From Betaproteobacteria bacterium (lineage in GTDB: Bacteria > Pseudomonadota > Gammaproteobacteria > Burkholderiales > Ga0077523): a stretch of 64,000 nucleotides of DNA. The notes under the pieces are model-generated. The model had not been told where the DNA came from, ran no database searches, and saw nothing but the letters and a program-made list of their open reading frames with translations. This document shows positions 1 through 64,000 of this stretch, in pieces (positions within the stretch are counted from its first letter, which is position 1; each line of letters starts with the position of its first letter). The position numbers and the translations under genes were made by a program. The stretch is from positions 64,321 through 128,320 of the forward strand of contig JANXYG010000050.1 of NCBI GenBank assembly GCA_025350245.1, written 5' to 3'.

Positions 1-41
1 GTGGCCGGTGGCCGCACAAGGTGTTCGGGGAGTGTGGCTGC

Positions 42-581
42 ATGATTCGTATTTTGCTATCGATGCTCGCGCTTGTGGCCGTGACTCTGGTCGAGGGCTG
101 CGCCCGCATGCACCAGTTGATGACCAGGACGCCCGCCGCGACCGCCGCGGTGCTGCCAACCAGGGACAATACGGCTCGCGGAGACATCCGGTTGGTCCAG
201 CGCGATTCGGGCGTGGTACTGGTGTCGGGACGCATCTCCGGATTGTCTCCCGGGTCGCATGGTTTCCACATCCATGAAAAGGGCAACTGCTCGGCGCCGG
301 ACGCCGCCAGCGCGGGAGGGCACTTCAATCCTTCCAGGTCCACCCATGGCGCGAACGGCGGCGGCACCCGGCACGGGGGCGATCTCGGCAACATCGTCGC
401 GGGGCCCGATGGCGTCGCCGATATCAACGTGGAAATCACCGGCATCTCCCTTGGTACCGCGCCCGATAGCGTAGTTGGTCGTTCCGTGGTGGTCCATGCC
501 AAGGCCGACGATTTCACCACCCAGCCTTCGGGCAATGCCGGCAGCCGGGTCGGTTGCGGACTCATCAGCCGCAGCGAGTGA
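42..581 (+). CDS. sodC: Cu,Zn superoxide dismutase, periplasmic lipoprotein-like
   Basis: Dismutates superoxide in the cell envelope. The 179-aa product has an N-terminal hydrophobic segment ending in V-E-G-C20, a lipobox-like site, so it may be a lipoprotein. Family copper/zinc ligands are visible: H76 and H78 (GFHIHEKG), H94 (GGHFNP), H102, H111 and D114 (RHGGDLGN), and H152 (VVVHAKADD). Cys83 and Cys172 fit the conserved disulfide. I start at the ATG at 42, which begins the signal sequence and has GGGGAG about 9 nt upstream; an in-frame GTG at 21 would add seven residues ahead of the signal. The gene stands just upstream of aat in the same direction with no obvious functional link. Confidence 0.93.
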   Translation: MIRILLSMLALVAVTLVEGCARMHQLMTRTPAATAAVLPTRDNTARGDIRLVQRDSGVVLVSGRISGLSPGSHGFHIHEKGNCSAPDAASAGGHFNPSRSTHGANGGGTRHGGDLGNIVAGPDGVADINVEITGISLGTAPDSVVGRSVVVHAKADDFTTQPSGNAGSRVGCGLISRSE

Positions 582-620
582 CAACGAACTGCCCGGGGGT
601 GCCCGCGTCGCGAGCTGCAC

Positions 621-1322
621 TTGATTCCCTGGCTCGAAGCTGACGATCCCTTCCCGCCGGTATCGGCAGCGCTCGCCCGACCCAACGGCTTGCTCGCCGC
701 GGGCGACGATCTATCACCCGGGCGCGTTCTCGACGCGTACCGGCACGGCATCTTCCCCTGGTTCAACGACGGCGAACCGGTGCTCTGGTGGAGCCCTGAT
801 CCGCGCATGGTCCTGTTCCCCGCGGAGTTGCGCGTATCACACTCGCTCGACAAGACCCTGCGCAACAGGCCATTCGAGGTGCGCTTCGATTTCGGCTTTC
901 GCGAAGTGATGCAGGCCTGCGGCGAACCGCGCGATGGCCAGGCGGGCACCTGGATCACCGAGCGCATGCTCGAGGTCTACTGCGCCCTGCATCGCGATGG
1001 CTGGGCGCACAGCGTCGAGACCTGGATCGACGGCGAACTCGCCGGCGGGCTCTACGGCGTGGCCATCGGCACCATGTTCTTCGGCGAGTCGATGTTCACC
1101 CGGGTGCGCGACGCCTCGAAGATCGCGTTGGTTCATCTGGTCCGTCACCTGGACCGGGCCGGCTTTCCGATGCTCGACTGCCAGATGGCCACCGATCATC
1201 TGGCCTCGCTCGGTGCCCGGGAGATTCCGCGGGACGAATTTTCGAGGCATCTCGCGGAGTTGGTAAACTCATCCGCTGTACCCTCGGCCTGGCACACCGA
1301 CCCGAACCCTATCCGGCGATGA
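621..1322 (+). CDS. aat: Leucyl/phenylalanyl-tRNA--protein transferase
   Basis: Transfers Leu or Phe from tRNA to proteins with N-terminal Lys or Arg, marking them for ClpS/ClpAP (bacterial N-end rule). The 233-aa product starts [13 protein letters not shown] as family members do and contains the usual blocks [24 protein letters not shown] and FFGESMF. The start codon is TTG at 621, chosen because the family N-terminus begins exactly there. The stop overlaps the ATG of bpt by four bases (ATGA), so the two transferases are translationally coupled, a common pairing in proteobacteria. Confidence 0.96.
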
Positions 1323-2041
1323 CCCAACTCAACGACCTGCCGTTTTCGGTGTTGCAGTTCTATGCAACCGCACCGTACCCGTGCAGCTATCTTGCCGACC
1401 GCCTGGCGCGTTCGCAGGTCGCGACGCCGAGCCACGCCATCGATACCCACGTCTACAGCGAGCTGGTCCGCGCCGGATTCCGGCGCAGCGGCGCGTTCAC
1501 TTATCGCCCCAACTGCGACAGCTGCCGTGCCTGCGTTCCGGTGCGCCTCGCCGTGGACGGGTTTCGCCCCGGCCGCTCGCAGCGCCGCGCATGGCAGCGC
1601 CATAAAGCGCTCGAATCGCACGTCCTCGATCTGAAATACAGCCCCGAGCACTATGCGCTGTATCTGCGCTACCAGTCGGCACGCCACTTCGGCGGCGGCA
1701 TGGATCACGATTCGCGCGAGCAGTACCGCCATTTCCTGCTGCAGAGCAATGTGCGCTCCAACCTGATCGAATTCCGCGACCAGGGCTTGCTGCGCATGGT
1801 CAGCATCGTCGACCATCTCGAAGACGGGCTCTCATCGGTGTACACGTTCTTCGATCCGGACGAGACCGGCGCGAGCTACGGTACCTTCAACGTGTTGTGG
1901 CAGATCGAGCTGTGCCGCCAGTTTGGCCTGCCGCATCTGTACCTCGGCTACTGGATCGCCGAGAGCCGCAAGATGGCCTACAAGATCAACTTCCAGCCGA
2001 TGGAAGGCCTCATGGAAGGCCAGTGGCAGGCCCTGGAGTGA
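1319..2041 (+). CDS. bpt: Aspartate/glutamate leucyltransferase
   Basis: Adds Leu to N-terminal Asp or Glu, feeding the same N-end-rule pathway as aat. The 240-aa product has the N-terminal ATE half ([17 protein letters not shown], with the Cys cluster) and the C-terminal GNAT-like half ([25 protein letters not shown]), matching Bpt rather than eukaryotic-type arginyltransferase. It starts at the ATG in the ATGA overlap with aat. Its TGA overlaps a GTG start for the next gene, continuing a tightly packed operon. Confidence 0.96.
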
Positions 2042-2835
2042 ATACAGCAGGGTCGGGTGCGGTATCGCTGGAACGCCGTGACGCCGTGCTGTTGATCGGC
2101 CTCGACCGCGTGCCCAAGCGCAATGCCTTCGACCTGCCAATGTATGCCGCGCTCGCGAGCGCGCTCGGCGCACTCGAACGCGACCCCGGGCTGCGCTGCG
2201 GCGTGCTGTTCGCGCATGGCGAGCACTTCACCGGTGGCATCGACCTGCCCCAATGGATACCGCACTTTCACGAAGGCCGTACCCCGCCGCTGCCCGACGA
2301 CGGACTCGATCCGCTCGGACTGGATGCCGCACGCACGCGATCCAAGCCGCTGGTGATGGCGGTACAGGGTTACTGCTACACCATCGGCATCGAACTGCTG
2401 CTCGCCGCGGACATCCGCGTCGCCGCGGACACCAGTCGGTTCGCGCAGATCGAGGTCAAGCGTGGCATCTATCCGATCGGTGGCGCCACGCTAAGGTTCG
2501 TCGCCGAAGCCGGTTGGGGCAACGCCATGCGCTGGCTGCTGACCGGCGACGAGTTCGACGCGGCCGAGGCACTGCGCATCGGCCTGGTGCAGCAGGTCGT
2601 TCCGACCGGCACACAACTCGGCACCGCCGTCGCCATTGCCCACGGCATCGCCCGGCAGGCGCCGCTGGCGGTTCGCGCCAGCCTGCTCGCCGCGCGCCAT
2701 GCAGTGGAGTTCGGGCAGCGCGCCGCGATCGAGCGCCTGCTGCCCGACTTGCGAACCCTGCTCGACACCGACGACGCGCACGAAGGTCTCGCCGCATTTC
2801 GCGAACGCCGCGAGGGGCGATTCACTGGACGTTAG
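2038..2835 (+). CDS. Enoyl-CoA hydratase/isomerase family protein (crotonase fold)
   Basis: A 265-aa crotonase-fold protein of unassigned substrate. Oxyanion-hole regions are visible ([11 protein letters not shown] and [16 protein letters not shown]), and the acidic residue of the FAQIEVKRG motif matches the first catalytic Glu of hydratases. The second Glu position is changed (YPIGGA), so simple 2-enoyl-CoA hydration is uncertain. The start is the GTG at 2038, in a GTGA overlap with bpt; upstream in-frame codons lie inside bpt. The gene lies between bpt and pyrD in one operon, which does not reveal its role. Confidence 0.85.
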
Positions 2836-3862
2836 CGCGCTGTATCGGGCCCTGCAGCCGCTGCTCTTCCGTCTCGACGGCGAACGCTCGCACGACCTCG
2901 CGCTGCGTCTCCTGGACACAGCGAGTGCACTGCGTCTGACGCGCCCGCCGACCCCCTGGCCCGGTACCGCGACCCGGCTGATGGGCATCGATTTCCCCAA
3001 TCCTGTCGGGCTCGCAGCAGGCCTCGACAAGAACGGCGCGCACCTCGATGCGCTCGCCGGCTTCGGCTTCGGTTTCATCGAGATCGGCACCGTCACTCCG
3101 AGGCCTCAGCCCGGCAACCCGCGGCCACGCATGTTCCGCCTGCCGCCGGCGCGGGCGCTGATCAACCGCCTCGGTTTCAACAACGCCGGGGTCGATGCCT
3201 TGCTTGCGAACGTCGCCGCGAGCCGCTACCGCGGCGTGCTCGGCATCAACATCGGCAAGAATGGCGACACCCCGATCGAGCGCGCCGCCGACGATTACCG
3301 GATGTGCCTGCGAAAGGTGCATGCCATTGCGCACTACGTGACCGTCAACATCTCGTCGCCCAACACCCGTGACCTGCGGCAGTTGCAGCAGGCCGATGCG
3401 CTGGATCGCCTGCTCGCGAGCATCATGGAAGAGCGCTATCGGCTGGAGCAGGAACATCGGCGGCGGGTGCCGATCGCGGTCAAGCTCGCCCCCGATCTCG
3501 ACGAAGCCGCCGTCGCCGCCGCCGCCGCCGCCCTGCTAAGACACGAGGTCGACGCCGTGATCGCCACCAACACCACGATCGCCCGCGATGGCGTGGCCGG
3601 CTTGCCCGGCGCCGACGAGGCCGGCGGCCTGTCCGGGTCGCCGCTGAAGGCCCGCGCGACGAGCGTGCTGCGCTCCCTGCATGCAGCGCTGGGCGAGCGC
3701 ATCCCGCTGATCGGTGTGGGCGGTATCCTCGACGCCACCGACGCGGCGGAAAAGCTTGCCGCCGGTGCCCGGCTGGTGCAGGTCTACACCGGACTCATCT
3801 ACCGCGGACCGGATCTCGTGCGCGAACTCGTGACCGCGATGGCGCCCAGGAACCCGGGCTGA
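2825..3862 (+). CDS. pyrD: Dihydroorotate dehydrogenase (quinone), class 2
   Basis: Oxidises dihydroorotate to orotate with quinone as acceptor, at the inner membrane, in pyrimidine synthesis. Class 2 features are present: the N-terminal membrane-associating segment ([15 protein letters not shown]), [21 protein letters not shown], the NISSPNT motif with the catalytic Ser, ATNTT and GVGGI near the FMN phosphate. No ATG/GTG/TTG fits the family N-terminus. A CTG at 2825 preceded by GAGGGG at 2812-2817 (7-nt spacing) is the best start and overlaps the crotonase stop; CTG at 2840 is the alternative. An in-frame ATG at 2696 would add 43 residues unlike any PyrD. Confidence 0.93.
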
Positions 3863-3871
3863 CCCGTTCGC

Positions 3872-3877
3872 TATAAT
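3872..3877 (+). promoter_or_regulatory. Candidate -10 box ahead of the fused flavoprotein gene
   Basis: A perfect TATAAT in the 43-bp gap after pyrD, 28 bp upstream of the flavoprotein ATG. I see no good -35 element at 16-18 bp, so this is suggestive only. Confidence 0.3.
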
Positions 3878-3905
3878 TCGCAGCTGTCCCTGACCGTCTG
3901 ATCGT

Positions 3906-6900
3906 ATGACCGCCCTCGCCGCCGAAACACTTCGACTCGCCTTCGATTGCACTTTTCCGGATCTGTACGACACAACCGGTCTTGAACGCCTGGACCGGGT
4001 ATTTCTGGAACAACTGGCGCGCGTCGACCCGGCGCTCGCCTTTCGTATCGCTGAAGCGCGACTGGAGCCGGACGCCCTCGACCGCAAAGAAGAGGCTGCC
4101 CTGCTGCTGGAGGCGGGGCCTCATCTCGAAGATTTCCTGGCGCAATTGTTCGGCATCGAGGCGGCGGCCGCCGCCCTGGCCGAGCGACATCACGCGCTCG
4201 CCCCGGTGTATGCGGTCAAGCGGTTGTTCGTCCAGCGAAAAGCCATGAACCGCATCAAGCCCGACACAGCCGCCCTGCTCGACCCCGCGGCGGTGGAAAG
4301 GGATCTTGCGAGTGCCATGGGCATGGCCTTCAGTGAACTCGAGTTCGCCCGGAGCGTGACCCGCTGGCAGCAGGACGATCTGGCGCATGCCGCTGCCCTC
4401 GACGCCGCCATGCGCTATGCCGCCTGGGCCGCGCATACGCCCGAAGGCCAGGCCCGCCATGCATCGGGGGTGCTGTTCAAGGCCCCACGCAAGCTCGATT
4501 TCCAGCGCCTGGTACCGGTTCAGACACGCAGCGACGGTGGCATCACAATTCACAGCCTGTCGCATCTGCGTCGTCGCAACGGCTTCGCCCTGACCGACCC
4601 GGGCACCGATCTCAACGGCGCGCTCGATCAGGCCAACTACTGCATCTGGTGCCACGAACAAGGCAAGGATTCGTGCTCGCACGGCCTCACCGAAAAGGAT
4701 CCCGCACAAGGCTTTCGCAAGACCACTTTCGGCGTGCCCCTGGCCGGCTGCCCGCTGGAGGAGCGCATCTCCGAATTCCTCAAGCTCAAGACCGAGGGCT
4801 TGCCGCTCGCCGCATTGGCCATGATCGTGGTCGACAACCCGATGGTGGCCGCGACCGGCCACCGCATCTGCAATGACTGCATGAAGTCCTGCATCTACCA
4901 GAAGCAGGATCCGGTCAACATCCCCGAGGCCGAGACGCGCACGCTGAAAGACGTTCTCGAGCTGCCGTGGGGCTTCGAGATCTATTCGCTGCTCACGCGC
5001 TGGAATCCGCTCAACCTGCGGCGCCCGACGCCGCGCCGCGACAGCGGCCACAAGGTCCTGGTGGTCGGCATGGGGCCGGCCGGCTTCACGCTCGCGCATC
5101 ACCTGATGAACGACGGCCACACCGTCGTCGGCATCGACGGCCTGAAGATCGAGCCCCTTCCGGCCGCGCTTGCCGGCGTCGGCACCAGCGGCGAACGCGC
5201 CAGCTTCGAACCAGTGCGCGACGCCAATGCCCTGCGCGAGCCGCTCGACGACCGCATCATGGCCGGCTTCGGCGGCGTCGCCGAATACGGCATCACCGTG
5301 CGCTGGGACAAGAACTTCCTCAAGCTCATCCGGCTGCTGCTGGAACGACGCTCGGCGTTCGCGCTCTTCGGCGGCGTGCGCTTCGGCGGCACCCTCACGC
5401 TCGACGACGCCTTCGCGGCGGGGTTCGATCACGTCGCGATGTGCGCCGGTGCCGGCCGTCCGACCATCCTCGACCTGCCCAACGGCCTCGCGCGCGGCGT
5501 CCGCACCGCATCCGACTTCCTGATGGCCCTGCAACTGACCGGCGCCGCGCGGACCGATTCGGTGGCCAACATGCAGTTGCGCCTGCCGGTGGTGGTGATC
5601 GGCGGCGGACTCACCGCCATCGATACCGCGACCGAATCACTCGCCTACTACCCCTTGCAGGTGGAGAAGTTCCTGCGACGCTACGAGATCCTGTGTGCCG
5701 AGCGCGGCGTCGGCGCCGTGCGCACGGCGTGGACCGAAGAAGAGACCGTCATCGCCGAGGAATTCATCGGCCATGCGCGCGCCATTCGCGAAGAGCGGGC
5801 AGCAGCCGCCGCGCACGGTCGTGCGGCACGGGTCATCGAGCTGCTGCAAGGCTGGGGCGGCGTCACCGTCGCCTATCGCAAGCGCCTGATCGACAGCCCG
5901 AGCTATACACTCAATCACGAGGAAATCGAGAAAGCCCTCGAGGAAGGCATCCGGTTCGCGGAGAACCTGACGCCGGTCGCCGTCGAGGTCGACACGTTCG
6001 GTCATGCCGCCGCCCTGCTGGTCGAAAGTCGCCAGACGGCCGTCGACGGCAGCAGCACGACCACGACGACGGCGCTGCCGGCGCGCGCCATCCTGGTTGC
6101 CGCCGGCACCCAGCCGAATACGGTGGCAGGACGCGAAGACCCGGCACACTTCACCATCGCCGGTCGCTATTTCCAGGCCGTCGACGAAGACGGCCGGCCG
6201 GTCACCCCCGAACCCAGCGCCAAGCCCGAAGTGCCGCAGGTGCTGCTGTCGAAACGCGCGGACGGGCGGGCCGTGAGCTTCTTCGGCGATCTCCATCCTT
6301 CGTTCGCCGGCAACGTCGTCAAGGCGATGGGAAGCGCCAAGCTCGGCTATCCCGTCGTCAGCCGCGTTCTCGCGGCGACGGCGCCGGTGTCGGCGCTGTC
6401 GACAGCCGAATTCTTCTCGGGGCTCAATGCCGATCTGCGCGCCACCGTGCATCAGGTCGTGCGCCTGACGCCCAACATCATCGAGATTGTCCTGCATGCG
6501 CCGCGGGCTGCGCGCAGCTTCCAGCCCGGCCAGTTCTACCGCTTGCAGAACTTCGAGTCGCTGGCACCGGTGTCGGATGCGACTCGCCTGGCGATGGAAG
6601 GCCTGGCGCTCACCGGCGCCTGGGTCGACCGCGATCGCGGCCTGGTGTCGACCATCGTGCTCGAGATGGGCGGCTCATCCGATCTTTGCGCCCTGTTGCA
6701 GGTCGGCGAACCGGTCGTGTTGATGGGCCCGACCGGTACACCCACGGAAACGCCCGGCGGCGAAACCGTCGCGCTGGTGGGCGGCGGGCTCGGTAACGCG
6801 GTGCTGTTCTCCATCGGCCAGGCGCTGCGGCGGGCGGGATCCCGGGTGCTGTATTTCGCCGGCTACAAGAAGTTGATCGACCGCTACAAGATCGAGGAGA

Positions 6901-7415
6901 TCGAGGCCGCGGCCGATGTCGTCATCTGGTGTTCCGACGAGGCGCCCGGTTTCGTTCCCGAACGCCCGCAGGACCGGCGTTTCGTGGGCAACATCGTGCA
7001 AGCGATGCGCAGCTACGCGGAGGGCGAACTCGGTGCCCAGCCCATCGCGCTGGCCGACTGCGACCGCGTCATCGCCATCGGATCAGACCGGATGATGGCG
7101 GCTGTCGGCGCCGCACGCCACGGCGTCCTGCAGCCGCACCTGAAGCCGCATCACTTCGCCATCGGCTCGATCAACTCGCCGATGCAATGCATGATGAAGG
7201 AGATCTGCGCCCAGTGCCTGCAGCCGCAGATCGACCCCGAAACCGGCGAACGCAGTTACGTGTTCTCCTGCTTCAACCAGGACCAACCACTGGATCGGGT
7301 CGACTTTCCCGCGCTGGCGCAGCGCCTGGGCCAGAACTCGATCCAGGAAAAGCTCACCGCCCAGTGGATCGACCATTGCCTGATCCGCCTGCAGAAGCGC
7401 GCCGCGGTGGCATAG
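3906..7415 (+). CDS. Fused FAD-dependent oxidoreductase: GltD/NfnB-like plus PyrK/NfnA-like halves
   Basis: A 1169-aa iron-sulfur flavoprotein. Residues 1-240 are of unknown type. Residues 246-329 carry cysteines C246, C249, C257, C282, C322, C325 and C329, in the pattern of the N-terminal [4Fe-4S] domain of GltD-type enzymes. Residues 383-395 ([11 protein letters not shown]) form an FAD Rossmann fold, and [14 protein letters not shown] near 560 the NAD(P) fold. From about 830 a ferredoxin-reductase-like module follows ([20 protein letters not shown]), ending in C-x5-C-x2-C-x17-C, like the [2Fe-2S] site of PyrK. This is the domain set of the bifurcating NfnAB transhydrogenase on one chain. 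rnfB follows 8 bp downstream. Function is inferred: pyridine-nucleotide/ferredoxin electron transfer. Confidence 0.82.
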
Positions 7416-7423
7416 CCGCACCC

Positions 7424-8098
7424 ATGCGCTCAGCACTCGCCGATGCCATCGACGCGCTGCTACCGCAGACGCAGTGTCGCAAGTGCGGGTTCGATGGCTG
7501 CGCGCCGTATGCCGAGGCGATCGCCTCGGGCAGCGCCGGCATCGACCAGTGCCCGCCGGGAGGGCAACACGGCGTCGACCAACTGGCGACCCTGCTCAGT
7601 GCCGACTCGATGCCACTCGATCTTGCCCGCGGCACTGCGGGGGTGTCGGAACTCGCCCTCATCGACGAATCGCGGTGCATCGGTTGCACGCTTTGCATTC
7701 AGGCCTGCCCGGTCGATGCTATCGTCGGGGCGGCCAGCCGCATGCATACCGTGATGCTGGAGGACTGCAGTGGCTGCGGCCTGTGCGTCGCGCCGTGTCC
7801 GGTGGACTGCATCGCCATGGTACCGATATCGGCCCTCGCGCCGGCCCATGACGTGATGCCGAGATCGGAAGCGGCGCTGCCAGCACTCGCGGCGCGCTGG
7901 CGAGCCCGCCACGAAACGAGGCGACGGCGGCTCTCGGATGAACGTTTAACGCGTGAGGTGCGACTCGCCGAGAACGCATCTGGTTCTAGGCTTGCCGACG
8001 CCGACCTCACGGCGGCGGCACAGCGTAGATCGGCCGTTGCGGCCGCTTTGGCACGCGCCCGTGAGCGTCGTGCGGCAGATGCCGGGCGGCACGATTGA
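7424..8098 (+). CDS. rnfB: RnfB/RsxB-type iron-sulfur electron transfer protein
   Basis: A 224-aa ferredoxin-like protein. Near the N-terminus C-x2-C-x4-C-x16-C (CRKCGFDGC...QCPPGG) is the RnfB-type four-Cys cluster site. Two classical [4Fe-4S] motifs follow, [14 protein letters not shown] and [15 protein letters not shown]. The N-terminal membrane helix of E. coli RsxB is missing, and no rnfA/C/D/G/E is in the window, so it acts as a soluble carrier or with a distant complex. The C-terminal third is Arg/Ala-rich and low in complexity. The gene follows the fused flavoprotein by 8 bp and overlaps nth (TTGA), so a shared electron pathway with the flavoprotein is plausible. Confidence 0.88.
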
Positions 8099-8784
8099 AT
8101 CCATCGAAACGCGCCGAGATCTTCCGGCGGCTGCGCGAAGCAAATCCGCACCCGACTACCGAACTGGCCTATGCCAGTACGTTCGAGCTGCTGGTCGCGG
8201 TCGTGCTCTCGGCACAGGCCACCGATCGCAGCGTCAACCTGGCCACCGCAAAGCTGTTTCCGATGGCCAACACCCCGGCCGCGATCCTGGCGCTCGGACC
8301 CGACGCCCTGGAACAGATGATCCGGACCATCGGCCTGTACCGCACCAAGGCGCGCAACGTGATCGCGCTGTGCCGTCAACTGATCGACCTGCATGGCGGC
8401 GAGGTGCCGCGCGAGCGTGCGGCGCTGGAAGCGTTGCCGGGGGTGGGGCGCAAGACCGCCAATGTCGTCCTCAACACCGCGTTCGGCGAACCCACGATGG
8501 CGGTCGACACCCACATCTTCCGCCTGGCCAACCGGATCAATCTCGCACCCGGGAAAAATGTGGCCGAGGTCGAGCGCAAGCTTCTAAAGTTCGTACCCCA
8601 CGAGTTTCTGCAGGATGCCCACCACTGGTTGATCCTGCACGGGCGTTACGTGTGCACGGCAAGATCACCCGCCTGCACCAGGTGCATCATCGCGGACCTG
8701 TGCGAGTATCGGCACCAAACAATCGAGACACCGACCGCGGAGGCCGGCGCGGGTTCGTCCAGGGCTCGTCCTCGCGCCCTTTGA
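8095..8784 (+). CDS. nth: Endonuclease III (DNA glycosylase/AP lyase)
   Basis: Removes oxidised pyrimidines and nicks the abasic site in base excision repair. The 229-aa product has the helix-hairpin-helix [13 protein letters not shown] with the catalytic Lys of GRKTA, the catalytic Asp in AVDTHIFR, and the C-terminal [4Fe-4S] ligands C-x6-C-x2-C-x5-C ([17 protein letters not shown]). The start is TTG in a TTGA overlap with rnfB. The rsxB-nth order is also seen in E. coli. The last 20 residues are a low-complexity tail. Confidence 0.96.
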
Positions 8785-9215
8785 TGTTCGCACCGTCGCG
8801 CGATCAGGCGCGCGCATTTCTGACCGATACGTGGCGCAAGAGCCAGGCCGGCGAGTCACTGTCGGCGCTGGAACGCATGGTGATGGGGGTCTTCGCGCTA
8901 CATCCCGAGTACCACTCGATCCTCGAACGCCCGGAGGCCTTGGCGGATCGGGATTTTCGACCCGAGTCAGGCGAGATGAATCCGTTCCTGCACCTGCAGC
9001 TGCACCTGGCGGTCGAGGAGCAGTTGTCGATCGATCAGCCGTTCGGGATCAGGCAGGCCTTCGAATCCCTGCGTGCACGGCTGGGTGACGACCATGCCGC
9101 CCGCCACGCGGTACTCGAATGTCTGGGGGAAGTTCTGTGGCAAGGTCAGCGCACCGGCACAGGTCCCGATACGGAACTCTATCTGGGGCTTTTGCGCGAC
9201 CGCCTGAAACAGTAA
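8784..9215 (+). CDS. DUF1841 family protein
   Basis: A 143-aa soluble protein of unknown function that I recognise as DUF1841, found near nth in betaproteobacteria. Visible features are the opening [13 protein letters not shown], the central FALHPEYHSILE and the NPFLHLQLHLAVEEQL block rich in His and Leu. It starts at the ATG sharing a base with the nth stop (TGATG) and ends the forward operon; the next genes run the other way. Confidence 0.85.
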   Translation: MFAPSRDQARAFLTDTWRKSQAGESLSALERMVMGVFALHPEYHSILERPEALADRDFRPESGEMNPFLHLQLHLAVEEQLSIDQPFGIRQAFESLRARLGDDHAARHAVLECLGEVLWQGQRTGTGPDTELYLGLLRDRLKQ

Positions 9216-9245
9216 GGCACCGCCGGGGCGCCCCGAATCCAACCC

Positions 9246-9587
9246 TCAATACTTGACTTTCAGACCTTCCTGGTGCGAAACGTAGGCGGCGATGTCGGCG
9301 ATGTCCTGCTTCGAGAGGGCAGCCGCCATGGCATTCATGATCACGTTGATGCGCTTCTTGCTCTTGTAGGCGGCAAGGGTGTGCTTGATGTAGTCCTCGT
9401 GCTGACCGGCCAGCAGCGGATAGTCGGGCGTGGTCGGCTTCGCTCCCTGCTCCCCGTGACACGCCTTGCAGGTTTCGAACTTGGTCTGCCCGGCCAGCGA
9501 ATCACCGCCCGCGATCGCCTGACCGCAACCCCATCCGAATGACGCCATTGCACCGACCACGATGGCGACGCGAAGCCGTTTGTTCAT
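9246..9587 (-). CDS. Small class I cytochrome c
   Basis: A 113-aa exported monoheme cytochrome. It has a signal peptide (hydrophobic residues about 8-26, ending near GQAIAGG), heme-binding CKACH at 40-44 and a likely distal Met in the segment IMNAMAAALSKQDIADIAAY. This is the short cytochrome c553/c4-half type. The start ATG has AGGAAA just upstream. It lies 32 bp after a second cytochrome of the same type and downstream of the SoxYZ-like carrier, so it probably takes electrons in that periplasmic module. Confidence 0.92.
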   Translation of the reverse strand: MNKRLRVAIVVGAMASFGWGCGQAIAGGDSLAGQTKFETCKACHGEQGAKPTTPDYPLLAGQHEDYIKHTLAAYKSKKRINVIMNAMAAALSKQDIADIAAYVSHQEGLKVKY

Positions 9588-9619
9588 GCTGTTTTCCTGC
9601 GTGAAATCCGGGGCGCCCA

Positions 9620-9949
9620 TCACTTGGGCCCTGACGAGTAGTAGGCAGCGAGATCTGCCATGTCTTGTTCTGACAGCGTGCCGGCGATGGCGCGCATCGA
9701 AGGATGCTGCCGGTCTCCGGCCTTGTAGGCCTTGAGCGCCGCGACGATGTAGCCGGCTTGCTGGCCGCCAAGCCTGGGGACCGAATAAACCTCCGGGTAG
9801 GCCGTGCGGAAGCCCTCGATGCCGTGACAGCCCTGACACATCCGGGTTTTCTTGCTGCCCGCCGTCGCATCGCCTGCTGCCCAAACCGGCCCTACCGTCG
9901 TCACGCAAATGCCCAGCGCCAGAAAGCTTGTGGCCAACTTCTTGATCAT
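9620..9949 (-). CDS. Small class I cytochrome c
   Basis: A 109-aa exported cytochrome c paralogous to the gene 3' of it: signal peptide (KKLATSFLALGICVTT, ending near VWAAG), CQGCH heme site, and the C-terminal SMRAIAGTLSEQDMADLAAYY with a candidate Met ligand. The ATG at 9949 is chosen because the signal peptide begins there; longer in-frame extensions lack sense. No strong Shine-Dalgarno is visible. The tandem pair could act like a split di-heme c4 cytochrome, which is inference. Confidence 0.9.
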   Translation of the reverse strand: MIKKLATSFLALGICVTTVGPVWAAGDATAGSKKTRMCQGCHGIEGFRTAYPEVYSVPRLGGQQAGYIVAALKAYKAGDRQHPSMRAIAGTLSEQDMADLAAYYSSGPK

Positions 9950-10108
9950 GATGATTTTGTGCCCCGCAACGGGTTGTGTAAAACCCTTGAATTGTGCGGG
10001 ATAGAACGGGGCCCGGTCAACGCCTGGAAAATTCATCGTTCGCGGAGGCGCCCGAGCAGTTCGCTCCGCCATCGGGGTGCGGACGCAGAGCGCCTGCACA
10101 TCGCCTTC

Positions 10109-10942
10109 TCAGCCACCGGGCAGTGGCACGCCCTCGACGATCACGGCCTTGTGCACATACCGCTTGTCGTGGGTGTCTTCCACGGTCGCCTCGAGCGCAC
10201 CTTCCTTCTCGGGGATGAAGTAGAACCGGAAGCTTGGATTGTCGGAAATGGAGAAATCGACATCGGCATCCATGACCGGCCGGCCGGCGTAGGTGACCGA
10301 TACGTGGCGCACGAACTGTGGCACCTTGCTCGAATCGAAATCCATCGCCAACGCCGACTCGTTCGGATGCCGGATCATCAGTTGCACCAGGGCGGGCTTG
10401 CTGGCCTCCACCGTTTCGTCGGCGAACCGGAATTTCATGGTGCCGACGAGATTCGCCGGCATGCGGTTCTTGTCGGCGGGGGCGGAACAGCCGCCTGCCG
10501 CCTTGACCCATTTCGACGACATGTACAACTCGCCATCGTTGGTTTCGGCGATCGCACGCACGAAGGAGAAATCCTCGAATCGCAGGCGGGTTTCGATCTG
10601 CGCGCGCCCGCTGTCCGGCGTGAACCGGAAAATGCCGGCCGCCGGCGAGGGATTGCGCTCGACGATGAGATAGACGTTCTTGATATAGCGGCCGCTCGAT
10701 TGGTCGATCTGCGCCTTGACCGACACCGGCACCGTGGAGGCATCATCGGCCCGGGTGTTCAGATACACCCGGATCACATCCTTGCCGTCGCGGATTTCCT
10801 TGTCGCCGAACATCATCTGCCGGATCGGCGGCCAGTACTGGCTCTGCGCGGGATCGGGCTCAGCCTTTTCGTTGGCGCCCGCCACCAGTGGCAGCGCCAT
10901 CACGGCCACAGCCGCCACGACCAATCTGACGAACGAACGCAT
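10109..10942 (-). CDS. Quinoprotein dehydrogenase-associated SoxYZ-like carrier
   Basis: A 277-aa secreted protein: signal peptide 1-22, a SoxY-like domain (about 35-155) and a SoxZ-like domain (about 165-270). The SoxY part ends in GGCSAP with Cys152, matching the swinging-arm Cys that carries sulfur intermediates in SoxY. Fusion of both halves is the mark of the family named quinoprotein dehydrogenase-associated SoxYZ-like carrier. The true substrate of that family is not established. GGGAG lies 7 nt before the ATG. Neighbours are two cytochromes c and two MBL-fold proteins, but no PQQ dehydrogenase is in the window. Confidence 0.87.
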   Translation of the reverse strand: MRSFVRLVVAAVAVMALPLVAGANEKAEPDPAQSQYWPPIRQMMFGDKEIRDGKDVIRVYLNTRADDASTVPVSVKAQIDQSSGRYIKNVYLIVERNPSPAAGIFRFTPDSGRAQIETRLRFEDFSFVRAIAETNDGELYMSSKWVKAAGGCSAPADKNRMPANLVGTMKFRFADETVEASKPALVQLMIRHPNESALAMDFDSSKVPQFVRHVSVTYAGRPVMDADVDFSISDNPSFRFYFIPEKEGALEATVEDTHDKRYVHKAVIVEGVPLPGG

Positions 10943-11007
10943 CTTCACTCTCCCTGCCAGAACTAGCGATGACCGATGATAAAGCCTTATGCACCGCGCG
11001 CATAACC

Positions 11008-11949
11008 TTATTCCTCCCACTCCAGCTCCGCATAGGCCGCGGTCACGTTGCGGCGGTGAAACCGGTCGAACGCAGCCCATTTCGATGCCTCCGACAAGCC
11101 CACGGTGTCCACCGCCTCCTCGATGGTCCGCCGCGCCTTGATCGCCGCGCGCGTCTCGCGCACGATCAGTTGCAAGTACTCCTGCTGGGGCTTCAGCGCG
11201 TCGGGCCAGGGCAATGCGGTGCGCCCATGGCCGGGCACGAACTGGCGCACTTCGATGCCGGCAAGCTGGTCGATCACGCGGATGAAGCCGGTGATGGTGC
11301 CATCGACCACCGGGGTGTGCTCGGCGAACAGCAGGTCGCCCAACCATAGCGTCGCGGTCGCGGTGTCGAACACGGTCAGGTCGTTGTCGGTGTGCGCCGG
11401 TGGCCACGCATGAAGCACGATGGTGCGACCGCCGAGGTCCAGCGTGATTTCATCCTTGACCAGCAATGTCGGCGGCACGACATCGCTACCCGCCGCGAGG
11501 TCCCCGAGGTCGCGCTCGAGCGACTTCAGATACGGCCGGGCGCGCTGTCCCAGCGCTCGCGGAAGATTCTCATGTCCAACGACGGTCGCGTTGTCTGGCC
11601 GGAACGCTGCGGCGCCGAAGAAATGGTCGGGATGGGTGTGGGTGATGATGACGTAGCACACCGGCTTATCCGTGATCCCCCGCAGCGCCGCGCGCAGGGC
11701 CTGTCCGACCCGGAGCGATCCGCCGGGATCGATCACGGCGACGCACCGCTCGCCGATGATGAAGCCGCTGTTGGCCTGATCCCCCGCGTTCGCCGGCGAG
11801 CGATCGTCGAGGCTGCCGCGATGCACGTGATTGCCGGGTGCCACTTCTTCCACGGTGAAGCCGTCGAGCGGATCGGTCTCGGCCCGCACCGAGGAAAAAC
11901 AGACCACGAGAACAATCGCCAACGCTATGGCGGCAGGATGACGTTGCAT
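11008..11949 (-). CDS. Quinoprotein relay system-type zinc metallohydrolase (MBL fold), intact metal site
   Basis: A 313-aa exported metallo-beta-lactamase-fold hydrolase. The signal peptide covers about residues 1-23 (IALAIVLVVCFSSVRA). Metal ligands are complete: THTHPDHFFG (H-x-H-x-D-H), the His of PAHTDND, the Asp of WLGDLLF and the His of FVPGHG. It is similar to SoxH-like hydrolases and to the metallohydrolases that accompany SoxYZ-like carriers. I start at the ATG at 11949, where the signal peptide begins. It sits 65 bp upstream of the carrier in one operon. A thioester or persulfide bond on the carrier Cys is an inferred target. Confidence 0.85.
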   Translation of the reverse strand: MQRHPAAIALAIVLVVCFSSVRAETDPLDGFTVEEVAPGNHVHRGSLDDRSPANAGDQANSGFIIGERCVAVIDPGGSLRVGQALRAALRGITDKPVCYVIITHTHPDHFFGAAAFRPDNATVVGHENLPRALGQRARPYLKSLERDLGDLAAGSDVVPPTLLVKDEITLDLGGRTIVLHAWPPAHTDNDLTVFDTATATLWLGDLLFAEHTPVVDGTITGFIRVIDQLAGIEVRQFVPGHGRTALPWPDALKPQQEYLQLIVRETRAAIKARRTIEEAVDTVGLSEASKWAAFDRFHRRNVTAAYAELEWEE

Positions 11950-12108
11950 GGAATAGGGGTCACAAACAAGAGGGGTGACGAACAAGACCCGGTATCCTAA
12001 CCCGGTCCCGCCATTCCCCATTCCTCACGGTGATCGCATCGCACGGTCGCCTGCGCCGCCGCTACCGCGAGCCTAGTCCGCATGCCGCCCCGACCAATGA
12101 GGTACCCG

Positions 12109-13038
12109 ATGCTGCCACGAGTCCTGGCAGCGCTAATGCTGCTGTTGACCCTGACCTGTGCCCGCGCGGATGCGCTCATGCCGGTCGAGGTTGCCCCCGG
12201 GGTGTATGCCTTCATCGCCGACCTCGGCGAGGTCGCCCCGGGAAACGCCGGCCGGGTCGGCAACAGTGGCTTCGTCGTGGGCGTCACCGGCATTGCCGTC
12301 ATCGACACCGGTGTCTCATTCCGGCACGGTCAGGCCCTGCTCGCCGCGATCCGGCGGGTCAGCGACCAACCGATCACGACCGTCATCATCACTCACGCAG
12401 TACAGGAGTTCCTGTTCGGCAATGCCGCGTTCGAGCCAACCGGCGCCCGGCTCATCTCCCACAGCAAGAGCATCGACCTGATGCGACAACGCTGCGACCA
12501 TTGTCTCGAGAACCTGCGTCTGATCCTGGGCGAGGAAGCCATGGCCGGGACCCGGCTGGTGATTCCCGCACCGGCCATCGAGGGCGACCACGAACGCATC
12601 GACATCGGCGGACGAACACTGGATCTGCTGCATCCGGGCTGGGCCGCGACTCCGGGTGATCTGCTGGTGCTCGATCCCGCGACCGGCGCGTTGTTCGCGG
12701 GCGGTGTGGTGTCGATCGACCGCATTCCGGAGCTGCGCGATGCCGACTTCGGCGGCTGGGTGCGAACCCTGGAACAACTGCCGCTGACCGGCGCTGGTGT
12801 GGTCATACCAGGTCACGGACCACCGGTCCCGATCGGGCAGGCGCGGACCACGCTCGACTACCTGATGGCGCTGGACCGGCAGATGCGCAAGCTGTTCGAC
12901 GGCGGCATCGGCCTGATGGACGCCATCGAGGGGGCCGCAGTCCCCGCATTCGCCGACTGGGCGGGCTACACGACCATCCACCGCAAGAACGCACTCGAAC
13001 GCTACCTCCAGCTCGAACTCGACGAACTCGGCCGCTAG
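12109..13038 (+). CDS. MBL-fold exported protein of quinoprotein relay type, metal site lost
   Basis: A 309-aa exported protein with the same fold as the divergent neighbour (VPGHG/IPGHG, DTGVSFRHGQALLAAI, VIITH) but with most metal ligands replaced. H-x-H-x-D-H reads HAVQEF, the AHTDND His segment reads AATPGD, and the GDLLF Asp segment reads GGVVS. Only the first His and the final GHG His remain. It should not bind a di-zinc centre in the usual way and may be a binding or scaffold protein. The ATG at 12109 has GAGGT 6 nt upstream and starts the signal peptide; ATGs at 12082 and 12097 are less likely. Confidence 0.8.
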   Translation: MLPRVLAALMLLLTLTCARADALMPVEVAPGVYAFIADLGEVAPGNAGRVGNSGFVVGVTGIAVIDTGVSFRHGQALLAAIRRVSDQPITTVIITHAVQEFLFGNAAFEPTGARLISHSKSIDLMRQRCDHCLENLRLILGEEAMAGTRLVIPAPAIEGDHERIDIGGRTLDLLHPGWAATPGDLLVLDPATGALFAGGVVSIDRIPELRDADFGGWVRTLEQLPLTGAGVVIPGHGPPVPIGQARTTLDYLMALDRQMRKLFDGGIGLMDAIEGAAVPAFADWAGYTTIHRKNALERYLQLELDELGR

Positions 13039-13061
13039 AACGAAAGCGCCGCGTCTGCACC

Positions 13062-13067
13062 TATAAT
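13062..13067 (+). promoter_or_regulatory. Candidate -10 box upstream of the cobalamin adenosyltransferase
   Basis: Perfect TATAAT 43 bp before the proposed ATG at 13111. No convincing -35 hexamer at standard spacing, so confidence is limited. Confidence 0.35.
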
Positions 13068-13110
13068 CGCGATGGTTCGTTCAATCGTTGCAACCTTTCG
13101 GGATCCGCTC

Positions 13111-13686
13111 ATGGGAAATCGCCTGTCCAAGATTTACACCCGTACCGGCGACGACGGCACCACCGGGCTGGGCGATGGATCGCGGGTGTCGAAAGACAGC
13201 CTGCGGGTCGAAGCGATGGGCGACGTGGACGAACTCAACAGCACCGTCGGTGTGCTGCTGACCGAGACGCTCGAGCCGGCGGTGAATCTGTTGCTGGTCT
13301 CGATCCAGCACGATCTGTTCGACCTCGGCGGCGAACTCAGCATCCCGGGCTATGTCGCCATCCAGGAATCGCACGTGATCGCCCTGGAGCGCGCGCTCGA
13401 CACCTACAATACCGCCCTGCCGCCGCTGAAGGAATTCATCCTGCCCGGGGGCAGCCGGGCCGCGGCGCTGTGTCACATCTCGCGCACGGTGTGTCGCCGC
13501 GCGGAGCGCCGGATCGTGAGCCTCGCTGACGCCGAAACGATCTCGCCCCTGTGTCAGCAGTACCTGAACCGGCTTTCCGACCTGATGTTCGTGCTGTCGC
13601 GCGTGGTGAACCGCGCCGCCGGGCGCGACGATGTCCTCTGGCGCCGCGACCGCGGCGCCGCATCCGAAAGCCCCCGCGAGCCGTAA
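13111..13686 (+). CDS. Cob(I)yrinic acid a,c-diamide adenosyltransferase, PduO type
   Basis: Transfers the adenosyl group of ATP to cob(I)alamin, making coenzyme B12. The 191-aa product opens with the family signature KIYTRTGDDGTTGLGDGSRV (ATP-binding loop), then DVDELNS, QHDLFDLGGEL, and the C-terminal CRRAERR and YLNRLSDLMFVLSR motifs, which hold ATP and cobalamin contacts. I prefer the ATG at 13111 because family members start just before KIYTRTGD; an ATG at 13072 would add 13 residues. The ECF sigma gene follows 18 bp later. Confidence 0.94.
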   Translation: MGNRLSKIYTRTGDDGTTGLGDGSRVSKDSLRVEAMGDVDELNSTVGVLLTETLEPAVNLLLVSIQHDLFDLGGELSIPGYVAIQESHVIALERALDTYNTALPPLKEFILPGGSRAAALCHISRTVCRRAERRIVSLADAETISPLCQQYLNRLSDLMFVLSRVVNRAAGRDDVLWRRDRGAASESPREP

Positions 13687-13704
13687 CTCACACAGAATCC
13701 CATC

Positions 13705-14265
13705 ATGAGCGTCTCGGACAATATCGATGATCTGATGGCCCGTTGCGTGCTGCACGACCAGCGGGCCTTCCAGGAGTTATATCGGCGTACCTCCGGACGG
13801 CTGCTGGCCGTGGCGATGCGCATTGTGCGCCGCCGCGACTGGGCCGAGGACGTTCTTCAGGAAAGCTTCGTGAACATCTGGAATCACGTACCGGAATACC
13901 GTCGTGTCAAGAGCGCGCCGATGACGTGGATGACCGCGATCGTCCGCAATCGGGCACTCGACTGGGTCCGGCGCCCGAAGCACGAAACGTCGAGTGACGA
14001 CCTCGATGAAATGATCGCCAATTGGGCAGATGGCGCTGCCGGCCCGCACGAGCGGCTGCAGATGGCCGGTGATCGCGTGCAACTGGACGAATGCCTGGGG
14101 CAACTGTCCGGTCAGCAGCGTCAGTCCATCGCGCTGGCCTACTATCACGGGTTGTCGCACAGCGAACTCGCCAGTCATATGGACCAGCCGCTCGGCACCA
14201 TCAAGACCTGGATCCGGCGCGGCCTGGAGAAGCTTCGCGGTTGTCTCGAGTCGGCGGGGGCCTGA
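13705..14265 (+). CDS. ECF-family RNA polymerase sigma factor
   Basis: A 186-aa group 4 sigma factor. Region 2 spans about residues 20-90 (AFQELYRRTSGRLLAVAMRI, AEDVLQESFVNIW, WMTAIVRNRALDWVRR). Region 4 spans about 115-180 (LGQLSGQQRQSIALAYYHGLS, LGTIKTWIRRGLEKLR), with the DNA-binding helix-turn-helix. It resembles the RpoE/SigK-like ECF proteins paired with RskA-type anti-sigma factors, and such a gene follows 2 bp downstream. The regulon and signal cannot be read from the sequence. Confidence 0.94.
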   Translation: MSVSDNIDDLMARCVLHDQRAFQELYRRTSGRLLAVAMRIVRRRDWAEDVLQESFVNIWNHVPEYRRVKSAPMTWMTAIVRNRALDWVRRPKHETSSDDLDEMIANWADGAAGPHERLQMAGDRVQLDECLGQLSGQQRQSIALAYYHGLSHSELASHMDQPLGTIKTWIRRGLEKLRGCLESAGA

Positions 14266-14267
14266 CG

Positions 14268-14981
14268 ATGCGCCTGAACAATCGTCATGCGAAGTCGATG
14301 CTGGCCGCCGAGTACGTGCTCGGCACGCTGCATGGAAAGGCCCGCGACCGCTTAGAACTCTGGCTGCGCACCGATCCGGCGTTGAGGCTGGAAGTGAATG
14401 CCTGGCAGGAACACCTCATGCCGCTCGCCACCTCGTTGCCGGAGCATGTTCCCCACGAACGCGTATGGCGAAGCATCGAGGCAAGGATCAACCCCGCCGC
14501 ACCGGCGTCGAGCGGATGGCTGGCCAGCCTTGCCTTCTGGCGCTGGTCGTCGGCATTGTCGGCAGCAGCCGCAGCGGTACTGTTCGGTTTCATTGCCTTG
14601 TCTCCGAAAGACCAGACATTCATGCCCGCCAACGGCATGGTCGTGGTCATGGCCGACGACAAGGCAGACCCGCATGTGACCGTGGCATGGTCACCTGACT
14701 CGAGGGCGAAACCCAAGCTGCGTGTCCGCGTCATGGGCCATGCGGAGATGGCCCCCGGGACCGCCTGGGAGTTGTGGATGCTGCCGGGCGGCGACGAACC
14801 ACCGAAGTCCTGTGGACTGATCACGACCCACGATACGCAGTACATCGAGATCCCGGTGGATATGCTGCGACGCCTGACCAATGCCGCCGGCATGGCCATG
14901 AGCGTCGAGCCCGCGGGCGGCTCGCCGACGGGGGCACCGACCGGCCCTGTTCTCTATTCCGGCAAGGCGGTCAGCATCTGA
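14268..14981 (+). CDS. Anti-sigma factor, RskA/anti-sigma-K type
   Basis: A 237-aa single-pass membrane protein. The cytoplasmic part (1-85) contains the sigma-binding segment AAEYVLGTLHGKARDRLE and lacks the H-x3-C-x2-C zinc motif. A membrane helix lies at about 90-110 (SALSAAAAAVLFGFIAL). The periplasmic domain (115-237) matches the anti-sigma-K C-terminal domain (TAWELWMLPGG, GMAMSVEPAGGSPTGAPTGP). It begins 2 bp after the sigma gene and probably holds it at the inner membrane until an envelope signal arrives. Confidence 0.92.
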   Translation: MRLNNRHAKSMLAAEYVLGTLHGKARDRLELWLRTDPALRLEVNAWQEHLMPLATSLPEHVPHERVWRSIEARINPAAPASSGWLASLAFWRWSSALSAAAAAVLFGFIALSPKDQTFMPANGMVVVMADDKADPHVTVAWSPDSRAKPKLRVRVMGHAEMAPGTAWELWMLPGGDEPPKSCGLITTHDTQYIEIPVDMLRRLTNAAGMAMSVEPAGGSPTGAPTGPVLYSGKAVSI

Positions 14982-15018
14982 CCGGCACGATCGTCGGCAG
15001 CATCGCTGCCACCCGTGA

Positions 15019-15609
15019 CTACCGCTCCATGTAGTGCAACAGACTCGAGCTGGTCTGGCGCAGCCGCGCCGACAGGAGCGTGACGAGCTTGATCAGGATC
15101 TTCGCACCGAGGCTCGGTTCCTCGAGGATGATCCTCACCATCGCGTCGCGCGACAGCACCGCGAAGATCGTGAGTTCCTGCGCCGCGCAGGTGGCGAAGC
15201 GCGGTTCGCCGTCGATCATCGACATCTCGCCCAGGGTTGCACCCGGACCCACCGAGGTCATCGGCTGCATCGAGGCGTTGCGATCCTTCTTCATGATCTC
15301 GACGCGACCACTGACGATAAGCATCATGTAATCGTCGATGTCGCCTTCACGGATGATGGTCTGACCGGGCTGGGCCCGGTAGACCTGCATCGACCCCGCC
15401 AGCAAACGGATGTCGCTACGCGTGAAATCCGAGAAGAACTTCGAGTGGCCGATCATCGCGAAAATCTGCTCCTCGACGTCGGTACCGGCGCCGAGACTCT
15501 CAAGCGCCTTCAGCGCCCAGTTCTGCACCGGCGCGCGCGCAGGGCCCGCGTCCTCGGCCTGCGCCAGGTCGGGTTCCAGTTGGTTCGAGTCGATTTCCAC
15601 GGACGCCAT
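15019..15609 (-). CDS. Cyclic nucleotide-binding domain protein
   Basis: A 196-aa protein with one CRP-like cNMP-binding domain at about residues 55-180: GQTIIREGDIDDYMMLIVSG, the phosphate-binding cassette region LGEMSMIDGEPRFATC and a final helix. There is no helix-turn-helix, so it is not a CRP-type regulator. Where CRP has R-S/T in the cassette this protein has RFAT. It could sense a cyclic nucleotide, perhaps made by the class III cyclase at 25-26 kb, or have lost binding. It ends close to the anti-sigma gene, converging on it. Confidence 0.85.
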   Translation of the reverse strand: MASVEIDSNQLEPDLAQAEDAGPARAPVQNWALKALESLGAGTDVEEQIFAMIGHSKFFSDFTRSDIRLLAGSMQVYRAQPGQTIIREGDIDDYMMLIVSGRVEIMKKDRNASMQPMTSVGPGATLGEMSMIDGEPRFATCAAQELTIFAVLSRDAMVRIILEEPSLGAKILIKLVTLLSARLRQTSSSLLHYMER

Positions 15610-15657
15610 TATGGCCCCGATGACGCTGTCGTCGATATGAACCCTGAACGCCAGTGA

Positions 15658-17115
15658 TCAACCGGTGCCGCCGACGGTCAGGCCGTCGATGCGCAGCGTC
15701 GGCTGACCCACCCCGACGGGTACGCTCTGTCCGTCCTTGCCGCAGGTACCCACGCCGGGGTCCAGACACATATCGTTGCCGATCATCGATACCTGCTTGA
15801 GAATCTCGGGACCGTTGCCGATCAGGGTCGCGCCCTTCACCGGCTGGGTCACCACCCCGTCTTCGATCAGATAGGCTTCGGCAGCACTGAACACGAACTT
15901 GCCGCTGACGATGTCGACCTGGCCACCGCCGAAATTGGCGGCGTACAGGCCGCGTTTCACCGAGCGCAGGATTTCCTGCGGATCGCGATCGCCGTTGAGC
16001 ATGTAGGTGTTGGTCATCCGGGGCATCGGAATGTGCGCATACGACTCGCGTCTGCCGTTGCCGGTCACCGGCACGCCCATCAGCCGCGCATTGAGCGAGT
16101 CCTGCAGGTAACCCCGCAGCACGCCGTCCTCGATCAAGGTCGTGCATTGCGTGGGGTTGCCCTCGTCGTCGACATTGAGCGAGCCTCGGCGTTGCGCAAT
16201 GGTACCGTCGTCGACCACCGTGATGCCGGGGGCAGCAACTCGCTCACCGATCCGACCGCTGAACGCAGAGCTGCCCTTGCGATTGAAGTCGCCTTCCAGC
16301 CCGTGGCCGATAGCTTCATGCAGGAGGATGCCTGGCCAGCCTGGTCCGAGGACCACGGTCATGGCTCCTGCCGGCGCCGGCTTGGCAGCGAGATTGGTGA
16401 GTGCCTGATGTACCGCACGCTGCGCGTAGTCGCGCAGGCGCTCATCGGTGAACCAGTCGTACTCGAAGCGCCCGCCGCCACCGGCCGACCCCTGCTCGCG
16501 TCGCCCGCCCTCCTCGGCAATCACCTGCAGCGACAGCCGCACCAGCGGGCGCACGTCGGCGGCCATCAATCCGTCGCTCCGCGCGACCATCACCACTTCG
16601 TATTCCCCGGCCAGCCCGGCAATCACCTGGGTGACACGCGGATCGGCGGCGCGCGCATAGCGTTCGAGCCGTTCCAGCAGCGCCACCTTGTCGGTGTCGG
16701 CAAGGCTCACCAGCGGGTCGACGCGGCGATACAGGTCACGGACCACGCCGCGCTGAGGCGCTGCCGTCACGCCGCTGCCACCCTGGTTGGCGATGGCGCG
16801 CGTGGCCCGGGCGGCCGATTCGAGCGCCCCCAGGCTGATGTCATCGGAGTAGGCAAACGCCGTCTTCTCGCCGCTCACGACCCGCACCCCGACACCCTGG
16901 TCGATCGAGAAGCTGCCCGACTTGACCTGCCCCTCCTCCAGACTCCAGCCCTCGCTGCGCGTGTACTGGAAATACAGATCGGCATAGTCCGCGGCGCGGG
17001 TCATGATGCTGCCGAACACTTGCGTCAGGCTGCCGTGGTCGAGCTGGTAGGGCGCCAGCAGCATAGCCTCGGCGATGGCCAGGGAGGTATCGGGAGCGCG
17101 GACGGTTTCGATCAT
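15658..17115 (-). CDS. tldD: Metalloprotease TldD
   Basis: A 485-aa subunit of the TldD/TldE (PmbA) zinc protease, which cleaves unfolded peptides and matures some modified peptides. The zinc motif [11 protein letters not shown] (H-E-x3-H) and the C-terminal [21 protein letters not shown] block are typical; the N-terminus reads [14 protein letters not shown] and IDQGVGVR. The partner gene pmbA lies at 50.6-52.0 kb. The ATG at 17115 fits the family N-terminus, although I see no clear Shine-Dalgarno there. The nitrilase-family gene ends 94 bp upstream in the same direction. Confidence 0.96.
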
Positions 17116-17209
17116 GGGGGAGGCTCTTGAATGAGGCTGCGGGTTCGGAACGGTCGAGACGAGGTGCGGCAAGTGGGCGGCGACGGGACGGCGGTTGCAC
17201 CGATACCAG

Positions 17210-18079
17210 TCATGGCACCGGGACGAGCGTGCGATGCGCGAGCGCGGGGAGGCTGTCGCGCATCCGTTTCTGGAAGCTGGGGTCGACTGCGGCGATCACA
17301 ACGCCCGGGGTCTTTTCGCGGCAGGCGAGCACGGTGCCCCAGGGGTCGATCACCATGCTGTGGCCATGGGTCTCGCGGCCACTCGGATGCACGCCGCCCT
17401 GGGCCGGCGCCACCACATAGGCGAGATTCTCGATGGCGCGGGCCCTGAGCAGGGTTTCCCAGTGCGCCTTGCCGGTCGTGGCGGTGAACGCCGACGGCAC
17501 CAGGATGATGTCGACCAGCCCCATTGCCCGGTACAGCTCGGGAAACCGCACGTCGTAGCACACCGACAACCCGAGGCGCCCGAACGGCGAATCCACGCTG
17601 CGCACGGTCTGTCCCGGAACAATGGTGCGGGCTTCGCTGAATTTCTCGCCGGCCAGATCGAGGCCGAACAGGTGAATCTTGTCGTAGCGCACGACTCTCG
17701 CCCCGCCGTCATCGTAGACGAGCAGGCTGTTGAACACCCGACCGGGATCGGGCGACCGCAGCGGGACCGAGCCCCCCACCAGCCAGACCTTGTGCTCGCG
17801 CGCGGCGGCCGCCAGGAATGCCTGGATCGGACCAGCGCCATCGATTTCTGCCGCCGCCAGCTTGGCGGTGTCGCGCAGCCCCATGATGCCGAAGTATTCA
17901 GGCAGCACGATGAGTTTCGCCCCGGCCACCGCCGCCTCGGCCACCAGACACCCGGCGATGGCAAGGTTGGCCGCGACGTCCGGGCCGGAAACGGTCTGGA
18001 TCGCGGCGACCAGGAAAGAAGAATGGCCGGCGCAGGCCGGCGCGAGCGTATCCGCCACTGCTCGGGGATCATTCGGCAC
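17210..18079 (-). CDS. Carbon-nitrogen hydrolase (nitrilase family; Nit1-like amidase)
   Basis: A 289-aa amidase of the nitrilase superfamily. The catalytic triad can be seen: Glu in VLPEYFG, Lys in YDKIHLFG and Cys in [13 protein letters not shown]. It most resembles Nit1/deaminated-glutathione amidases, the usual member beside yhdP and tldD in beta- and gammaproteobacteria. The start is GTG at 18079; the first 20 residues before FLVAAIQT are poorly conserved, so a later GTG at 18058 is possible. It belongs to the yhdP-nit-tldD run, 31 bp after yhdP. Confidence 0.9.
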
Positions 18080-18110
18080 GATGCGGGACCCTGGTTGTCA
18101 TGGACGCAGT

Positions 18111-21100
18111 TTAGCGCCGACCGGACGACGCCGGCGCCGCGGTCGCCCGCAGAACCTTGCGGACCACCGGATCCTCCCATTTGCCGGTGACGCGGTATTC
18201 GAAGGCGGCCAGATTATCGATCGGGTTGCTCAATGCGCGACCGACGATCAGCGCCGCCAGACCGGCAATCGGATTGACGATGGCGGTGCCCACCGCGATG
18301 CTGTCACTGATCGACGGGATCACCTTGACCTCGAGATCCTGGGTTTCCGCGCCCAGGTCCACCTGGCCCTTCATGCTCACGCGCGCGCTCGAGCCGATCA
18401 TCTTCATGTCGGCGGTGCGCATCACGCCAGCGCCGATGTCGAACTTGCCGCCGATCTGATCGAAGGCGAAGCCCTTGCTGAAGATGTCACGAAAATCGAG
18501 CGAAATGCGGCGCGGCAGCGACTGCAGGCTGATCACCCCGAGCAACTTGGCGATCCCCGGTTCGACGCTGGTGAATTGCCCCTTGCGTGCTTCAAGGGTC
18601 AGTTGCCCGGCAAGGCTGCGGTAATCGATGGCATAGGGCGACCCCGCCCAGGACACCTTGCCCTCGAGGCTTGCCTTCCCGCCTTTCACGCCTTCCGGCA
18701 GTTTGAGGCGCCGGAACAAACCGCCGATGTCGTCCACTTGCAGGCGCACGTCGAACTGGCTCAACGGCTGTCCGCCGACCAGTCGCCAACTTCCCAGTGC
18801 CGAAAGATGACCCTCAGGAGACTTCAGGTCGAGCTGATCCAGTTGCCAGATCGCCCCCACCGGCCGCGCGACCAGCTTGAGTGCCCCGAGGTCGCGTGCG
18901 CCGAGATGGAAGCTGTCGGCAGTCACATCGAAAGCCGGCAGATCGCGACCGCCGATGGGTTCGATCGGGCTGGCGCCTGCCGCCTCCGTGGCCTCGGGAA
19001 TATGCAGGCGACTCAGGTGAGCCGTCAGCACACCGGCGCCGCCGCTGCGCCAGTCGATATCCCCGGCGACCTGGCGGCTGCCGATCGCCCCGTCCCACAA
19101 GTTGCCATGGTGCTCGGCACGCAAGGTCACCTGATCGAGCGTGCGACCGAACACTTCGACTGTATTGGCCTTCAGGTCGAATCCCAGGATCGGCGCTACC
19201 GTCTCGTCGGCTTCGCCATGATGGGCCGCCAGCACATCCAGCCAGGCATCGACATCGATGCGGTCGAGCACCCCGGTCAACCGGATGCCGTTCTGGTCCG
19301 GCAGCACTGCCTCGGTATCGATACCGACAGCGCCACGGCGCACCTGGATGCCGGCCCCGTTGTCCCCCAGCAGCAGGGTCGCGTTAAGCATCTTGCCGAC
19401 GCTGATCTGCACGAGCTGATCGGCACCCCGCGGGCGGCGCACCAGATGCAGCGGGCGGACATCGGCGGCGGCCTTGCCCAACGGCGCAGGCAGGTTGACG
19501 GCCAACCCGGCAAGGGAACTGTCCACGGCGACCTCGACCTTGCCCTTGCGGGCGGTGATCAGCGCCTTCCAGTCCGCCTCGCCGTCGACCACGCCAAGCC
19601 ACGTCGATGCGACCTGGCGTCGCATACGAGCCATATTGATCCGCCCGCCAGCGGTGACGGTCGTGATACCCCGCTCCGCCAGCACGTCGAAGCGCACCGG
19701 ATTGTCGAGGATCGTCGCGGTGGCGCCACGTACCCGCGCGCCGGCGTCGCTGAACTCCAGCAGCGCATTGACGCCGCTCAGGGTCGGAATCTCGTCGTCG
19801 GACTGGATGCGGTTGTCGATGAAGCGGTAAGTGCCGGAGATGGCAGCGTCGCGGGAGTGATTCAGGGGCACCACCAGGTCGAGCGCAAGGCGGCCGTTGC
19901 CCTGCGCAGTACGACCCCGCGACGCCCCGCCGATCATCTCGCGCAGCGGGCTTTCTTCGATGAAACGAAAGAATTCGTGGGTGGGGCCATCGGCGCTGCC
20001 GCTGACGCGAAGCTCGGGATCATCGTTCGAGAGGTCGGGAATGGCCACCCTGGTCTTGCGCAGCGCCGCGCCGAGCACGCGGCCATCGCCCTCCGCGTCC
20101 AGGCGGTTGCCCCGAAAGGTGAGGGTCCCGGCGATGTCGTCGAGCGCGGGCCAGCCCGGCGCATACGCGATGCGCACCTTGCGCACCGGCACGACGACTT
20201 CGAAGATGCCATTCGAACCGGCCTCTTCGAACGGAAATCTCGCCAGATTGCCGCGCAGACGCAGACGCACATCGTGCGCCTCGCCGGCCTCCAGCGACGT
20301 TTTGAGCCACGCGCGCGCCTCCGGCCCGAGGATTCTCGGCAGGTAGTGCGGCACGCTGGTGACGCCGGCCCGCGTCAGCACAGCGCTCAGGTCGATCACG
20401 CCGGGGGTACCGGGCGCCGATTGCCAGGTCCCGCTCGCGCTGCCTTCGAGGTCGGCATTGGCGAAACGCAAGCGATTCAGCGACACCACCGCTCGCCCGG
20501 ATTGCAGCGACCATTCGACGCGGCCGGCCAAGCTGCCGAACGCCAACGGATCGATCATGACGCGCGGCACCGCCAGCATCACCGGTGTCTCCTCGAGATC
20601 GAGAGCCCCGCCACGCTGGTCGGCCTGGAGATGCCCGGTCAGCCCGTGGAACCCCGGTACCTGGCCCGATGGCTGCGCCGACAGACCGACGAAGCGCGCC
20701 GAGACCGAATACTTCGGCGTCGTGCCCGCGGCCCAGTCGAGCGCCAGCTTCTCGATGCGCCCCTCCGGTCGCGTCGCCAGCAGCAGAGTGCGAGCGGCCT
20801 CGTCGAGCGGCATGACGCCCGCAATCGCCATGAGCGGCGCAATGTCGAGCGTGTCGGCGGCGACTTCCAGCCGATCGATGCCATCGATCTTCGGGCGGGC
20901 GTGGACCCGCACCAGAGCGGTCGTTGCCCGCATGGCCCAACCGTCCGCGAGCCGCAGCGACACGCGACGGGCACCGAAGGCATGGCCATCGGCGAGGCTG
21001 CCATAGGTGATCCGCCCCTGAAGCGCCGCCAATTCGAGCGGCGCGGCATCCGCGACAACCTTGGCCGCCAGGCCTGCGACCCTGATATCAGCGGTGGCCT

Positions 21101-21986
21101 GTTGCACCCGGCCATCGGCCAGGTCGACCCAGGCTTCGACATCGGTCAATCCGGAACGTACGCCGAACGGGAGGTCGACCCATTGCACGAGCGCTCCCAG
21201 GTCGACCAGTTCGGCCCGCAGATAGAGCCGGCCGCGCAGCCCCGGTGCATCGGCCTGGCCACGGCGCCGCAGTTCGCCACGCAGGTCGATCGGCGCGCCG
21301 AGCGCCATCGGTGGCACGGCGCGGACCCCGAAACGATGGAACCTCAGGCTGTTGTCCAGACGCAGATCGGCATGTGCGAGCACCAATGCCGGCGCACCGC
21401 GCGCCTCATCGATCCAGGTCACCTCGGCGTCGCGCACCTCGACCAGCGCTTGGTGCAGCACCCAGTCGCCGAATCCGCCCTGATCGGCGTTATCGTCGAG
21501 ACGGAAACCACCGACCGAGACATGCCCCGCACGGTCGCGCCGGATAGTCAGTGCCGGCGCCTCGATCGTGAGCTGGTGCAGACGCAGGCCGAACAGCACC
21601 ACCGAGCGCCAGGCCAGCACGGCGTGCGCCCGCTCGAGCTCGAGGGCCGGCCGATCCTGCCGGTCGAACACGACGATCCCGGACAAGGACAGGCTCGGCC
21701 GATAGCCGCTCCATTCGCCCTCGATGCGGGCAATGGTGATGTGCTGCCCGGCCGCATCGGAGACCGTGTGTTCGAGCCAGGGCCGATAGCGATCGATATC
21801 CGGCAGCACAAAATAGCGGATCGTCAGCAGGCCGATGGCAAGGACGGCCCCGCCGATCAGCATCAGCCAGGTCCATGCCCGATACACCCGCAGCGAGGCG
21901 TGCCGTACAGCGCGGATATGATGAGGTCGGAACAAGCGGACGGCAGTGGCCGAAATGCAGGTGGAAGAAAGTCGGCGCCATACCAT
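18111..21986 (-). CDS. yhdP: YhdP-family AsmA-like envelope protein
   Basis: A 1291-aa protein, close to the size of E. coli YhdP. One N-terminal membrane anchor lies at about residues 41-59 (LMLIGGAVLAIGLLTIRYFVL), and the rest is a long periplasmic beta-rich body with DUF3971 and AsmA-type C-terminal segments (GKFDIGAGVMRTADMKM, ITGDIDW-like repeats). Family members bridge inner and outer membranes and move phospholipids outward. The ATG at 21986 is chosen because longer versions add 47 residues with no match and run into the glnE promoter. It is divergent from glnE across 129 bp and leads the yhdP-nit-tldD operon. Confidence 0.93.
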   Translation of the reverse strand: MVWRRLSSTCISATAVRLFRPHHIRAVRHASLRVYRAWTWLMLIGGAVLAIGLLTIRYFVLPDIDRYRPWLEHTVSDAAGQHITIARIEGEWSGYRPSLSLSGIVVFDRQDRPALELERAHAVLAWRSVVLFGLRLHQLTIEAPALTIRRDRAGHVSVGGFRLDDNADQGGFGDWVLHQALVEVRDAEVTWIDEARGAPALVLAHADLRLDNSLRFHRFGVRAVPPMALGAPIDLRGELRRRGQADAPGLRGRLYLRAELVDLGALVQWVDLPFGVRSGLTDVEAWVDLADGRVQQATADIRVAGLAAKVVADAAPLELAALQGRITYGSLADGHAFGARRVSLRLADGWAMRATTALVRVHARPKIDGIDRLEVAADTLDIAPLMAIAGVMPLDEAARTLLLATRPEGRIEKLALDWAAGTTPKYSVSARFVGLSAQPSGQVPGFHGLTGHLQADQRGGALDLEETPVMLAVPRVMIDPLAFGSLAGRVEWSLQSGRAVVSLNRLRFANADLEGSASGTWQSAPGTPGVIDLSAVLTRAGVTSVPHYLPRILGPEARAWLKTSLEAGEAHDVRLRLRGNLARFPFEEAGSNGIFEVVVPVRKVRIAYAPGWPALDDIAGTLTFRGNRLDAEGDGRVLGAALRKTRVAIPDLSNDDPELRVSGSADGPTHEFFRFIEESPLREMIGGASRGRTAQGNGRLALDLVVPLNHSRDAAISGTYRFIDNRIQSDDEIPTLSGVNALLEFSDAGARVRGATATILDNPVRFDVLAERGITTVTAGGRINMARMRRQVASTWLGVVDGEADWKALITARKGKVEVAVDSSLAGLAVNLPAPLGKAAADVRPLHLVRRPRGADQLVQISVGKMLNATLLLGDNGAGIQVRRGAVGIDTEAVLPDQNGIRLTGVLDRIDVDAWLDVLAAHHGEADETVAPILGFDLKANTVEVFGRTLDQVTLRAEHHGNLWDGAIGSRQVAGDIDWRSGGAGVLTAHLSRLHIPEATEAAGASPIEPIGGRDLPAFDVTADSFHLGARDLGALKLVARPVGAIWQLDQLDLKSPEGHLSALGSWRLVGGQPLSQFDVRLQVDDIGGLFRRLKLPEGVKGGKASLEGKVSWAGSPYAIDYRSLAGQLTLEARKGQFTSVEPGIAKLLGVISLQSLPRRISLDFRDIFSKGFAFDQIGGKFDIGAGVMRTADMKMIGSSARVSMKGQVDLGAETQDLEVKVIPSISDSIAVGTAIVNPIAGLAALIVGRALSNPIDNLAAFEYRVTGKWEDPVVRKVLRATAAPASSGRR

Positions 21987-22115
21987 CACAGGGACGTCGC
22001 CGCAGGCCCAGGCAACCGGCGCAATATGCTCCGTCCGATCAGGAACGGCCAGAAGCGAAATCGACAACCGGAATCGACCCAAGTTTACCCTGTGACACCG
22101 ACGTTTCCATCCGGG

Positions 22116-24842
22116 ATGACCACCCAAAGCGCCCTTGGCGAGCAGCGGCCGGGCGCCGAGCGCTCATTCGATGCGGGCGCGATGCTCGCGCACGCCGCGC
22201 GCTCGTCGCGCTACGCACGGCGGCTGCTGGTCCGCGATCCGGATCTGGTCGATCCGGCCGTTCTGGATCGGCCGATCTCGCGCATCGACATGGCCGCCGC
22301 ACTCGACGCGGCCGACATTGTCGGCGAGCCGGACCTGTGGCGAGCCTTGCGCCGCTTGCGGGCACGCACGATGCTGCACCTGATCGCACGCGACCTGGCC
22401 GGTGCGGCCCCGCTATCGGAGGTCACCGGCACCATGTCCGATCTGGCGGAAGTCTGCGTCGGCTTCGCGCTCGACTGGCTCGACCGGCGCCTTGCCACCG
22501 TTCATGGCGAACCGCTGGACGCCGATGGTCGCCGACAGTGGCTCATCGTGGTCGCGATGGGCAAGCTCGGCGGGCGCGAACTCAACGTGTCGTCCGACAT
22601 CGACCTCGTGTTCGTCCATCCGGAAGGCATCGATACGACGGGCCCACGACCACTGTCGTGCCATGAGTACTTCGCCCGGCTCGGGCGCAAGCTGGTGGCG
22701 GCCTTGAACGACATCACCGAAGACGGTTTCGTGTTCCGGGTCGACCTGCGCCTGCGCCCCTATGGCGACAGCGGTCCGCTGGTGTGCAGCCTCGACACGC
22801 TCGAAAGCTACCTGACCATGCAGGGCCGTGCCTGGGAACGCTACGCCTGGGTGAAGGGGCGCGCACTCACCGGCGACCGCCACGACGAGCTCGAGGCGAT
22901 CGTGACACCCTTCGTCTATCGGCGTCACCTCGACTTCAGCGCCATCCAGTCGATGCGCGAGCTGCATGCCCAGGTGCGGGCGGAAGTCCTGCGACGTGAC
23001 AGCGTCGACAACATCAAGCTCGGTCCCGGCGGCATCCGCGAGATCGAATTCACCGTCCAGGTGTTCCAGCTGATCCGCGGCGGTCCCGATCCGGCGCTGC
23101 GGGTGCGACCGACGCTGGCAGCGCTGGAGGTGATCGGCGAGCGCGGGCTGATGCCCCGACCGGTGCTGGCGAAAATCGTGGCGGCCTACGATTTCCTGCG
23201 CCGCCTGGAGCACCGACTGCAGTACCTCGACGACCAGCAGACCCAGAGCCTGCCGACCGGCGAAGCCGACCGCGAAACCGTGGCGCACGACATGGGCGCC
23301 GCCGCTTATCCAGCGCTGATGACGGCGCTACAGGATCACCGGACGATCGTGGCCGATGCCTTCAACAGCCTGTTCGCCGGGTTGCCGGCGCCGGCCGAGG
23401 ACGAAGCCGATGCCCTCGACACGGTTGTGCTGGCGACGGCCGACGATGCAGAAGCAACGGCCCGGATCGGCATCCTCGGCTTCGATGAGCCGGCCCGCGC
23501 ATTGGACCGGATCGCGACCCTCCGCGCCGGCGCCCGCTTTCGGCGCATGTCGGCGTCGGGGCAGACGCGCTTCGATCGCCTGCTGCCACGCCTGCTGCGC
23601 GCCGCCGCAGCCTGTACACCGCCCGACACGACGTTCGAGCGCCTGCTCGACATCGTCGAAACCATCGGACGGCGCGAATCCTATCTCGCCCTGCTGCTGG
23701 AGTTTCCTCGCGCCCTGAGCGCCCTCGCCGATCTGGTATCGCTGTCCGCATGGGCCTGTTCCTACCTGGCGAGGCAGCCGATGCTGCTCGACGAACTGAT
23801 CGATCCGAACCAGCAGGCCGAGCCCGACTGGGCGGCACTGGCAGACGCACTTCGCGCCCACCTCGCCACCGCGGACGACAACACCGAGCGCCAGATGGAC
23901 CTGCTGCGCCACTTCAAGCATGGCCAGACCTTCCGCCTGCTGGTGCTGGATCTCGCCGGCGCTTTATCGCTCGAGCGCCTCTCCGACCACCTGAGCGATC
24001 TCGCCGCGGTCATTCTCGATAACGTGCTGACCACCACTTGGCGACATCTGCGTACCCGGCATCGCGACCAGCCCTGCTTCGCGATCATCGGCTACGGCAA
24101 GCTCGGTGGCCGCGAGCTGGGCTACGAGAGCGACCTCGACATCATTTTTCTGCACGACGACGACGCGGCGGACGCGGCCGAGAACTATGCCCGCCTGGCC
24201 CAGCGCATCAACACCGGGCTCTCCAGCCTGACGCCGGCCGGCGTGCTCTACGAAACCGATCTGCGCCTGCGGCCGGATGGCGCCAGCGGCCTGCTGGTGA
24301 GCCACGTCGACGCCTTCGCCGAATACCAGCAGCGCCATGCGTGGGTATGGGAACACCAGGCGCTGACCAGGGCACGATTCGTGGTCGGCGATGCCGCGAT
24401 CGGCGCGCGTTTCGAAGCGCTGCGGCGGGACATCCTGTGCCTGAAACGCGACCCGACAACCCTGCGGCGCGAGGTCGGCGCCATGCGTACCCGCATGCGC
24501 GCCGAGCACCCGCCACGTCCGGATTCGTTCGACCTCAAGCTCGACCCGGGCGGAATCGTCGACGTCGAGTTCGCTGTGCAGTTTCTGGTGCTGGCAAATG
24601 CGCACCGCCATCCGGCGCTGATCGAGAACCGCGGCAACATCATGCTGCTGGCACAGGCGGAAGCGCTGGGCTTGCTACCCACCGGCATCGGCCGCGCCGC
24701 TGCCGATGCCTATCGCGACTACCGCCGCCTTCAGCACAAGCTGCGACTCGGCGGCGAGCGCGAACCCAAGGTCGGCGCCGGCGAACTACCGATGCAACGC
24801 GCCGCCGTCGAACGCCTTTGGGCCACGGTCATAGATCCCTAG
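22116..24842 (+). CDS. glnE: Bifunctional glutamine synthetase adenylyltransferase/deadenylase
   Basis: Adds and removes AMP on glutamine synthetase under P-II control. The 908-aa product has two nucleotidyltransferase halves: the N-terminal deadenylylase (GKLGGRELNVSSDIDLVFV, about residues 148-166) and the C-terminal adenylylase (GYGKLGGRELGYESDLDIIF, about 655-674), each with the paired Asp metal site. The conserved KLGPGGIREIEF and KLDPGGIVDVEF segments follow each half. The ATG at 22116 is used; the same reading frame is open far upstream, but only as the antisense of yhdP. A repeat cluster starts just after its stop. Confidence 0.96.
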   Translation: MTTQSALGEQRPGAERSFDAGAMLAHAARSSRYARRLLVRDPDLVDPAVLDRPISRIDMAAALDAADIVGEPDLWRALRRLRARTMLHLIARDLAGAAPLSEVTGTMSDLAEVCVGFALDWLDRRLATVHGEPLDADGRRQWLIVVAMGKLGGRELNVSSDIDLVFVHPEGIDTTGPRPLSCHEYFARLGRKLVAALNDITEDGFVFRVDLRLRPYGDSGPLVCSLDTLESYLTMQGRAWERYAWVKGRALTGDRHDELEAIVTPFVYRRHLDFSAIQSMRELHAQVRAEVLRRDSVDNIKLGPGGIREIEFTVQVFQLIRGGPDPALRVRPTLAALEVIGERGLMPRPVLAKIVAAYDFLRRLEHRLQYLDDQQTQSLPTGEADRETVAHDMGAAAYPALMTALQDHRTIVADAFNSLFAGLPAPAEDEADALDTVVLATADDAEATARIGILGFDEPARALDRIATLRAGARFRRMSASGQTRFDRLLPRLLRAAAACTPPDTTFERLLDIVETIGRRESYLALLLEFPRALSALADLVSLSAWACSYLARQPMLLDELIDPNQQAEPDWAALADALRAHLATADDNTERQMDLLRHFKHGQTFRLLVLDLAGALSLERLSDHLSDLAAVILDNVLTTTWRHLRTRHRDQPCFAIIGYGKLGGRELGYESDLDIIFLHDDDAADAAENYARLAQRINTGLSSLTPAGVLYETDLRLRPDGASGLLVSHVDAFAEYQQRHAWVWEHQALTRARFVVGDAAIGARFEALRRDILCLKRDPTTLRREVGAMRTRMRAEHPPRPDSFDLKLDPGGIVDVEFAVQFLVLANAHRHPALIENRGNIMLLAQAEALGLLPTGIGRAAADAYRDYRRLQHKLRLGGEREPKVGAGELPMQRAAVERLWATVIDP

Positions 24843-24849
24843 CAGGGGT

Positions 24850-25034
24850 CTTCGAAGCGAAGGGGCAACATCCGCAGGGTTTCCCGAGGAATGTTGCGCC
24901 CCCTCGGGGGAAGCCGGCGCGAAGCCTGGGGTGCTGAACGAAGGGCTCATCGGAAGCGAAGGGGCCCCGTCCACAGGGCCCCCCGAGGAACGGGGCGCCC
25001 CCTTGAGGGGGAAGGCGCAGCGCAGCCTGGGGGG
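24850..25034 (+). repeat. Two-hairpin intergenic repeat, two tandem units (copies A and B)
   Basis: Copy A: stem GCAACAT (24865-24871) / ATGTTGC (24891-24897) around the 19-nt loop 24872-24890, then the CCCCCTCGGGGG palindrome and tail AAGCCTGGGG. Copy B, 99 bp on: stem GCCCCGT (24964-24970) / ACGGGGC (24990-24996), loop 24971-24989, palindrome CCCCCTTGAGGGGG (24998-25011), then a tail ending in CAGCCTGGGG beside the TCA (TGA on the minus strand) of the cyclase gene. Between copies runs GTGCTGAACGAAGGGCTCAT. The two stems differ but both pair. Confidence 0.85.
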
Positions 25035-26345
25035 TCAAACTGTCATGTCGGCCTTGCGGCCTAGCAGTTGGTACACCCACATCTCGCCCTTGCCCTTGAA
25101 CACGACGTTGCGCGGCTCGCCAAACTCGTAGCGGCTGGCGAGTCGGCGGTAGGTGGTGCGATCGACCACGATGCTGCCACCGGAGGCCTCGGACGTGATG
25201 CGCGAGGCGATGTTGACCGTGTCGCCCCACAGGTCGTAGATGAAACGGGTGGCACCGATGACCCCCGCGACCGCCGGACCGGTGGCGATGCCGATGTGGA
25301 ACGCCATGTTGTGGCGTGAAAAACTGCGGTCGCTCCGCACCATTTCCTGCAGGTCGAGCGCCATGTCGGCGATCGCGTCGACGTAGTAATGACGGGTATC
25401 GTCGAGCCCGCCTGCCACCATGTAGGCGTCGCCGATGGTCTTGATCTTGTCGAGCCCGTGCCGGGCCGAGAGGTGGTCGAGACGCGTGAACACTTCGTTG
25501 AGAAAGCTCACCACCTCGGTCGGCGTGAGCTCTTCGGCGAGCCGGGTGAAATTGACGATGTCGGCGAACATGACGGTCACGTCGGCGAAACCGTCGGCGA
25601 TGGTGCTGTGCCGATCCTTGAGCCGGTCGGCGATGTGCGGCGGCAGGATGCTCGACAGCAGTTTCTCCGACTTCTCGCGCTCGCTGTGAAGCAGGTCGTG
25701 CTGCGCGGCCAGCTCGGTCTGGAAGGTGTCTTTCTGCTGCACGAAATAGCGTAGCAGCAGGAACACGATGGTCGAGAGAATCGAGAAGTTGAGCACGAAG
25801 AACACCGCAATGGTGCGCATCGGCACTTCGGACGGCTTATCGTTGTCGAGGAAGAAGTCGAAGCAGCCCGACATCACCATCAGCACCGCATAGGCGAAGA
25901 ACCAGGGAATCGATTCGCGGTGTCCGTAGACCACCATGGCGCCGATCGGCGCCAGCAGCGCCAGCAACACGATGCCCGACGACGTGACGAAACTGCCGAT
26001 CGACCACTGGATGGCGAACGGAACGAACAGGAAGAGCGCGAGCTGCGCCACCCGGTAATGATCGAAGTTCTTGGTCTTGAGGTAGTAGATCAGCAGCAGG
26101 GCCGATGCCACCTGATAACCCAGTGGCAGGCTGGTGGGCAGCTTCAGTCCCATGACCCAGTAGATCGCCAGCCACAGGACCGCGGCAATGTTCATCAGGC
26201 CGGCGGCCAGCAGCAGCAGCGACTTGCGCAGTCGAAGGTCTTCGGAGTCGCCGGGGTCGATGGCGGCATCCGCGAGCCGGCGCAACCAGCCCGGGGTTTC
26301 GGACACTGCAGACGAGATGGCCGACTTTGCGGCGAGGACCGCCAT
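25035..26345 (-). CDS. Membrane-bound class III adenylate cyclase
   Basis: A 436-aa protein making cAMP. Six membrane segments occupy about residues 45-230, a short coiled coil follows (QTELAAQHDLLHSEREKSEK), then one class III catalytic domain (about 265-430). Metal Asp residues lie in VMFADIVNFT; KTIGDAYM and YDLWGDTVNIASR hold the Lys and Asp that favour ATP over GTP, and N-x3-R of the transition state is in the latter. The ATG at 26345 is preferred because upstream in-frame sequence is antisense to the ilvE leader. A repeat unit abuts its stop codon. Confidence 0.92.
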   Translation of the reverse strand: MAVLAAKSAISSAVSETPGWLRRLADAAIDPGDSEDLRLRKSLLLLAAGLMNIAAVLWLAIYWVMGLKLPTSLPLGYQVASALLLIYYLKTKNFDHYRVAQLALFLFVPFAIQWSIGSFVTSSGIVLLALLAPIGAMVVYGHRESIPWFFAYAVLMVMSGCFDFFLDNDKPSEVPMRTIAVFFVLNFSILSTIVFLLLRYFVQQKDTFQTELAAQHDLLHSEREKSEKLLSSILPPHIADRLKDRHSTIADGFADVTVMFADIVNFTRLAEELTPTEVVSFLNEVFTRLDHLSARHGLDKIKTIGDAYMVAGGLDDTRHYYVDAIADMALDLQEMVRSDRSFSRHNMAFHIGIATGPAVAGVIGATRFIYDLWGDTVNIASRITSEASGGSIVVDRTTYRRLASRYEFGEPRNVVFKGKGEMWVYQLLGRKADMTV

Positions 26346-26532
26346 GGGATCGGGGGGCTGGCGTAGGGAACGGCACCGAAGAGTAATGGATGCGTTACGG
26401 GCGAGCAAGCGAGCATGGGCACGCGTGTCGGCTCGCTGCGCCATGGCGCAGCGCCCCCCCCGACAACAGCGTTCTCTTCCATGAGCCGGAGGCGGTCCGC
26501 TAGAATCGCGGTTTTTGCAGGAGCGATAAAGC

Positions 26533-27453
26533 ATGTCGATGGCAGACCGCGACGGGGTGATCTGGTATGACGGCAAGATGGTGCCGTGGCGCGACGCCAA
26601 TACCCATGTCCTGACCCACTCCTTGCACTACGGGCTCGCGGTGTTCGAAGGTCTGCGCGCCTACGACTCCACCCGCGGTACCGCCATCTTCCGGCTCGGC
26701 GAACACCTCGACCGCATGTACCGGTCGGCACACATCTACCTGATGAAGATCCCATTCGACCGGGATACCCTGATCGAAGCCACCAAGGCGACCGTGCGCG
26801 AAAACGGCCTGGCGTCGTGCTACGTGCGGCCGATCGCGTTCTACGGCTCCGAAAAGATGGGCGTGTCGCCCAAGGGCGCCCGGGTGCATGTCGCGATCGC
26901 GGCCTGGCCGTGGGGGGCCTACCTCGGCGCCGACGGACTCGAGAAGGGCATCCGGGTCAAGACCTCGTCGTACGCGCGGCACCACGTGAACGTGACCATG
27001 GCGCGCGCCAAGGTGGCATCCACCTATGCCAATTCGATCCTGGCCAACCTCGAGGCAACGCAAGACGGCTACGACGAAGCGCTGCTGCTCGACGTCGATG
27101 GCTTCGTGGCCGAAGGCGCGGGCGAAAACCTGTTCATCGTCCGCGATGGCAAGATCTTCGAACCCGAGATCTCGTCGGCGCTGGTCGGCATCACCCGCGA
27201 CACCGTCATCAAGCTCGCGCATTCGCTCGGCATCGAGGTCGTGTCGAAGCGCCTCACGCGCGACGACATCTACATCGCCGACGAGGCCTTCTTCACCGGC
27301 ACCGCCGCCGAAGTCACGCCGATCCGCGAACTCGACAACCGCACCATCGGGTCCGGCACGCGCGGCCCACTCACCGCGAAATTGCAAGCCATGTTCTTCG
27401 ACGTCGTCAACGCACGCGACGAGCGCCACCTCGACTGGCTGACTTTTGTCTAG
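26533..27453 (+). CDS. ilvE: Branched-chain amino acid aminotransferase
   Basis: Interconverts Leu, Ile and Val with their 2-oxo acids, using PLP. The 306-aa fold-type IV protein shows HYGLAVFEGLRAY, the catalytic Lys in ARAKVASTYANS, and the phosphate-binding segment DGFVAEGAGENLF with FFTGTAAEVTPI. An AGGAG-like site (GGAG) lies about 9 nt upstream of the ATG, and TAGAAT at 26501-26506 may be its -10. It is divergent from the cyclase gene. A repeat unit begins 7 bp after the stop. Confidence 0.95.
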   Translation: MSMADRDGVIWYDGKMVPWRDANTHVLTHSLHYGLAVFEGLRAYDSTRGTAIFRLGEHLDRMYRSAHIYLMKIPFDRDTLIEATKATVRENGLASCYVRPIAFYGSEKMGVSPKGARVHVAIAAWPWGAYLGADGLEKGIRVKTSSYARHHVNVTMARAKVASTYANSILANLEATQDGYDEALLLDVDGFVAEGAGENLFIVRDGKIFEPEISSALVGITRDTVIKLAHSLGIEVVSKRLTRDDIYIADEAFFTGTAAEVTPIRELDNRTIGSGTRGPLTAKLQAMFFDVVNARDERHLDWLTFV

Positions 27454-27460
27454 AGATGAC

Positions 27461-27545
27461 GCCCCCCCAGCCTGCGCTGCGCTACGGCCCCCCCGAGGGG
27501 GCGCAGCGTCCTCGGGGGACCCTGTGGGCGCTGCCCCTCCGATGC
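27461..27545 (-). repeat. Two-hairpin intergenic repeat, one unit in reverse orientation (copy C)
   Basis: Reading the minus strand: stem GCAGCG (27529-27534) / CGCTGC (27503-27508) with the conserved loop plus one extra C, then a C/G palindrome (about 27485-27502) and the tail GCGCAGCGCAGGCTGGGGGG, which lies against the 3' end of ilvE. Same unit as elsewhere, flipped so that the tail still faces a gene end. Confidence 0.8.
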
Positions 27546-27613
27546 CGAACTGCCCTTCGGCCGATGTCCCGCGCCGGTAACATCGGCCTCTCGTGTTCCA
27601 GGATTGCGCCGAC

Positions 27614-27817
27614 ATGAGCACCACGCTGCACGAGAATACCAAGCGCGACATCGACGTCACGGCCGACGACCTGCCCTTGCATTGCCCGATGCCGTCGATG
27701 CTGCTGTGGAACGCGCACCCGCGCGTGTTCCTGCCCATCGAAGCCACCGGTTCGGCCCTGTGCCCGTACTGCGGCACCCGCTACACCCTGAAAGGCGGCC
27801 CGGTCTCCGGTCATTGA
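27614..27817 (+). CDS. Zinc-finger (CHCC) domain protein
   Basis: A 67-aa protein of the CHCC zinc-finger family (relative of the NDUFS6 C-terminus). Ligands visible are Cys in LPLHCPMP, His in WNAHPRVFL and the CPYCGT pair. Proteins of this family are small and often sit near ilvE and waaF in betaproteobacteria; their role is unknown. The ATG at 27614 is preferred to an in-frame start at 27593, which adds seven residues. waaF follows 14 bp later. Confidence 0.88.
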   Translation: MSTTLHENTKRDIDVTADDLPLHCPMPSMLLWNAHPRVFLPIEATGSALCPYCGTRYTLKGGPVSGH

Positions 27818-27831
27818 GAGGCTGAGCTGCC

Positions 27832-28863
27832 ATGGCGAGCGCGTCTCCGGATCGCATCCTGATCGTAGCCCCGAGCTGGGTCGGCGACATGGTGATGGCG
27901 CAGCCGCTGTGCGCCCTGCTCCATGCACGCCGTCCCGACGCCGTGATCGATGTGCTGGCACCGGCATGGGTGCTGCCGCTCGCGCGGCGCATGGCGGAGA
28001 TCACCGATGTCATCGTGGCCCCGTTCGGGCATGGGCAATTCGCACTGAGTGCCCGACGCGCATTGGCGACAACCCTGCGCGAGCGCCGGTACCGCCAGGC
28101 GATCGTCCTGCCCAATTCCTGGAAGTCCGCGCTGGTTCCCTGGCTCGCCGGTATCGGCAGGCGCACCGGCTTCACCGGCGAGTTTCGCTACGGCCTGCTC
28201 AACGATGCCCGCCGCCTCGACCCGGTGCGCCTGCCGCGCATGGTCGATCGTTTTGCCGCCCTGGCTGGTGACACCGCTGCGCCGGACACCCCGACACCGC
28301 TGCCTGTTCTGCAAACCGCTCCGCCGGCAGCGACCAAGGCCCTGCTCGAACGACTGGGCCTGAACACGGATCGTCCGATCGCCTGCTTCTGCCCGGGTGC
28401 CGAATACGGCCCCGCGAAGCGCTGGCCCCCCGCCTACTTCGCCGAACTCGCGCGTGCCATGAACGCACGCGGCATGCAGGTCTGGCTGATCGGCGCCGAC
28501 AAGGACACCGAACCGTGCGGCGCCATCGCCGCTGCTGCCGGCGGCGCCTGCATCGACCTTGCCGGTCGAACCTCGCTCGACGAAGCCGCGGATCTGCTGG
28601 GTCTCGCCGCACTTGTGGTCACCAACGATTCGGGGTTGATGCATGTCGCCGCTGCGCTTGGCAGACCAACCGTGGCCATCTTCGGTTCCAGTTCGCCCGA
28701 CTTCACGCCGCCGCTGTCGCCACGCGCGGTGATCGCGCGCCACCCGGTGCCTTGCAGCCCGTGCTTCGAGCGCATCTGCCCGCTCGGTCATTTCGATTGC
28801 ATGAACCGGTTGCTACCGGCACAACTGGTCGCGGCGACCGAGGAAGCGCTGGCGTTGCCATGA
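27832..28863 (+). CDS. waaF: Lipopolysaccharide heptosyltransferase II
   Basis: Adds the second L-glycero-D-manno-heptose to the LPS inner core. The 343-aa GT9 enzyme shows RILIVAPSWVGDMVMAQPL at the N-terminus, CPGAEYGPAKRWP at the donor site, DLAGRTSLDEAADLL and the conserved NDSGLMHVAAALGRPTVAIF loop, plus the PPLSPRAV and CFERICPLGHFDC segments of heptosyltransferase II. It starts 14 bp after the zinc-finger gene and overlaps the next gene by ATGA. It proves an LPS-bearing Gram-negative host. Confidence 0.95.
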   Translation: MASASPDRILIVAPSWVGDMVMAQPLCALLHARRPDAVIDVLAPAWVLPLARRMAEITDVIVAPFGHGQFALSARRALATTLRERRYRQAIVLPNSWKSALVPWLAGIGRRTGFTGEFRYGLLNDARRLDPVRLPRMVDRFAALAGDTAAPDTPTPLPVLQTAPPAATKALLERLGLNTDRPIACFCPGAEYGPAKRWPPAYFAELARAMNARGMQVWLIGADKDTEPCGAIAAAAGGACIDLAGRTSLDEAADLLGLAALVVTNDSGLMHVAAALGRPTVAIFGSSSPDFTPPLSPRAVIARHPVPCSPCFERICPLGHFDCMNRLLPAQLVAATEEALALP

Positions 28864-29294
28864 CCCGGGCCCGATTCGAGACGCCGCAAGAGGCGCAGGC
28901 GGCCTTCTACGAGGCCCTCGAACTCGCGGACGTCGAGGCGATGATGGAAGTCTGGTCCCCCGACGAGGAGATCGTCTGCGTGCATCCGGGCGGATCGCGA
29001 CTGGTGGGCCGCATCGAGGTGCGCGAGGCCTGGCGCCAGATCTTTGTGACCGGCACGCGCCTGAAATTCCGGATCGACGGCGTCGAGCAGTTGCGGGCGG
29101 CGACGGTCTCGATCCACAACGTGATCGAGCGCATCGCCGTCGAGGGCGATCCGCGGGCTATCGATCCGGTGCTCGCGACCAACGTCTATGTCCTGAGCGA
29201 CAACGGCTGGCACCTGTGGCTGCATCACGCCGGTACATTGCCGTCCATCGCCGAGACCGACGCCCTGGACACCCGCACCCCCACGCTGCACTAG
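28860..29294 (+). CDS. NTF2-like/SnoaL-like domain protein
   Basis: A 144-aa protein of the NTF2-like superfamily (TPQEAQAAFYEALELADVEA helix, then WSPDEEIVCVHPGG, REAWRQIF and the C-terminal beta strands ending NGWHLWLHHAG). Proteins of this type bind small ligands in a cone-shaped pocket; no catalytic residue can be assigned. The ATG overlaps the waaF stop (ATGA), so the two are co-translated, which may hint at an envelope or housekeeping role. Confidence 0.8.
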   Translation: MTRARFETPQEAQAAFYEALELADVEAMMEVWSPDEEIVCVHPGGSRLVGRIEVREAWRQIFVTGTRLKFRIDGVEQLRAATVSIHNVIERIAVEGDPRAIDPVLATNVYVLSDNGWHLWLHHAGTLPSIAETDALDTRTPTLH

Positions 29295-29350
29295 ATGGCT
29301 TCGTTCTTTCCGCCCATCGAGTTGCTGCGCCACAGCGAGCGCTGAAACCG

Positions 29351-30349
29351 GTGCCATCGGTCCGCTCGACCTATCGCGCCCCCTGGTGGCTCCCGGGGAG
29401 ACACCTGCAGACCATCTACCCGGCGCTGGCGCTGCGCAACCACCCGCCGGCCTATCGGCGCGAACGCTGGGAATGGCCCGATGGCGATTTCATCGATGTC
29501 GACCATGTCGACGGCCCGTCGTCCGCACCGCTGGTGGTCCTGTTCCATGGACTCGAAGGCAACTCCCGCAGTCACTATGCGTCGGCATTGATGGCGGCCG
29601 TTGCCGAGCGGGGCTGGCGCGGCGCGGTGCCGCACTTTCGCGGGTGCAGCGGCGAACCGAACCGGTTGCCGCGCGCCTACCACTCCGGCGACGCCGACGA
29701 GATCGACCGCATCGTCGCACGACTCGCGCCGACCGCCTCGACGCCGCTGCTGCTTTGCGGGGTTTCTCTCGGCGGGAACGCGATGCTCAAGTGGCTGGGA
29801 CGCGAGGGCACCGACGCGCGTGATCACGTACGGGCGGCGGTCGCGATCTCGGCGCCGCTCGACCTTAACGCGGCTGGCGCCGCCTTGCGGCACGGGTTCA
29901 GCCGCCTCTACACGGCCGAATTCCTGCGCACGCTCCGGCCCAAGACGCTGGCCAAGCTCGACCGCTTTCCCGACTTGTTCGACGCGGCGACGATGCGCGA
30001 AGCCCGCACCTTCGACGTATTCGACGACATCTTCACGGCGCCGGTGCATGGCTATCACGACGTCACCGACTACTGGACCCGCGCCAGCAGCAAGCTGGAT
30101 CTCGCCGCCATCGCGGTGCCGACCCTGGTCCTGAATGCCCGCAATGATCCGTTCCTCCCGGCCCGGGCGCTGCCTGTGCCGGGAATGGAGGCGCGATCGG
30201 TGGTCCTGGAACAGCCCGAGACCGGCGGCCATGCCGGCTTTGCATCCGGCCGGTTTCCCGGCCATCTCGGGTGGCTGCCGCGGCGTATCCTCGCGTTCTT
30301 CGAAGAACATCCGTCGGCGGCAACATCCGATCGGCGGGGATCTGCGTAG
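29351..30349 (+). CDS. YheT-family alpha/beta hydrolase
   Basis: A 332-aa hydrolase of the YheT/ABHD1-3 type. The N-terminus YRAPWWLPGRHLQTIYPAL is diagnostic. The catalytic triad is Ser in GVSLGGN, Asp in LNARNDPFLP and His in TGGHAGF; the oxyanion segment FHGLEGN is also present. Members are esterases or lipases of unclear substrate. Start GTG at 29351 places the diagnostic segment near residue 7; no ATG fits. It follows the NTF2-like gene by 56 bp. Confidence 0.88.
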   Translation: MPSVRSTYRAPWWLPGRHLQTIYPALALRNHPPAYRRERWEWPDGDFIDVDHVDGPSSAPLVVLFHGLEGNSRSHYASALMAAVAERGWRGAVPHFRGCSGEPNRLPRAYHSGDADEIDRIVARLAPTASTPLLLCGVSLGGNAMLKWLGREGTDARDHVRAAVAISAPLDLNAAGAALRHGFSRLYTAEFLRTLRPKTLAKLDRFPDLFDAATMREARTFDVFDDIFTAPVHGYHDVTDYWTRASSKLDLAAIAVPTLVLNARNDPFLPARALPVPGMEARSVVLEQPETGGHAGFASGRFPGHLGWLPRRILAFFEEHPSAATSDRRGSA

Positions 30350-30426
30350 GAGGCGCTGGGCGATGAAGGGCAAGAGCGATACCGACAGGAACGGCATCCC
30401 GCAGGCGTCGGCAATGCCGCCGGTAT

Positions 30427-30675
30427 TTGCCGACTGGCGTTCGGAGGAGCCGCCGATCGGTGCTGTTCCGCCTTGCGCCCGGCGGGGTCCTGCCGCCGCA
30501 CGGTCACACCGACGAAGAGGAGTGCATCGTGCTGAGCGGCTCGGTGAACATCGGCGACCAGGTGGTGCACGAAGGCGACTTCCATCTGGCCGGTGCCGGG
30601 ACCGACCACACTCCCATCACGACCAGTACCGGTGCGTTGCTGTTCGGGCGCGACGGGCGCGAGGCCCGGGTGTAG
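30427..30675 (+). CDS. Small ChrR-like cupin, possibly 5'-truncated
   Basis: An 82-aa single-domain cupin with PPHGHTDEEECIVLSG (metal-binding H-x-H-x4-E pattern), VHEGDFHLA and TDHTP. It resembles the anti-ECF ChrR cupin domain. TTG at 30427 gives the longest form; GTG at 30460, after GGAGGAG, is another start. In the +1-shifted frame from an ATG at 30363, MPPVFADWRSEEPP reads like the missing N-terminus of such cupins, so the gene may be a frameshifted longer version. No sigma factor is adjacent. Confidence 0.6.
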   Translation: MPTGVRRSRRSVLFRLAPGGVLPPHGHTDEEECIVLSGSVNIGDQVVHEGDFHLAGAGTDHTPITTSTGALLFGRDGREARV

Positions 30676-30766
30676 GGGGCAGCAACGACCGCCAGCAGCA
30701 CAAAGGCGCGGAAAGCCAGGCGCCGAGTGGGATAATCCGGATTCCACTCATCGCTTGCGCCACACC

Positions 30767-32143
30767 ATGCCCTCCGTTCCTGCCTCCATCTTCAAGGCCT
30801 ACGACATCCGCGGTGTCGTCGCCACCGCCCTCACTCCTGAAGTCGCCGAACACATCGGCCGCGCCTTCGGCACCGAAGCGCTGGCGCGCGGCACGCCGTC
30901 GGTGGCCATCGGCCGCGACGGGCGGCTCACCGGTCCGGATCTGAGCGCGGCGCTGGCACGCGGGCTGCGCGCGGCGGGCGCCAACGTGATCGATGTCGGT
31001 CGCGTGACCACACCGATGCTCTACTTCGCGACCTATCACCTGGGCACGGGTTCGGGAGTCATGGTCACCGGCAGCCACAATCCGCCCGAGTACAACGGCC
31101 TGAAGATGGTGATCGCGGGCGAAGCCATCGCCGGTGATGCCATCCAGGATCTACGAAAGCGCATCGAAACCGGCAATGTTGCCAGTGGCGCGGGCACGCT
31201 CTCGACCGCCGACGTCTCGGCGGCCTACCTCGATCGCGTCGTCGGCGACATCAAGCTCGCACGACCGATGGATCTGATCGTCGATGCCGGCAATGGCATC
31301 GCGGGCGCTTTCGCACCCGAGCTCTACCGTCGGCTGGGCTGCACGGTGAAAGAGATGTTCTGCGAGGTGGACGGCAACTTCCCGAACCACCACCCCGACC
31401 CTTCGCAACCGGAAAATCTCGAGGACATCATCCATGCGCTGGCGAGCGGTCCGGGCGAACTCGGGTTCGCGTTCGACGGCGACGGCGACCGCCTCGGCGT
31501 GGTCACCAAGTCGGGCAAGATCATCTTCCCCGACCGGCAGCTCATGCTGTTCGCCGAAGACGTGCTCAAGCGCAATCCGGGGGCGCAGATCATCTACGAC
31601 GTAAAGTGCACCCGCAACCTGGTGCCCTGGATCAAGGCGCGCGGCGGCGTGCCGCTGATGTGGAAGACCGGGCACTCGCTGATCAAGGCCAAGCTCCGGG
31701 AAACCGGCGCGCAGCTGGCCGGCGAGATGAGCGGCCACATCTTCTTCAAGGAGCGCTGGTACGGCTTCGACGATGGCCTCTATGCCGGCGCTCGCCTGCT
31801 CGAGATCCTGTCGCGGGTCGCAGACCCGAGCGCGGTTCTCGAAGCGCTGCCGGACTCGATCAACACCCCGGAGTTGCAGATCAAGCTGAAGGAAGGCGAG
31901 AATTTCACGCTCATCGACCAGCTGCAAAAGAACGCGCGCTTCGACGGTGCCCGGGAGGTCATCACCATCGACGGTCTGCGGGTCGAGTATGCCGACGGCT
32001 TCGGCCTCGCGCGCTCGTCCAACACCACGCCGGTGATCGTGCTGCGGTTCGAAGCCGACAGCACCGCCGCCCTGACCCGCATCCAGGAGGCCTTCCGTAC
32101 GGCCATCGTGGCGGCGGCGCCGGACGCGAAGCTGCCGTTCTGA
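30767..32143 (+). CDS. Phosphomannomutase/phosphoglucomutase
   Basis: Interconverts hexose 6- and 1-phosphates for sugar-nucleotide supply (LPS, exopolysaccharide). The 458-aa product belongs to the alpha-D-phosphohexomutase family, AlgC/ManB type: FKAYDIRG at the N-terminus, catalytic phosphoserine in TGSHNPPEYNG, metal loop DGDGDRLG, sugar-binding GEMSGHIFF and phosphate-binding RSSNTTP. GATAAT at 30731-30736 might be a -10. The gene follows a 91-bp gap after the cupin. Confidence 0.93.
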   Translation: MPSVPASIFKAYDIRGVVATALTPEVAEHIGRAFGTEALARGTPSVAIGRDGRLTGPDLSAALARGLRAAGANVIDVGRVTTPMLYFATYHLGTGSGVMVTGSHNPPEYNGLKMVIAGEAIAGDAIQDLRKRIETGNVASGAGTLSTADVSAAYLDRVVGDIKLARPMDLIVDAGNGIAGAFAPELYRRLGCTVKEMFCEVDGNFPNHHPDPSQPENLEDIIHALASGPGELGFAFDGDGDRLGVVTKSGKIIFPDRQLMLFAEDVLKRNPGAQIIYDVKCTRNLVPWIKARGGVPLMWKTGHSLIKAKLRETGAQLAGEMSGHIFFKERWYGFDDGLYAGARLLEILSRVADPSAVLEALPDSINTPELQIKLKEGENFTLIDQLQKNARFDGAREVITIDGLRVEYADGFGLARSSNTTPVIVLRFEADSTAALTRIQEAFRTAIVAAAPDAKLPF

Positions 32144-32171
32144 GCCGCTGATCTGCTGAGCCCGCACGAGC

Positions 32172-33458
32172 ATGCCGCCGCGCGAACTGCTGCTCGGCCG
32201 CCAGCCGATCCTCGACCGCGACCAGAATCTGGCCGCGTTCGAGCTGCTGTTCCGTTCCGGGCACACCAACGATGCGCAGGTCGACGATGATCTTGTCGCC
32301 TCGGCCACGGTCATCAATCATGCGTTCTCGGAGCTGGGCATCGAGGCGGTTCTCGGACCGTACCTGGGCTTCATCAACCTCCCGGGCGCCCTGATTCACA
32401 GCGACGTGATCGAGTTGCTGCCGCGCGATCGCGTGGTGCTCGAAGTCCTGGAAACCGTCGATGTCAACGACGCACTGGTCGAGCGCCTCAAGGCACTCAA
32501 GGCGGCCGGCTTCCGCATCGCGCTGGACGACTATGTCGGCCATGAAGATGCCTACGACGCGGTGCTCGACGTGGTCGACGTGGTCAAGGTCGACGTCGAT
32601 GCGCTGAGCCTGAAGCGGCTTGCGGCGGTGATGGCGCGGTTGCAAAAGCGCCCGCTGATACTGCTGGCCGAGAAGGTGAATACGGCCGCCGAGGCCAAGG
32701 CCTGTATGGACCTGGGATTCGATCTGTTCCAGGGCTACTACTTCGCCAAACCGCTGATCCTGCGCGGCACCCGGCATCCGGCGGCCGAATCGGCCATTGT
32801 GCAGCTCATGTCACTGCTGGCTGGCACCCGCGATCTGGCAACGCTGGAGCCCCTGTTCGCCTCGAGCGCCGAGCTGACGCGCGGCCTGCGACGCCTGGTG
32901 GATGCCTTCCTCGGCTCCGCGCACGGTGAGATCCGGTCGGTCTCGCACGCCCAGGTGCTGGTCGGGCGCCGCCCGCTGCGGCGTCTGCTGGAACTGCTCA
33001 TCTATGCGGTGGCGAGTTCGCCTGATGCGCGGTTTCCGAGCCCGCTGCTGGTACTGGCCGCCACCAGGGCACGCCTGATGGAAACCCTGGCGCGCGACTG
33101 GCCGGACGTGACGGCGGGCATGCGCGAGCAGGCGTTTCTCGCGGGCAACCTGTCGCTGGCGGGTGCGCTGCTGGCCCTGCCGATGGAGGAGGTGCTCGTG
33201 CCCCTGCCGCTGGCCGACCCGGTACGAGCTGCATTGCTGGATCGCAGCGGCGCCCTGGGCGCCATGTTGCGGCTGGTGGAGCGCATCGAGCAGGCCGACC
33301 CCGACGGCGTTGCCGATCAGTTGGCCGGGCTGCCTTTTCTGGATGCGGAAAGAGTCAACGACGCCTACGTGCAGGCGATCGAGTGGGCCAACCGCTTCGG
33401 CTCGGCGGCCACCGTCGCGAACGCCATCGGGTCAGCCCCGGGTCGCATCCCCCCTTGA
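32172..33458 (+). CDS. EAL and HDOD domain signalling protein (YuxH type)
   Basis: A 428-aa protein with an N-terminal EAL-like domain (about 5-200) and a C-terminal HDOD domain (about 205-400). The EAL signature is degenerate (AFELLFR), and loop 6 reads LDDYVGHED rather than DDFGTG, though INLP, VVKVDVD, LLAEKV and FQGYYFAKP persist, so c-di-GMP hydrolysis is doubtful; many YuxH-type proteins bind only. The last residues (PGRIPP) and the stop codon come from a repeat: the TGA sits in the CCCCTTGAGGGG palindrome, so the original C-terminus may have been altered. Confidence 0.88.
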   Translation: MPPRELLLGRQPILDRDQNLAAFELLFRSGHTNDAQVDDDLVASATVINHAFSELGIEAVLGPYLGFINLPGALIHSDVIELLPRDRVVLEVLETVDVNDALVERLKALKAAGFRIALDDYVGHEDAYDAVLDVVDVVKVDVDALSLKRLAAVMARLQKRPLILLAEKVNTAAEAKACMDLGFDLFQGYYFAKPLILRGTRHPAAESAIVQLMSLLAGTRDLATLEPLFASSAELTRGLRRLVDAFLGSAHGEIRSVSHAQVLVGRRPLRRLLELLIYAVASSPDARFPSPLLVLAATRARLMETLARDWPDVTAGMREQAFLAGNLSLAGALLALPMEEVLVPLPLADPVRAALLDRSGALGAMLRLVERIEQADPDGVADQLAGLPFLDAERVNDAYVQAIEWANRFGSAATVANAIGSAPGRIPP

Positions 33459-33676
33459 GGGGTAAGGCGGAGCCCAGCCTGGGGTGCTGAACGAAGGGAC
33501 CTCAGAAGTGGAGAGGCCCCGTCCGCAGGGTTTCCCGAGGAACGGGGCGCCCCCTGGGGGAAGGCTGAACGAAGGGCTCATCGGAAGCGAAGGGGCAGCG
33601 CCCACAGGGTCCCCCGAGGACGCTGCGCCCCCTTGAGGGGGAAGCCGGAGCGAAGTGCAGGCTGGGGGTGGGCCTC
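33447..33676 (+). repeat. Two-hairpin intergenic repeat, one half unit plus copies D and E
   Basis: A half unit (palindrome CCCCTTGAGGGG and tail CAGCCTGGGG, 33451-33484) is followed by copy D, stem GCCCCGT (33516-33522) / ACGGGGC (33542-33548), and copy E, stem GCAGCG (33595-33600) / CGCTGC (33621-33626). Loop of D reads CCGCAGGGTTTCCCGAGGA; E reads CCACAGGGTCCCCCGAGGA after one extra C. The tail GGCTGGGGGTGGGCCTCA lies against the 3' end of the SRPBCC gene. The upstream half overlaps the end of the EAL/HDOD gene. Confidence 0.85.
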
Positions 33677-33680
33677 AACG

Positions 33681-34217
33681 CTAACTGCCTTCGACCTTGC
33701 TCTTGAGCGACTCGAGGCCGAGCTTGTAGACCCGATCGAAGAACGCCTTGACGCTGGCGTCGTCCTGGCCTTCGGGCGCCGGATCCTGCCAGTAGTTCAG
33801 GCGCGTGAAGCGCCCGGTCCAGACCACTTCGGTTTCACCGTTGCCGGCATCGTTGACATCGACCGTCGACAGGTAGTCGCTCGCCATCACCGCGCCGTCG
33901 ACATACACATAACTGATTCGCATCGCCTGCGGATCAAGTTCGACACATTTTTCGCGCACGCGGGTGCCATTGCCGCGCACCAGCTCGCGGATCGCCCCGA
34001 CCTCGTTGCGCTGCTTCAGGACCAGCTTGCTCGACCGCATCACGGTGAGCCACTTGGCGATACCGCCGAAGTCGCCCACGTAGGCCCACACGGCTTCGGG
34101 CGAGCCCTTGATCCGGATGGTCTGGGTGGTCGTCAGCTCGTGGGCCGGATCGGCCCAGGCGCTGCACGGGATCAGCGCCGCGGTACCCAGCATCGTCAGC
34201 ATGTCACGTCGATTCAT
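33681..34217 (-). CDS. Exported SRPBCC (START-like) domain protein
   Basis: A 178-aa protein with a Tat-like signal (MNRRDMLTMLGTAALIP, ending near CSAWADP) and an SRPBCC/polyketide cyclase-like domain: TIRIKGSPEAVWAYVGDFGGIAKW, GNGTRVREKCVELDP, and the long C-terminal helix. This fold binds hydrophobic ligands, and the substrate here is unknown. GGAGAG precedes the ATG. It lies 77 bp downstream of alaS in the same direction but is not a standard neighbour. Confidence 0.85.
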   Translation of the reverse strand: MNRRDMLTMLGTAALIPCSAWADPAHELTTTQTIRIKGSPEAVWAYVGDFGGIAKWLTVMRSSKLVLKQRNEVGAIRELVRGNGTRVREKCVELDPQAMRISYVYVDGAVMASDYLSTVDVNDAGNGETEVVWTGRFTRLNYWQDPAPEGQDDASVKAFFDRVYKLGLESLKSKVEGS

Positions 34218-34294
34218 ATCTGCTCTCCTTGTTGGTTCTGGTTGTCACCGGCCACGCCTGCGCTAACGGCCGATACGCGACTGCCACTTCGCCA

Positions 34295-36886
34295 CTACAG
34301 TTTCGCTTCGACCCACGCCGTCACCGACGACAGGGCAGCATCCAGCTTCGAGGGGTCGGTGCCGCCACCCTGAGCCATGTCGGGGCGTCCGCCCCCTTTG
34401 CCCCCGACCAGCGAAGCCACATGACCGACCAGATCCCCCGCCTTCACCCGCCCGATCTGGTCCGGGGTCACGCCGGCGATCAGCGTGACCTTGTCGCCCT
34501 CCGCCGCGCCGAGCACGACGATGGCCGACTTGAGCTGGTCGCGCAATTTGTCGACCGTTTCGCGTAACGCCTTGGAATCGGCGCCGTCCAGGCGGGCCGC
34601 CACCACCTTCACGCCCTTCACCTCGGCCGCGCCGCTGACCAGCTCATCGCCTTGCGCTGCCGCGAGCTTCGACTTGAGGCGAGCGAGTTCGCGCTCGAGC
34701 TGCTTCACGTTGTCGACGATCTGCTCGAGCTTCGGGCCGATGTCGTGCGGCGAGGTCTTGAGCAGGCTGGCGATGTCCGCCAACTGGCGCTCGCTCGCCT
34801 GAGCCTGGGCCAGCGCCGTATCGGCGGTGACGGCTTCGATGCGGCGGATGCCAGCCGCCACACCCGACTCGCTCACGATCTTGAAGAAACCGATGTCGCC
34901 GCTGCGCCGCACGTGGGTACCACCGCACAACTCGGTCGAGAACGGCCCCATGCCGATGACCCGCACCTCGTCGCCGTACTTCTCGCCGAACAGCGCCATG
35001 GCGCCCGCCTTGATGGCCTCGTCGTACTTCATCAACCGCGCGTCGACGGCGACGTTGTGGCGAATCTCGCGATTGACCAGAGCCTCGACCTGGACCATCT
35101 CGCCGGTGGTCATCGGTGCGCCGTGACTGAAGTCGAAGCGGGTGCGATTGGCATCCACCAGCGAGCCCTTCTGGCTCACGTGCGGCCCGAGCACCTGCCG
35201 CAACGCCGCGTGCAGCAGGTGCGTCGACGAATGATTGTTGGCGGTGCGCGCCCGTGCCACGGCGCTCACCTGGGCGGTGACCCGGTCACCGACCGCGAGG
35301 CGACCCGTCAGCATGCGGCCCTTGTGCCCGAATACTTCGGCCTGGATCTTCTGGGTGTCGCCGACGGCGAAGCTGCCGGTGCCGGCGGTGAGTTCACCAC
35401 TGTCGCCCACCTGGCCACCGGATTCGGCATAGAAAGGCGTCCGGTCCAGCACCACCACGCCCTCCTCACCGCTTTCGAGACTCGTGCTCGACGTGCCCCC
35501 GCGGTAGAGGGCAAGCACCCTGGCCTCGAGCTTCAGCAGCTCGTAGCCGAGAAATTCGGTGGCCTGACCGGTGTACTCGACCGCCGATTGCGCCGAGAAC
35601 CGCGATGCCGCGCGGGCGCGCTCGCGCTGCTGCTGCATCTCGGCCTCGAAGCCGGCGAAGTCGACGTTGAAGCCGCGCTCGCGGGCGATGTCGGCGGTGA
35701 GATCGAGCGGGAAGCCATAGGTGTCGTAGAGCTTGAACACCATGGAACCGTCGAGCATGCGGTCTTCCTTCTTCATGGCCGCATCGAGCACCGTCATGCC
35801 GTGGTCGAGCGTCTCGGCGAAGCGCTCCTCCTCCTGCAGCAGCACCTGCTCGACCCGTGTCTGCGCCGCGGTGAGCTCAGGGTAGGCGGCGCCCATCACT
35901 CGCACCAGTTCGGCAACCAGATGATGGAAAAACGGCTGCTTCCGGCCAAGCTTGTGGCCATGGCGAATGGCGCGCCGCACGATGCGGCGCAGGACATAGC
36001 CGCGGCCTTCGTTGCCGGGGATGACGCCATCGACGATCAGGAAGCTGCAGGCGCGGATATGATCGGCGATGACTTTGAGCGAGTTGCTGTCGCGGTCGGC
36101 GGTGCCGGTGGCGACCGCTGCCGCCGCGATGAGATCGCGGAACAGGTCGATGTCGTAGTTGGAGTGCACGCCCTGCATCAACGCGCTGATGCGTTCCAGG
36201 CCCATCCCGGTGTCGACCGACGGACGCGGCAGCGGATGCAACGTGCCCTGGTCATCGCGGTTGAACTGCATGAACACGAGGTTCCAGATCTCGATATAGC
36301 GGTCGCCGTCGGCATCGGGCGATCCTGGCGGACCGCCAGCCACATCAGGCCCATGGTCGTAGAAGATCTCGGTGCAGTAGCCGCAGGGACCGGTATCGCC
36401 CATCTGCCAGAAGTTATCGTTGGTGCCGATGCGGACCAGCCGGTCGGGCGGCACGCCGATCTGCTCGAGCCAGATGGCCGCGGCACCGTCGTCTTCGGTG
36501 TGCACGGTGACCCATAGCTTCTCCGCCGGAATCTTCAGTTCTTCGGTGAGAAAACCCCAGGCGAAGGCGATCGCCTCCTGCTTGAAGTAATCGCCGAAGC
36601 TGAAGTTGCCCAGCATTTCGAAGAAGGTGTGGTGGCGAGCGGTGTAGCCGACATTTTCGAGGTCGTTGTGCTTGCCGCCGGCGCGGACGCAGCGCTGCGA
36701 CGTGGTGGCACGGGAATAGGCGCGCTTCTCCTGACCGAGGAAGACGTCCTTGAACTGCACCATGCCGGCGTTGGTGAACAGCAGCGTCGGATCGTTGCCC
36801 GGAACCAGCGGCGACGAGTTGACGACGGTGTGGCCGTTACGGCGGAAATAGTCGAGAAATCGGTGGCGTATCTCGCTGCTTTTCAT
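34295..36886 (-). CDS. alaS: Alanyl-tRNA synthetase
   Basis: Charges tRNA-Ala and clears Ser/Gly mischarging. The 863-aa class II enzyme has the N-terminal catalytic core ([34 protein letters not shown]), the tRNA recognition helices, the editing domain with zinc ligands ([25 protein letters not shown]) and the C-Ala domain with a [15 protein letters not shown] loop. It starts at the ATG at 36886. It lies downstream of recX and recA, the usual proteobacterial order recA-recX-alaS. Confidence 0.97.
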
Positions 36887-36946
36887 GGTGGTGTCGCTGG
36901 TGGAATCGAAGGGGTGTAGATCACGCGGGCGGCGCGCTCATTGGAA

Positions 36947-37438
36947 TCAATCGGCCGACTCGTCGAACGCCAGGCGCAGAACGCGGCCGATCACGGACCG
37001 ACTGAAACCACGCGCCTCGAGGTAGCGCCACTGACGCGCGCGCTCAGCAGCGCTGTCGGGCGCCTGGGAAAATTTGCGCCGCAGTACCGCCAGCGCCTCG
37101 TCGAACTCGGTGGCGCGCGCTACCGCTACGACCTGGTCGATGAGCTCGTGCCCGATGCCGCGCCGACGCAGGTCGCGCTCGACCATCAGCGGCCCATGTT
37201 TGCCCTGATGGCGCCGCGACACCTGTTCGGCACAACGCGTGTCGGAGACGAACCCAGACGCAGCAAGCTGCCCGAGCAACGCGGCCAGATCGTCGTCGGC
37301 ACCGGCATGCGGAGCAAGCTTGGCGCGAAGCTCGGCTTCGGCGTAATCACGTCGCGCCAGCAGCCGCAGGGCGCGATCGCGAAGGCTTGGCTGAATGCTC
37401 AACGAAGGTCCGATCTCGAACGAAGGGGCAGCATCCAC
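36947..37438 (-). CDS. recX: Regulatory protein RecX
   Basis: Binds RecA filaments and limits recombinase activity. The 163-aa product shows RecX blocks: RALRLLARRDYAEAELRAKL, GFVSDTRCAEQVSRRH, KHGPLMVERDLRRRGI and RQWRYLEARGFS. The ATG at 37438 lies inside a repeat unit, with GGGGGA 8 nt upstream also from the repeat. The family normally begins close to residue 13, where a TTG (37402) is available, so the first 12 residues may be repeat-derived or untranslated. The repeat cluster separates recX from recA, which could uncouple their expression. Confidence 0.9.
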   Translation of the reverse strand: MDAAPSFEIGPSLSIQPSLRDRALRLLARRDYAEAELRAKLAPHAGADDDLAALLGQLAASGFVSDTRCAEQVSRRHQGKHGPLMVERDLRRRGIGHELIDQVVAVARATEFDEALAVLRRKFSQAPDSAAERARQWRYLEARGFSRSVIGRVLRLAFDESAD

Positions 37439-37590
37439 AGGGTCCCCCGAGGAATGCTGCGCCCCCTCGAGGGGGAAGGCGTAGCGCAGCGCAGCCTGGG
37501 GGTGGGCGTCACGGTGCCCACAGGGTTTCCCGAGGACACCGGCCCCCTCGAGGGGGAAGGCGTAGCGCAGCGCAGCCTGGGGGTGGGCGT
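37403..37590 (+). repeat. Two-hairpin intergenic repeat, copies F and G
   Basis: Copy F: stem GCAGCAT (37428-37434) / ATGCTGC (37454-37460), loop 37435-37453, palindrome CCCCCTCGAGGGGG, tail GCGTAGCGCAGCGCAGCCTG. Copy G, about 84 bp on: stem CGGTG (37512-37516) / CACCG (37537-37541), one extra C, loop 37518-37536, the same palindrome and tail. The stem of G is unlike any other copy yet still pairs. The tail ends a few bases before the recA stop; the left edge carries the recX candidate start. Confidence 0.85.
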
Positions 37591-37597
37591 CATCTCG

Positions 37598-38617
37598 TCA
37601 ATCGACCTCGGCAATGGCCTTGGAGGACTTGATGCCCACGGCCTCGCGAATCTTGAGTTCGATCTCCTGAGCCAGCGCCGGATGTTCGCGCAGGTAGTCG
37701 CGGGCGTTGTCCTTGCCCTGGCCGATCTTGTTGCCCTGGTAGGCGTACCACGCACCCGACTTCTCGACGATGTGGTTGTTGACGCCGAGCTCGACGATCT
37801 CGCCTTCGCGCGAGATGCCCTCGCCATAGAGGATGTCGAAATCGGCGGTGCGGAACGGGGGTGCAACCTTGTTCTTGACGACCTTGACGCGGGTCTCGTT
37901 GCCGATGACCTCCTCGCCCTTCTTGATCGAGCCGGTGCGACGGATGTCGAGCCGCACCGAGGCGTAGAACTTGAGCGCATTGCCGCCGGTGGTGGTTTCC
38001 GGATTGCCGAACATCACCCCGATCTTCATCCGGATCTGGTTGATGAAGATGACCATGGTATTGGAGCGTTTGATGTTGCCGGTGAGCTTGCGCAGCGCCT
38101 GCGACATGAGCCGCGCCTGCAGGCCGGGCAACTGGTCGCCCATCTCGCCTTCGATCTCGGCCTTGGGCGTGAGCGCGGCGACCGAGTCGATGACCACGAT
38201 GTCGACCGCGCCGGAGCGCACCAGGGAATCGGCGATCTCGAGCGCCTGCTCACCGTTGTCGGGCTGGGAGATGAGCAGGTCTTCGACCTTGACGCCGAGC
38301 TTGCGGGCATATTGCGGATCGAGGGCGTGCTCGGCATCGATGAAGGCGGCGATGCCACCGAGCTTCTGCGCTTCGGCGATGACCTGGAGCGTGAGGGTGG
38401 TCTTGCCCGACGATTCCGGGCCGTAGATTTCGACGATCCGGCCGCGCGGCAGGCCGCCGATGCCGAGCGCCAGATCGAGGCCGAGCGAACCGGTGGAGAT
38501 CACCTGGATGTCCTGCGAGGTGTCGTTCTCGCCGAGCCTCATGATCGAGCCCTTGCCGAACTGTTTCTCGATCTGCGCCAGCGCCGCCGCCAGCGCCTTG
38601 GTCTTGTTCTCGTCCAT
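37598..38617 (-). CDS. recA: Recombinase RecA
   Basis: ATP-dependent strand-exchange protein and LexA co-protease. The 339-aa product has Walker [10 protein letters not shown], the Walker [10 protein letters not shown] region, loop L1 [20 protein letters not shown] and loop L2 [20 protein letters not shown]. The ATG at 38617 fits the family start MDENK. Upstream, CATAAT on the minus strand (38643-38648) may be a -10. I found no CTGT-N8-ACAG SOS box between it and pncC. recX is downstream past a repeat cluster. Confidence 0.98.
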
Positions 38618-38832
38618 GCTCTGCCTCATTCGGGAAAACGGCATTATGGCACAAGGGCTGATCCAGACGAGGTGTGCTTTATCCCTTTTATTCAAAGACC
38701 TGCCTGTTTCCTGACGGTGCCGGCGGCAACCTGGCCGAAGGACTCCGGATATCGATTCAGGCACTTGCAGGGGCTGCCGCCGAAGCCCTATTCGGGCGCG
38801 CCGTGGGCGAGCCGTTCGAGCGGTTCGAGCCG

Positions 38833-39336
38833 CTACGCGATTTCGCTGCGACCGGCCATGGCGATGACGCCCGTCATGGCCGCGATGACGGACTGCCGTC
38901 TCACGGCCATCCGGTCACCGGGGAAGTGAAAGGTTCGCACCTCGCGGATACCACCCGCGGTTCCCCAGGCGATGCACACCGTTCCCACTGGCTTCGCCGG
39001 TGAGCCCCCACCGGGACCGGCGACACCGCTCACCGACACCGCAACGCTCGCGTCACTGCGGCCGAGAGCGCCATCCACCATCGCGAGCGCCGTCTGCTCC
39101 GATACCGCGCCGTGCTGTTCGAGCGTTGGCGCGCTCACGCCGAGCATGGCCTGCTTCGCCGCATTGCTGTAGGTGACGAAGCCGCGGTCGAACCACGCCG
39201 AGCTGCCGGCCACGGCGGTGATGGCAGCGCTGATCCAGCCGCCGGTGCAGGACTCGGCGGTGGCCAGGACCGCGCCGCTGGCGCCCAATGCGGCGCCGAC
39301 GCGTTGCGCGAGCACGTCCAGTTCGTTGTCGATCAT
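38833..39336 (-). CDS. pncC: Nicotinamide-nucleotide amidohydrolase (CinA C-terminal type)
   Basis: Deamidates NMN to NaMN in pyridine nucleotide salvage. The 167-aa product is the stand-alone CinA C-terminal domain with the catalytic Ser in TAESCTGGW, and [28 protein letters not shown] and [10 protein letters not shown]. The ATG overlaps the pgpA stop (ATGA). It continues the thiL-pgpA-pncC run that leads to recA, a common proteobacterial order. Confidence 0.95.
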
Positions 39337-39824
39337 GTTGGCAGGACCACCGTTTTCCATACCGCAAGCACCAGCAGCGTGAAGAAAGCGGCGACCAGAT
39401 CGTCGAACATCACGCCGAATCCGCCCTCGAGCGTCCGATCGAAGTAGCGGATCGGCCCCGGCTTGAGGATATCGAATGCGCGGAACAGCAGGAAACCCGA
39501 TATCTGCCAAAGAGCGCCCGGTGGCACCAGGAACAGCACCACCAGAAATGCGACGATCTCGTCCCACACCATGCCGCCATGATCGGCGACCCCGAGCGCC
39601 CGGCCGGCCCGGTCGCAGACCCACACCCCGAGCACGAACATCAGCACGAGCGCCACGACGAACTCTGCATCCGACAACCTTGGGTGGAGCAGCCAGAAGA
39701 ACGGAAACGCAACCAGCGTTCCGACCGTGCCGGGGGCCCGGCGCGACAAGCCGGCGCCGAACCCGAAAGCCAGCAGATGCCCGGCATCGCTCAACACGAA
39801 GCGTGCATCGGCGACGTGCGGCAC
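39333..39824 (-). CDS. pgpA: Phosphatidylglycerophosphatase A
   Basis: Dephosphorylates phosphatidylglycerol phosphate at the inner membrane. The 163-aa product has several membrane helices and the PgpA motifs FGFGAGLSRRAPGTVGTL, VWDEIVAFLVV, FRAFDILKPGPIRYFDR and GGFGVMFDDLVAA. The GTG start at 39824 follows the thiL stop by 4 bp; longer in-frame versions run through thiL. The TGA overlaps the pncC ATG. Confidence 0.94.
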   Translation of the reverse strand: MPHVADARFVLSDAGHLLAFGFGAGLSRRAPGTVGTLVAFPFFWLLHPRLSDAEFVVALVLMFVLGVWVCDRAGRALGVADHGGMVWDEIVAFLVVLFLVPPGALWQISGFLLFRAFDILKPGPIRYFDRTLEGGFGVMFDDLVAAFFTLLVLAVWKTVVLPT

Positions 39825-39828
39825 GGAA

Positions 39829-40785
39829 TCAGCGGAAATGGTCGTAGCCCGATTGCGCCAGAACGATCGGTGCACCGTCTTCGTCGAGGACGACGACGCC
39901 GCTGCCGGCTTCGACCCGGCCGCAGCGTGTGACCGCCAATCCGGTACTCGCGCTGATGGATGCGATGGCGTCGCGCCTCGCCCGTGGCGCCGTGAATGCG
40001 AGCTCGTAGTCATCACCGCCAGCGAGCGCGGCAGCACGGATCGAAGGATCGCCGCGATACCGCCGTATCGCAGGATGCAATGGCACCCGCCCCCAGTCGA
40101 TCACGACGCGCACCGAGGAACGCGCCGCGACATGAGCGACGTCGGCGGCCAATCCGTCCGACACATCGATGCAGGCGCTGGCAATACCGCCTAGCGCCCG
40201 GCCGAACGCCGCCCGCGGCGTCGGACGATAGTGACGTGCGAGCGCGGCGTCCGCATGATCCGGGGTCAGCGGTCCGGCACCCAGGATCTGTGCCAGGGCA
40301 AGCGCCGCGTCGCCCAGCGTGCCGGTGACCCAGAGGTCGTCGCCCTGGCCGGCGCCATCGCGACGCAACGCCAGGCCCGGCATGATCTCGCCCAGGATCT
40401 GCACCGTGATCGTGAGTGGCCCGCGGGTGGTGTCCCCGCCGATCAGATCGACGCCGTGTTCTCGCGCAAGGTCGAGAAAGCCGCTGGCGAAGCCTGCTAC
40501 CCACGTTTCGTCAGCCTCGGGTAGCGCGATCGCCAGTGTGGCCCAGCGTGGCCATGCCCCCATCGCCGCCAGATCGGACAGGTTCACCGCCAGCGCCTTG
40601 TAGCCGATATCGGCCGGCTCGTCCGCGGCGAGAAAATGGCGGCCGGCAACCAGCATGTCGGCCGACACCGCCAGTTGCGCACCGGGAGTCAGCTGTATCA
40701 GGGCCGCGTCATCGCCCCCCGCGAGCACCGTGTGTTGCGTGGATGGAGAGAAGTAGCGATGGATCAGATCGAATTCCGTGGTCAC
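39829..40785 (-). CDS. thiL: Thiamine-monophosphate kinase
   Basis: Phosphorylates TMP to thiamine pyrophosphate. The 318-aa PurM-type ATPase has AGGDDAALIQL (metal and nucleotide site), SADMLVAGRHF, NLSDLAAMGA, LIGGDTTRGP, the substrate loop CIDVSDGLAADV and AGGDDYELAFT. GTG at 40785 begins the usual MTTEFDLIHRYF. In many proteobacteria nusB-thiL-pgpA are contiguous; here panB and a decayed gene intervene between nusB and thiL. Confidence 0.95.
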   Translation of the reverse strand: MTTEFDLIHRYFSPSTQHTVLAGGDDAALIQLTPGAQLAVSADMLVAGRHFLAADEPADIGYKALAVNLSDLAAMGAWPRWATLAIALPEADETWVAGFASGFLDLAREHGVDLIGGDTTRGPLTITVQILGEIMPGLALRRDGAGQGDDLWVTGTLGDAALALAQILGAGPLTPDHADAALARHYRPTPRAAFGRALGGIASACIDVSDGLAADVAHVAARSSVRVVIDWGRVPLHPAIRRYRGDPSIRAAALAGGDDYELAFTAPRARRDAIASISASTGLAVTRCGRVEAGSGVVVLDEDGAPIVLAQSGYDHFR

Positions 40786-40889
40786 TGCCGATGACGCGCG
40801 TTGTGGCTCCCGGAAAATCCGATGCCCGGGAAAGATGGCGTCAAGGGTACAACGTGGGCAACCTCACCTGGAAATTGACTTGAACGGAG

Positions 40890-41275
40890 AGGTAGCGCGC
40901 TTCCTGCTCCCGTTTCCGGCGCTGGCGCCGGTGCCGATCGCCTGGGTCGCGATGGGTTTACGGTTCACGCGCGGAGATCGGCCAACTCGCGGCGAGCTTC
41001 AACCTCATGCTCGACGGCATTCGTGAACCACAAGCCGGCATACGAGCAGGACCGCCAGAGCTGGTGGCGAAGGCACTGGAGCGCCATGCGGTGCCCCCCC
41101 CCCCCGTCTGATCTGCCCCGAAATCACCGAGAGCGGCGTGATGAACTACCCGGCACGCGCCCTCGAAACCCTGGAGCGTCTGCACGCGCAGGGACTGCCG
41201 CTGCCGGTGGATGACTTCGGCACCGGTCATTCGTCGCTCGACCGGTGGCCGACGGGTGCACGGCGTGAGCCGGCC
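40890..41275 (+). pseudogene. Remnant of a HAMP/EAL-domain c-di-GMP signalling gene
   Basis: This 500-bp gap between thiL and panB holds decayed coding sequence. From 40974 one frame reads EIGQLAASFNLMLDGIRE, the end of a HAMP domain. From 41108 a different frame reads LICPEITESGVMNYPARALE and then LPLPVDDFGTGHSSLDR, the middle of an EAL domain with its DDFGTG loop. The two frames are split by a run of 12 C (41094-41105). The first part of EAL, any GGDEF and the C-terminal half are gone, so this is a remnant with internal deletions, not a working gene. Boundaries are approximate. Confidence 0.75.
41094..41105. repeat. Poly-C tract of 12
   Basis: Homopolymer inside the HAMP/EAL remnant, exactly where its reading frame changes. 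It could be a slippage site or an assembly-length error. Confidence 0.9.
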
Positions 41276-41286
41276 CGGCGCCAGCG

Positions 41287-42147
41287 CTATACCGGCGGCA
41301 ACTGCCGCAGCAGTTCCTGGTACTCGTCTTCCTTCATCGTGAAGCTGTGCTCCGCGCGCGGAAATCCGCCCTGGCGCACGTCGTCCTGAAACTCGGTCAG
41401 CGCATTCGACACCAGACTCCAGCAGTCGGCATAGCGCTTCGCGAACTTGGGCGTGAACCGGTCGAACAGGCCGACCATGTCGTGCAAAACCAGATTCTGC
41501 CCGTCGCAGTGCGGGCCGGCGCCGATGCCGATAGTGGGGATCGCGAGGCGCTCGGTGATGATCTGCGCCACGCGGTCCGGAATGGCTTCGAGCACGATGG
41601 CGAAGCAACCCGCCCGCTCCATCGCCAGCGCGTCCTTCAGCAGCTGCAAGCCGGCGCTCGCGCTCTTGCCCTGAACCTTGAAGCCGCCGAGCTTTGACAT
41701 GAGCTGCGGCGTGAGCCCGATGTGCGCCATCACCGGGATGCCGGCCCGGACCACCGCCTCGGCCATCGGTGCGAAATCCTCGCCGCCCTCGAGCTTGACC
41801 ACGTCGGCGCCACCCTCCTTCACCATGCGCATGGCGTTGTGGATAGCGTCTTCGGTACTGGCGTGATAGGCGCCGAGCGGCAGATCACCAACCAGGATCG
41901 CGGACTTTGCCGCCCGCGCCACGGCCCGGGCGTGGTGCAGCATCTCGTCCATGGTGACCGGCACGGTGCTGCTGTAGCCGAGCGCTGTCATCCCGACGGA
42001 ATCGCCGATCAGGATGCAGTCGATGCCGGCGCGATCGACCAACTGCGCCGTGGGAAAGTCCACTGCCGTGACCTGGAAGATCTTCTCCCCGCGCGCCACC
42101 TTGGCCTGCAAGTCGAAGATCGACAGCTTTCTGGGTGCGTCCGCCAT
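41287..42147 (-). CDS. panB: 3-methyl-2-oxobutanoate hydroxymethyltransferase
   Basis: Makes ketopantoate from 2-oxoisovalerate and methylene-THF, the first step to pantothenate and CoA. The 286-aa barrel shows VTAVDFPTAQLVDRAGID, LIGDSVGMTALGYSST, DLPLGAYH, VVKLEGGEDF, HIGLTPQ, GFKVQGK and the catalytic Glu in IVLEAIPDRVA, with GIGAGPHCDGQNLV. GGAAGG precedes the ATG. It sits 49 bp downstream of nusB. The methylene-THF demand links it to SHMT activity. Confidence 0.96.
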   Translation of the reverse strand: MADAPRKLSIFDLQAKVARGEKIFQVTAVDFPTAQLVDRAGIDCILIGDSVGMTALGYSSTVPVTMDEMLHHARAVARAAKSAILVGDLPLGAYHASTEDAIHNAMRMVKEGGADVVKLEGGEDFAPMAEAVVRAGIPVMAHIGLTPQLMSKLGGFKVQGKSASAGLQLLKDALAMERAGCFAIVLEAIPDRVAQIITERLAIPTIGIGAGPHCDGQNLVLHDMVGLFDRFTPKFAKRYADCWSLVSNALTEFQDDVRQGGFPRAEHSFTMKEDEYQELLRQLPPV

Positions 42148-42196
42148 GTCGTTGCCTTCCGTGGAGCGACCGCGCGGCCGCGTTGTCTTATGGTTA

Positions 42197-42652
42197 TCAG
42201 CCTCTGCGTACCACCTCGCCAGGGCGCAGTTGCAAAGCCAGCTTGTCGAGCACCCCGTTGACATACTTGTGACCATCGGTGCCGCCGAACACGCGTGCGA
42301 GATCGACCGCCTCGTTGATGATGACCTTGTAAGGCGTCTCCGGGTGCGCCGACAACTCGCGTGCGCCGATGAGCAGGATCGCGTGCTCGACCGGCGACAA
42401 CTCGCGAACGCTGCGATCGAGCAGCGGCCTCAGCGTGTCGCGCAGCGTATCGGCGGCGGCGATGACACCGTCGATCAGCCGGTCGAACAGCGCAGCGTCG
42501 AGGTGCCGGAACGAGTCGTCGTCCCGCGCCTCGCGCTTGAGCGATTCGGGATCGGTGTCGCTGACCAGCCACGCATACAGGAACTGCACCGCCAGTTCGC
42601 GCGACCGGCGGCGCGCGTTCTTCGGCTTGGGCGTCACCTTAATCTCGCTCAT
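42197..42652 (-). CDS. nusB: Transcription antitermination factor NusB
   Basis: Binds boxA RNA with NusE (S10) in rRNA antitermination. The 151-aa all-helical protein has [19 protein letters not shown] near the N-terminus (Arg-rich RNA-binding region), [41 protein letters not shown]-type core (42280-42370) and [10 protein letters not shown]. The ATG at 42652 overlaps the ribH 3' end by 14 bp, the usual ribH-nusB coupling. Confidence 0.95.
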
Positions 42653-43121
42653 CGTCGATCGCCGCGAGGAGGTTGACCATCTCGACCGCGACCCGCGCGC
42701 AGTCGGCACCCTTGACGTGCATGCGCGCCTCGGCCTGCTCGTCGGTGTCGGTGGTGAGGACGCCGTTGGCAACCGGCAGCCCGGCGTCGAGCGCAACCCG
42801 CGATATTCCCGCCGCCGACTCGTTGGCGACCAGTTCGAAATGATAGGTCTCGCCGCGGATGACCGCGCCAAGAGCGATCAGCGCATGGAACTGCCCGGTG
42901 CGCGCGAGCCGCTGCAGGGCCACCGGCAGCTCGAGGGCGCCCGGCACCGTGACGACCGAGATATCATCGCGGCCGACCCCGAGCGCGAACAGTTGGTCGA
43001 GGCAGGCGCGCAGCAGCGCCGCGCAGACCGGCTCGTTGAAACGGCTCATCGCGATACCGATCGACAGGCCTGCGCCCGCCAGATCGGGCGCGATCTCATA
43101 AACATCATCGGTATGTGGCAT
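42639..43121 (-). CDS. ribH: 6,7-dimethyl-8-ribityllumazine synthase
   Basis: Condenses the RibB product (3,4-dihydroxybutanone phosphate) with the pyrimidine from RibD to give lumazine. The 160-aa product has [43 protein letters not shown] with the catalytic His, and [20 protein letters not shown]. Two ATGs compete: 43121 is 7 nt after AGGAG, while 43127 is only 1 nt after it, so I choose 43121. It overlaps ribB(A) upstream and nusB downstream. Confidence 0.95.
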
Positions 43122-43123
43122 CG

Positions 43124-44239
43124 TCATTCTCCTGCTGTGTCCGGCACCGGCTCGGGCTGGATGTAGCCCGCGACCTCAAGGTCGAATCCGGCCATGCTCG
43201 GCATTTTGCGCGGTTGCGCGAGCAGGCGCATGCGCGACACGCCGAGATCGCGCAGGATCTGGGCGCCGATCCCGTAGGTGCGCAGATCCATCTTGCGCCT
43301 ATCGCCGGCACTGGGCTGGGCCAGCAGGTGCGCGAGCAGGTCTGCACCGGTCTCGGTACGGTGCAGCAGCACCGCCACGCCGCGCCCGTCGCGGGCGATC
43401 ATCGCCAGGGCGGCATGCAGGTTCCACGAATGCGTGGAGGCCTCGGTGTCGAGGGCATCCAGCACCGAAAGCGGTTCGTGCACCCGCACCAGCACCGGAT
43501 CGCCACCTTCGACATCGCCACGCACCAGCGCGAGATGGGTCTCGTGAGTGGTGAGATCGCGATACGCCACCAGGCGAAACGGCCCGTAGGCGGTACCGAT
43601 GCGGCGCTCGTGCACCCGCGCCACCAGCGATTCGGTACGACTGCGATAGTGGATCAGGTCGGCGATGGTGCCGATGTGGATGCCGTGCTGGCGCGAGAAC
43701 TCGAGCAGGTCGGGCAGGCGCGCCATCTCGCCATCGTCGCGCAGGATCTCGCAGATCACCGCCGCGGGCTCCAGCCCGGCTAGGTGGGCGAGGTCGCAGC
43801 CGGCCTCGGTATGGCCGGCGCGTACCAGCACGCCACCGGTCTGCGCCATCAGCGGGAAGATGTGTCCGGGCATCACGATGTCGGAAGGTTTCGCGTCGCG
43901 CGCCACCGCCGCCAGGACCGTGACCGCGCGATCGGCCGCCGATATGCCGGTGGTCACGCCGCGTGCGGCTTCGATCGACAGGGTGAAATTGGTGCCGAGC
44001 TGCGAACGGTTCTGCGACACCATCAGCGGCAGTTCGAGCTGACGGCAGCGGGCCTCGGTGAGCGTCAGGCAGATGAGTCCGCGACCGTAGCGCGCCATGA
44101 AGTTCACCGCCTCCGGCGTCACGAACTGAGCCGCCATCACCAGGTCACCCTCGTTCTCGCGTTCCTCCTCGTCGACCAGCACGACCATGCGGCCGGCGCG
44201 CAGTTCGTCGACGATGTCGGGCGTATTGCTGATGCTCAT
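43124..44239 (-). CDS. ribB: 3,4-dihydroxy-2-butanone-4-phosphate synthase with degenerate GTP cyclohydrolase II domain
   Basis: A 371-aa RibBA-shaped protein. The N-terminal RibB domain (1-200) is intact: [17 protein letters not shown], the [14 protein letters not shown] motif, and HIFPLMAQ. The C-terminal domain (about 205-360) aligns with GTP cyclohydrolase II but lacks the zinc Cys triad: where RibA has HSECLTGD...RCDC, this protein has [18 protein letters not shown]. It should make the C4 unit but not open GTP, the RibBX pattern known in proteobacteria; a real RibA would be elsewhere. It overlaps ribE and ribH by ATGA-type junctions. Confidence 0.93.
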
Positions 44240-44841
44240 TGCTTCGACTCCTGTAGGTCACCGTCCAGCAACCGCTCGACATAGCGGGCGATCAGATCGA
44301 CCTCGATGTTCACGCGGGCGCCCGCGGCGAGACCACCGAACCCGGTCATCGCCAGCGTGTGAGGGATGAGATTGACCGCGAAGGTATCGCAGCCCGCGGT
44401 ATTGACGGTGAGACTGACGCCATCGACGGTGACTGAGCCTTTTCGGGCCACGTAGCGCGCGAGCGCAGGCGGCACGCGGAAGACCAGCACCCGGCTCGGC
44501 CCCGCCGGTTCGATCGATACGATCTCTCCCACGCCGTCGACGTGACCGGTGACCATGTGACCGCCGAGCCGGTCACCCGCGCGCAGCGCCTTTTCGAGAT
44601 TGACCCGGACACCGGCTGCAAACCCCGCGGTGCAATCCATGGTTTCCCGCGAAACATCGGCGGCGAAACCGACGGTATCAAGCGCCGTCACGGTCAGGCA
44701 ACAACCATTCACCGCGATCGAATCGCCGATGGCGACATCGGCAAGATCGAGCCCGGCGGCGTCGATCCGCAGGCGGGCACCACCGGCCACGGGTTCCAGC
44801 GCGGCAACGCGGCCGAGCGCCTGTACCAGGCCCGTGAACAT
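44236..44841 (-). CDS. ribE: Riboflavin synthase
   Basis: Dismutates two lumazines to riboflavin plus pyrimidine. The 201-aa product has two lumazine-binding repeats, MFTGLVQALGRVAALEP with AVNGCCLTVTAL and VSRETMDC, then GGHMVTGHVDGVGEI with VTVDGVSLTVNTAG. Both ends overlap neighbours (ribD stop, ribB start), so translation is coupled through the riboflavin block. I saw no FMN riboswitch (RFN) within the operon. Confidence 0.96.
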   Translation of the reverse strand: MFTGLVQALGRVAALEPVAGGARLRIDAAGLDLADVAIGDSIAVNGCCLTVTALDTVGFAADVSRETMDCTAGFAAGVRVNLEKALRAGDRLGGHMVTGHVDGVGEIVSIEPAGPSRVLVFRVPPALARYVARKGSVTVDGVSLTVNTAGCDTFAVNLIPHTLAMTGFGGLAAGARVNIEVDLIARYVERLLDGDLQESKQ

Positions 44842-45953
44842 CAGACGCCGATCCCGACTGCCGACGCTCGGGGCCGTGCACGGATGCGCAAATCCGGACC
44901 GAATCGGCGCACCTCGTGCAGCACCAGATCCAGGCGCTGGTCGAGCCGCCCGATACCCGGCAGATGCAGCATGCCTCGCCCGTCGTCACCGAGAAAATGC
45001 GGCGCAAGGTAGAGCAGGAACTCATCCACCAGACCCGCCGCGGAAAGCGCGCTGTGCAGGTTGATCCCGGCCTCGACCAGCAACTCGTTGACGCCACGCT
45101 CGGCAAGACGCCGTCCCAGCGCCACGAGGTCGACCTTGCCGTCTAGGCCGGCCACCTGCCATACCTCGGCGCCGGCCGACTCGAGGGCGCGAACCGATGC
45201 CGTTTCCGCCTCGGCGGTCGCGACGATGACGCCACCGCCGTCGAGGATGCGAGCATCCGGACGCATGCGCAACCGGCTGTCGACCACCACGCGCAGCGGC
45301 TGGCGTTCACACGGGACATCGCGAACATTCAATTGCGGGTTGTCGTCGCGCAGGGTGCCGATGCCGGTCATGACGGCGCAGGAGCGGGCTCGCCAGCGAT
45401 GTCCGTCGCGCCGGGCCGCCGGCCCGGTGATCCATTGGCTCGCGCCATTCGCGAGTGCGGTCCTGCCGTCGAGGCTGGCGGCGATCTTGGCCCGCAACCA
45501 CGGGCGCTGCCGCGTCATGCGCGAGACGAAGCCGACGTTGAGTTCGGTTGCCTCGGCGTGCAACAGACCACTCGCGGTTTCGATACCCGCTGCGTGCAGC
45601 CGCGCCAAACCCCGGCCGGACACCTGCGGATTCGGATCGGTCATGGCGGCAACGACACGTTTCACGCCGGCGGCGATCAGCGCTTCGGTGCAGGGAGGGG
45701 TCCTGCCATGGTGGTCGCAGGGCTCGAGCGTGACGTATGCCGTGGCACCCCTGGCCGCGGTGCCCGCAACACGCAGCGCATGCACCTCGGCATGAGCTTC
45801 GCCGGCGCGTTCGTGCCACCCCTCACCGACCACGCTGCCGTGGCTCACGAGGACACAGCCCACGCGCGGATTCGGCGTGGTCGTGTTCAGTCCGCGTGCC
45901 GCCAGCCGCAGCGCATGCGCCATGTGGCGATGATCATCGGTGGAGAATTCCAT
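44841..45953 (-). CDS. ribD: Bifunctional pyrimidine deaminase/reductase
   Basis: Deaminates and then reduces the GTP cyclohydrolase product in riboflavin synthesis. The 370-aa product has the deaminase domain (1-150) with zinc ligands HAEVHAL and EPCDHHGRTPPCTEAL, and the reductase domain (about 155-365) with RAKIAASLDGRTALANGASQWITG and the NADPH-binding core. It starts at the ATG overlapping the nrdR stop. Reducing power and both activities appear intact. Confidence 0.96.
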   Translation of the reverse strand: MEFSTDDHRHMAHALRLAARGLNTTTPNPRVGCVLVSHGSVVGEGWHERAGEAHAEVHALRVAGTAARGATAYVTLEPCDHHGRTPPCTEALIAAGVKRVVAAMTDPNPQVSGRGLARLHAAGIETASGLLHAEATELNVGFVSRMTRQRPWLRAKIAASLDGRTALANGASQWITGPAARRDGHRWRARSCAVMTGIGTLRDDNPQLNVRDVPCERQPLRVVVDSRLRMRPDARILDGGGVIVATAEAETASVRALESAGAEVWQVAGLDGKVDLVALGRRLAERGVNELLVEAGINLHSALSAAGLVDEFLLYLAPHFLGDDGRGMLHLPGIGRLDQRLDLVLHEVRRFGPDLRIRARPRASAVGIGV

Positions 45954-46438
45954 CAGCGTCCGGCGACGGCACGGCGGCGTTTCGGCGCCGGTTTCGCCAC
46001 TTCCTCGATAGCTTCGCGGAAGTCGTCGACGTCCTGGAAGCTGCGGTACACCGAGGCGAACCGGATGTAGGCCACCTTGTCCAGCCGCGCCAGTTCCTTC
46101 ATGACCATCTGCCCGATCAGGCTCGACTGCACCTCGCGCTCGCCCAGGGACAGCAGCTTCTGGGTGATGCGCTGGATCGCGGCATCCACCAGATCCGTCG
46201 GCACCGGGCGCTTGTGCAACGCGCGGGTGAAGCCGGTGCGCAGTTTGTCGGCGCCGAATTCGGCACGATTGCCGCTCGACTTGACCACCTGGGGCATGCG
46301 CAGCTCGACCGTCTCCCAGGTCGTGAAGCGCTTGTCGCAGGACGGGCAGCGGCGTCGGCGCTTGACGCTGTCACGATCTTCTCCCATCCGCGAATCCACC
46401 ACCTGGGTGTCGGCATTGCCGCAGAACGGGCATTTCAT
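45953..46438 (-). CDS. nrdR: Transcriptional repressor NrdR
   Basis: Zinc-ribbon/ATP-cone repressor of ribonucleotide reductase genes. The 161-aa product opens [17 protein letters not shown], then [16 protein letters not shown] (the four zinc Cys), and an ATP cone at about 50-135 ([37 protein letters not shown]). It starts at the ATG at 46438. A tandem of repeat ends lies between it and the SHMT-family gene. glyA-nrdR-ribD is a standard order, with the SHMT-like gene in the glyA slot here. Confidence 0.96.
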
Positions 46439-46482
46439 GAACTGACAAGGTCCGTGTCCGGCCTTCTCTCCAGGGAACACGA

Positions 46483-46579
46483 AGTGCGGCGCAATCTGGG
46501 GGTGGACGTCACCGCAGCGCGGCGCAATCTGGGGGTGGACGTCACCGCAGCGCAGCGCAGCCTGGGGGTGGGCGTCATC
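46483..46579 (+). repeat. Tandem array of three repeat tails (33-bp period)
   Basis: The motif GCGCANNCTGGGGGTGGRCG occurs three times with a 33-bp period (CTGGGGG at about 46496, 46529 and 46562), between nrdR and the SHMT-family gene. Only the tail of the repeat family is present, without the two hairpins. The third tail supplies the TCA that is the TGA stop of the SHMT-family gene. Confidence 0.8.
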
Positions 46580-47873
46580 GCGCGACGACGAGCGTCGGGC
46601 GGGAGTGGCGCGCCGGCGGCACCATCGGTTGCCCATGGACCGGGAATCGCGCGCACAGAGCCGTGACGGCGGACGCCGACCGGGCGACGACGGCATCGTC
46701 GCGGGGCGCCCCGAGCACATCGGCAATGACATGGCCGATCTGCTCGATTTCCGCGGGTCCGAAGCCGCGAGTCGTGACGGCCGGCGACCCCAGACGCAGC
46801 CCGCTGGTCGCCGCCGGCTGCCGCGGATCGTTCGGGATGGCATTCTTGTCGACGCTCACGTGGACGCGGCCCAGCACCGCCTCGGCTTCGTCGCCGGTGA
46901 CGCCGATCGCACGCAGGTCGACCAGCATCATGTGGCACTCGGTACGGCCGGAGACGATGCGCAAGCCGCGTTCGGTGAGGACACGGGCAAGCGTCGCCGC
47001 GTTGTCGATGACGCGCTCCTGGTAGGCGCGGAACGCCGGCGACATCGCCTCCCGAAACGCAACGGCCTTCGCGGCGATCATGGGTGCCATGGGGCTACCC
47101 CGCACACTCGGGAAGACCGTCGAATCGAGCGCGTGCCCCCACGCCTCGCGGGCCAGGATGAACCCGCCAGCGGGGCCACGCAGCGTCTTGTCAGTGCTGC
47201 CGACAACGACATCCGCCACTCCGACCGGGCTGGGATAGAGACCGGCGGCGACCAGCCCGGCGTGGTGCGTCATGTCGACCATCAACAACGCGCCGACAGC
47301 GTCGGCGATGCGTCGAAACCGCTTGAAATCAATGCGCAGCCAGTAGGCCGAGGCGCCGGCGACGATCAGTCGCGGCCGATGCCTGTGGGCGAGCGCCTCG
47401 ACCTGGGCATAGTCGATGACCTCGTCCGCGTCGAGCCCGTAGGCCACCTCATGGTGGATCTTGCCGGGCCGGCCGACCGGTTCGCTGCGCGTCGGGCACC
47501 CGCCGTGCGCGAGCGACATGCCGAGGATCGTGTCGCCCGGATTCAACAGCGCCAGGTGAACCGCCTGATTGGCCTGCGAGCCGGAATGCGGCTGCACGTT
47601 GGCGTATTCGGCGCGGAACAGTTGCCGACAGCGATCGACCGCCAGCCGCTCGGCGACGTCGATGAAGTCACAACCGCCGCGGTCGCGCTTGCCGGGGTAG
47701 CCGCCGGCATGCTGGTCGGTGAGCAACGCGCCCTGCGCCGCCGATACGCGCGGACTGGGGTAGTTTCCGGAAGCGATCAGTTCGACGTGATTCTCCTGAC
47801 GCTCGCGCTCGGCGTCGATGGCGCCCCATAGCTCGGGGTCGAAGGTCCGGAGAATCTGGTCGGAACTGGGCAT
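46575..47873 (-). CDS. Divergent serine hydroxymethyltransferase family protein
   Basis: A 432-aa fold-type I PLP protein aligning end to end with GlyA. Retained: [32 protein letters not shown] (Asp and His at PLP), the Schiff-base Lys in STDKTLRGP and the carboxylate-binding Arg in [12 protein letters not shown]. Changed, in E. coli numbering: Glu36 to Gly (LIASGNY), Tyr55 to His and Glu57 to Gly (HAGGYPGKR), Tyr64/Tyr65 to Asp/Arg, His228 to Asp and Arg235 to Ala. These include residues needed for normal serine-THF chemistry, so it may be a neofunctional aldolase or transferase. It extends about 15 residues past typical GlyA, into repeat sequence. ATG at 47873. Confidence 0.85.
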
Positions 47874-48113
47874 GTCGATACCGCCCCCGGGACGGCCGCT
47901 GAAAAAAGCAGACAAGGCAAATGGTAGCACCGTGCCCCCGCCGACAGCCTCGGCCGCCACGCCGCGCGATGCTCCGCCCGATGCGCGGACCCGACGCGGC
48001 GCATTGCGCGACGGCCTGCTGCTATCATCCGGCGAGTGATCGGCACGGCGGTGAAGACCGTCTTGCGCCAGCGCGCATCGCGACAACGACAACCACGGGA
48101 AGGAGCACCTACA

Positions 48114-50174
48114 ATGCCCAAGAGCATCCTGTCGAAACTGGTCTGGTTGGCTATCGCCGTGATCGGTGCGGCCGCGATCGGCGGCATCGCGCTGCATCGC
48201 GGCGAGACGATCAACGCCTTGTGGTTCATCGCGGCGGCCATCTGCACCTACCTGATCGGCTATCGCTTCTACAGCGCCTGGATCTGCACGAAGGTGCTGG
48301 TGCTCGATGTGTCCCGGGCAACACCGGCCGAGCGCTTCAACAACGGCCGCGACTTCATACCGACCAACAAGTGGGTGGTCTTCGGCCATCATTTCGCCGC
48401 CATCGCCGGCCCCGGTCCGCTGATCGGACCGACGCTGGCCATGCAGTTCGGCTACCTCCCCGGCACGCTGTGGATCCTGGCCGGCTCCGTGGTCGGCGGC
48501 TGCGTGCAGGACATGGTCACCATGTTCTGCTCGGTACGCCGTGACGGCCGTTCGCTCGGGCAGATGGCCAAGGACGAACTCGGCCCGGTCGGCGGCTGGG
48601 CGGCCATGATCGGCGCGATGATGATCATGATCATCCTGATCGCGGTGCTGGGCCTGGTGATCGTCAAGGCGATGAAGCACAGCCCGTGGGCCACTGCCAC
48701 CGTGCTCGGTACCATTCCGGTGGCGATGATCGTCGGCATCTACATGCGCGGCATCCGGCCGGGGCGGGTCCTCGAAGGCTCGCTCATCGGCATCGTGCTG
48801 CTGCTGTTCTGCGTCTGGGGCGGTGGCTGGATCGACCACAACGAAAGCCTGCGCGGCAGGTTCGACTGGAACGACATGAGCTGCGCGTGGTTCGTGATGA
48901 TCTACGGCTTCAGTGCCGCGGTGCTGCCGGTCTGGCTGCTGCTCGCACCGCGCGACTACCTGTCGACCTTCCTGAAGCTCGGCGTCGTATTCATGCTGGC
49001 GGTAGCGATTCTGGTGCTCTCGCCGGAGGTGAAGATGCCCGCGCTGACCCAGTTCATCGATGGCACCGGCCCGATCTTCAAAGGCAGCCTGTTCCCGTTC
49101 GTGTTCATCACCATCGCCTGCGGCGCGGTGTCCGGCTTCCATTCGCTCGTGTCTTCCGGCACCACGCCAAAGCTGCTGGCGAACGAGAAGGAAATCCGCA
49201 TGATCGGCTACGGCAGCATGGCGCTCGAGTCGTTCGTGGCGATCATGGCTGTGGTGGCCGCCGGCGTGCTCGACCCCGGCGTCTACTTCGCGATCAACAG
49301 CCCGCCCGGGGTGGTGGGCAAGGAAGCGATCGATGCCGTCGCCATGATCACATCCTGGGGCTTCCCGGTGACGGTCGAGCAAATGGCGCTGCTCGCCTCG
49401 GAAATGGGCGAGAAAACCCTGTTCGCCCGTACCGGCGGCGCTCCGTCGCTGGCGGTCGGCATGGCCACGATCTTCCACAACACCTTCGGCGGCAACCTGT
49501 TGGCCATGTGGTACCACTTCGCCATCATGTTCGAGGTGCTGTTCATCCTCACCACGCTCGATGCCGGCACGCGCGTCGGCCGGTTCATGCTGCAAGATCT
49601 GATGCGGCACGTCTGGAAGCCGTTCGGCGATGTCTCTTCCTATCCGGTCACGGTGCTGGCGAGCCTGGTGTTCGTGTCGGCGTGGGGCTATTTCCTGGTG
49701 CAGGGCGTCCAGGATCCCCTCGGTGGCGTCAACATCCTGTGGCCGCTGTTCGGCATCTCGAACCAGTTGCTCGCCGGCATCGCGCTGACCGTCGCCACCG
49801 GCATCATCATCAAGATGGGCAAGGTGCGCTATGCCTGGGTCACTGGTCTGCCACTGGCTTGGCTCTCGATCGTCTGCACATCGGCCGCGATCGAGAAGGT
49901 GTTCAGTCCCAATCCGCAGATCGGTTTCCTGGCTGGCGCACGCGACATGGCTGAGAAGCTGGCCAATGGCGTCCTGCCGCCCGACAAGGCAGCGGCGGCA
50001 CCGCAACTCATCATCGGGCAGCGTATCGACGCGGTGCTGGCGATGCTGTTCGCGGTGCTGCTGTGGGTGGTGATCGCGGACATGCTGCGGATGAGTTTCC
50101 GGTTTCTCAACGGCGCGAAGGTCCTGCCGCTATCGGAATCCGAACACCGACTCACCCAGCTCGCCGGGGTGTGA
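48114..50174 (+). CDS. cstA: Carbon starvation protein CstA (peptide/pyruvate transporter)
   Basis: A 686-aa inner-membrane transporter with about 16 predicted helices. CstA family signatures are present: RFNNGRDFIPTNKWVVFGHHFAAIAGPGPLIGP-type segment (48330-48420), GGCVQDMVTMF, AVSGFHSLVSSGTTPK and LFGISNQLLAGIAL. Members import peptides or pyruvate under carbon limitation. AAGGAG precedes the ATG at 48114. It is divergent from the SHMT-family gene over 240 bp, and the small partner gene overlaps its stop (TGATG). Confidence 0.95.
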   Translation: MPKSILSKLVWLAIAVIGAAAIGGIALHRGETINALWFIAAAICTYLIGYRFYSAWICTKVLVLDVSRATPAERFNNGRDFIPTNKWVVFGHHFAAIAGPGPLIGPTLAMQFGYLPGTLWILAGSVVGGCVQDMVTMFCSVRRDGRSLGQMAKDELGPVGGWAAMIGAMMIMIILIAVLGLVIVKAMKHSPWATATVLGTIPVAMIVGIYMRGIRPGRVLEGSLIGIVLLLFCVWGGGWIDHNESLRGRFDWNDMSCAWFVMIYGFSAAVLPVWLLLAPRDYLSTFLKLGVVFMLAVAILVLSPEVKMPALTQFIDGTGPIFKGSLFPFVFITIACGAVSGFHSLVSSGTTPKLLANEKEIRMIGYGSMALESFVAIMAVVAAGVLDPGVYFAINSPPGVVGKEAIDAVAMITSWGFPVTVEQMALLASEMGEKTLFARTGGAPSLAVGMATIFHNTFGGNLLAMWYHFAIMFEVLFILTTLDAGTRVGRFMLQDLMRHVWKPFGDVSSYPVTVLASLVFVSAWGYFLVQGVQDPLGGVNILWPLFGISNQLLAGIALTVATGIIIKMGKVRYAWVTGLPLAWLSIVCTSAAIEKVFSPNPQIGFLAGARDMAEKLANGVLPPDKAAAAPQLIIGQRIDAVLAMLFAVLLWVVIADMLRMSFRFLNGAKVLPLSESEHRLTQLAGV

Positions 50175-50374
50175 TGCCGATCGCCGCCGATAACCTCCGC
50201 GCCGACCTGCGCAAACTCTGGGACTTCCTGCGCGAAGCCACCGGCGACGACGCCTACGAGCGCTATCTCGCCCGACACCTCGCCGCGCATTCGGAGATTC
50301 CTGCCCTCTCGCGCGAAGACTTCTTTCGCAGCGAGCAGGACCGCAAATGGAGCGGCGTGACCCGCTGCTGCTAA
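50174..50374 (+). CDS. YbdD/YjiX family small protein (CstA partner)
   Basis: A 66-aa protein of the YbdD/YjiX (DUF466) family: DLRKLWDFLREATGDDAYERYLARH, PALSREDFFRSEQDRKWSG and the C-terminal CC. Members always accompany CstA-type transporters and are needed for their function in E. coli homologues. The ATG shares a base with the cstA stop, so the pair is co-translated. A repeat cluster begins 4 bp after the stop. Confidence 0.92.
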   Translation: MPIAADNLRADLRKLWDFLREATGDDAYERYLARHLAAHSEIPALSREDFFRSEQDRKWSGVTRCC

Positions 50375-50376
50375 GG

Positions 50377-50603
50377 TGACGACCACCCCCAGGCTGCGCT
50401 GCGCTACGCCTTCCCCCTCACGAGGGGGCGCCCCGTTCCTCGGGGGACCCTGTGGGGAGGTGACGACCACCCCCAGGCTGCGCGCTGCGCTACGCCTTCC
50501 CCCTCACGAGGGGGCGCCCCGTTCCTCGGGGGACCCTGTGGACGGGGGGCCACTCCGCTTCTTGGGTTCCTTCGTTCAGCACCCCCAGGGAGGCGCAGTT
50601 CGC
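50377..50603 (-). repeat. Two-hairpin intergenic repeat, copies J (truncated) and K, reverse orientation
   Basis: Read on the minus strand. Copy K: stem ACGGGG (50542-50547 on plus) / CCCCGT (50517-50522), loop TCCTCGGGGGACCCTGTGG on plus (50523-50541), palindrome and tail. Copy J keeps the loop (about 50436-50455) but its outer stem arm is replaced by the start of K, a truncation at the tandem junction. Both tails, reading TGACGACCACCCCCAGGCTG on plus, face the 3' end of the CstA-partner gene. A further tail/linker piece (GTTCAGCACCCCCAG) ends near 50590. Confidence 0.85.
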
Positions 50604-50631
50604 CTGGGGCGGCCCGGCGTTCACCGAGGCC

Positions 50632-52023
50632 TTAAGCGCCGGCGATGGTCATACGATCGATGAGGATCGAACCGCACCAGCGCGCACTGCACGCGACGGC
50701 GTCGTTGCCGATCGCGGCGATGCCGAGAAACATGTCTTTGAGGTTGCCAGCGATGGTGATCTCCTGCACCGGGTAGGCGATCGCGCCGCCCTCGACCCAG
50801 AAGCCGGCCGCGCCGCGTGAATAGTCGCCGGTCACCATGTTGATGCCCTGCCCCATCAAATCGGTAACCAGCAGACCGGTGCCCATGCGTCGCAACAGCC
50901 CCTCGAAATCTTCGCCGGTGGAATCGAGCACCAGATTATGGGTGCCGCCGGCATTGCCGGTGGTCTGCATCCCGAGCTTGCGCGCGGAGTAGCTGCCGAG
51001 AAAATACCCCTGCAGGACACCGGCAAGAACCACTTCTCGATCTTCGGTGGCCACGCCTTCGTCGTCGAACGGACTGCTGCCGAGGCCGCGTTCGACATGG
51101 GCAAGATCGCGGATGCGGACATGGGGCGCAAACACCTGCTTGCCCAGCATGTCGAGCAGGAACGACGACTTGCGATACAGGCTGCCGCCACTGGCCGCAC
51201 CGGCAAAATGCCCGAGCAACGATGCCGCCACTGGCGACTCGAACAGCACCGGTGTCTGGGTCGTGGCGATCTTGCGGCTGCCGAGGCGGGCGACACACCG
51301 CCGCCCCGCCTTGGCGCCTACCGCCGCGGGAGCCTCGAGGGCTCCCGGTTCGCGACCAACCGTGTACCAATCGTCGCGCTGCATCTCGTCACCCCTTCCG
51401 GCAATGACCGAGCAGGACACGCTGTGACGCGATCCCGGATAGCCACCGACGAATCCGAGCGAATTGGCATAGACGAAATGCGACTGCTGGGTGTGAACCG
51501 AACCACCCTCGGAGTTGGTGATGCGCGAATCGACGGCGAGAGCGGCGGCTTCGCACTCGCGCGCGATGGCGAGCGCGTCTTCGACCGAAATATCCCAGGG
51601 ATGGTAAAGATCAAGACCTCGGACATCGCGCGCCAGTCGATCCGGGTCGGCCAGGCCCGCGAACGGGTCTTCAGCGGTATGGCGCGCGATCGACACCGCG
51701 GCGCGGACGGTGTCTTCGAGAGCCCGGGGCGTGAAGTCGGAGGTCGACGCGTTGCCGCGGCGCTGACCCAGGTAGACGGTGACGCTCACGCCCTTGTCAC
51801 GGTTGTACTCGATGGTTTCGGTCGCGCCGTGGCGCACGGTCACCGACTGGCCAAAGCCCTCGCTCAGGTCGACCTCGGCACTGCTGGCACCCTGGTCCGC
51901 CGCCATGCGGAGCAGGTCGGCAGCGATCGAGCGCAAGGTGTCGGGATCATGGGAAAAACGGTCGTTTGCGGACACGGTATTCAGGTGGGGACGGTTCGGG
52001 AAAGGAGAAGCGGGGGAGCGCAT
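50632..52023 (-). CDS. pmbA: Metalloprotease regulator/partner PmbA (TldE)
   Basis: The second subunit of the TldD/TldE protease. The 463-aa product lacks the H-E-x3-H zinc motif, as PmbA does, and shows SVTVRHGATETIEYNRDKG, RRGNASTSDFTPRALEDTV, KSSFLLDMLGKQVF, TGNAGGTHNLVL and GFWVEGGAIAYPVQEITIAGNL. The start ATG at 52023 gives about 25 extra N-terminal residues; GTG at 51975 would be closer to the E. coli start. It is divergent from yjgA with almost no gap, the usual pmbA/yjgA pairing. Confidence 0.95.
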   Translation of the reverse strand: MRSPASPFPNRPHLNTVSANDRFSHDPDTLRSIAADLLRMAADQGASSAEVDLSEGFGQSVTVRHGATETIEYNRDKGVSVTVYLGQRRGNASTSDFTPRALEDTVRAAVSIARHTAEDPFAGLADPDRLARDVRGLDLYHPWDISVEDALAIARECEAAALAVDSRITNSEGGSVHTQQSHFVYANSLGFVGGYPGSRHSVSCSVIAGRGDEMQRDDWYTVGREPGALEAPAAVGAKAGRRCVARLGSRKIATTQTPVLFESPVAASLLGHFAGAASGGSLYRKSSFLLDMLGKQVFAPHVRIRDLAHVERGLGSSPFDDEGVATEDREVVLAGVLQGYFLGSYSARKLGMQTTGNAGGTHNLVLDSTGEDFEGLLRRMGTGLLVTDLMGQGINMVTGDYSRGAAGFWVEGGAIAYPVQEITIAGNLKDMFLGIAAIGNDAVACSARWCGSILIDRMTIAGA

Positions 52024-52043
52024 GGACTATGATACCAAGTCAC

Positions 52044-52646
52044 ATGCGCGCAACCGAACCGTTCGACCCAACCTCCCTGCCCCCGAGCAAGTCGCGCCGG
52101 AAACGCGACATGATCGAGTTGCAGGCTCTGGGCGAGGCTCTGGTCGGATTGCCGGAAGACCAGTTGCGGCGTCTTGAGCTGCCCGACGTTCTGCGCGAAG
52201 CGGTTGTGGCAGCCAGGCGAATCCATGCGTTCGGTGCGCTGCGCCGGCAACTGCAGTTCGTGGGCAAGGTGATGCGCGACATCGATCCCGCGCCGATTCG
52301 ACTACAGCTCGATGCCCTGCGCGGGGTCTCCGCGCAGCACATCGCCTGGATGCACACCCTGGAACGCTGGCGCGTGCGACTGCTGGCCGATGATGCGGCC
52401 ACCGCCGAATGGATTGCAAGCCATCCTGCAACCGATTCGCAACGTCTTCGTACGCTGATCCGCAATGCGCGGCATGAACGCGAGGCCGGCAAGCCACCGC
52501 GCGCTTTCCGTGAACTGTTCCAGGTGCTGCGCGACCTGATACCTGATCCGGTGGCGAGCCTTCAAGCCGGCACACCGGAGGCTCCCCCCGATTTGCCCGA
52601 TCGTCCGATGGACTTCCGCTCGGACGTTTCGGACCCGCATTCGTGA
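52044..52646 (+). CDS. yjgA: YjgA/DUF615 ribosome-associated protein
   Basis: A 200-aa protein of the DUF615 family, associated with late 50S assembly in E. coli. Blocks: PPSKSRRKRDMIELQALGEALVGLP-type opening (52077-52150), RLELPDVLREAVVAARRI, RRQLQFVGKVMRDID and AFRELFQVLRDLI. ATG at 52044 is used; ATG at 52029 would add five residues. The TGA overlaps a GTG start for mogA. Confidence 0.93.
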   Translation: MRATEPFDPTSLPPSKSRRKRDMIELQALGEALVGLPEDQLRRLELPDVLREAVVAARRIHAFGALRRQLQFVGKVMRDIDPAPIRLQLDALRGVSAQHIAWMHTLERWRVRLLADDAATAEWIASHPATDSQRLRTLIRNARHEREAGKPPRAFRELFQVLRDLIPDPVASLQAGTPEAPPDLPDRPMDFRSDVSDPHS

Positions 52647-53236
52647 GCCCGGATGCCGTCACGATCGGTCTGGTGTCGGCGAGTGATCGCGCCGCCCGCG
52701 GGGTCTATCGCGACGAAGGCCTGCCGGCATTGTCGGAATGGCTTGGCCGGGCGCTGCTCAACCCGGTGCGATTGGTCGAACGGCTCGTGCCCGACGACCA
52801 GTCGCAGATCGAATCCGTCCTGCGCGAACTGATCGACATCGAAGGCTGCCATCTGGTGCTGACCACCGGTGGCACCGGGCCTGCGCCCCGCGATATCACG
52901 CCCGAGGCCACCCTCGCGGTGGCCGACCGTGTGATGCCGGGCTTCGGCGAGCAGATGCGTCAGATCAGCCTGAAGTTCGTGCCTACGGCAATCCTGTCGC
53001 GGCAGGTCGCGGTGATCCGCAAAGGGGCGCTGATCATCAATTTGCCGGGGCAACCCAAATCGATCCGGGAAACCCTCGAGGGCCTGCGCACCGCGGCGGG
53101 TGACATCCTCGTACCGGGCATCTTCGCCGCGGTGCCGTACTGCATCGATCTGATCGGCGGCCCCTACGTCGAAACCCGCGATGAGGTCTGCAAGGCGTTC
53201 CGGCCGAAGTCGGCTCTGCGCCCCAAAAGAGACTGA
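52643..53236 (+). CDS. mogA: Molybdopterin adenylyltransferase
   Basis: Adenylylates molybdopterin before metal insertion in Moco synthesis. The 197-aa MogA/MoaB fold shows IGLVSASDRAARGVYRDEG, the catalytic loop LTTGGTGPAPRDITPEAT and INLPGQPKSIRETLEG. GTG at 52643 overlaps the yjgA stop (GTGA). It is the only molybdenum-cofactor gene in the window. It converges on the unknown 517-aa gene, with a repeat tail between them. Confidence 0.94.
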   Translation: MSPDAVTIGLVSASDRAARGVYRDEGLPALSEWLGRALLNPVRLVERLVPDDQSQIESVLRELIDIEGCHLVLTTGGTGPAPRDITPEATLAVADRVMPGFGEQMRQISLKFVPTAILSRQVAVIRKGALIINLPGQPKSIRETLEGLRTAAGDILVPGIFAAVPYCIDLIGGPYVETRDEVCKAFRPKSALRPKRD

Positions 53237-53237
53237 C

Positions 53238-53270
53238 GGGAAGGCGCAGCGCAGCCTGGGGGTGGACCTC
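53238..53270 (+). repeat. Repeat tail only
   Basis: GGGAAGGCGCAGCGCAGCCT followed by GGGGGTGGACCTC, the right-hand tail of the two-hairpin family without its hairpins, placed between mogA and the 3' end of the next minus-strand gene. The TCA at its end is that gene's TGA stop codon. Confidence 0.75.
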
Positions 53271-54822
53271 AACTCCGCTGCAGAACCCTGAACTCGGCGA
53301 TATCGAAATCCTGCCCGGCCTCGATCAGGTGCCGCGGCGCCAGCAGGTAGCGGCACCCATACAGGCTCATGCCGTAACTGCGGCTGGGCGCGAACAACCC
53401 AGGCTCGAGCACCAGGTTCACCTCGAGCCTGCCAAGGCTGTGGTCGACAGCGGACGGCAACAGCAACGCGTCGGTCCCGAGTTCGTTGTCGGGATGCACG
53501 CTTCCGTCGGCAAGCAACGGCATCAGCCGCACGGTCGTGACGCCGCGCGCGAACATCTCGATCCCGACATAGCGGTTGCCGTGATTGTCCAGGCTGATGC
53601 GGCGGACCAGACCGACGCCCCATGCTGCGCCGTCTTCGTATTTCAAACCGAGCAAAGTTCCGATCTCGAGCCAGTCGGTGCGCGCGGGCGGCGCCACGGC
53701 ACCGAACCCGCCGGCGCTTTCGTTCGCGATCGGCCAGGTCTGCATCCGCCGATCGAAGTCTTCCAGTTCGTCGGCGTCACCCTCGACGGCAATCAGTACA
53801 TCCGCCAGGCCGTGCACGACGTCGATACGCTCATCGGAAGCAGCCCGCGCTTCCTTGCGTGCCGGTGGCTGCGGCGCCCAGTAGCGCGCCAGGTGGCGCA
53901 ACGTCTGCAGGACCAGGGCGACGGGATAGTCGGCTCCGAGATTGACCGTCGACGGCACCATGCCATTCTCGCGGATGGCGGCACTGAGCTTCTCGACCTC
54001 GAATGCCGCGCCCGCCGGCCCGAAAAAACGCATCGTGTGCGACAAGGCGAGGCGATCGGCCAGGCGTGCCGGCGCCTTTGCGGCGCTCAGATCGAACCAG
54101 AAATGACACCCGGCCGACGCCTGCTTCTGCAATGTGAAAAATTCGGAGAACTGGGCGCATACGCGCTCGGCGAGCTCGACCTGGATGGGCGGCAGGCTAT
54201 CGGTGGACGACACCGACAGGGCCAGCAACTTGAGCAATTCACGCTCTACGCTCGACTCGCCCCAGGTCCCCGGATAGACCATGGTCTTGCCAGCCGCGAC
54301 GCCGTGCCGTTCGGCGATCGAATAGACCCGGCCGGCATTCATCCAGAATTCGGGGGAAACCAGCGAATAACGGAACAGCCGCCATTTCAGATGCAGGTTC
54401 GCCGCGCGCAGGGACCGCGCGGCGATGGTTCCCAGGTTCGGCCTCAAGGCGACCGCCGACGGGTCTCCGGCCTCGTGCATCTCCAGCAGCAGCCGGTAGG
54501 CGTCGGACAGCCGGCACCAGAACCCGGCCATGACATGGGCGATGCGGGTTTCCTGGGCCTTGCCGGGCGACGGGGTACCGACGAATTCCTGCGACAGCTT
54601 GCGCTGGAACGGTTTGGCGGCGCTGTCGACCAGATCGATGATCTCGAATCCACGCTGCGCCTTGAGGCCGACCGCATCGCGCAAGCCTTCGAGCTGGTCC
54701 GACAGCGATTCGAGCGCCTGCGACGCGTTCTGTGCCGCAAGGTTGTCGACGATGATCTTCGCTGCTCGCGCGTCGGCGAGCGGATGGTCGGCGGTTGCCG
54801 ACGATTTCAGCCAGCCGAGCAT
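53269..54822 (-). CDS. Conserved hypothetical protein, 517 aa
   Basis: I do not recognise a family with confidence. The protein lacks a signal peptide and membrane helices. Residues 1-130 are mostly helical (KIIVDNLAAQNASQALESLS, LVDSAAKPFQRKLSQEFVG). The middle is mixed, with a long helical stretch around VERELLKLLALSVSS. The C-terminal third (about 390-510) is beta-rich (WLEIGTLLGLKYEDGAAWGV, GLVRRISLDNHGNRYVGIEM), in a style seen in PilZ-like c-di-GMP binders, but I cannot see the RxxxR...DxSxxG signature. It is flanked by repeat sequence at both ends and has no operon partner. Coding potential looks real from length and codon pattern. Confidence 0.75.
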   Translation of the reverse strand: MLGWLKSSATADHPLADARAAKIIVDNLAAQNASQALESLSDQLEGLRDAVGLKAQRGFEIIDLVDSAAKPFQRKLSQEFVGTPSPGKAQETRIAHVMAGFWCRLSDAYRLLLEMHEAGDPSAVALRPNLGTIAARSLRAANLHLKWRLFRYSLVSPEFWMNAGRVYSIAERHGVAAGKTMVYPGTWGESSVERELLKLLALSVSSTDSLPPIQVELAERVCAQFSEFFTLQKQASAGCHFWFDLSAAKAPARLADRLALSHTMRFFGPAGAAFEVEKLSAAIRENGMVPSTVNLGADYPVALVLQTLRHLARYWAPQPPARKEARAASDERIDVVHGLADVLIAVEGDADELEDFDRRMQTWPIANESAGGFGAVAPPARTDWLEIGTLLGLKYEDGAAWGVGLVRRISLDNHGNRYVGIEMFARGVTTVRLMPLLADGSVHPDNELGTDALLLPSAVDHSLGRLEVNLVLEPGLFAPSRSYGMSLYGCRYLLAPRHLIEAGQDFDIAEFRVLQRS

Positions 54823-55002
54823 GTCGCGGGTATCGAATAAGTCATGGATTCCGAAAATCAGTATCGCTTGCGAGGACTATACGGCACGCCACCGGCAAAG
54901 CCGTGTGGAGGTGAGAGGAGGAAACTCCCCCCCAACTCACCGTATTCGCCGGTCCCGATGGAGAAGCGGTTCCCCGGAGCGGCTACCGGGCCCGCAAGGG
55001 CA

Positions 55003-55136
55003 ATGGCCCTCTTGAGGGGGGAAGGCGCAGCGCAGCGCAGCCTGGGGGTGGATCTCAAGCGCCCACAGGCCCCCCCCGAGGACGCGGCGCCCCCTTGAGG
55101 GGGAAGGCGCAGCACAGCGCAGCCTGGGGGTGGATC
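55003..55136 (+). repeat. Two-hairpin intergenic repeat, one half unit plus copy L
   Basis: Half unit: palindrome CCCTCTTGAGGGGG and tail CAGCGCAGCCTGGGGGTGG (about 55007-55054). Copy L: short stem GCG/CGC around the loop CCACAGGCCCCCCCGAGGA (about 55063-55081), palindrome CCCCCTTGAGGGGG (55090-55103) and a tail CAGCCTGGGGGTGGATC whose final TCA is the TGA stop of the MFS gene. Confidence 0.85.
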
Positions 55137-56471
55137 TCACCTGGCGGCCGCCGCGGCAACGAGTTCCCGCCGTCCGCGGGCCGGGTCCACACCCACCAGG
55201 ATGCCGAGTCCGGCGACGAAGAAGCCTCCCGTGACCAGAATGGCGAGCCGGTGGTCTCCGCCCGAAAACCAATTGACCAGGCCGTAGGTGAGCGGCCCGA
55301 GGATCGACGACAGCTTCACGGCCAGGCCCCAGAGGCCGAAGAACTCGGCCCGCCGGTCGTCGGGGCTCAGATAGCCCACCAGCGCCCGGCCCGCCGACTG
55401 GCTGGCGCCGAGGCACAGCCCGGCGAGATTCGCCGCTACCCAGAAGATCGCCGGCGAGGTTGCCTGCCACGCGACCAGCACCGTCACACACCAGCCCACC
55501 AGGGTACCGGCCACGGTGCGCACGTGACCGAGACGATCCTGCACTTGGCCGAACGCAAGCGCACCGATGCTGGCGGTCACGTTGACCACCATCACCAGCA
55601 GGATGGTGTCGCTGGTCTTGAAGCCCATTGCCTGCTGGGCATAGATCGCCGCCAGGGCGATGACGGTCTGCACGCCGGCCTGGTAGCACAGGATGCAAAC
55701 CAGGAATCGGGCCAGGTCACGATGCTGGCGGGCCTGGCGCAACGTCGCGAGAGTACGCGCGATCGCACCGGAAGCTCCCGCCGCCGCCGATACCGGGAAG
55801 GGCTCGGCACGTTCGCGCATGAAGATGAATGTCGGCAGGCTTGCCACGGCGAAGAGCGCCGCCGTGATCAGCATGGTTATCGGCACGAACTCGGCCGCGC
55901 CCGCCCCTGCCCCCTGCGCGAAGGTGACATAGCCCAGGCACAGCCCGAGACTCACCAGACCGCCGAGATAGCCAAATGCCCAGCCCCAGCCCGACACCTT
56001 GCCAAGCGCTTCGGTCCGCGCGAGTTCGGGCAGGAAGGCGGCGATGATGTTCTCGCCGGTGCCAAAGAAGAAATTCGAGACCACGAGCGCGGCCACGGCC
56101 AGCGCGAGATCACCCGGCCCGGCGAGCGCCAGTGCCGCGGTCCCGGCGATGCAACCGATCGTGGTAAACAGCAGCACTCGCTTCTTGGCGCCGTGGGCAT
56201 CGGCCCAGGCGCCCACCACCGGCGCGGTCAGCACGATCACCGCGTACGAAACGGACAATGCCGCCGTCCAGGCAAACGTCGCCCAGGCGGCGTTGCCCGC
56301 CACGACCGCGACAAAATAGGCATTGAAGATGGCAGTGATCACCACCGTGGTGTAACCGGAATTGGCGAAGTCGTAACACGCCCACGCCCAGACCTCGCGT
56401 GACCGCACGCCTTGGTTCAGATACCTGCCGGATCCGGGAACCGGTTCGGGGCGGCTACCTGAAATCGCCAT
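55137..56471 (-). CDS. MFS transporter, UMF1/Atg22-like family
   Basis: A 444-aa membrane protein with about 12 helices. The N-terminal segment WAWACYDFANSGYTTVVITAIF and the GWGWAFGYLGGL loop are typical of the UMF1 (vacuole effluxer Atg22-like) branch of the major facilitator superfamily. Also seen: GAWADAHGAKKRVLL (the MFS loop 2-3 motif) and SQSAGRALVGYLSPDDRRAEFFGLW. Substrate unknown; eukaryotic relatives export amino acids. ATG at 56471 is preferred to an upstream TTG. It lies downstream of the amidohydrolase gene, 63 bp away. Confidence 0.9.
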   Translation of the reverse strand: MAISGSRPEPVPGSGRYLNQGVRSREVWAWACYDFANSGYTTVVITAIFNAYFVAVVAGNAAWATFAWTAALSVSYAVIVLTAPVVGAWADAHGAKKRVLLFTTIGCIAGTAALALAGPGDLALAVAALVVSNFFFGTGENIIAAFLPELARTEALGKVSGWGWAFGYLGGLVSLGLCLGYVTFAQGAGAGAAEFVPITMLITAALFAVASLPTFIFMRERAEPFPVSAAAGASGAIARTLATLRQARQHRDLARFLVCILCYQAGVQTVIALAAIYAQQAMGFKTSDTILLVMVVNVTASIGALAFGQVQDRLGHVRTVAGTLVGWCVTVLVAWQATSPAIFWVAANLAGLCLGASQSAGRALVGYLSPDDRRAEFFGLWGLAVKLSSILGPLTYGLVNWFSGGDHRLAILVTGGFFVAGLGILVGVDPARGRRELVAAAAAR

Positions 56472-56534
56472 GCTCGGCGCCCCGTTCGCAGGCAACGCAC
56501 AGCGTCGGGCGGCGCGCCGGAACGGCGCAACCGC

Positions 56535-58214
56535 TCATGCCTGGAATTGCCGCAACAACTGCCCAGCCAGAGGGGCATCCGGTATTGCCCCGGCGCCATC
56601 GACCAGACGCAGCCCGTTGACCCACACGCCATGTACCCCGAGACCCGGGGTCACCAGGCGAGACGCCCCGCCGGGCAGGTCGTGCACCCGTTTTGCGTCC
56701 CCCCGGCCCACGACGGCCGGATCGAACAGCAGCAGGTCGGCCCATGCGCCGCTCTCGAGCCGCCCGCGATCGGCGATACCGAACGCAGCGGCGGCTTCAC
56801 TGGTGAGGCGCTGGACCGCGCGTTCGAGCGACATGGCGCCACGTTCGCGCACCCAGTGCCCGAGTACATGCAAGCCGAATCCCGCGTCGCAAAAAAACTC
56901 CAGATGTGCGCCGGCGTCGGACAACGAGATCAGGGCATTCGGATCGACGAGCATGCGCTGTACCGCGTCTTCATCGGAATTGAGCAACGTCGCGATGAAC
57001 TGGGTCTGGAGATCCTCGGATAGCGCCAGATCGAGCATCCAATCGAGTGGATGGCAGCCGGCCCGCGCGGCGGCGACCGCCACGGTGACACCTTCCAGGT
57101 GCGCATTGGCGGCATCGCGAGCCCGCAGCACCTGCATCAGATGCCACTCGCCGTTGAACATGCGTCGTGCCGGCCGATCGAGTTCGGCACGCACGGCGGC
57201 ACGGAAGGACTCGTCGGCCAGCAGCGCCCGGTAACGCCCCGGATCATGCTCGGCCATCGCCGGCTTCCAGGCCAGCAAGCCCTCGAGCACATAAGGCGAC
57301 TCGAACGTGAACTCGAAGGTCAGCGGGCAGGCCGAGACGGCCCCGTAGAGCCGCCGGCCGCGGGCACGCGCCGACGCGATGTGTTCGAGATCCTCGAACA
57401 CGGCCTCGGGAGAGACGTTGCTGTGCAGCAGTGCCGCCACGATGAACGGGCGGCCGGCCGCGGCGGCCAATTCCTCGAGCCACGGCACCGGCGTGGCGGG
57501 GCCCTTGGTAATCATCAGCGCGCCATGACCAGACTCGGCCAGCGCCCCGGTCAGGGATCGCATCTCGGCATCATCGGCGAGCCGCGATGGCATCGGGATG
57601 CCGCTCTCGCCATTGTGCTGCGGCGACACTGTGGTCGAAAAACCGACGGCACCGGCACGCATGGCTTCCAGCACGATCTCGCGCATGGTGGCGATCTCAC
57701 CGGCATCGGCGGCGCGCGCGGACGCGTCGGACCCCATGACCCAGGTGCGCACCGAGGAGTGGCCCACGAACACCGCCGCATTGGGCCCGAGTCCGCGTCG
57801 CTCGATGGCGTCGAGGTACTGCGGGAAGGTCTCGAAATCCCATTGAATCCCGCGTTCGAGCGCGGCAAGCGACATGCCCTCGACATGGGTCAGGTTGCGC
57901 ATGACCCGGTCACGATCGGGCGGGCGGCACGGGGCGATGGTGAACCCGCAATTTCCCATCACCACGGTGCTCACACCCAGGGCAGGAGACGGCGAAAGAT
58001 GGGGATCCCAGGTGATCTGCGCGTCGTAGTGGGTGTGGGTATCGATGATGCCGGGCGCAAGCACGAGACCGTCAGCGTCGATGCGCTCATGTGCCGCGCC
58101 AGGATCGGGACCGATACCGGCGATACGGCCGTCGGTGACAGCGAGACTGCCTTGAAACGCCGGACGGCCGCTACCGTCGACGATGGTGGCATTGGCGATC
58201 AAGAGATCGTGCAT
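56535..58214 (-). CDS. N-acyl-D-amino-acid deacylase family amidohydrolase
   Basis: A 559-aa amidohydrolase of the D-aminoacylase group. Zinc ligands: GIIDTHTHYDAQITWDP (H-x-H), the bridging Cys/Glu region MGNCGFTIAPCRP, LLHSNVS and the catalytic Asp in ISLSDAGAHLEFF. A C-terminal beta domain (SGAWADLLLFDP) follows. Relatives remove acyl groups from N-acyl-D-amino acids, but many act on other amides, so the substrate is open. A cupin gene ends 4 bp upstream of it and an MFS transporter lies downstream, which suggests a small catabolic unit. Confidence 0.9.
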   Translation of the reverse strand: MHDLLIANATIVDGSGRPAFQGSLAVTDGRIAGIGPDPGAAHERIDADGLVLAPGIIDTHTHYDAQITWDPHLSPSPALGVSTVVMGNCGFTIAPCRPPDRDRVMRNLTHVEGMSLAALERGIQWDFETFPQYLDAIERRGLGPNAAVFVGHSSVRTWVMGSDASARAADAGEIATMREIVLEAMRAGAVGFSTTVSPQHNGESGIPMPSRLADDAEMRSLTGALAESGHGALMITKGPATPVPWLEELAAAAGRPFIVAALLHSNVSPEAVFEDLEHIASARARGRRLYGAVSACPLTFEFTFESPYVLEGLLAWKPAMAEHDPGRYRALLADESFRAAVRAELDRPARRMFNGEWHLMQVLRARDAANAHLEGVTVAVAAARAGCHPLDWMLDLALSEDLQTQFIATLLNSDEDAVQRMLVDPNALISLSDAGAHLEFFCDAGFGLHVLGHWVRERGAMSLERAVQRLTSEAAAAFGIADRGRLESGAWADLLLFDPAVVGRGDAKRVHDLPGGASRLVTPGLGVHGVWVNGLRLVDGAGAIPDAPLAGQLLRQFQA

Positions 58215-58218
58215 GGTG

Positions 58219-58590
58219 TCAGTCCTTGGTGAGCAATTCGGTGTCGTCGTGAGAATAGGCGGGGGAGCAGGCACACAGCAGCACCAGCGGTTCGCCACCG
58301 GTATTTTCGAGACGGTGGGCCACACCCGGCGGGATGCATACGGTATCACCAGCCCGCACCGCCAGACGCTCGCGACCCAGGATCATCCACCCGCTACCAC
58401 GCGTGAAGTGATAAATCTCCTCGGTCCGCCGGTGCCGGTGCAGCAAGGTCGAGTCGCCGGGCGCCACCGTGGCTTCCGCGAGGCTTTGCGCAAGGTTCCC
58501 CTGCACCGACGGATGCATGAGCTCGCGAATCTCGGAGCCGTCGCGCGTGACGTAGGGTTCGACCACGGCGCGTGAGGACCTGAATGCCAT
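58219..58590 (-). CDS. Cupin domain protein
   Basis: A 123-aa single-domain cupin. Motif 1 reads PGDSTLLHRHRRTEEIYHFTRGSG-like (58395-58465) with H-x-H and Glu metal ligands; motif 2 reads AGDTVCIPPGVAHRLENTG with the final His. It could be an isomerase or binding protein. The amidohydrolase ATG follows 4 bp after its stop, so they form an operon, and a role with the amidohydrolase substrate is plausible. Confidence 0.88.
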   Translation of the reverse strand: MAFRSSRAVVEPYVTRDGSEIRELMHPSVQGNLAQSLAEATVAPGDSTLLHRHRRTEEIYHFTRGSGWMILGRERLAVRAGDTVCIPPGVAHRLENTGGEPLVLLCACSPAYSHDDTELLTKD

Positions 58591-58598
58591 GGCCGCAG

Positions 58599-58626
58599 TT
58601 TACCGGGACCGACAGGCTGCTAGAAT
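58599..58626 (+). promoter_or_regulatory. Candidate sigma-70 promoter
   Basis: TTTACC (58599-58604), 16-bp spacer, TAGAAT (58621-58626). It points at the small secreted-protein gene whose ATG is 6 bp further on, so that transcript would be nearly leaderless. Confidence 0.4.
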
Positions 58627-58632
58627 CCATGG

Positions 58633-58860
58633 ATGAATACCGTTTGTCGTGGCGTCGTCGTGGCGCTGGCTTGCACTTGGGCATGTGCCGGTAGCGGCGC
58701 CGATGCGCCCGCACCCGAGCGCCCCCGCGACGCCGCTGAAGCCGTGCAGGAAGGCAACGTCAAGAACTGGGTCGAGTACTACCAGCGCACCCGCCCCCAG
58801 GCGAAGCCCCCCGCCGCCCCACCGGAACCTCCCGGCAAGCCCCAACCCACCCCACGCTAA
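58633..58860 (+). CDS. Small exported Pro-rich protein of unknown function
   Basis: A 75-aa product with an N-terminal signal (CRGVVVALACTWACAGSGADA; a lipobox-like A-C may make it a lipoprotein), a short helical stretch EAVQEGNVKNWVEYYQRTRP, and a Pro/Lys-rich tail. The EGNVKNWVEYYQRTRP pattern resembles small betaproteobacterial proteins I have seen unnamed. A plausible promoter lies directly upstream and a hairpin downstream, supporting a real single gene. Confidence 0.65.
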   Translation: MNTVCRGVVVALACTWACAGSGADAPAPERPRDAAEAVQEGNVKNWVEYYQRTRPQAKPPAAPPEPPGKPQPTPR

Positions 58861-58875
58861 AACGCTCACCCCGGG

Positions 58876-58896
58876 GCGAGGGATCGGCGCCCTCGC
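58876..58896. terminator. Hairpin between convergent genes
   Basis: GCGAGGG (58876-58882) / CCCTCGC (58890-58896) with a 7-nt loop, between the stops of the small exported protein and yqhA. No U-tract on either side, so activity as an intrinsic terminator is uncertain. Confidence 0.4.
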
Positions 58897-58910
58897 GATC
58901 GGTCCGGTCA

Positions 58911-59468
58911 TCAGCGCGCGTCCTTGTCACCGGTCGCAGGCGGCGCTTCGGGCCCGTCGGACGCATGGGTCAGGTACAACGCGAGACCGACCAGCGAGAT
59001 CGCCCCGCCGAGGTACAGCAGGTCCAGCACCGAATCGATCGTCATCTTCACCGCGTGCTCGAACAGCTTGACGATCAGGATCATGAGGATGACCTTGGCC
59101 AGGCGCTGCTTGAGATCATCGAGCGTTTCGATCACCAGTATCTTGCTCGAGGTGCGTGATCCGCGCGCCTCGTCGATGTCGCTCACGAACAGTTCGTAGA
59201 GACCGAGCGCGAACATGAGCATCACGGTCGCCAGCAGGTAACCATCGACCACTTCGACGACGTGGGTGACCGTGTCGTCGCGCAGATCCTTGCGCGCGGC
59301 GGCGTCCAGCGTCGAGTCGGCGTACTGCAGCATGTGAACCACCGTGTACCAGACGTCGATCGTGGTCATGTAGAACACGGCGAAACTCGCCACCATGCTC
59401 GCGATGACGGCGATGACAACGACGAACCGACTGCGCCAGAGGGCACCCTCGAACAGCTTCTGGATCAT
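58911..59468 (-). CDS. YqhA family (UPF0114) membrane protein
   Basis: A 185-aa inner-membrane protein with four probable helices (RFVVVIAVIASMVASFAVFY, GYLLATVMLMFALGLYELFV, VILMILIVKLFEHAV and LLYLGGAISLVGLALYLT). The blocks LFVSDIDEA and SSKILVIETLDDLKQRLAKV are typical of UPF0114/YqhA. Function is unknown. Start at the ATG at 59468; divergent from the cytochrome gene over 159 bp. Confidence 0.9.
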   Translation of the reverse strand: MIQKLFEGALWRSRFVVVIAVIASMVASFAVFYMTTIDVWYTVVHMLQYADSTLDAAARKDLRDDTVTHVVEVVDGYLLATVMLMFALGLYELFVSDIDEARGSRTSSKILVIETLDDLKQRLAKVILMILIVKLFEHAVKMTIDSVLDLLYLGGAISLVGLALYLTHASDGPEAPPATGDKDAR

Positions 59469-59627
59469 GGAAAATTGGTTTTTCGATGATGCGGCAGCGA
59501 TGATTATAGGCAGTCACCCGCGCACAGGTGCGGACCGCCGGTTGCCGATGCGGTAGTAGTCCGCTACCACCCCGGACGCGATCGGGGTGAATAGCATGGC
59601 GCATCGAGTCACAGGCGGAGAATCAGG

Positions 59628-60008
59628 ATGCGAAGCAAGTGGCGGATCGTGCCTGTGATGATGGCGGGCTTCATGTGCACGACAGCGTGGACACAGGACG
59701 ATCTTGCCGCCGGCCGCAAGCTGGCGCTCAACCAGTGCGGCGTGTGTCACGTGTTCAAGGCCGGCGAACCGAACCGGCAGGGCCCCGGCCTGTTCGGTGT
59801 CGTCGGGCGCGCGGCCGGGTCCATGGCGGGCTTCACCTACTCCGAGGCGTTCACCAAGGCACTGGGTGGCAAGACCTGGGACGCCCCGGCGCTCGACCGC
59901 TGGCTGACCGATCCGCAGGCGGTCGCGCCTGGCACCGTGATGCTTTATCGGCAGGACGATCCCGACCAACGCACCGCGCTCATTCACTACCTCGAATCGC
60001 TGCGGTGA
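59628..60008 (+). CDS. Class I cytochrome c (c2-like)
   Basis: A 126-aa exported monoheme cytochrome: signal peptide about 1-22 (MAGFMCTTAWTQ), heme site CGVCH at 37-41, GPGLFGVVGRAAGSMAGFTYS, and distal Met in PGTVMLYRQDDP. It resembles mitochondrial-type/c2 soluble electron carriers rather than the short cytochromes at 9-10 kb. GGAG lies about 8 nt before the ATG. It converges on the enolase-superfamily gene. Confidence 0.93.
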   Translation: MRSKWRIVPVMMAGFMCTTAWTQDDLAAGRKLALNQCGVCHVFKAGEPNRQGPGLFGVVGRAAGSMAGFTYSEAFTKALGGKTWDAPALDRWLTDPQAVAPGTVMLYRQDDPDQRTALIHYLESLR

Positions 60009-60041
60009 AAAGACAAAAATAGACCCACCGGGGGTGGGTCT
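60008..60041 (-). terminator. Rho-independent terminator for the enolase-superfamily gene
   Basis: Perfect 9-bp stem AGACCCACC (60021-60029) / GGTGGGTCT (60033-60041) with a 3-nt loop. On the minus strand the hairpin is followed by ATTTTTGTCTTTT, a good U-rich tract, so it should end transcription of the minus-strand gene that stops at 60078. On the plus strand there is no U-tract. Confidence 0.7.
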
Positions 60042-60077
60042 GAAGTTACCGAGGATCTCGGTGGGCAATCGAGGCGG

Positions 60078-61226
60078 TCACGCGGCGCGGTAGCGCGTCA
60101 GCACCTCGCGGTTAACCTCGATGCCGAGGCCGGGCCGCGACGGAATGTCGATCCAGCCGCCGTGCTGTTGCACCGGTTCGTCCACCAGTTGCTGCCGGAA
60201 CGGATGCGAAGACCGGTCGTATTCGAAGATCGGCTCCTCGGCGAAGATCGAATGATGTGCAACCGGTACCGCGGCGATCAATTGCAGTGATGCCGCCTGC
60301 GCGATGGCCGAACCCCACACATGCGGATTCACCTGCACCCCATGCGCCTGGGCCAGCGCGATGATGTGCCGGCACGCCGTGAATCCGCCCGCGGACCCGA
60401 TGTCGGGTTGCGCGATATCCACCGCTCCCGCCGCGAAGAAGTCGCGAAAACCATAGAGCGTGTGCTCGTTCTCGCCGCCGGCGATCGGCATCGTCAGGCT
60501 GCGTCGCACCTCCCGGTAGCCGGCTGCATGCTCCGGTGCAACCGGCTCCTCGTACCACCGCAGGTTGAACGGTTCGAGCATCCGCCCGAGCCGGATGGCG
60601 TCGGCGACGCCGTAGGCGTGGTTGGTATCGACCATCAGGGTCACGGGATGGCCGGCGAGCGCAGTGCCGATCGACTGCATCACCGCCGCGTCGTCGGCAA
60701 GACCGTAGCCGAGCTTCACCTTCATGGCCCGGAAGCCGGCTGCCACGTGGGCCAGCGCTTCCTCGCCCAGGCGGACCGCCTCGCCCTGCCCGCTCAGGCG
60801 GTAGAACCCGGTGGCGTAGGCCTGCACCCGATCGCGAAAAGCGCCCCCGAGCAACCGGTGCACCGGCAGGCCCGCAGCCTTGCCGCAGATATCCCACAGG
60901 GCGATGTCGATCGCGCTGATCGCGGCGATCACCGAGCCCTTGCGACCGTAGTCGCGGGTCGAGTGATACATGCGGTGCCAGAGAACTTCGGTGTCGCGCG
61001 GATCCGCGCCGAGCAGCAGCGGTGTCAGCGCATGCTCGATGGTGGCGGTGGCGATCGCGGGCGGCTCCAGCCCCTGCGCGAACGCCTCGCCCCAGCCGGT
61101 GATGCCGGCGTCGGTGGCAACCTCGACGATCGTCGCCGATCGCTGCCGAACCCATCCCTGCGAGAAAGCGAACGGATGCTCAAGCGCCGTCCGCAGCGGG
61201 TAGACGGTGATGCCGGTGATTTTCAT
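60078..61226 (-). CDS. Mandelate racemase/muconate lactonizing enzyme family protein
   Basis: A 382-aa enolase-superfamily enzyme. The capping domain opens MKITGITVYPLRTAL. In the barrel: the acid/base Lys motif AMKVKLGYG (K-x-K), metal ligands Asp in VDTNHAYG, Glu in WYEEPV and Glu in AGGENEHT, then QPDIGSAGG and His in NPHVWGS. This suits a sugar-acid dehydratase or racemase; the exact substrate cannot be told. Its ATG overlaps the stop of the Rap1a-like gene upstream, so the two are co-translated. A terminator follows. Confidence 0.9.
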   Translation of the reverse strand: MKITGITVYPLRTALEHPFAFSQGWVRQRSATIVEVATDAGITGWGEAFAQGLEPPAIATATIEHALTPLLLGADPRDTEVLWHRMYHSTRDYGRKGSVIAAISAIDIALWDICGKAAGLPVHRLLGGAFRDRVQAYATGFYRLSGQGEAVRLGEEALAHVAAGFRAMKVKLGYGLADDAAVMQSIGTALAGHPVTLMVDTNHAYGVADAIRLGRMLEPFNLRWYEEPVAPEHAAGYREVRRSLTMPIAGGENEHTLYGFRDFFAAGAVDIAQPDIGSAGGFTACRHIIALAQAHGVQVNPHVWGSAIAQAASLQLIAAVPVAHHSIFAEEPIFEYDRSSHPFRQQLVDEPVQQHGGWIDIPSRPGLGIEVNREVLTRYRAA

Positions 61227-61534
61227 TTCGGGCAGGGGAAGGCGGTTCTCAGGCCCTGGATGATGAGGTACCTCTGCGGTCGCCACATCGAGGTGGGGTT
61301 GTCCTCGAAATAGCGCAGCACCGCCTCGAAACGGGCGTCGGCACGATTCTCTGCCGGCGTGCAGAAGACGCTGCCGTCCCATTTGTCGGCCGCGTTGTCG
61401 ATGTAGCGCTGGGCCAGCTCGCGCTTCGACGGCTGGCGCATCAGCTTGAGGAAGTCGTCGCCGTCGACCTCGGCCAGTACTGCGGTGCCCCAGGCCAGCA
61501 TGAGCGGCAAGGAAAACCAGGCAAGATGCCTCAT
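61223..61534 (-). CDS. Secreted Rap1a/Tai-like domain protein
   Basis: A 103-aa protein with a signal peptide (residues 1-21, LPLMLAWGTAVLA) and a Rap1a/Tai-type helical domain: YIDNAADKWDGSVFCTP, FEAVLRYFEDNPTSMWRPQR, LIIQGLRTAFPCP. The last segment is close to the usual family ending, ALREAFPCP. Serratia Rap1a is a type VI secretion immunity protein, but many orphans have no known partner. Here it overlaps the enolase-superfamily gene (ATGA) and no T6SS gene is nearby, so an immunity role is unproven. Confidence 0.72.
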   Translation of the reverse strand: MRHLAWFSLPLMLAWGTAVLAEVDGDDFLKLMRQPSKRELAQRYIDNAADKWDGSVFCTPAENRADARFEAVLRYFEDNPTSMWRPQRYLIIQGLRTAFPCPK

Positions 61535-61619
61535 CGAAGACCTTTCGTCAGAACCGGAGCGACGATCGAGGCCGCTGCGCGCCGAGCACCGGCGACGCCA
61601 CCCGGTAAATCCCGAAGAC

Positions 61620-61695
61620 TGGTGCCGCTGGCCGGATTCGAACTGGCGACCTTCGCATTACGAATGCGCTGCTCTACCAACTGAGCTACAGCGGC
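61620..61695 (-). tRNA. tRNA-Thr (anticodon CGU)
   Basis: 76-nt cloverleaf on the minus strand with the 3' CCA encoded. Acceptor GCCGCUG pairs with CAGCGGC; D arm GCUCAGUUGGUAGAGC; anticodon loop UUCGUAA gives anticodon CGU (codon ACG); T arm GCCAGUUCGAAUCCGGC. The anticodon arm closely matches the E. coli tRNA-Thr(CGU). Confidence 0.97.
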
Positions 61696-61733
61696 ACGAC
61701 GGGCGCGCATGATAGCCAAAAACCCCCGATCCG

Positions 61734-62516
61734 TCAGCGATGGCGGAAGGCGGGCTTGCGTTTCTCGACGAACGCCGCCATTCCTTCCTTCTGGTCTTCG
61801 GTGGCAAAGGCCGAGTGGAACAGGCGCCGCTCGAAGCGCACGCCCTCGGTCAGCGTGGTCTCGAATGCACGATTCACGGCTTCCTTCGCCATCATCACGA
61901 TCGGCAGGCTGAGCTCGGCGATACGGCCGGCGGTGGCCACCGCATCATCGATGAGCTGGGCAACCGGAACCACCCGGCTGACCAGTCCGACACGCTCGGC
62001 TTCAGCGGCGTCCATCATCCGCGCCTGTCCGAGCAACACCATTTCCATCGCCTTCGACTTGCCGACGAAACGCGGCAGCCGCTGAGTGCCACCGGCACCC
62101 GGAATGATGCCGAGGTTGATCTCGGGCTGTCCGAATCTGGCGTTGTCGGCGGCGATGATGAAGTCGCACATCATCGCGAGCTCGCAACCGCCACCGAGCG
62201 CGTAACCGGCAACAGCCGCGATCACCGGCTTGCGGCAACGCGTGACCCGCTCCCATTCGGCGGTGATGAAATCGGCCTTGTAGACGTCCATGTACGACTG
62301 GTCTTTCATGGCCTTGATATCCGCGCCGGCCGCGAATGCCTTGTCGCTGCCGGTGATGACGATGCAACCGATACCCTCGTCGGCCTCGAAGGCGTCGAGG
62401 GCGGCGGCGAGTTCGCTCATCAGTGCCGGCGACAGCGCGTTCAACGCCTTGGGACGGTTGAGGGTGATGACACCGACCTTGCCGCGGATGTCGGAGAGGA
62501 TGTTCTCGTAGGTCAT
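61734..62516 (-). CDS. Enoyl-CoA hydratase, PaaF type
   Basis: A 260-aa crotonase: [16 protein letters not shown]-type oxyanion segment, [20 protein letters not shown], and both catalytic Glu residues ([20 protein letters not shown] gives Glu in QPEI; the second, at GAGG, is Gly as in many variants). It hydrates 2-enoyl-CoAs in beta-oxidation or phenylacetate catabolism. It is divergent from the PaaG-like gene over 140 bp. ATG at 62516. Confidence 0.92.
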
Positions 62517-62656
62517 GGCTGATGCTCTTGGTTGGGTGGAGATGGGAATGGGATATCGTTCGGTCGGCGGGGCTGGCCGGCAGCATATCGGCAGGCGCCG
62601 AGCGCGGGCCGGCTGGCGCCGCCATGATCCAGGACAACATGCCACGACAGGGACCA

Positions 62657-63451
62657 ATGATGGATTTCTCCACGATTCTATGGGATGTGACCGACGGCGT
62701 CGCCACGATCACGCTCAACCGCCCCGAGCGCCTCAACAGCTTCACCGAGACCATGCATGCGGAACTGCGCGTCGCACTCGACCGGGTCGAGACACCGGGC
62801 GTGGCACGGGTGCTGATCCTCACCGGCGCGGGGCGTGGCTTCTCGGCCGGGCAGGACCTGAGTGACGCCATGGACACATCCGGCGCCATCCATTTCGATG
62901 CCGGATCATCGCTCGAGAAGAACTACAACGTCATGTTGACCCGCTTGCGCGCGCTGCCGATGCCGGTGATCGCCGCGGTCAATGGCGTGGCGGCCGGCGC
63001 CGCCGCCAACCTCGCGCTGGGCTGCGACTTGGTGATCGCCGCGCGCTCAGCGTCGTTCCTGCAGGCGTTCGCGCGCATCGGCCTGATTCCCGACGCCGGC
63101 GGCACCCATAGCCTGGTGCACCGGATCGGGCTGCAGCGGGCGATGGGTCTGGCGATGCTCGCCGAACCGTTGCCGGCCGAAACGGCGGCACAGTGGGGCC
63201 TGATCTGGAAATGCGTCGACGACGACCGCCTGGCGGACGAAGTGCAAACGCTGGCACGCAAGCTCGCTAGCGGACCGACGCACGCCTACGCGCTGATGAA
63301 GCGGGCCATCTATGCCGGCGCCGACAACAACTTCGAACAACAGCTTGCGCTCGAGGTTGTCTTGCAGCGCGAAGCCGGGATGAGCGCCGATTTCAGGGAA
63401 GGGGTTGCCGCGTTCCTGGGTAAGCGCCCACCGGTGTTCACCGGGAAGTAG
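62657..63451 (+). CDS. paaG: Enoyl-CoA isomerase, PaaG type
   Basis: A 264-aa crotonase-fold protein matching PaaG, which isomerises the 1,2-epoxyphenylacetyl-CoA ring to the oxepin: [34 protein letters not shown], and the catalytic Asp in [16 protein letters not shown] with FLQAFARIG. Two ATGs lie at 62657 and 62660; I use the first. With the divergent PaaF-like gene it suggests phenylacetate or aromatic-CoA catabolism, but paaABCDE, paaK and paaZ are not in the window. Confidence 0.88.
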
Positions 63452-63502
63452 GCCGGTCGCCGCGATCCCGGACGGGACGGCGGGCGCACCACCGACCTGC
63501 CG

Positions 63503-63925
63503 CTACACCGATGCGTCGCGGATGCGGATGATGATGTCGAGGCCGTCGGCGCACTTTCCCGGCGGCAGCGAGGGCAGCCCGGCAAGGTCGAACAGGCTGG
63601 CATCGATATCGGTGATCTCGCCGGTGACGACATCGTAGAAATGATGGTGCGGCCCCGTGTTGGGGTCGTAGAACACCTTGCTGGGGTCGACGATCACTTC
63701 CCGCACCAGGCGCTTTTCGACGAACAGCTTGAGCGTGTTGTAGACGGTGGCCTTGGAGGTCTCGGTGTGACGGCCATTCACCGCCGTCATCACCTGATCC
63801 GCCGACAGGTGTTCCATGCGACCGAACAGGGCGAGCGCGATCTCGATGCGCTGGTGCGTCGGCGTGATGCCGTGGGCCCGGAGCGCCTCGACCAGCTGAT
63901 CCCTCGACAGGCGGGTTTTTTCCAT
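63503..63925 (-). CDS. Fur-family transcriptional regulator (Irr/PerR-like)
   Basis: A 140-aa metalloregulator: winged helix (THQRIEIALALFGRMEHLSADQ, SKATVYNTLKLFVEKRLVRE) and dimerisation domain with the His-rich segment GPHHHFYDVVTGEITDID. The C-terminal C-x2-C structural zinc pairs of Fur and PerR are absent, with one Cys only, which points to the Irr-like branch that senses iron or heme, or to an atypical PerR. Upstream, TTGTTATCCTAAAC on the minus strand, 8-21 bp before the ATG, could be its operator or promoter. It converges on the paaG-type gene. Confidence 0.88.
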   Translation of the reverse strand: MEKTRLSRDQLVEALRAHGITPTHQRIEIALALFGRMEHLSADQVMTAVNGRHTETSKATVYNTLKLFVEKRLVREVIVDPSKVFYDPNTGPHHHFYDVVTGEITDIDASLFDLAGLPSLPPGKCADGLDIIIRIRDASV

Positions 63926-64000
63926 CGTTCGAGTTTAGGATAACAATTGGACGCTGTCTAACGACTACGACTCCCGCGCTGTGCGAATGCGACCGGTCTG

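Follow-up and report, generated by a model that had tools for sequence, protein, structure and literature searches.

A fused SoxYZ carrier module and a conserved MBL-fold protein with an invariant CxxC and no zinc motif, set apart from the PQQ dehydrogenases of a Burkholderiales genome

Fused SoxYZ proteins and SoxH-like hydrolases accompany lanthanide/PQQ alcohol dehydrogenases in several Proteobacteria. In Pseudomonas putida, PP_2677 (a fused SoxYZ) and PP_2678 (SoxH-like), relatives of the carrier and of MBL1 described below, are tied to Ln/PQQ dehydrogenases, and so are META1p1703-1705 of Methylorubrum extorquens, whose operon includes a thioredoxin-like gene; P. putida transposon mutants of these module relatives are described as having minimal phenotypes, in growth without rare earths (excerpts from PMC12997753). 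In Thiodiazotropha, the symbionts of lucinids, soxYZ-S2/S4 fusions and soxH lie beside PQQ-ADH or xoxF genes, and a role in carbon metabolism has been argued for them (excerpts from PMC11237559).

A five-gene locus with a fused SoxYZ carrier

The window, that is, the whole stretch of 64,000 nucleotides analysed here, contains five open reading frames at positions 9246-13038, where a sequence-only reading had placed them:

9246..9587, minus strand: cytA, monohaem cytochrome c of 113 aa with CKACH and a signal-like segment (Pfam Cytochrom_C)
9620..9949, minus strand: cytB, monohaem cytochrome c of 109 aa with CQGCH and a signal-like segment (Pfam Cytochrom_C)
10109..10942, minus strand: fused SoxY-SoxZ carrier (P0003), 277 aa (TIGR04557, with SoxY and SoxZ Pfam domains)
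11008..12021, minus strand: MBL1 (P0004), quinoprotein relay type 2 zinc metallohydrolase with HTHPDH (TIGR04559)
12082..13038, plus strand: MBL2, MBL-fold protein with HAVQEF in place of HxHxDH and with C138-x-x-C141 (PF00753)

MBL2 is the sole plus-strand gene of the five and diverges from MBL1. The two small cytochromes c were recognised correctly by that reading, as each has a CxxCH haem motif and a Cytochrom_C match above the Pfam cut-off, and their adjacency is conserved in relatives with the five-gene arrangement. A hydrophobic signal-like segment was read near the N-terminus of all five proteins (in MBL1 from the second Met), and alternative starts are possible at the Met codons at 11949 (MBL1) and 12100 (MBL2). 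Because the complete set recurs in 13 genomes, including the window's own, with mostly identical flanking genes, the grouping of these five genes is not due to chance.

The carrier scored 222.5 bits against TIGR04557 (quinoprotein dehydrogenase-associated SoxYZ-like carrier, cut-off 140) and remained below the cut-offs for true SoxY and SoxZ, with 72.8 vs 125 bits for TIGR04488 and 50.8 vs 76 bits for TIGR04490. Its Cys152 (numbered from the start Met) is the swinging-arm cysteine of a GGCSAP motif, as had been proposed, and lies in an inner loop between the SoxY and SoxZ domains, the arm block being modelled with a lower pLDDT of 63. In the carrier alignment of 56 rows, from which twelve loci repeating contigs already included were left out, GGC is present in 56/56 and CSAP in 52/56. 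The score, the GGC arm and a PQQ dehydrogenase in its own genome all place the protein in TIGR04557. MBL1 likewise exceeded the TIGR04559 cut-off (382.6 bits, cut-off 280), with HTHPDH and the ligand positions intact.

PQQ dehydrogenases in the genome and in its relatives

The absence of a quinoprotein holds for the window, in which a search with TIGR03075 gave no match, but not for the genome, which contains eight near-full-length TIGR03075 matches, of which four exceed the cut-off, plus a ninth that is split in two. On another contig (C91) an XoxF-like dehydrogenase, truncated by the contig start, lies beside a second fused SoxYZ, which takes no firm place in the SoxYZ tree. The window's own contig has pqqC at 21.5 kb from MBL2, upstream of the window start, together with pqqB- and pqqE-like genes recognised by eye. 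Separate SoxY and SoxZ genes were also found on two contigs, where inspection by eye suggested SoxA-, SoxC- and SoxD-like genes as neighbours.

Profiling over 120 relatives found the fused SoxYZ only within PQQ-dehydrogenase genomes (34 of 38 genomes with the dehydrogenase and none of 82 without it, in 15 families), these counts coming from related genomes that are not independent events. A fused SoxYZ was defined by a score above the TIGR04557 cut-off without inner stops, and a PQQ dehydrogenase by TIGR03075 at E<=1e-80; 38 genomes had exceeded the TIGR04557 cut-off, and G043, G087, G065 and G099 were dropped because their matches span a stop codon, corresponding to separate soxY and soxZ. 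Not every PQQ-dehydrogenase genome needs the carrier, since four of the 38 (G011, G029, G066 and G106) are without a fused one.

Elsewhere in the Burkholderiales, XoxF/pqq clusters include this carrier and these MBL genes, with which several same-order genomes agree, and therefore we regard the locus in the window as a split quinoprotein accessory module. Among 19 loci with these genes (L138-L156), an XoxF-like dehydrogenase is present in 15 and pqq genes in seven. The sequence-only reading had held that a PQQ dehydrogenase beside these genes in relatives of the same order would make this an ordinary split cluster: the dehydrogenase does accompany them in those 15 loci, but their gene order differs, and beside the five-gene order itself none was found in the stretches read (3-20 kb). 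In 10 of 16 genomes with all or most of the five-gene arrangement, pqqC is on the same contig as MBL2, 21.5-40.2 kb off, the contig of MBL2 being no longer than 50 kb in the other six. XoxF-SBP-trypsin-like-SoxYZ forms a locus of its own, with no MBL gene matched, in seven genomes chosen for having XoxF and a fused SoxYZ on one contig (the trypsin-like gene was unmatched in one). The quinoprotein cluster is thus split across the genome, its parts staying together as sets, and the suggestion that the module serves a remote dehydrogenase is well supported by the genome matches, the co-occurrence and the XoxF/pqq linkage in relatives.

MBL2, an MBL-fold protein with an invariant CxxC

Both MBL proteins had been described as exported, with which their signal-like segments agree; the two are not alike, since in MBL2 HxHxDH is replaced by HAVQEF, and two further metal positions are also lost. 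The loss of the zinc motif and the conserved CxxC of MBL2 had escaped the sequence-only reading. MBL2 scored below both quinoprotein-relay models (203.6 vs 280 bits for TIGR04559 and 182.8 vs 300 bits for TIGR04558), as did all ten further MBL2-like or related rows that were scored, and in the MBL tree it lies beside the TIGR04558 and TIGR04559 clades. These sub-cut-off scores, the missing zinc motif and the tree group rule out an ordinary TIGR04558/TIGR04559 zinc enzyme; such proteins are nevertheless liable to be annotated as zinc hydrolases, because the nearest models are so named.

Within the MBL2 tree group, in which L103, L083 and L087 are long branches of unsure placement, CxxC is present in 28/28 rows and HxHxDH in 0/28. 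CxxC is not a general feature of the wider MBL group, where it occurs in 0/55 other rows, and the loss of HxHxDH is not special to MBL2, as 7 of those 55 are also without the motif (L090, L091, L095, one L092 row and L109-L111). Among these rows it is the CxxC, and not the loss of HxHxDH, that sets MBL2 apart. The CxxC is invariant over 26 diverse aligned MBL2 rows, while the erosion of the zinc site is graded, the pqq-linked members retaining HPHPEN and GHT. Because rows L124-L156 were gathered with patterns containing QEF and GTRL, the invariance of Q108 and F110 in alignment A4 and the conservation of the loop follow in part from how the rows were chosen; none of the patterns contained CxxC. 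Alignment A5 took in 34 of 39 listed relatives. A literature search on pseudo-MBL proteins with CxxC yielded nothing of use here.

The alpha-beta/beta-alpha MBL fold of MBL2 is confident (AlphaFold pLDDT 93.6; PF00753 at 33.0 bits, cut-off 22.7). The closest PDB fold to the model is 8d2z, an MBL superfamily protein of Burkholderia cenocepacia (VIA Z 32.3, rmsd 2.4, 273 aligned), followed by the chlorothalonil dehalogenase 6uxu (Z 30.9, rmsd 2.4, 278 aligned); the folds are alike, yet identity to MBL2 is 22-24%. Thioredoxins have their CxxC at a helix start. In the MBL2 model the motif is predicted inside helix 128-149, with no thioredoxin fold around it, and from this position it could be structural or metal-binding. 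In four close pairs dN/dS was 0.14-0.20, slightly above that of MBL1 in three of the four; MBL2 is under purifying selection, which rules out a plain pseudogene.

As far as examined, MBL2 was found in 30 of the 38 PQQ-dehydrogenase genomes and in none of the other 82, and is retained in 11 families. The 30 comprise 28 genomes in the tree group, with which the co-occurrence figures were computed, and two outside the tree, both PQQ-dehydrogenase genomes: G059, with a CxxC-MBL gene (L208) 2.3 kb from pqqC, and G014, where the gene (L163) has both soxY-soxZ-soxA and a fused SoxYZ as neighbours. These two came from a recheck for weak members that covered 20 further regions and four older loci. When 398 genomes across the phylum were searched with A4, scoring five candidates per genome, and the 30 top-ranking matches, each from a different genome, were read, CxxC was present only in those of G000 and G357. 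The loci L138-L156 differ in gene order, and in 17 of these 19 a fused SoxYZ and then a thioredoxin-like gene come after MBL2; of three such genes given to Pfam, one was over a thioredoxin cut-off and two were just under. In the window's own genome a search run without a positive control did not find this thioredoxin-like gene.

Possible roles of the module and comparison with known systems

The assignment of the module is strong, and its role as an accessory of XoxF and other PQQ dehydrogenases is very probable. On the whole, we lean towards the view that the module works in the periplasm as a thiol-carrier accessory to lanthanide/PQQ alcohol dehydrogenases, namely XoxF and its kin, and that it has been split from its dehydrogenase. 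The dehydrogenases (the XoxF on C91 and its paralogues) would work in the periplasm, where their chemistry would yield, or be endangered by, a group bound to the Cys152 arm, possibly of aldehyde or acyl type, or a sulfur or sulfonate group. By analogy with SoxB in the Sox system and with glyoxalase II acting on glutathione thioesters, the zinc enzyme MBL1 could remove this group by hydrolysis. MBL2 would have lost hydrolysis and kept the MBL surface for docking on the same carrier, its C138 and C141 undergoing thiol-disulfide exchange that may reset an oxidised Cys152 or pass on its electrons, and the two cytochromes c would carry electrons towards an oxidase. That MBL2 is a thiol-redox partner is a serious possibility, short of being probable. 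Counting against this picture are the minimal phenotypes of the P. putida mutants, the position of the CxxC within a helix, and the PQQ-dehydrogenase genomes that have no fused carrier or no MBL2. Tentatively, we postulate further that MBL2 represents an undescribed family of its own, derived from a zinc MBL hydrolase that became a zinc-independent dithiol protein with a rewritten catalytic loop and an invariant CxxC on a later helix, and that it handles the thiol of a protein-borne swinging arm in the service of lanthanide/PQQ alcohol oxidation; if so, MBL1 and MBL2 would be the hydrolytic and redox arms acting on one carrier.

It has been proposed from the thiosulfate inhibition of Hyphomicrobium growth on methanol (excerpts from PMC12997753 and PMC11237559) that such systems give protection from sulfur. 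On this reading, thiosulfate or sulfane sulfur that would otherwise form PQQ adducts would be trapped, and later released, by the carrier and MBL1, with MBL2 and thioredoxin-like proteins holding the carrier in its reduced state. The separate sox genes of the window's genome are in line with this, and G035, which has an MBL1-type protein a few kb from separate soxY-soxZ-soxA and no PQQ-dehydrogenase match, favours a sulfur role for MBL1. However, G068 has two TIGR04557 matches, both fused carriers, ten PQQ-dehydrogenase matches and no separate SoxY/SoxZ match (E<=1e-10), so that the carrier can do without a Sox pathway; we rate sulfur protection as rather unlikely, if worth keeping in view. 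Somewhat less likely still is a function in maturation, an idea also present in excerpts from PMC12997753, in which the vicinal Cys-Cys disulfide of PQQ dehydrogenases would be formed or protected by the module, the carrier serving as intermediate and MBL2 as dithiol partner. Adjacent cysteines are present in six of the eight PQQ dehydrogenases read in this genome, including the XoxF-like one, and the CxxC of MBL2 and the thioredoxin-like neighbour in relatives fit this role; but two of the eight are without CC, no TIGR04557 match (E<=1e-10) accompanies the two strong PQQ dehydrogenases of G066, and the zinc hydrolase is left unexplained.

The graded erosion of the zinc site and the slightly higher dN/dS could instead mean that MBL2 is a decaying paralogue retained by its neighbourhood, with the CxxC as a structural disulfide. 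The low dN/dS values themselves, the invariant CxxC, the confident fold and retention in 11 families speak against decay, which we consider improbable. A module that acts apart from quinoproteins, on some other thiol-carried substrate, would accord with the lack of an adjoining dehydrogenase in the stretches read within the genus, but given that none of the 82 genomes without a PQQ-dehydrogenase match has a fused carrier and that the genes cluster with XoxF/pqq elsewhere, there is little to recommend this reading.

The new point is MBL2, a zinc-less CxxC MBL protein conserved with the module, and its CxxC offers an experimental handle on the carrier chemistry, as the cysteines can be mutated, trapped and traced by mass spectrometry. 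The pairing of a fused SoxYZ-like carrier and a SoxH-like MBL protein with Ln/PQQ dehydrogenases is shared with P. putida and M. extorquens, whereas the module in the window has a remote dehydrogenase, two cytochromes c and an extra zinc-less CxxC MBL protein, a kind of protein that the excerpts from PMC12997753 do not mention. The Thiodiazotropha soxYZ-S2/S4 loci, in other bacteria, share the SoxYZ fusion, soxH and the quinoprotein neighbourhood, but the excerpts from PMC11237559 do not mention a CxxC MBL. With the zinc metallohydrolases 1 and 2 of TIGR04558 and TIGR04559, MBL2 shares fold and company but not the zinc motif, having CxxC. Finally, SoxY and SoxZ domains and a GGC arm are common to this carrier and to the thiosulfate carrier SoxYZ of the Sox system, while in the window the two domains are fused and the arm is internal instead of C-terminal.

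The module and the quinoproteins of its genome

All five ORFs that the sequence-only reading had assigned to a relay module were recovered where it had placed them:

9246-9587, minus strand, cytochrome c (cytA)
9620-9949, minus strand, cytochrome c (cytB)
10109-10942, minus strand, fused SoxYZ carrier, over the cut-off of the NCBIfam quinoprotein-associated SoxYZ-like carrier model
11008-12021, minus strand, MBL1, over the cut-off of the "quinoprotein relay system zinc metallohydrolase 2" model
12082-13038, plus strand, MBL2, below both relay models

Cys152 of the carrier lies within a GGCSAP motif. The AlphaFold model of this protein (pLDDT 86.8 overall) gives the arm-bearing block that separates its SoxY half from its SoxZ half an average pLDDT of 63. 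Apart from the signal-like segment and the C-terminal end, no block scores lower, as would be expected of a mobile loop. Near the module there is also a 1169-aa open frame (3906-7415) that looks by eye like an FAD/NAD-binding oxidoreductase and has cysteine motifs; it and an Nth-like gene are conserved alongside the module.

The same reading had described a relay module without a quinoprotein and proposed a genome search for PQQ dehydrogenases and sox genes, both of which were found in the genome. Its description holds for the window alone but not for the whole genome (3.99 Mb, 156 contigs, 95.8% complete), given that a search with the PQQ alcohol dehydrogenase model detected eight near-full-length matches, four of them over cut-off, besides a ninth in two pieces (contig C122) and weaker fragments, and that pqqC is located on the same contig as the module, upstream of the window and 21.5 kb from MBL2. 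Three ORFs beside pqqC were named by eye as pqqB-like, pqqE-like and pqqD-like, the last being 98 aa long. The best dehydrogenase match, on contig C91, has WDFDG and adjacent cysteines, and the Asp of WDFDG, which we take to be the lanthanide-type position, is also present in the dehydrogenase of contig C6. The C91 gene, incomplete because the contig start falls inside it, precedes a second fused SoxYZ gene, with genes for substrate-binding and trypsin-like proteins between them. Separate SoxY and SoxZ genes are on two other contigs. Once the whole genome is considered, the module is an ordinary split cluster.

The window's contig also encodes, in the roughly 11 kb ahead of the pqqB-like gene, an FTR1-like/cytochrome protein, a two-component pair and a TonB receptor (L022, 9121-16653; by eye only), which may take up metal for the PQQ system and regulate it.

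Gene orders and distribution among relatives

Members of the window's genus and of families f24, f39 and f19 share the cytochromes-carrier-MBL1-MBL2 set, mostly with the same flanking genes (named copies, L124-L137), and no adjoining PQQ dehydrogenase was found in the maps of these same-order loci. The set is complete in 13 genomes (G000, G002, G003, G005-G010, G034, G049, G075 and G080), and most of it is present in three more: G001 (3.9-kb contig), G011 (without the carrier) and G093 (MBL1 on another contig). In 10 of these 16 genomes pqqC is on the contig of MBL2, 21.5-40.2 kb apart; of the remaining six, five have MBL2 on a contig of at most 50 kb and pqqC on a different one, and no pqqC was found in the last, G011 (64% complete; 3.3-kb contig). 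The whole 3.3-kb contig of G011 (L067/L126) holds the set without the fused SoxYZ between cytB and MBL1, which reflects either genuine gene loss or faulty assembly. Seven genomes, chosen because searches had put a XoxF-like dehydrogenase and a fused SoxYZ on one contig, have the dehydrogenase and its own carrier together as a second locus, in which no MBL gene was matched.

The pieces are joined in loci of Rhizobacter, Ideonella, Rubrivivax, Leptothrix, Sphaerotilus and others, in the order XoxF, binding protein, trypsin-like protein, MBL1, SoxYZ, MBL2, SoxYZ and pqqE-C-B, with single parts absent or unmatched in many loci. Among the 19 loci with other gene orders (L138-L156), 15 have a XoxF-like dehydrogenase within the stretch examined and seven have pqq genes. 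In 17 of the 19, the two genes directly after MBL2 encode a fused SoxYZ and a thioredoxin-like protein, in that order, the exceptions being L141, which ends at the contig end, and L152, which has neither gene. Of three thioredoxin-like proteins compared with Pfam, one was over a thioredoxin cut-off and two were just under.

The fused carrier was found in 34 of 120 relatives (15 families). All 34 belong to the 38 genomes that have a PQQ dehydrogenase match, and the other 82 genomes yielded no carrier; pqqC is over cut-off in 32 of the 34. MBL2 of the CxxC type was assigned by tree to 28 genomes (11 families), a number that rose to 30 when weak matches were rechecked, and was found in none of the 82, as far as examined. 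Because the genomes are related, the profile is given as counts without a p-value. One observation argues against linking all parts strictly to PQQ: G035, a genome without a PQQ dehydrogenase match, encodes an MBL1-type protein within a few kb of soxY-soxZ-soxA (L096).

Two further arrangements were observed. In G014 (L163, 6983-10614) a divergent CxxC MBL protein adjoins separate soxY-soxZ-soxA genes, opposite a fused SoxYZ, which is a bridge between Sox and relay genes. G059 encodes a CxxC MBL protein 2.3 kb from pqqC (L208); it also has a PQQ dehydrogenase and a fused SoxYZ with a TIGR04558-type protein next to them.

The zinc-less CxxC protein MBL2

In MBL2 the metal site HxHxDH is replaced by HAVQEF, the third His by Ala and the bridging Asp by Gly, while PGHG is kept. 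A tree of 83 MBL rows, whose root is not known, contains MBL1-type (35 rows, 100/100) and TIGR04558-type (14 rows, 100/100) clades and six rows of other MBL proteins; the remaining 28 rows, three with long branches, are of the MBL2 type, and a 100/98 branch separates them from the other 55. HxHxDH is absent from all 28 and from seven of the 55, whereas CxxC (C138, C141) is present in all 28 and in none of the 55. Likewise, all 33 loci L124-L156, 12 of which repeat contigs already counted, have CxxC and lack HxHxDH. The old site is better preserved, as HPHPEN and GHT, in MBL2-type rows adjoining pqq genes, and the loss therefore looks stepwise.

C138 and C141 are the only cysteines of the window's MBL2 outside its signal-like segment. 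The predicted model (pLDDT 93.6), which has a clear MBL fold (8d2z, Z 32.3; 6uxu, Z 30.9), places both in helix 128-149. In four close pairs dN/dS was 0.14-0.20 for MBL2 and 0.10-0.19 for MBL1.

When a phylum sample of 398 genomes was searched, the CxxC form occurred in only two of the 30 best matches, those from the window's genome and one same-order genome, and no description of it was found in the library literature searched on relay and CxxC pseudo-MBL proteins, judged by title and start of abstract. As far as the NCBIfam and Pfam models and this literature show, the zinc-less CxxC protein is an undescribed type, and it is the part of the finding worth a second look. Zinc-site erosion was also seen in TIGR04558-type proteins of family f49 (L109, L110 and L111), which have NxHPDY for HxHPDH and Asp replaced by Gly; they lack CxxC, yet are over the zinc metallohydrolase 1 cut-off, and are a second, separate lineage of eroded relay MBL proteins.

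Proposed function and published systems

The module is very probably a XoxF/PQQ accessory. Beyond gene content, conservation, co-occurrence and the loss and gain of residues, which are directly supported, a mechanism can be proposed from the named families. The SoxYZ cysteine carries a group, and SoxB and glyoxalase II hydrolyse such groups off. By analogy, Cys152 would bear an aldehyde/acyl or sulfur group, which zinc-dependent MBL1 would remove by hydrolysis. Least certain are the remaining steps, in which MBL2, whose gene has a thioredoxin-like one nearby in many relatives, might dock the same carrier and exchange thiols or electrons via C138/C141, and the cytochromes might drain electrons. 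A redox role for MBL2 is a tentative proposal, on balance slightly doubtful.

According to PMC12997753, P. putida and M. extorquens have genes for a fused SoxYZ, a SoxH-like protein and a rhodanese after their Ln/PQQ dehydrogenase genes, the operon of M. extorquens including a thioredoxin-like gene. The same paper reports that disrupting the P. putida genes by transposon had minimal effects when rare earths were absent, and raises disulfide formation or shielding of PQQ from sulfur as hypotheses. In symbionts, SoxYZ fusions and soxH are reported near PQQ-ADH and xoxF in PMC11237559, which argues for a role in carbon metabolism.
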